Origin: a virus
DNA length: 20,127 nt
Virus record (IMG/VR): IMGVR_UViG_3300035180_000401
Coordinates: 1-20,127 of that record
Strand: one strand, 5' to 3'
The notes beneath the pieces are model-generated. The model was not told the origin of the DNA and made no database searches. It was given only the letters and a program-made list of their open reading frames with translations. Below, one piece after another: positions 1 through 20,127 of this stretch. Numbering within the stretch: position 1 is the stretch's first letter; every line of letters starts with the position of its first letter. The translations under genes and the position numbers were made by a program.

Positions 1-1041
1 TGATGTACCGGAATTTTTTGGATAACAAATTTCACATCTAGGTATTATACCACTATATATCCAATGATCAAATTCATTTCCACATTTTACACATTTAAAT
101 TTATATAGTTTATCATAACCGCCGCCTTTATATTCATCTTCTGTAAATAATGGAAGTATATCATTTTTATATTCTGTCAATATTCTTTTATATGTGTGTT
201 TATGTCTAGATAATATTACTTTTTCAATTATAGTATCAATATGCATTACTATATCATTACCATATTTATCCAGTAATGTTTGTCGTATTTTATTTTTTAC
301 GATATCTAAATTGAATACATTATCAACGCCGTATTTATCAAAAACCGATTTCTTAATTATATTCTTTATTTCTTCACTTTTTGTAGACCAGTCCACACCA
401 TATCTACTTTTACAAGTAGATATAAATTTGTTTTTAATATCTATATTTTGTAATGGTCTTTCTACACCATACTTTTGCAAATTGGTATTTTTTATTTTCT
501 TCTGTATGTCAATATTTTTAGTAACAACATCGACACCATATTTTTCTATATTAGTTTGTTTTATTCTTTCTCTAATATCAGGATTTTTTAATACATTGGA
601 TACACCATATTTACTCAAACAAGTTTGTTCATATTTATCTTTATACTCCGTAGTCTGAAAATACCATTCAACACCATATTTATCAAATGTATTAGATTTT
701 AATGTGTTCAATCTTTTATCATTTCTTTCTTTGGATTTAGAATATTCAAGAACACACTTATCAGAGCATAATTTTAATTTTTTAGAACTTTTGAGAACAT
801 AAAATTTTTTATGACAATTTATACAAATACGTTCCACAGTGTTCTTCTTTTTTTGAAATTCATTCGCACATTTTAAGTCACAAAAACGTTTTTTGGATGT
901 TTTTTCAATAATATTGCCGCAATTTTCACAATTCTTATCTGGCATATTATTATATTTTTGTTCACATTCAATAGAACAAAAATTAGATGTCGAATTTTCA
1001 GAAATTCGTTTTTTACAAAAAAAACATCTTTTATATGGCAT
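1..1041 (-). CDS. Homing-endonuclease-like protein with zinc fingers and KYGV repeats (3' end beyond window)
   Basis: The frame is open for 347 codons from the ATG at 1041 to the window edge, so the C-terminus is missing. The N-terminus has three cysteine pairs spaced as small zinc fingers: C6/C9 with C22/C26, C38/C41 with C54/C58, and C73/C76 with C92/C96. Seven KYGV-type repeats follow at residues 121, 144, 167, 190, 213, 236 and 259, exactly 23 residues apart. A further CxxC...CxxC unit (C317/C320, C336/C339) ends in PRCEICYP near residues 334-341. In phage proteins of this layout the last motif normally precedes a Vsr-like (EDxHD-type) nuclease domain, which here would lie outside the window. 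The repeats and fingers probably bind DNA. The gene lies just past the strong terminator that closes the sheath operon, so it probably has its own promoter, typical of an inserted free-standing homing gene. The nuclease function is inferred, because the catalytic part is not visible. Confidence 0.8.
   Translation of the reverse strand, partial: MPYKRCFFCKKRISENSTSNFCSIECEQKYNNMPDKNCENCGNIIEKTSKKRFCDLKCANEFQKKKNTVERICINCHKKFYVLKSSKKLKLCSDKCVLEYSKSKERNDKRLNTLKSNTFDKYGVEWYFQTTEYKDKYEQTCLSKYGVSNVLKNPDIRERIKQTNIEKYGVDVVTKNIDIQKKIKNTNLQKYGVERPLQNIDIKNKFISTCKSRYGVDWSTKSEEIKNIIKKSVFDKYGVDNVFNLDIVKNKIRQTLLDKYGNDIVMHIDTIIEKVILSRHKHTYKRILTEYKNDILPLFTEDEYKGGGYDKLYKFKCVKCGNEFDHWIYSGIIPRCEICYPKNSGTS
199..681 (-). 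repeat. Seven tandem 69-bp coding repeats (KYGV units)
   Basis: Within the homing-endonuclease-like gene the motif [K/R]YG[V/N] recurs seven times with an exact spacing of 23 codons. Each unit looks like KYGV-x-(8-10)-[I/L]-x-x-K-[I/F/Y]-x-x-[T/S]-x-x-x-[K/R]. The repeats have diverged at DNA level but the period holds without indels, which points to a modular DNA-binding array. Confidence 0.85.
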
Positions 1042-1061
1042 ATGTATATTCCGTGTTGTTA

Positions 1062-1077
1062 TGTATATAAATATACA
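1062..1077. promoter_or_regulatory. 16-bp inverted repeat upstream of the homing-endonuclease-like gene
   Basis: TGTATATAAATATACA is a perfect 7-bp inverted repeat around a 2-bp centre. It lies 20 bp upstream of the ATG at 1041 and after the sheath terminator, in the only spacer that could hold this gene's promoter. It could be an operator or a promoter element. The region is almost pure A/T, so chance palindromes are possible. Confidence 0.3.
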
Positions 1078-1106
1078 AATAAAAATGTAAAGTGTATTTT
1101 TAAAAC

Positions 1107-1136
1107 AAAAAAGGGAGAATAAAATCTCCCTTTTTT
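1107..1136. terminator. Strong, probably bidirectional intrinsic terminator after the sheath gene
   Basis: A 12-bp perfect stem pairs AAAAAAGGGAGA (1107-1118) with TCTCCCTTTTTT (1125-1136) around the 6-nt loop ATAAAA. In minus-strand RNA the GGGAGA/TCTCCC core is followed by a U tract, and the mirror arrangement exists on the other strand. It sits 24 bp past the sheath stop codon and separates the late structural operon from the homing-endonuclease-like gene. Confidence 0.9.
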
Positions 1137-1160
1137 ATTACTATTTATCGAATCGTCATA

Positions 1161-3548
1161 TTAAGCACCAAAAGTTGCGCCTGTTCTTGTTATATTGAAA
1201 TCAATGATAATCATTTCAGCAGTTTTTGCGGGTTGTAAATAGATTTCGCCTTTCATTTGATTTCTATCTATAACATCAGGAGTATTATTTGTTTCATCCA
1301 TTACTACTTTGAATGTGTATAATCCTTGTCTTTGTTGAATGTTTTCAAGATATGGATTTACAATGTTCAGAAAACGAAGTCTTGTAGCATTTGTGTTTTG
1401 TTCAAATACCAAGTATTTCGTTGTTGAAGCAATGTATTTCTTAATCTTAATTAACAATCTACGAACATTTATTCTATCAAGAGCAGATGATTTAGCTTGA
1501 AGTGTTTTTTGTCCCCAAGCAACAACGCCTTGACCAACAAATGCAGCAATAGGATTAATTCTGTTTTCATATAAATCGTCTCTTTCAGCTTGTGTTAATC
1601 GTGAATATACTTGTAAAGCACTTGAAATACCACCACGATTAAGACCAGCAGGAGCAAACCATTCTGCTGCCACTCTATCGTTGAAAGCTATTACACCTGC
1701 CATAACAACAGAAGGTGGAACCCACATATATTTGTTATTATTTGAATCAAACACTTTAACCCAAGGATAATATGTTGCCGAGTAATTACTATCAATTGAA
1801 GAAACAACTGATTTAGCTACACTAATTGGTGATGTTAAAGCTGTCACGTCGAATAAAAAGAATGTATCTTGACGATCTTCACACATTGTATTAGCATATG
1901 TTAATACTGAACCGTGAAGTTCCATATTCAAACCAGGAATTACTAACATATTAATGTCAAATTCATCAGGATTAGATACTGCATCAATTGCTTTTCTAAA
2001 CATCAATGTTCCTGTTGATGTTGGAGAAGAACAGTCAAATCCCATTACATTAGTAGCAGTAATATCGTCACCCATTTTGCGTGTTATTGTTGGATCAATA
2101 CCGTCAAAACCACCTACAAATGGAACAGAAAATTTTCTACTCTTTAAAGGAACTTGTGTTATTGATAGACCAGGTATAAATGGTACTTCGTTTCCAGCAC
2201 CATCATTATGTTTACAATTTTCAAGTGAGAAAGCCGGAGATGCATCTATTGTTCCCACTGTTACCATTGTTATAGGTTTTAATATTACAGACATGTTACC
2301 TTCATTTGTAAAGTCAAATCCTAAATAAGAACGATAGTTCCAATCGCCTGTGTTTGTCTTTTGAGTTGTTATAGTTACCAAATCAGGGAAATTCATTACA
2401 TTATTAACAGCGTAATCAATTGCAGCATATCCGAAAGGAAGAGCGGCAGCAGGAATATCACCATCAGCCATTTGTACTCTAACATATTTTGAATTATTTG
2501 GGAAATCACCGTGAATTACTAATTTGCTACCTTCATCTGTTGTTACAAATTCTACCCACTGATCACCAATCTTTCTTGCAATATAATTTGGTGATGTTGG
2601 GTCTAATGTACAACCTGTGAATGTTTCTAATACATTTGGGCGAGCATCCGTGTCATCAATTGCTCTAACTAATACTGTGAATGTTCCGTATTTTACCGAA
2701 TTAGGTAATTCTGATGGATCTTTTACATCTTCAATAGAAATCTTAACATCGCCAGCGCCGTGATTGAATGTTTCAAAATAAAATAAACTCAATTGTTCGC
2801 CATTAATTGTTTGAGATTTTATATAAGGTGTAGATGATAATTGATATTGGTCAGGATCTGTTGGAGATGCTTTGAATACATCAATACCGTCATTAACAAC
2901 TGCCACACTCATAGATGTAAAAGCAGCATTTACACCAAGAGATGAAGATGCATACCATTTTGTATAAAAATCACTTATCTTTGATTCAAATTCATTATAC
3001 ACATAGAAAAATTGACTTCCACCAGGAGTCTTACCGAATACATTTGTAATATAGTTTGGACTTGATGGATTGTATGATAATGAATAAGAATAACTACCGC
3101 TAGATAATGTAAAATCCATTGACATTGTCGCGAATGTTATTTTCCAATCATCTGTTACATTATTAACACTTGTTACAGGAGCTAATGCAATAAGAGCTGT
3201 TAAATCATATCCTGAAATAGCTGATCCTGTTGATGATAACGCGGATAATTTCGCATTTAATGTTAAAACGTCAGATTTGTATCCTTCTGCACCAGCTACC
3301 CTTACAATCGTAGCACGACCAGAATTTGCTAAATAATTTTTCACTGTGTAAGGTACATAGCTTTTTCCGTCAGCATCACCGAATTTGTTTACGAAGTCAT
3401 TGTAGTCAGTTACGAGTGTTGGAATGAAAGCAGGACCCTTTGGTGTCGGACCGATAATAGCGGCGCCGATTTCAGAAATTCCTTGTGGTAAAAACGAAAG
3501 GTCATTTTCTCTCGTGAACACACCAGGACTAACAATTTTTTCTGCCAT
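1161..3548 (-). CDS. Contractile tail sheath protein (T4 gp18-like)
   Basis: This 795-aa protein forms the contractile outer tube of a myovirus tail. The N-terminus (MAEKIVSPGVFTRENDLSF...GAAIIGPTPKGPAF) is the classic sheath opening: a SPGV motif, then a GxTPKGP turn, then a VTDYNDFVNKFG stretch. The C-terminal half has the conserved sheath core, including PFVGGFDGIDP near the middle, AGLNRGG, and an ending of β-strands with EIYLQPAKTAEMIIIDFNI. That tail region makes the inter-subunit mesh in known sheaths. At 795 residues it is longer than T4 gp18 (659), and residues of about 100-330 probably include inserted outer domains. A good AGGAG site precedes the ATG at 3548. A strong terminator follows it, so it is the last gene of this operon. 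In T4 the tail tube gene comes next; here a homing-endonuclease-like gene does. Confidence 0.95.
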   Translation of the reverse strand: MAEKIVSPGVFTRENDLSFLPQGISEIGAAIIGPTPKGPAFIPTLVTDYNDFVNKFGDADGKSYVPYTVKNYLANSGRATIVRVAGAEGYKSDVLTLNAKLSALSSTGSAISGYDLTALIALAPVTSVNNVTDDWKITFATMSMDFTLSSGSYSYSLSYNPSSPNYITNVFGKTPGGSQFFYVYNEFESKISDFYTKWYASSSLGVNAAFTSMSVAVVNDGIDVFKASPTDPDQYQLSSTPYIKSQTINGEQLSLFYFETFNHGAGDVKISIEDVKDPSELPNSVKYGTFTVLVRAIDDTDARPNVLETFTGCTLDPTSPNYIARKIGDQWVEFVTTDEGSKLVIHGDFPNNSKYVRVQMADGDIPAAALPFGYAAIDYAVNNVMNFPDLVTITTQKTNTGDWNYRSYLGFDFTNEGNMSVILKPITMVTVGTIDASPAFSLENCKHNDGAGNEVPFIPGLSITQVPLKSRKFSVPFVGGFDGIDPTITRKMGDDITATNVMGFDCSSPTSTGTLMFRKAIDAVSNPDEFDINMLVIPGLNMELHGSVLTYANTMCEDRQDTFFLFDVTALTSPISVAKSVVSSIDSNYSATYYPWVKVFDSNNNKYMWVPPSVVMAGVIAFNDRVAAEWFAPAGLNRGGISSALQVYSRLTQAERDDLYENRINPIAAFVGQGVVAWGQKTLQAKSSALDRINVRRLLIKIKKYIASTTKYLVFEQNTNATRLRFLNIVNPYLENIQQRQGLYTFKVVMDETNNTPDVIDRNQMKGEIYLQPAKTAEMIIIDFNITRTGATFGA

Positions 3549-3587
3549 ATTTTTTCTCCTGTTACGTTATTATTGTTTTAAAAAATT

Positions 3588-3872
3588 TTATTGTTTTACT
3601 TGTTCAGCAGGTCTGTCAGTTGGTACAGTCGGACTGAAAATTCCTGTTACTGGATCAACAACACCATTTCCATACTTATCACTTAGTCTTTTAGCAAACT
3701 CTCTTTGAATTTCCATATTTTTAAGATACTCCAACTCAGTTTCTTTTCTCGATAAATCCAAATTGATTCTGTTAATTTCTAATTGACCCAATTTTATTAG
3801 TATATCATTGATGTTTTGCTGGATATTTCTTAATTCAACTAATTCATCATCTGTAAACTTAATCTCAGCCAT
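3588..3872 (-). CDS. Small coiled-coil protein next to the tail sheath gene
   Basis: I do not recognise a named family for this 94-aa protein. Residues of about 8-65 are a highly charged heptad-like helix (ELVELRNIQQNINDILIKLG and onward), followed by a Pro/Gly-rich tail (GNGVVDPVTGIF...). The start is well supported by AGGAGG eight bases before the ATG. It lies between the muramidase and the sheath gene, 39 bp before the sheath start, so it is co-transcribed with a late structural gene. A tail-assembly or structural accessory role is a guess from position only. Confidence 0.75.
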   Translation of the reverse strand: MAEIKFTDDELVELRNIQQNINDILIKLGQLEINRINLDLSRKETELEYLKNMEIQREFAKRLSDKYGNGVVDPVTGIFSPTVPTDRPAEQVKQ

Positions 3873-3903
3873 TGGAACCTCCTATTTTATTAATTTAATT
3901 TAA

Positions 3904-3940
3904 TATAAATATAATTAAAAAACTCAAAAACACATTTTTG
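3904..3940 (-). terminator. Weak hairpin with U tract, and an A/T promoter-like element, after the muramidase gene
   Basis: In minus-strand RNA, CAAAAA and TTTTTG (3940-3935 and 3930-3925) can pair around the loop TGTG and are followed by GAGTTTTTT. Only one G:C pair supports the stem, so termination would be leaky. Just downstream, before the AGGAGG of the 94-aa gene, lies TATTTATA (3911-3904), an element also found in other spacers here. The 116-bp spacer is otherwise A/T filler. Confidence 0.3.
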
Positions 3941-3988
3941 TATGATATATTTTATTTTTTTTAAATTTCTCTATACTTATTCTGATTT

Positions 3989-4570
3989 TTATTGACCGCC
4001 ATACTTCAGATAGGCGTTTTGTAGTTTAACATCATATCTATTCTCCGCATATTTTGGTCCATTATATCTTCTAGCAAACTCTGCCCAATTAAGGTTCCTA
4101 AGAGGAATATCAAGCCCTTGTGATAATATGTATTTTACAAAACACATCAAATGTATACCTTCTGATATATATTGGTCATCAACGTATGAAAATACATCAG
4201 TATATCCACAATACTTATGGTTAAATCCGCATATTTGGAATTTTCCCCAAGATGTTGATTTTAATGCGGCTTCTTCATTTAATTGAACAGCAGCATTTAA
4301 TCTTTCATATTCACGTTCTCCGCCAAAATATAAAGCTCTATTCCATTTGTATGAACTAAGATTGGGATGACTTTGATTGAATTTATAGTTTGTATATCTT
4401 CCAAAAATATGCGCTTCAAATAATATTATTGGTCTTCCAGACGGATAAAATCCCTGACCTTTACTTTCCACTTCTGCGACCGCTTTAACGGCAGCAATAC
4501 TCACATTCATTGCTTGAGCTGCCTCTTGAAAGTCAGGTTCTTCCAAAAATTTGCTTATTCCGGCAGGCAT
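3989..4570 (-). CDS. N-acetylmuramidase (peptidoglycan hydrolase)
   Basis: This 193-aa protein matches the phage N-acetylmuramidase family, which cleaves the glycan backbone of peptidoglycan. Visible family landmarks are AVAEVESKGQGF (residues 30-41, with the likely catalytic Glu at 33 or 35), the GRPIILFEAHIF stretch (45-56), SWGKFQICGFNH (about 107-118) and a C-terminal WAEFARRYNGPKYAENRYD. I see no signal peptide or membrane segment and no separate wall-binding domain. The ATG at 4570 has an AGGAGAGG site that overlaps the TAG stop of the gp15-like gene. There is no holin-like gene beside it. It could be the endolysin, or a tail-associated lysozyme expressed with the tail genes; its place between gp15-like and sheath genes fits both. 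Confidence 0.88.
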   Translation of the reverse strand: MPAGISKFLEEPDFQEAAQAMNVSIAAVKAVAEVESKGQGFYPSGRPIILFEAHIFGRYTNYKFNQSHPNLSSYKWNRALYFGGEREYERLNAAVQLNEEAALKSTSWGKFQICGFNHKYCGYTDVFSYVDDQYISEGIHLMCFVKYILSQGLDIPLRNLNWAEFARRYNGPKYAENRYDVKLQNAYLKYGGQ

Positions 4571-4580
4571 AAAACCTCTC

Positions 4581-5453
4581 CTATTTTATTGATTTTATAT
4601 CAGAAACAACCTCTGTTTTAAATATAACCTTTCGTGGAGATATGGCTATTTCAGTAGTTGAACGGTAATCAAATTCTTCCGGTAAAATATATCCATATAA
4701 TGTCATCGTGAGATTAGCACGTACACTTCGTTCCATATCTGATACCAATTCCACTTCATTTGAAACATCAGATATTTCAGTTCTAAATTTAAATTTATTT
4801 GGGTCTCCCCAATATGTTCCTTCTGCAAATACTAATTTCTCTACAACTTTATTTATCTGTTCAATATAGTTTGTCCATATCATACCTTCATATGTTATAA
4901 CAACAAAATTTGGTATTGCTGTGAAAGCGTATTTGTCAGTATCTTTTTTATCTTTCTTATTTAATAAATTAAAGTTATTATATCTATTTTTTGGATCGTA
5001 TTTTCTCTTTGTTATAAAATGCAATTGGTCTCTCAACCTTGGAAAATATAAATTCTCATTTCTTGTTAAAGATGTTCGTCTATACATAATCAAAGGCAAA
5101 ACAAGTTTTGATTTTTCGTCTCGAAACATACCATCAGATTCCAACGATTTCCATCTTTCAGGAGAACCATAAATTACAGGAATCGGTAATGTTTCACCGG
5201 CCTGTTCTACTGTTGGATGTATTACTTCTTTAAAGAAATATCCTAAAGATTCGTCTATATCATATAAACTAACAGTGAAACTTTTTTCATTTTCTATTAG
5301 AGGTAATTCTTCATATGGTGTAGTTGATTGAGAAGTTGGAATAGACAAATCAGCACGAGTTTCTTGTACACGTTGTTGAAGTTGTTTTCGTAAAGCCTCT
5401 ACTGATATTAAATTTTCTCCCATAACAGGTCTTTCTTTAAATGTTGTTGCCAT
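4581..5453 (-). CDS. Tail completion / sheath terminator protein (T4 gp15-like)
   Basis: This 290-aa protein resembles T4 gp15, the hexameric cap that ends the tail and joins it to the neck. It shares the pattern of a short strand with IPVIYGSPERW (residues about 92-102), a LPLIMYRRTSLTRNENLYFP segment, a central TYEGMIWTNYIEQINKVVEK helix, and a strand ending LTMTLYGYILPEE. T4 gp15 has matching landmarks (VPITYASKEH, a sheath-facing helix, and a final WSLTFEVNGWMYP strand). The assignment is from remembered family pattern and gene order, not an alignment. Its length is close to T4 gp15 (272). The gene ends in TAG, the only amber stop among the intact genes, and this stop is part of the next ribosome binding site. 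Confidence 0.65.
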   Translation of the reverse strand: MATTFKERPVMGENLISVEALRKQLQQRVQETRADLSIPTSQSTTPYEELPLIENEKSFTVSLYDIDESLGYFFKEVIHPTVEQAGETLPIPVIYGSPERWKSLESDGMFRDEKSKLVLPLIMYRRTSLTRNENLYFPRLRDQLHFITKRKYDPKNRYNNFNLLNKKDKKDTDKYAFTAIPNFVVITYEGMIWTNYIEQINKVVEKLVFAEGTYWGDPNKFKFRTEISDVSNEVELVSDMERSVRANLTMTLYGYILPEEFDYRSTTEIAISPRKVIFKTEVVSDIKSIK

Positions 5454-5456
5454 TTA

Positions 5457-5915
5457 TTATTCTCCTAAACTTTTAATATTTATTACTGACACATTGACCA
5501 TGTGAGCCGAAGCAACTATTGAGTGTGGAAGAACCGATCTGCCAGCAATCAATTGATTATCTACAATGGCACCAATTTCATAATAAGCGTTATTCCATTT
5601 TAAGAAATCTCCTCTTTCAGGATAAAAATCTTTTTCTTTCATAGATTCACGGTGAAAAGCAATTTTAATATTTTGATATAAACTAGATAATCCAGCATCC
5701 GTTTCAACCGTTGCCTCCTCATCGTGTTTTATTAATGCGTTACATTCAATACCAGGTAAAAATATTTTATTCGAAGATTCTCCATATAAATTACTTTCTG
5801 TGTTTTCTTTATCAACAGGATAAATTATCACTGAAGTTTCAATAACTTGGTCAACAAGTTCTCGATTAATTCCGTTTATATAAATCATATCTCGTGGTGT
5901 TACAAATAATGACAT
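5457..5915 (-). CDS. Neck / head-tail connector protein (T4 gp14-like)
   Basis: This 152-aa protein is β-rich. It carries NLYGESSNKIF (residues about 41-51) and PERGDFLKWNNAYYEIGAIVD (about 99-119), a GD-x-hydrophobic...yEI signature seen in gp14-type neck proteins of T4-like phages. In T4, gp13 and gp14 join the filled head to the tail. Its neighbours fit: a gp13-like gene 5 bp upstream and a gp15-like gene 4 bp downstream, the same 13-14-15 order as T4. It is shorter than T4 gp14 (256 residues). A general connector role is more secure than the precise homology. Confidence 0.55.
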   Translation of the reverse strand: MSLFVTPRDMIYINGINRELVDQVIETSVIIYPVDKENTESNLYGESSNKIFLPGIECNALIKHDEEATVETDAGLSSLYQNIKIAFHRESMKEKDFYPERGDFLKWNNAYYEIGAIVDNQLIAGRSVLPHSIVASAHMVNVSVINIKSLGE

Positions 5916-5919
5916 AGTA

Positions 5920-7209
5920 TTATCCTATATAAATTTTCATTGGAATTGTTTTTAATACACCTTGTACATTTTCAGAATTTTCTTTTTGTATTTGTAATTG
6001 CATTTGAGTCGCAGTTCTCTCCAAATCTTCTCTCAATTGAGTAATTAAATCAGCCTTTTCTTGTTGCGCCTCAGATTTCAATTCTGGTCCATTCATCACT
6101 ACTTCCGAATCTGGAATTGGAATAGTAGAATATTTAGAACGAATTTCTCCTAACATTTCTTTAGAGCAAGCAAGTGTATATTTCATTATCCAACGTCTAC
6201 CAGGATCGTTTATTTTAGAATAAGGAATAACTGTGAATGGAGCATCAGCAATATTAGTTACATCGTATGTGCTTCCAGATGCTTGCTGGTTTCCTGCCAA
6301 ACTACCGGATGTATATCCAATTATGGTACCTGTTTCATCATATATCGGCATAGGTTCGACAGGAGTTGGACCAACACTATATCTATCATTCTTTACAATA
6401 TAGTCAAACCATATTTTTGTATCTGTAAATGGCAATGGAAAAATTGTTAATACATTATTTTTTAACTCAAAGGAATATCCGGAACGTCTCATTTGGAAAT
6501 TAAATTCTACTGCTTGCATCCTTAAAATATCTTCATACACAGGCATAAGAGTATAACTTAATCCTGTTGCTGTCATACCACCAGCTGCCATACCTTCCCA
6601 TCCAAATTCACTCAATGTGCCTAATGTTGGACTTACACCACCAGCAGAACCCAAAACGCCAGGAGCATTATATACGCCTGATACACCATAAGAGAATGCC
6701 ACAGGTTCAGTATGATATATTCTTCGTATTTCCAATCTATTTCCACTCTCAGAAACATCTCCCCACAACTCATTTAAATCATATGTTTGTTGACCACTTT
6801 TTATATTAATATATCCTTTCTTAATAGTTATATCACCACCTACACCAACTTCTTGACCATATTTATCTGATATATCTATAACTCTATTTAAATTTGGTAC
6901 AATTGTTTTTGTATTGACATTGGTTTTATATGTCTCTGTTACAGGAGTTCCTAACATACTGAACAAATTCTCACGAATTGTAAATTGATGTACTTGCGCA
7001 CTATATTCAGCTATTGCTTCTTCAAATGCGGAATAAAATGCTCTATCATCCATTTCAACATCCATTGTAGGATATCCAAGACGCCTTGCACACCAATCAG
7101 CCACTTTAGGAGCTGATGCTATGAATTCACTATCAGTATCAAAATAACCCATCGGAGTTAAACCGACGGGACTTGAACCTGAGCCGGACCATAAAATAGG
7201 CTGTGCCAT
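5920..7209 (-). CDS. Neck protein (T4 gp13-like), expanded
   Basis: This 429-aa protein opens with an acidic helical region: WCARRLGYPTMDVEMDD (about 39-55) and AFYSAFEEAIAEYSAQVHQF (about 57-76). This block is common at the start of neck proteins of marine and environmental T4-like phages. A long β-rich, Gly/Thr-rich middle follows, then a C-terminal coiled-coil-like helix (about 370-415). It is larger than T4 gp13 (309), with the Gly-rich middle (about 180-215) as the likely insertion. The start has AAGGAGAA before the ATG. It heads the neck/tail-completion series. The identification rests on the N-terminal pattern and gene order. Confidence 0.55.
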   Translation of the reverse strand: MAQPILWSGSGSSPVGLTPMGYFDTDSEFIASAPKVADWCARRLGYPTMDVEMDDRAFYSAFEEAIAEYSAQVHQFTIRENLFSMLGTPVTETYKTNVNTKTIVPNLNRVIDISDKYGQEVGVGGDITIKKGYINIKSGQQTYDLNELWGDVSESGNRLEIRRIYHTEPVAFSYGVSGVYNAPGVLGSAGGVSPTLGTLSEFGWEGMAAGGMTATGLSYTLMPVYEDILRMQAVEFNFQMRRSGYSFELKNNVLTIFPLPFTDTKIWFDYIVKNDRYSVGPTPVEPMPIYDETGTIIGYTSGSLAGNQQASGSTYDVTNIADAPFTVIPYSKINDPGRRWIMKYTLACSKEMLGEIRSKYSTIPIPDSEVVMNGPELKSEAQQEKADLITQLREDLERTATQMQLQIQKENSENVQGVLKTIPMKIYIG

Positions 7210-7219
7210 TTAATTCTCC

Positions 7220-7582
7220 TTATACTGACATGTTAATTTTTGCTTTGATTTTTCCTAATATCATTTCCACTTTTTTCAATTGTTTTAAATCTTGTTTGAC
7301 GGCTTCTAACTTATTTGCCGTTTCATGGAAAAATCTAATAGCAAAAGCAACTTTTTTAAGATCATTTCTATCTAACTTATCTTTTAATTCTTCCATATTA
7401 AAGTGTTCATTGATATAGACTTCCATTGGCATTAAAATATCATCTTCGATATTATCAAACATTTTATCAATACTTGTTTCTATTGAACCAAACACTTTAT
7501 TATCATCAGCATTTGTATCAAACTCAAGCAATGTTTCAGCAATCATTTCTTTTATGATTTTTTGAAGTTCGGCTTTTTTCAT
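7220..7582 (-). CDS. Small helical protein with capsid-targeting-like N-terminus
   Basis: I do not recognise a domain family in this 120-aa protein. It begins MKKAELQKIIKEMIAETLLE, a lysine-rich amphipathic helix with candidate [L/I]-x-E cleavage points at IKE (12) and LLE (20). This is the same leader type as the 149-aa and 204-aa proteins at 11727 and 12338. The rest is acidic then helical, with repeated charged heptads (about 60-110). Its start ATG directly abuts the TAA of the damaged small gene upstream, whose last codons contain its GGGAGA site. It lies 10 bp before the gp13-like gene, so it is probably a late protein. A scaffold/core or internal head role is possible. Confidence 0.75.
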   Translation of the reverse strand: MKKAELQKIIKEMIAETLLEFDTNADDNKVFGSIETSIDKMFDNIEDDILMPMEVYINEHFNMEELKDKLDRNDLKKVAFAIRFFHETANKLEAVKQDLKQLKKVEMILGKIKAKINMSV

Positions 7583-7738
7583 TTAATATCTCCCAAAATA
7601 GTTGTTAAATTCATCAAATGTTTTTTCTTTAACCACAACAGGAGCCAACTAATTACAATATTTAAATACTTCTTCCACATTTTTTAGTAATTCCGATGAG
7701 TCCAAGGATTCTTTTATTAAAGCGGTTAATTTAATCAG
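7583..7738 (-). pseudogene. Tiny capsid-targeting-like gene with CTG start and in-frame amber codon
   Basis: A 52-codon frame runs from CTG at 7738 to TAA at 7583. Its first residues read (M)IKLTALIKES, matching the MIKLTxLxxE leaders of intact genes nearby, and TTGGAG lies 7 bp before the CTG. The frame is interrupted once, by TAG at codon 30 (7649-7651). Reading continues sensibly after it (LAPVVVKEKTFDEF...), and the TAA touches the ATG of the next gene. Two defects (a non-ATG start and an amber codon that could come from CAG) suggest recent decay. If CTG is used, a 29-aa peptide would still be made. Amber readthrough giving 51 aa is the alternative. Confidence 0.6.
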
Positions 7739-7777
7739 TTATAGTCTCCAATAGTATAACAATAAATATAAATTTTT

Positions 7778-7806
7778 AAAATAAAAAAACCGCTTTTCAG
7801 CGGTTT
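7778..7806 (-). terminator. Intrinsic terminator after the SNF2/intein gene
   Basis: AAACCGC (7787-7793) and GCGGTTT (7800-7806) form a 7-bp stem with the loop TTTTCA. On the minus strand the stem is followed by TTTTATTTT. It lies 5 bp past the TGA at 7812 and closes the accessory block. Confidence 0.9.
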
Positions 7807-7811
7807 CTTCT

Positions 7812-10691
7812 TCAGGAAATGAATTTATTTATCAATTCCTCTAAATCATCATCATTTATTGAGTGAATTTCACCATCCGTAGCAGAACTCGTTATTTTTC
7901 GTTTTCGGTCTATCAATTCTAACACATATTCATCTATCGTATCTACTCCATAAAAATAATGACAATTTACAAAGTTCTTCTGACCTATTCTATGACATCT
8001 ATCTTCCGCCTGATCGTGTACCGCTGATGTCCACCCAAACTCGATAAACGCTACATTTGAAGCGGCAGTCAATGTATGACCAACTCCAGCAGCATCAATA
8101 GCACCTATAAACAACTTAATCTTCGAATCAGTTTGAAACTTATCAACAGCATCTTGTTTGTGTTTATTACTACTACCACCAACTATATGTACACTAATAT
8201 CTTTATATTCTTCTATCAATTCCTGATATATTTCTTTATGCGTAGCAAATATAACAAGTTTCTCACCACTTTGAATAAAATTATCAACAAATTCTTTGAA
8301 TTTTGCTAATTTACCTCTTGCACACAATTGTTTCAAATATTCTATTTTTACAAGTGTTTCAGCTTTTTTAGCTCCCAACAACTTTTTATTTATTCTTCGT
8401 GTTATTATAGATTTTTTTTGAGAATCCGCTAATTGTTTTAATTTATTATCACTCAGAACTTCTCCAGATATCTTCGGTTTTAATGTCAATGATAACCATT
8501 TAATCAAATCTTCTTTAGCTTCATCATAATCTTGACGATTATCAATTTTAAGAGGAATCATACTTCTTTGCTTTTCCGGCAATTCTGATAATACATCGGA
8601 TTTTCTTCTTCTAATAAAACAAGTTTCTACTAATTTATCATGTAATTCCCTAAGATTAGAAAATCCAGATAAATCCCATCCGAAACGACCTTCCTTCGCA
8701 TCGCAATATTTTTTAGCATATGTCCAGAAACCGCCCATTGATTCCAACCTATCTAATATAACCAATTGTGGTATTAATTCAGATGGTCTATTAATCATTG
8801 GTGTTCCTGATAAAGCAAATCTGTATCGTATCTCTTTTGCCAACTCTCGAACTGCTATTGTTCTGGAACTTTTTCTATTTCTGCAATAATGGGACTCATC
8901 AATAATAATAGATTTAAATTTCTTTAATTTTAAGAAATCTTTATGAAACACAGATTGAAAATTATCTTCTTTTTCTTCAGGGTCATTAGATTCTCGTTCA
9001 TCTGAATAATCATCATCATCATCGTTAACATCTTTTTTCTTATTTTTATCGCGAGCTAAAATATCATAATTTATAATAACAAAATCTCCGGAATAATCTG
9101 GCTCGATATAGTCTATAATATTTCCATTATCATCTTTAACGTCTTTTATCAAACCTTCTATAACATTTGGTCTTCTGTCTGTCCACATCTTAACTTCTTT
9201 TTCCCAATTAAGTTTCAATGATGCTGGTGTAATAACAAGGCATGGATAGGCATTTAATTTTTCAACAGCAGCTATGGCTTGACATGTATTATGCGTCAGA
9301 ATACAATCATCCGTCACATACAATTGATTGTCTGCAGATGTTGAAATGCAACGAGTTTCTTCTTTTCCTATATATTTAACAGATTTAAATGCTCTATAAG
9401 GACCATTAATATCAGCATTACATCTATTCAATTTTCTTTTCAATCTGAACGGTGTTATTTCTGCGGGCAATTTTATTCTTAATGTATATGAAACTAATCC
9501 TTTCTTATTTACATCGTTATGCCAAAATGTTGGCGTTTTAAATAATTCCTTTGCCGTACCACCTAAAGACTGAACTAAAAATTTTACATCTTCCTTTAAT
9601 TGATATGATGATGTATAATATTCTATAGTACTTCCATCCTCTGTTATTAATCCATGTGTATCAAGTAGTCCTTGCAACAAAGATTCTCGGAATGAAATTG
9701 AATTATACATATAATCGTGTGGAATGAATTTACATTCCGATTTATGTCCAAATAATTTCAATTTATTTAAACTTTGTTTTAATTTATTTTTTTGTCTTCC
9801 GGGTTTCTTATTTTTTATAATATAATTTTGTTTATCTTTCTGTTTAATGTATAAACTATCATCTATTGTCTTTTTAAGATTCTCTATTATTTCATCATCA
9901 TTTGATGATATTGTTACACATTTTGTTATATCTCCATCTCCTAAAATGACTCCCATCAAATAAGGATCTATTTCAACATCAATATGATTAAAATGTATAG
10001 GTTTTATCATGGGAATAAACCACTTATTATTACCATCTTCTGTGTATAAATCATCTTTAAATTCTTTTAATTCTTTAGTAACAAATCCAAAATTTTTAGA
10101 CCTGTTATATATGGGTTGTATATTCCATAAATGTTCATCACATGTAATAGTCTTAGACCCGTCATTAAAAATAACCTCATATACATCTCTAATACCCCTA
10201 TCAAATACTCCAGTAACAATAGATTCTAATCCATTCGAATTTATTATAGTATCTCCAACAGATATGTCTCCCATTTTTTTCCAACCTGTTGGTGTTAATA
10301 TTTTGGAATCTAAAGTTTGAGCTTTTCCTAAGCCCATTTCATCTGCAATAAAACATCGTTCAAAACGAATGGCCTTTGCAACTCCAATCTTTTGGAAATC
10401 TCGAAGTGTAAGTTTTAAGGATGGTATACTGATGTTTTCATCTATAGGTTTTTTAAGTTTTTCTATGTATGATTGTACTTCTGCGTGTAGAACAAAACCA
10501 AATTCATCCGCAAAACGTATAACAGGACCTACCGTTGTGTGGTCGGCCCTAACATACCACGCTTTTGTTTCTTTGTCGAATTTTCGTTGAGGAATCTTTT
10601 TAATTGCATCTACTATGTGAGGTCGATATTCGAACATAACCACAAAAAAAACATTATTTTTATCATCTGAAGTTAAATATATTTCTCTCAT
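7812..10691 (-). CDS. SNF2-family DNA-dependent ATPase/helicase containing an intein
   Basis: The product is 959 aa: a 614-aa SNF2-type motor plus a 345-aa intein at residues 124-468. Extein motifs are clear: Walker A DEMGLGK (117-123) continuing as T469, motif II DESH (598-601), motif III SGTP (628-631) and motif VI DQAEDRCHRIGQ (893-904). The last is diagnostic for SNF2 proteins and close to the SMARCAL1-like subgroup. The N-terminal 80 residues (IPQRKFDKETKAWYV...) resemble the small substrate-binding module before the motor in such proteins. An acidic Asp-rich stretch (about 553-578) is inserted between motifs Ia and II. The likely job is ATP-driven remodelling of DNA in replication or recombination, similar to T4 UvsW. 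The start at 10691 has only AGGAT as a site. The gene follows the kinase gene after a 59-bp spacer and ends at a terminator. Confidence 0.92.
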   Translation of the reverse strand: MREIYLTSDDKNNVFFVVMFEYRPHIVDAIKKIPQRKFDKETKAWYVRADHTTVGPVIRFADEFGFVLHAEVQSYIEKLKKPIDENISIPSLKLTLRDFQKIGVAKAIRFERCFIADEMGLGKAQTLDSKILTPTGWKKMGDISVGDTIINSNGLESIVTGVFDRGIRDVYEVIFNDGSKTITCDEHLWNIQPIYNRSKNFGFVTKELKEFKDDLYTEDGNNKWFIPMIKPIHFNHIDVEIDPYLMGVILGDGDITKCVTISSNDDEIIENLKKTIDDSLYIKQKDKQNYIIKNKKPGRQKNKLKQSLNKLKLFGHKSECKFIPHDYMYNSISFRESLLQGLLDTHGLITEDGSTIEYYTSSYQLKEDVKFLVQSLGGTAKELFKTPTFWHNDVNKKGLVSYTLRIKLPAEITPFRLKRKLNRCNADINGPYRAFKSVKYIGKEETRCISTSADNQLYVTDDCILTHNTCQAIAAVEKLNAYPCLVITPASLKLNWEKEVKMWTDRRPNVIEGLIKDVKDDNGNIIDYIEPDYSGDFVIINYDILARDKNKKKDVNDDDDDYSDERESNDPEEKEDNFQSVFHKDFLKLKKFKSIIIDESHYCRNRKSSRTIAVRELAKEIRYRFALSGTPMINRPSELIPQLVILDRLESMGGFWTYAKKYCDAKEGRFGWDLSGFSNLRELHDKLVETCFIRRRKSDVLSELPEKQRSMIPLKIDNRQDYDEAKEDLIKWLSLTLKPKISGEVLSDNKLKQLADSQKKSIITRRINKKLLGAKKAETLVKIEYLKQLCARGKLAKFKEFVDNFIQSGEKLVIFATHKEIYQELIEEYKDISVHIVGGSSNKHKQDAVDKFQTDSKIKLFIGAIDAAGVGHTLTAASNVAFIEFGWTSAVHDQAEDRCHRIGQKNFVNCHYFYGVDTIDEYVLELIDRKRKITSSATDGEIHSINDDDLEELINKFIS
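9288..10322 (-). mobile_element. Class 3-type intein with LAGLIDADG homing endonuclease domain
   Basis: The 345-aa insert splits the Walker A motif GLGK|T. It starts AQTLDSKILTPTGW (A1) and ends DDCILTHN before T+1, typical block A and block G with terminal His-Asn. Block B reads TCDEHLWN, with His187 and Trp189 (protein numbering). Block F begins around RCISTSADNQLYV with Cys448. Block G has Thr466. An Ala at position 1 together with Trp B:12, Cys F:4 and Thr G:5 is the WCT signature of class 3 inteins, in which the block F Cys starts splicing in place of residue 1. The endonuclease has LMGVILGDGDI (245-255) and LLQGLLDTHG (338-347) as its two LAGLIDADG helices. Both acidic positions look retained, so homing activity is plausible. 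Confidence 0.92.
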
Positions 10692-10750
10692 AAATCCTAA
10701 ATAATAATTAATAATTCTATATTAAATTATAAATATAAAAAATCTAACAA

Positions 10751-11281
10751 TTACCTCAAATTATTTTTATACAAATGAGCTTTTATTTCGTTTCTAATGA
10801 AATTTCTTAATATTTCCATCTGTCTATTGGCATTTATTACTCTATCAAATTGCTTTTTTATATTCTCTCTACCACTAATAAATTCCGCGTATTGTCTATA
10901 AATAACTTCAGGAGGAACATTTGCTCTATCTTTTCCAGATATAATATCTTTATTTACTCGACTCTTTGCTATTTCCGGCTCAGTTTCAAATACTATGGCT
11001 ATCTTTTCAACATCATCGAAATTTTTCAAAAAATCTGAACGATAGCCACTATGAGTATTTGTTGCATCCAAAACGGATTTGCCATATTTCTTTAAATTAT
11101 TCTTTGTTCTTTCAACAGCTACTTGCCAAGCTTTCACATTTATCGACTGATTACTAACATCACCCGTCAATTCTTTTCTAATATCATCAACATTAACAAT
11201 ATATTTTTTATCAAAATGTTTATTAAGATATGTAGATTTTCCACTTCCACTTGTGCCTATTGTTACATAGAGTTTATTCAT
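10751..11281 (-). CDS. P-loop kinase, T4 polynucleotide kinase 5'-kinase-domain-like
   Basis: This 176-aa protein has a P-loop GTSGSGKST (9-17), a NVDDIRKEL segment (30-38) equivalent to the substrate-binding NRDDYR of T4 Pnk, and a Walker-B-like SVLDATNTH (69-77). Basic lid residues (about 108-120) follow. It corresponds to the 5'-kinase half of T4 Pnk only; the HAD-type 3'-phosphatase half is absent. The family phosphorylates 5'-OH ends of RNA or DNA, but related folds act on nucleosides and other small molecules, so the substrate is uncertain. Its ATGA start overlaps the TGA of the upstream gene, with AAGGA as the site. It has no leader peptide, unlike the genes upstream. No RNA ligase is visible in the window. 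Confidence 0.8.
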   Translation of the reverse strand: MNKLYVTIGTSGSGKSTYLNKHFDKKYIVNVDDIRKELTGDVSNQSINVKAWQVAVERTKNNLKKYGKSVLDATNTHSGYRSDFLKNFDDVEKIAIVFETEPEIAKSRVNKDIISGKDRANVPPEVIYRQYAEFISGRENIKKQFDRVINANRQMEILRNFIRNEIKAHLYKNNLR

Positions 11282-11727
11282 TTATTTTTTTCCTTAAATT
11301 TATCACCATTGTCCGTATGATATACCAATGGCAATTCATCAATATGATTCAATACCCAATCATATGGGTCTCCAGTTTTTGCTTTAAGTATTCCATAAGG
11401 AATTTTTGGTCCGAAAAAATCAAATATCTTCGTCATTAAATCATCGGGAAGGTCTGCAATATCCATCTTATTGTGTTTTACCATTGATATCATTTCTTCT
11501 TCTTTTGGAGTAAATTCTATTTTATTAAATGTTTCTTCTTTCATATGTTTACTTCTTTCAATAGCACGCAATTGATTTAATGCTTTTTGATATGTATTAT
11601 GTGTACCTAATCTTTTACCACCTTTTTTTGGATACACAACATACTTATTTCCAACTTTCTTTATTGTTTCTGATAATAAAGAATTTAATTCCTCTCGTAT
11701 TATTTTAATTATATCTGACTTTTTCAT
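11278..11727 (-). CDS. Small protein with capsid-targeting-like leader and GKRLGTH motif
   Basis: This 149-aa protein begins MKKSDIIKIIREELNSLLSE, with [L/I]-x-E points at IRE (12) and LSE (20). It continues with KVGNKYVVYPKKGGKRLGTH and YQKALNQLRAIERSKH (about 24-61). The second element, a basic strand-turn-helix of the form GKRLGTH...AxxQLxAIE, recurs in many phage proteins of unknown function and may bind nucleic acid. The C-terminal half is acidic, with no motif that I recognise. It is coupled on both sides by 4-bp ATGA overlaps. The leader plus a small basic body resembles T4 internal proteins, so a packaged DNA-associated protein is a reasonable inference. Confidence 0.8.
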   Translation of the reverse strand: MKKSDIIKIIREELNSLLSETIKKVGNKYVVYPKKGGKRLGTHNTYQKALNQLRAIERSKHMKEETFNKIEFTPKEEEMISMVKHNKMDIADLPDDLMTKIFDFFGPKIPYGILKAKTGDPYDWVLNHIDELPLVYHTDNGDKFKEKNK

Positions 11728-12338
11728 AAAGCGTCTCCATTCTGTTTTAATTTTTCAGCCAATTCTTTAAATTGTTCTGAACTTAATATTTTTTGACCTT
11801 TACCAGGATTATCAGCAAAAGGAATGGTATCTAAGTAATATTTATTTGTTTGAGGAAGCATTGCCACATATTCTTTAGGATCTGCGTCTCGTCTTAATCG
11901 TAACCAAGCCACAGGTATTCTACCTTTACCCGGAATTTGTTTTCTAATAGGATAAAAATAAGGCATAGCTGCTTTAAATTTCTTTTCTTCTTCAAATTTC
12001 TTTTCTGCCATATCAATTTGTTTCGGAGTCATATCGGCTCCAACATATTTGTATATTGCAGCACTTCTAAAAGGAACTTCAGGAACAACCTTCTCAAAAT
12101 CATTATTTTTATTACTAAAATATCTTATCAAACGAGCGTAATTGTTTCTAACATCGTCATTTGTTAAACCAAGAGCATCCGCAATATCTGATATTGATAT
12201 ATATCCGCCCAACTTTTTAGCCAGATTTATGACGAATTGTCTCTGAGTTCCTTCGCCGTGAATGTTATCTTCTTTTATTTTAGAAGTCATATCTTGTAAA
12301 ACTTCTTTAATTAAACTTATTAATTCAGATTTTTTCAT
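11724..12338 (-). CDS. Helix-turn-helix protein with capsid-targeting-like leader
   Basis: This 204-aa protein opens with MKKSELISLIKEVLQDM, whose candidate cleavage is after IKE (residue 12). Residues of about 31-75 (TQRQFVINLAKKLG, then ISISDIADALGLTNDDVRNN) look like a winged or tri-helical helix-turn-helix. The rest is rich in Lys, Pro and aromatics (YFYPIRKQIPGKGRIPVAW...) and is not recognised. The start overlaps the end of the CCA/poly(A) polymerase gene by 14 bp, with AAGGAGAG as the site. If the leader is removed in the head, the product would be a DNA-binding protein delivered with the genome. A regulator made in the cell is the alternative. Confidence 0.8.
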   Translation of the reverse strand: MKKSELISLIKEVLQDMTSKIKEDNIHGEGTQRQFVINLAKKLGGYISISDIADALGLTNDDVRNNYARLIRYFSNKNNDFEKVVPEVPFRSAAIYKYVGADMTPKQIDMAEKKFEEEKKFKAAMPYFYPIRKQIPGKGRIPVAWLRLRRDADPKEYVAMLPQTNKYYLDTIPFADNPGKGQKILSSEQFKELAEKLKQNGDAL

Positions 12339-13809
12339 TCGTTCTCTCCTTATTTAATTGTTCATACATTTGTTTTAATAAAGATTCTATTTCCTGGTCA
12401 CTCATTGATAATATTTTATCAGGGTCTTCTAAAAAATAATCTTCAAAAATAGATAACATTTTACCCACATCTTTACCAGGTTTCATATTAAATAATCTCA
12501 TAATCATATTACCATCAACAGGCATTTTAGTTTTAGCAGTAAATTTACCAAGATTTTTTATTCTATCTCTAATAATATCAATTTGTTTTTCAAGATTGTG
12601 TGTCCATCCTATTGGTCCGTGAGATTTATTATCAGCATCAATAACATCTAAAGTATCTTCCAAATTATCTCCCAAATCTTTAACCAATTTTCTAAATACC
12701 TTATCACGTATTTTAGAAACATCGTTGCCCATATCTTTAGTTCTCATATGTTGACCCACTATAACAGCAACTTTATCTTGTAATGCGACAGGATATTTCA
12801 ATCGTTTCAAAATATCCCTTGACATCGTAGCAGACACTTCTTCGTGATTATAGAAATGAACGCCTTTTTCATCATCAGTTCTTGTTTTTACTTTACCGAT
12901 GTCATGAAGTAATGCGCCCAATCGTGTTTCCAATTTAGCAGGCGTTTTTTTCAATACTTCTAATGTATGATTCAAAGCATCCCAAGCGTGATAACGATTT
13001 TGTGTCATACCTCTCAATCCATATAATTCAGGAATAACATATTTCATAAGACCAGTTTCAATCATTATTCTAATACCTTCATCAGGAGTATTACTTAATA
13101 ATATTTTATTCAATTCTTCTTGTTTTCTTTCTGCCGAAATAAATTCAAGCATTTTAGCATTCTTTCTTAATGATTCTATCATATCTTTCGACAATTCCCA
13201 ACCGTATCGTGTAGAAAATCGTATAACTCTTAACATTCGTAACGGATCTTCTTTAAATATAATATCAGAATCTATCGGAGTTCTAATAACTCTATTCTTA
13301 ATATCATCAATACCTTTGCCTGTGAGGTCTAGTATTTTATGATTGGATATGTCATATATCAATGAGTTTATTGTTAAATCTCGGCGTTCGACATCTTGTT
13401 CAATAGTTCCAAAATCAACTTCTGGTTTTCTATCACCATCAGTATATTTTTCTTTTCTTGTCATGACACACTCGATATCCAAACCAGATAAATCAACTCC
13501 ATTATATTTAACTCCTCTCAAATTAAACTTCGCAGTTCCAAATCTTTTAAAAACCACAGGATTTATATCTTTTTTAAATACTCCGGATTTTTTTGTAATG
13601 AAATTTGCAAGTTTTATTCCGCCTTCAGGAAGAGCAACTGTTATATCAATATCTTTTGATTTTTTACCCATTACCATATCACGTACATATCCTCCAGCCA
13701 CATAGGTTTTTCCAGCAAATTCAGTATTTTTTATCAACTCTCCAATGTAATCAATCGCATTTTCTTCTTTAGTTTTTGATTCTAACAATATATCTTTTAA
13801 TTTTATCAT
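12325..13809 (-). CDS. CCA-adding / poly(A) polymerase family nucleotidyltransferase with HD domain and leader peptide
   Basis: This 494-aa enzyme belongs to the class II CCA-adding/poly(A)-polymerase family, which adds nucleotides to RNA 3' ends. Visible motifs are GGYVRD (39-44), catalytic DID (53-55), a third acidic strand at LDIE (110-113), the base-selecting RRDLTINSL (142-150), DPLRMLR (188-194) and ERKQEEL (227-233). A C-terminal HD phosphohydrolase-type domain follows (His274, HD at 302-303, further His/Asp). Such a fusion occurs in bacterial CCA enzymes that also hydrolyse 2',3'-cyclic phosphates or 2'-phosphates. The protein starts MIKLKDILLE-SKTKEE, a leader ending in LLE ahead of the enzyme domain. 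Its ribosome site is weak (GGAAATC), and a 50-bp spacer separates it from the kinase-like gene. CCA repair versus poly(A) synthesis cannot be decided by eye. Confidence 0.92.
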   Translation of the reverse strand: MIKLKDILLESKTKEENAIDYIGELIKNTEFAGKTYVAGGYVRDMVMGKKSKDIDITVALPEGGIKLANFITKKSGVFKKDINPVVFKRFGTAKFNLRGVKYNGVDLSGLDIECVMTRKEKYTDGDRKPEVDFGTIEQDVERRDLTINSLIYDISNHKILDLTGKGIDDIKNRVIRTPIDSDIIFKEDPLRMLRVIRFSTRYGWELSKDMIESLRKNAKMLEFISAERKQEELNKILLSNTPDEGIRIMIETGLMKYVIPELYGLRGMTQNRYHAWDALNHTLEVLKKTPAKLETRLGALLHDIGKVKTRTDDEKGVHFYNHEEVSATMSRDILKRLKYPVALQDKVAVIVGQHMRTKDMGNDVSKIRDKVFRKLVKDLGDNLEDTLDVIDADNKSHGPIGWTHNLEKQIDIIRDRIKNLGKFTAKTKMPVDGNMIMRLFNMKPGKDVGKMLSIFEDYFLEDPDKILSMSDQEIESLLKQMYEQLNKERTNEKI

Positions 13810-13859
13810 ATTTTTAGATTTCCGAATAAATATTTCCTAAAAAGTTCTTCTAATTAATG

Positions 13860-14474
13860 TCATTGATAATAGTCTCTGTAAACTCCCGTTGATAGCCCAT
13901 AATCTACTATTACAAGTCTATCATTAATTCTACCATATGTAGATATTCTACTCAAATCTCCCGCATTAGCATCCGTGTTTACTAATAATTCGCATACCTC
14001 TGTTGCAAATTCACTTTCATCTAAAAACCTTTTTGTCTCATCAGATGGATATTTCCAAGCGTGGCATTTTCTCGTTACATAACAAACATAAGCATAAAAT
14101 TCATTAATGTCAACCCCGCATAGGCGTTTAAATTCAGTTGGAGTTATTTTTTTCGCCCTTTCGGATACAATCCACCTATAATTATCGTCTCGTTCTAAAA
14201 CTCTAGCAATAATATTATAATATTCATCATTTACAAACCAATCTCCTTCAACTTTATTTTGAGCTATACCTTTTAGATTTTTGGCCAATTTTAATACTTT
14301 CGTATCATCTATTTCAAATACAATTCTAGAACTACCAGAACCCAATCGTTTTAATGTTTTACCGGCGTATCTTACTTGTGCAGCAAACGAATTCATCTTT
14401 AAAAAAGAATCCAAATCGAATCCTTCTCTAAATTCATTAAGTTTATTTTCCAGCAATTCTGTTAGTTTTATCAC
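13860..14474 (-). CDS. Protein-kinase-fold protein with capsid-targeting-like leader
   Basis: This 204-aa protein begins MIKLTELLE-NKLNEF. A compact kinase-like fold follows: glycine-rich loop RLGSGSSRIVFEID (43-56), a lysine in KVLKLAKN (59-66) where protein kinases have VAIK, a hinge-like WIVSERAKKIT (101-111), and a C-terminal GDLSRI...GRINDRLVIVDYGLS (172-195) with DYG in the DFG position. The HRD catalytic loop is not canonical, so it may be an active atypical kinase or a pseudokinase. The start is GTG at 14474, in a GTGA overlap with the stop of the upstream gene, with TTGGAG 12 bp upstream. In T4, head-packaged Alt modifies host proteins (by ADP-ribosylation); a packaged kinase would be a parallel. 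That role is inferred. Confidence 0.75.
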   Translation of the reverse strand: MIKLTELLENKLNEFREGFDLDSFLKMNSFAAQVRYAGKTLKRLGSGSSRIVFEIDDTKVLKLAKNLKGIAQNKVEGDWFVNDEYYNIIARVLERDDNYRWIVSERAKKITPTEFKRLCGVDINEFYAYVCYVTRKCHAWKYPSDETKRFLDESEFATEVCELLVNTDANAGDLSRISTYGRINDRLVIVDYGLSTGVYRDYYQ

Positions 14475-15895
14475 TTAGTTGACTCCAATTTTATTTTAGG
14501 TCTTACTATTATAGTCTGTTTTATTCCTTTATATTCGGAATGAGCCTTAACTATTCCGCTTAGTAATAATACATCACCTTGCGATACATAATGGTCTCCT
14601 TTATTAGAATTTGGTATACTCAAAATCTGACCCTTATAAACAAATCTATGATTATCTTTATCTTTCATATTATACAAATGAACTATTCCAAATTTCGTAT
14701 TATAACTCGTTGTGGATGTTACTTCGACTTTAATATCAGAAAATTTATCACCAACATTTCCAAAATATTCTATCGGTAATTGAGTTTTCTTTTCTATGTT
14801 TTTCTGTGTCTCTCTCAAATACAATGGAATCAAGGAACCAAAATACCCAAGATGTTTTGCTTCTAAATAAGGTCTATTAATAAGAACCTTTAAATTATGA
14901 TAATAAGAATCCATATTAGGATTTTCAATAGCTGCTTCATCAAAATCATAGTTTTTAGCCCATTCTAAAACATTTTTAGATAGTTCTTCTGCTTGGTCTT
15001 TATATTTATTTATAATAGCTATAGCACGTTCTTGAGATTTCTCATTTTGAGAATTTTCAGAATCGTATAACAAATTCATCGCTAATTGTACGGTTGATTG
15101 TCGATTCCATTCATCTGCTTTTGTTTTACTCACAAATTTACCACCATCATTAAAATATGCAATACATATCATAGTCATTATTGACTCCGGATCATATGTG
15201 TAAGGAACTCTACCGCCTCCATCACCACTAAAATGTTCATTTTCAAAATCATCTAAAGCAGATTCGTATTCCGCCAAAACATTTCTCATCGTTTCTAATT
15301 GTATAGCATAATCTAAGAATTTCTTTACATCTTCAAGAGGCATAAGTTTCTTCAAACAAGAACTACCAACGGTAATCAATTGACCAACATTAAATTTTTT
15401 ATCATTTTCTGTGTCTGCTACTTTTTTAATAATAAAAGTATTCAATCGTTCTCTATTCGTTCCGCAAATATCGCATTTCTGATTAAATGTTTTATATTCA
15501 TCAGGAAGTTTTGTTATTGATGTGTTTGGGGCTTGATTTATTATATTACCATAATCACCATGTTCAATTTTAGCAATAAACTCATAATCTTTTATTTCCG
15601 GTATATCACCAACAATTTTAATAGTATGAACAGGCATAACATACATTTTAGAACTTAATCCTGTTGACAAATCTTTTCTATAAGGCACGTTTTCAGTTTT
15701 AGTTATATCCAACTTCAATTCAGGTAAATTTCTAGATACTAATTTTTTATTTACTTTTTCAAGTATTTTTTTAATATTACCAAGCATATAATCATTAACA
15801 CGAAACTCATCATTTATAGATTTTTTTTCTGGCTCTATATCTTCTTTAATTAAAATTTGTAGAGGCAATATCAATATTTCTTTTAATTTTATCAT
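14471..15895 (-). CDS. Large unknown protein: leader, CxxC domain and OB-like C-terminus
   Basis: This 474-aa protein is not a named family to me. Its leader is longer than the others (MIKLKEILILPLQILIKE then DIEPE), with candidate cleavage after IKE (18). Residues of about 138-182 hold KCDICGTNRERLNTFI with C141/C144 and, 36 residues on, VGSSCLKKL (C180). This zinc-site-like unit recurs in uncharacterised phage and plasmid proteins. A helical middle follows. The final 90 residues (GDVLLLSGIVKAHSEYKGIKQ, then TIIVRPK) look like an OB-type β-barrel with a nucleic-acid-binding flavour. It is coupled to both neighbours by 4-bp overlaps (ATGA at its start, GTGA at its end). Binding of DNA or RNA is an inference. 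Confidence 0.8.
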   Translation of the reverse strand: MIKLKEILILPLQILIKEDIEPEKKSINDEFRVNDYMLGNIKKILEKVNKKLVSRNLPELKLDITKTENVPYRKDLSTGLSSKMYVMPVHTIKIVGDIPEIKDYEFIAKIEHGDYGNIINQAPNTSITKLPDEYKTFNQKCDICGTNRERLNTFIIKKVADTENDKKFNVGQLITVGSSCLKKLMPLEDVKKFLDYAIQLETMRNVLAEYESALDDFENEHFSGDGGGRVPYTYDPESIMTMICIAYFNDGGKFVSKTKADEWNRQSTVQLAMNLLYDSENSQNEKSQERAIAIINKYKDQAEELSKNVLEWAKNYDFDEAAIENPNMDSYYHNLKVLINRPYLEAKHLGYFGSLIPLYLRETQKNIEKKTQLPIEYFGNVGDKFSDIKVEVTSTTSYNTKFGIVHLYNMKDKDNHRFVYKGQILSIPNSNKGDHYVSQGDVLLLSGIVKAHSEYKGIKQTIIVRPKIKLESTK

Positions 15896-16371
15896 AATAT
15901 TATCTTATGCTTTGCAAATTTTTCAATTACTTGTTGACAGGTTTGAGTTCTATCTTTTTCATTGCTATTATTTTCTTGAGTTGGGTCATCAAGTGATTTT
16001 GACAAATACTCTTTCATAGCTATTACTTCATCTGGTTTCAAAAATCTCCATTCTCGGTCCAATGTCACGACTCCAGGTATTAATGTAGCTTCATCAAGAG
16101 CAAAATCAATATATATTCCTAAGTGAGTATCATGAGCTATCTCTCCTATTTTCATAGTTACAATTGTTACTTCTGAATCTGCTATATTTGAATAATCAAT
16201 TGTATGATCATATATGTTATCTCCCAAATACATATGTAATTCATCTGTGTGACTTAAATGGCCCCATTTCTTAACAATTATTTTTCCTGGTTTTAATCTT
16301 GATTTAAATTCTCTAATACGATACTCAATAGTTGCAGGAAAAGACTCTATAATATTTAATAATTTTATCAT
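15892..16371 (-). CDS. Unknown protein with capsid-targeting-like leader (159 aa)
   Basis: I do not recognise the family. The leader MIKLLNIIE-SFPATIEY ends in IIE at residue 9. Residues of about 25-115 are mixed β-rich with several His and Asp (GHLSHTDELHMYLGD, IGEIAHDTHLGIYIDFALDE), followed by a helical region and a polar tail (about 125-145). The clustered histidines could be a metal site but match no motif that I can name. The start overlaps the previous stop by one base (TAATG). Confidence 0.75.
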   Translation of the reverse strand: MIKLLNIIESFPATIEYRIREFKSRLKPGKIIVKKWGHLSHTDELHMYLGDNIYDHTIDYSNIADSEVTIVTMKIGEIAHDTHLGIYIDFALDEATLIPGVVTLDREWRFLKPDEVIAMKEYLSKSLDDPTQENNSNEKDRTQTCQQVIEKFAKHKIIL

Positions 16372-16961
16372 TACTTAGGATTCCCAAAAATATATTTATT
16401 ATCTGTTTTTTTGCCTAATTCCAAATCTCTTACATATGAACCGTCTTTGAAGAATTGCCATTCTGTCGAATCTGGAAATATTGATTTTATTTTATTTTCA
16501 TCTTTAAAAGGTTGTAATCCAGCTTGTAACAATACTTTTGATAACGGAAATGATGCTTCCATCCAAAATTTACCCGATTTTAATAATTCTATCAATCGTT
16601 TAACAACTTGGTCTTTACTCCGTTGATTACCATCGTGACCTATTCCTATCAACTCGATGCCGTGATAATTTCGACCAAAAATAACAGCATCAGCATCAGG
16701 ATCTTCATCAAAGTTTATAGCTTCCCAATGATCATATTTTGTACTTAATACATCATTAATAGATTTCAAATTTGAATTTTCATCGCCAATGTGTTTTGTC
16801 ATTTGAACCAAATTAAATAAATTTTCTTTTGTAGGCTCATCCTTTTTAACCATATCTTTTATAGGGTCATTACTCAAATCAATCCATTCATTAGGTTCTT
16901 TTTTAGACATATTCATAACATCTTGGAATCTTTCTTTAACCAAATCTGTTAATTTAATCAT
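16371..16961 (-). CDS. Conserved phage protein with leader and GHDG motif (196 aa)
   Basis: This 196-aa protein starts MIKLTDLVKE-RFQDV. This is the one leader whose [L/I]-x-E position carries Val, so processing is less certain. Residues of about 90-190 follow a pattern I know from many uncharacterised phage proteins: IELIGIGHDGNQRSK, a helix QVVKRLIELLKSGKFW, EASFPLSKVLLQAG, then EWQFFKDGSYVRDLELGKK, ending KYIFGNP. The fold has been suggested to be small α/β, possibly acyltransferase-like, but I cannot confirm that. The start at 16961 has a clear GAGGAA site and follows the methylglyoxal synthase stop by 2 bp. Confidence 0.75.
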   Translation of the reverse strand: MIKLTDLVKERFQDVMNMSKKEPNEWIDLSNDPIKDMVKKDEPTKENLFNLVQMTKHIGDENSNLKSINDVLSTKYDHWEAINFDEDPDADAVIFGRNYHGIELIGIGHDGNQRSKDQVVKRLIELLKSGKFWMEASFPLSKVLLQAGLQPFKDENKIKSIFPDSTEWQFFKDGSYVRDLELGKKTDNKYIFGNPK

Positions 16962-16963
16962 TT

Positions 16964-17404
16964 TTATTCCTCTATTTTAACATACTCGTTTTTTGAATTA
17001 CGAACATATTTATTTACTTTTCTTTTATATTCTCCTGATATTAAAGGAGATGATATTAAAAGATCTGCTGTTGATAAATTACACGCCGTTGGAATATTAT
17101 ATAATACCGATATTCGCAATAGTGCTTTTATATCAGGATCGTGTGGGTGTGCTTCAAGAGCGTCCCAGAAAAATATCAATATATCAATTTGACCTTGTGC
17201 TATCATAGCGCCCAATTGTTGGTCACCGCCCAACGGACCTGATAAAAGTTTATTTATTTTTATTCCAGTATTTTTTTCTATTAAAGAACCAGTTGTTCCT
17301 GTTGCGTATAAAGTAAATTTTTCTAATGTACCTTTATTAAATTTACACCAATCAAGTAACTCCTGCTTCTTGTTATCGTGAGATACTAAAGCTATTGTTT
17401 TCAT
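16964..17404 (-). CDS. mgsA: Methylglyoxal synthase
   Basis: This 146-aa protein matches bacterial MgsA along its whole length. MgsA converts dihydroxyacetone phosphate to methylglyoxal and phosphate, a bypass of lower glycolysis. Landmarks are [10 protein letters not shown] (4-13, with the HD pair equivalent to His19/Asp20 of E. coli), the phosphate-binding YATGTTG (33-39), [10 protein letters not shown] (54-63, with Asp61 equivalent to catalytic Asp71), FFWD (78-81) and PHDPD (87-91, with His88 equivalent to His98). All active-site residues are present, so it should be active. It has an AAGG site and no leader peptide. It sits between the Dps-like gene and the leader-bearing genes in a phage operon, so it is probably an auxiliary metabolic gene taken from a bacterium. 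Confidence 0.95.
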
Positions 17405-17413
17405 ATATACCTT

Positions 17414-17785
17414 TTATTTTAATGTTAATAAATATTTCAATTTGTTCACAGCAGTTAAAATTTCATCACGAATATTTAATAAATCGGTATCTTTATCTTT
17501 ATCTAATACATCAGGCAAATCTACCACCAAAAATTCAATGAATTCATTTATAAAATCGTTTATTTTTATATCAACAATATCTTTTAATTCAACAGATTCT
17601 CCTGTTCCTGAGAATGATATTCTGCCTTTTTTGCTTTGATATGTTTCAATAAATGTATTTGTTAAATCATCCAATGTAGAATAAAATGAGCCGTATGCCA
17701 TATGGCGAGGGTATTCTTTAGTTTGCCAATGAAATATTCTAACTTGCTCTTTGAAATATATGAATTTACCAATTAAAGTCTCCAC
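17414..17785 (-). CDS. Dps/ferritin-like helical protein (start GTG 17785)
   Basis: I place the start at GTG 17785, preceded by AAAAGGAGAG with 7 bp spacing. An in-frame ATG at 17809 has no ribosome site and overlaps the stop of the damaged upstream frame. The product is 123 aa: METLIGKFIYFKEQVRIFHW and onward, a four-helix-bundle pattern related to Dps (compact phage ferritin-like family). HW at 19-20, His28 and Glu47 fall in the Dps ferroxidase pattern (HW...H...D-x-x-x-E), but the Asp position looks like Asn43, so iron oxidation may be lost. It may bind DNA or metal, or only keep the fold. It is followed 9 bp on by mgsA. Confidence 0.7.
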   Translation of the reverse strand: METLIGKFIYFKEQVRIFHWQTKEYPRHMAYGSFYSTLDDLTNTFIETYQSKKGRISFSGTGESVELKDIVDIKINDFINEFIEFLVVDLPDVLDKDKDTDLLNIRDEILTAVNKLKYLLTLK

Positions 17786-17805
17786 AATTACTCTCCTTTT
17801 TGATA

Positions 17806-17926
17806 TCATTTTCGACGTTGTTGCGATTTATGATATTTTAAGGCAATTGCTTGCAAATCTCTTATATCCAAATTTCTATTCTGTTTCAATATAATTTGAC
17901 TCCCGAATAATTTCAGTTAATTTCAT
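17806..17926 (-). pseudogene. Tiny capsid-targeting-like gene, apparently frameshifted
   Basis: The ATG at 17926 overlaps the upstream stop (ATGA) and has a GAGGT site. It encodes MKLTEIIRESNYIETE and then hits TAG (17876-17878). The leader is the same type as in neighbours, with IRE at residue 9. In the +1 frame the sequence reads on as NRNLDIRDLQAIALKYHKSQ to TGA at 17806. Joining the frames near 17880 would give one protein of about 42 residues. A separate second frame could also start at TTG 17889, behind GGGAG. It may be a gene broken by a 1-bp indel, a programmed frameshift, or two tiny coupled genes. No classical slippery site is evident. Confidence 0.5.
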
Positions 17927-18681
17927 TTCTTACCTCTAGCACGATTTAATTCTGTCAAATACATTAAAAATTTACCTGTTAATGTGGATTCTTTTATGTT
18001 TAATGATTTAGCAATATTCAAAGCTTGAGGAGTAGGTTTATATTCATTTTTAACAATTTTAAATAATTCTCGTAAAGTATTTTCATCTAAAAAAGAAATA
18101 GTTTTTTTATATGCTTCAATAGTATTTCTGTGTTCACCTTTATTCCTATTAATTATTTTATTTACTTCCCATATAAGTTGTTCTTTTAATGGTTTCTTTC
18201 CATCTCCAATTTGTTCTAACAATGCTTTATATAATTCATCCATATTAATAGTATCTTTCGGAACAACCTTTTTCTCTACAACAGGTTCTACTTTAGGAAG
18301 AGATTTTACAACTGGTTGTTTATTTACTTTAGCATCATCTAATAATTGTACACTTACACCCGATGTCGTATTCTTAGTTATATTTGTGGATTCTACTTTA
18401 ACTTCTTCTGATATTAATTCATATACAGATTCCCAAGGAGAAAATATAACGCTATCATCAACAATAATTTCTAACATAGCTTTGCCTTTAGGATTTATAT
18501 TGATATTAGGATATATCTCGATGAGACATTTATTGTCTTTTATTTTACCCTCAAAGAAAATTCGTTTCGAATCATCTTCCGGTATTAGTATCAATCTAGC
18601 AGTTGCAGAATCAGGATTCGTGCCTGTTATCTTAACACTACATTCGAAGTTTTGTTTCTTATTTTTATAAAATTGTACCAT
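17923..18681 (-). CDS. Conserved unknown protein, β-rich N-domain and helical C-domain (252 aa)
   Basis: The first 95 residues look like a β-sandwich (SVKITGTNPDSATARLIL..., KGKAMLEIIVDDSVIFSPWE, YELI). This pattern (a strand ending in V-x-x-d-x-x-x-F-x-PWE) recurs in uncharacterised proteins of environmental T4-like phages. A low-complexity Lys/Val/Pro linker (about 95-148) leads to a C-terminal helical domain (about 149-250, with QALNIAKSLNIKESTLTGKF resembling a helix-turn-helix). No leader peptide is present. GGAG lies 5 bp before the ATG, and the A/T element TATTTATA lies 19 bp upstream. Its place between fibre-type and accessory genes suggests a virion or assembly protein, but this is unproven. 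Confidence 0.75.
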   Translation of the reverse strand: MVQFYKNKKQNFECSVKITGTNPDSATARLILIPEDDSKRIFFEGKIKDNKCLIEIYPNININPKGKAMLEIIVDDSVIFSPWESVYELISEEVKVESTNITKNTTSGVSVQLLDDAKVNKQPVVKSLPKVEPVVEKKVVPKDTINMDELYKALLEQIGDGKKPLKEQLIWEVNKIINRNKGEHRNTIEAYKKTISFLDENTLRELFKIVKNEYKPTPQALNIAKSLNIKESTLTGKFLMYLTELNRARGKK

Positions 18682-18728
18682 TTATATCTCCATGATATAA
18701 TATAAATATTATTTTTTAAATTTATCTT

Positions 18729-18935
18729 TTAAGAAACCAAATTATTCCACGTATTATTTGCAAAAACTTGTACCGAAGTCACCAGATTCCACTGCCCATT
18801 TGCATATACATATACTTCCGTTGGTGTTACCCAACTACCATTCACATTTAATTTTGGATATATTGTTGATGATTGTGCCAAATTTATATTGAATGATCCA
18901 CTCGTTTGACTTCTTAATACTATATCAAAAGCCAT
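18729..18935 (-). CDS. Small β-hairpin repeat protein with Trp every 14 residues
   Basis: This 68-aa protein has three tandem units with Trp at 35, 49 and 63, each an Asn/Gly turn followed by W: VNGSWVTPTE, ANGQWNLVTS, ANNTWNNLVS. Each unit looks like a β-hairpin of the form VYVxANGxWxxVxx. Such short Trp-hairpin repeats are common in small phage tail- or head-decoration proteins. It follows the fibre-like gene by 12 bp with a GAGGTAAA site, so the two are co-expressed. Its exact role is unknown. Confidence 0.7.
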   Translation of the reverse strand: MAFDIVLRSQTSGSFNINLAQSSTIYPKLNVNGSWVTPTEVYVYANGQWNLVTSVQVFANNTWNNLVS

Positions 18936-18947
18936 ATTTACCTCTTA

Positions 18948-20127
18948 TTAAGTTGCTAATGTATTATCACTTCTACCCAATAATGTACTACTCTGTCTTG
19001 CCACTGCATATAATTCCTCGGTATTATCATACCAAATTGTTGAAAATGTTCCGCCTACACCAGTTGTTAATGAAAACACCAATTCATTATTAGCATATCT
19101 ATAAATAGAAACTGGTATACCACTACCATCTCCTGTATATCCAGAAACTGTACCGGATACTATGTATGGTATTGAATGATATGTATAATAAGCATATACC
19201 GAACCATTGGAATTTGTCTGGCTTCCTGTGGCTGTGGGTCCACCAATTTCTAATCTATATACTCTAGATGCTGTTGGAACCATACGTGATGAGTCCGGGT
19301 CTAATGTATATCTATTAAAATTAGATTCAGCTCTCGCAGAACATATCGTAATACCACGCTTTGTCGATGAATCATATTGACTTGTATAAATATTGCTCCA
19401 TCCATCACCAGGACCTTCTCCCGATTTAAATTCAGCTAATAGTGTTATTCCCGTATCTTGACCACCTATATTTAAGCTCATAAGAAAACCAAGTCCTGTT
19501 ATTCTATAATTAGTCTCCGAAAAATACAAAGGTATACTCGTACTAACATATCTCTGTTGTAAGTTTATAACTGAATAGAACATTATACCATAATATATAG
19601 TTTTTGTGTGAACATTATCTCCAGATGGGTGCTTATCACTAGTATAATTCAAATACAATACAGCGGAACAATTTGATGCTACAGCTCCTGTTCCAGTTGT
19701 GTAGAAGTCAAATATAAAAATATTTTTTCCTCTTGTCAATGTTATAGCGGCTCCTTGCGTACTGCCACTATCAATTCGATGTTGTAAATTATACATACCA
19801 GCAGCCGTAGTTCCTTGTGTATGTGTATATGTTCTATATGATTGTGAACCGACTCTTGTTATAAAAGATGTCAATGTTCCTGTTGATGAATAGAAATATT
19901 GTACAGCTGATTGTTTTAATGACGGATTTGTTTCTGCCAAATAATATATTTGTTGTTGCCTTGATATATCAGTTACTGATGTGCCGCCCACAAATCCAGG
20001 TTCGCTTGCCACAGGCAATACTAATGAATTCATAATAGATGTGCTATTCGTATGATTATATTCATATGTAACACATAATAATACCACAAGTGTCATAAAT
20101 CTCGCTGTCGTTGTAGATCTAGCTTTG
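18948..20127 (-). CDS. Tail-fibre or adhesin-like protein (5' end beyond window)
   Basis: The frame ending with TAA at 18948 stays open to the right edge: ten further codons (KARSTTTARF) precede the internal Met at 20096. The true start is therefore outside the window and the visible part is about 392 residues. Composition is rich in Ser, Thr, Gly, Tyr and Asn, with low Lys, and β-strand patterned, as in receptor-binding or fibre proteins. The last 70 residues (IPYIVSGTVSGYTGDGSGIP, VSIYRY..., GVGGTFSTIW, ELYAVARQ) match a small carboxypeptidase-regulatory-like Ig-type β-sandwich often found on phage surface proteins. A distal fibre or virion decoration role is inferred. Confidence 0.65.
   Translation of the reverse strand, partial: KARSTTTARFMTLVVLLCVTYEYNHTNSTSIMNSLVLPVASEPGFVGGTSVTDISRQQQIYYLAETNPSLKQSAVQYFYSSTGTLTSFITRVGSQSYRTYTHTQGTTAAGMYNLQHRIDSGSTQGAAITLTRGKNIFIFDFYTTGTGAVASNCSAVLYLNYTSDKHPSGDNVHTKTIYYGIMFYSVINLQQRYVSTSIPLYFSETNYRITGLGFLMSLNIGGQDTGITLLAEFKSGEGPGDGWSNIYTSQYDSSTKRGITICSARAESNFNRYTLDPDSSRMVPTASRVYRLEIGGPTATGSQTNSNGSVYAYYTYHSIPYIVSGTVSGYTGDGSGIPVSIYRYANNELVFSLTTGVGGTFSTIWYDNTEELYAVARQSSTLLGRSDNTLAT

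Follow-up and report, generated by a model that had tools for sequence, protein, structure and literature searches.

The chemistry of class 3 inteins has been established for other members of the class (PMC5222942, PMC6195587, PMC7891396; also PMC3196547). In the part of the literature covered by PMC3196547, the Deinococcus radiodurans Snf2 intein (Brace et al. 2010) is described as an experimentally studied class 3 intein in an SNF2-family host. The intein analyzed here comes from a 20,127-base uncultivated virus record of 30.6% G+C (the window, taken at its full length), and resembles the Deinococcus element in both mechanism class and host family. The latter is bacterial, not phage-borne, and the likeness concerns these two traits. 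The class 3 inteins Mycobacterium smegmatis DnaBi1 (6bs8) and M. chimaera DnaB1 (6rix) share the WCT triplet with the window intein, and the splicing domains superpose at 1.4–2.0 Å over 123–128 residues. Unlike the window intein, however, these are mini-inteins without an endonuclease, reside in DnaB, and are 26–27% identical to it. Block B of DnaBi1 also differs, reading DxxH (PMC6195587) where the window has CDEH.

Closer relatives were found in sequence records. The Hymenobacter artigasi SNF2 Walker A intein and the SNF2 intein of the uncultured huge phage LR756508 carry the class 3 signature at the same K/T site (the slash marks the insertion point), and the former is the nearest tree neighbor of the window intein. 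Both are approximately 40% identical to it, but retain the Asp of the second LAGLIDADG motif. The helicase inteins of jumbo phages (PhiPA3 gp233, phiHQ, Serratia BUCT660, and FishSpeaker) also display the class 3 signature at a P-loop K/T junction, with 35–39% identity, and the CDEH sequence recurs in PhiPA3 and phiHQ. Their host helicases align with the window protein mainly over the intein, and these inteins likewise retain the second catalytic Asp. Our analysis indicates that the window very probably encodes a LAGLIDADG-containing class 3 intein, located at the Walker A K/T junction of a phage SNF2-type ATPase, and that its endonuclease is probably inactive.

The interrupted SNF2 gene

Pfam and PHROG profiles detected phage genes on the fragment, for example those for a tail sheath, an endolysin, and a tRNA nucleotidyltransferase. 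The tail sheath protein (1161–3548, minus strand) is long (795 aa), and its Pfam sheath domains are confined to the C-terminal third (residues 520–787). The phage-encoded tRNA nucleotidyltransferase (12325–13809, minus strand) is of the CCA-adding type with an HD domain; a search for tRNA genes across the 20,127-base fragment found none. The intein-containing precursor matched Pfam SNF2-rel_dom (E = 6.4e-24) and Helicase_C (E = 4e-12), and PHROG 62, DNA helicase (E = 4.9e-99). The features of the gene and of the splicing domain are the following, in window coordinates.

7812..10691, minus strand: precursor ORF of 959 aa, SNF2-family SF2 ATPase with the intein inside (Pfam, PHROG)
10323..10691, minus strand: N-extein, residues 1–123, ending in ADEMGLGK (gap-free junction against the BS-TP3 homologue)
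9288..10322, minus strand: intein assigned to class 3, 345 aa, in frame, precursor residues 124–468 (translation, alignments, structure match)
10320..10322, minus strand: block A position 1, Ala, no N-terminal nucleophile (Ala in 144/189 relatives)
10125..10142, minus strand: block B, C61-D-E-H64-L-W66, with B:7 Cys, B:10 His, and B:12 Trp (H64 in 189/189, W66 in 186/189, Cys61 in 76/189 relatives)
9348..9350, minus strand: block F position 4, putative catalytic Cys, C325 (invariant in the 71-member alignment A3)
9288..9296, minus strand: block G, T343-H344-N345, positions G:5, G:6, and G:7 (invariant in A1 and A3)
9285..9287, minus strand: Thr +1, predicted C-extein nucleophile, which is the Walker A Thr (Thr +1 in 170/189 relatives)
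7812..9287, minus strand: C-extein, residues 469–959, beginning with T(+1)CQAIA (translation; BS-TP3 alignment)

The intein is inserted between K123 and the Thr of the Walker A sequence GLGK/T. Joining residues 1–123 to 469–959 yields an SNF2-type SF2 ATPase, in which the SNF2-rel domain, Helicase_C, and Walker A are all present according to Pfam and homologue alignment. An IMG/VR search with the host protein returned one weak relative only and no close empty-site allele; therefore, the intein-free helicase of Bacteroides phage BS-TP3 was taken as the empty site. The exteins aligned with it at 34% identity over 589 columns (E = 4e-103), and the junction was free of gaps, with DQPGLGKTLQAIG opposite ADEMGLGK/TCQAIA. 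The closest full-length relative found for the host protein was the SNF2 protein of LR756508 (35.7%). The G+C content is 27.9% for the intein, as against 34.1% for the N-extein and 31.2% for the C-extein coding sequence.

A preliminary description, based on the sequence, had placed the intein at 9288–10322 within the SNF2 P-loop, with Ala as its first residue and Thr at +1. The coordinates proved exact for the 345-aa intein in the minus-strand ORF 7812–10691, translation bore out both residues, and the gap-free K/T junction against BS-TP3 confirmed the site.

Class 3 signature and splicing

The positions A:1, B:10, B:12, F:4, G:5, G:6, G:7, and +1 are occupied by Ala1, H64, W66, C325, T343, H344, N345, and Thr, respectively, Ala1 standing where a Cys, Ser, or Thr nucleophile is lacking. 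Intein residues W66, C325, and T343 correspond to W189, C448, and T466 of the precursor. When phage records were searched with the intein, 717 matched at E ≤ 1e-5, and in 532 of them one place covers at least 80% of the intein; given the 717 records, the match is not due to chance. We compared the window intein with its relatives in three sets: alignment A1 (27 inteins, the window and 26 relatives), alignment A3 (71 diverse members), and a census of the window and 189 relatives. H64, W66, C325, T343, H344, and N345 are invariant in A1. The same holds in A3, except that W66 is conserved in at least 90% of the members. The W, C, and T of the WCT triplet are each present in 186 of the 189 census relatives; the relatives were picked by similarity to the window intein, and this conservation describes family membership and is not an independent test. 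W66 falls in the same column as its counterpart in the M. chimaera DnaB class 3 intein and in 186/189 relatives.

Profile and structure comparisons pointed in the same direction. The A3 profile scored 80.7 bits against gp41-1 with engineered class 3 residues (6riz: C1A, F65W, D107C), while natural gp41-1 (6qaz) obtained 68.0 bits, that is, 12.7 bits less. The AlphaFold model of the intein (pLDDT 96.6, pTM 0.94) displays the HINT fold, a horseshoe of β-strands bringing the N and C termini together, and matches hedgehog 1at0 with Z = 16.5. Among solved inteins without an endonuclease, 6bs8, the M. smegmatis DnaB intein of class 3, matches best (Z = 20.1, 1.4 Å, 123 residues), followed by 6riy and 6rix. 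Among the solved mini-inteins nearest to the model, the class 3 structures 6bs8, 6riy, and 6rix reached Z values of 19.5–20.1 and the class 1 gp41-1 18.4, these being structure scores and not positions in a tree with a class 1 outgroup. The Pfam model Intein_splicing (PF14890) gave no match to the window at E = 0.001; here the curated model overlooks the window intein, and this is not counter-evidence. The WCT signature, from which class 3 had originally been proposed, is upheld by the alignments of 27, 71, and 190 inteins and by the structural match to 6bs8; at the alignment level, W189 and C448 lie on the B:12 and F:4 columns, the placement that had been put forward as a check.

The B:7 position required a small correction of the usual expectation. 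The block B motif had been described as a T-x-x-H altered to C-D-E-H. The letters are right, but the sequence is not unusual: Cys-x-x-His, and not Thr-x-x-His, is the commonest form among the collected relatives (Cys in 76, Asp in 71, and Thr in 11 of 189). Six residues (Cys, Asp, Gly, Ser, Thr, and Asn) occur at B:7 among them, and we dropped CDEH as a new block B chemistry. Characterized class 3 inteins have Gly, Asp, or Ser at this position (PMC7891396). By homology, C61 would lie near the catalytic C325, and an oxidant-formed C61–C325 disulfide might act as a redox switch keeping the ATPase unspliced until reduction. In M. smegmatis DnaBi1, the catalytic Cys enters an intramolecular disulfide, but its partner, Cys48, is located between blocks A and B (PMC6195587), whereas C61 of the window is at B:7; we regard such a switch as a long shot. 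If it did operate, a dead endonuclease would suit an element retained for regulation and not for homing.

Site, residues, predicted fold, and family are taken from the data, and the chemistry of the window intein is modeled on characterized class 3 inteins. C325 of block F, activated by H64 together with T343, would attack the Lys(–1)–Ala1 bond to give the class 3 branched thioester, with W66 in a structural role. The acyl group would then move to the Thr+1 hydroxyl, yielding a second branched ester. Cyclization of N345 with the help of H344 would free the intein, and an O-to-N shift would restore GLGK-TCQA, a working Walker A motif. Because the insert parts the Walker A Lys from the Thr, the SNF2 ATPase is expected to be inactive until splicing.

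Two other readings of the splicing domain have to be weighed against this route. The insert could be a decayed class 3 intein that no longer splices. Such a pseudogene has been described in Arthrobacter FB24 (Arth_1007; PMC3196547), and one endonuclease catalytic residue of the window intein is already gone. Arth_1007, however, lacks both CysF:4 and HisB:10 (PMC3196547), whereas the window intein keeps every splicing residue. Its ORF is open over 959 codons, the SNF2 motifs beside the insert are conserved, and the activity of the host ATPase should be lost if Walker A kept its insert, which makes decay of splicing highly improbable. Alternatively, Thr+1 could attack the N-terminal splice junction directly, as in class 2 inteins, leaving C325 incidental. 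Class 2 inteins likewise have no N-terminal nucleophile, and WCT inteins could in principle take either path (PMC5222942). On the other hand, KlbA genes were the only reported location of class 2 inteins (PMC3196547), the three class 3 inteins tested needed CysF:4 absolutely for splicing (PMC5222942), and C325 is invariant across A3. We find this direct attack scarcely credible, and retain the class 3 route through C325.

Class 3 inteins in SNF2 and other P-loops

The K/T junction of the P-loop has been termed a "classic" intein site (PMC5050341). Apart from the window, the loci collected here include at least 27 with a class 3-type intein across the same K/T junction of an SNF2-like protein, these proteins matching the window exteins at E = 3e-18 or better. 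Phages are among them (LR756508, Brevundimonas phage Domovoi, and Erythrobacter phage EliS-L02), and six loci come from records of bacterial genomes (Hymenobacter, Acidobacteria, Chloroflexi, and Eremiobacterota). The window intein paired with the Hymenobacter SNF2 intein (support 95/84) in a 101-row tree. On well-supported branches of this tree, the SNF2 host label has to change at least six times, in agreement with inteins having moved repeatedly from host to host.

The preliminary description had implied that an SNF2 host was new for class 3, naming phage and DnaB-type examples, and that a LAGLIDADG endonuclease was odd there. Neither implication held. Class 3 is not confined to phage and DnaB-type hosts, since the D. 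radiodurans Snf2 intein, as presented in PMC3196547, already belongs to it, and the 27 SNF2 loci add to this. In a 2020 survey, 82.5% of 1,701 class 3 inteins carried LAGLIDADG motifs (PMC7891396). The window intein is an ordinary addition to a large known family.

Some variants and labels in this family deserve mention. In the SNF2 helicase of Mesorhizobium phage Cp1R7A-A1 (CDS 1549–3786), the family intein appears shortened or degenerate, only residues 4–127 being aligned by BLAST; it is possibly a mini-intein or a decaying intein. In the class 3-type intein of Mycobacterium phage Phrappuccino (2569–3627), Cys replaces Thr at +1, the WCT signature being otherwise canonical. Four RefSeq phage records label intein-bearing helicases or terminases interchangeably as "DarB-like antirestriction", "terminase", and "replicative DNA helicase", and the PHROG terminase, DnaC-like, and primase profiles match the window SNF2 protein over its intein. 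The mixed names look like annotation spread through the shared intein.

The LAGLIDADG domain and the homing cycle

The endonuclease features of the intein are as follows.

9423..9980, minus strand: LAGLIDADG homing endonuclease domain, approximate limits (Pfam LAGLIDADG_3, 4.3e-5; Hom_end, 1.1e-4; whole intein model against the endonuclease-containing PI-SceI, Z = 27.1)
9927..9959, minus strand: first LAGLIDADG motif, LMGVILGDGDI, catalytic Asp D129 kept (aligned with PI-SceI YLLGLWIGDG)
9645..9680, minus strand: second LAGLIDADG motif, LLQGLLDTHGLI, including GLLDTHG, with H223 for the catalytic Asp (aligned with PI-SceI LAGLIDSDG)

The presence of a LAGLIDADG domain, claimed earlier, is confirmed by the Pfam and PI-SceI matches; that the second motif lacks its catalytic Asp had been overlooked. 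Position 223 is encoded by CAT (9654–9656). An active LAGLIDADG enzyme has an acidic catalytic residue in both motifs, and the second motif of the window has His instead. Asp is found at this position in all 26 relatives of A1 and in 187 of the 189 census relatives; the latter figure is biased, the census having been gathered partly with a pattern demanding Asp at position 223, and the A1 count is the fairer one. When IMG/VR was scanned with degenerate DNA for the second motif in its His form, three matches were obtained, none of them an intein. The corresponding scan for the Asp form yielded at least 120 stretches, and an intein relative was encoded in 76 of the 79 loci examined. His at the second catalytic position was absent from every other intein examined.

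Mutating the second LAGLIDADG Asp of PI-SceI abolishes cleavage. Because the second motif of the window intein carries His for this residue, its endonuclease probably has no activity or a reduced one, and the residues for splicing are all present; the comparison points to homology with LAGLIDADG enzymes and does not support an active one. The enzyme might still cleave and the element remain mobile, given that D129 and the remaining fold are intact, and His at a metal-binding position might still allow weak or nicking activity. With H223 aligned to the very Asp that PI-SceI needs, and with no other intein among those examined carrying His there, we consider retained activity unlikely. A sequencing or assembly base error could also explain the His codon, the source being an uncultivated viral fragment.

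On the reading that the endonuclease, which once spread the element, is now inactive, the window copy would have reached the late stage of the homing cycle at which an intein splices without homing. Its intact splicing residues, combined with an apparently lost endonuclease Asp, make it a neat illustration of how inteins decay in that cycle. For the family, it is one more case of a class 3 intein settled in Walker A, as others are in ATPases of phages and bacteria, and it leaves the accepted picture unchanged.
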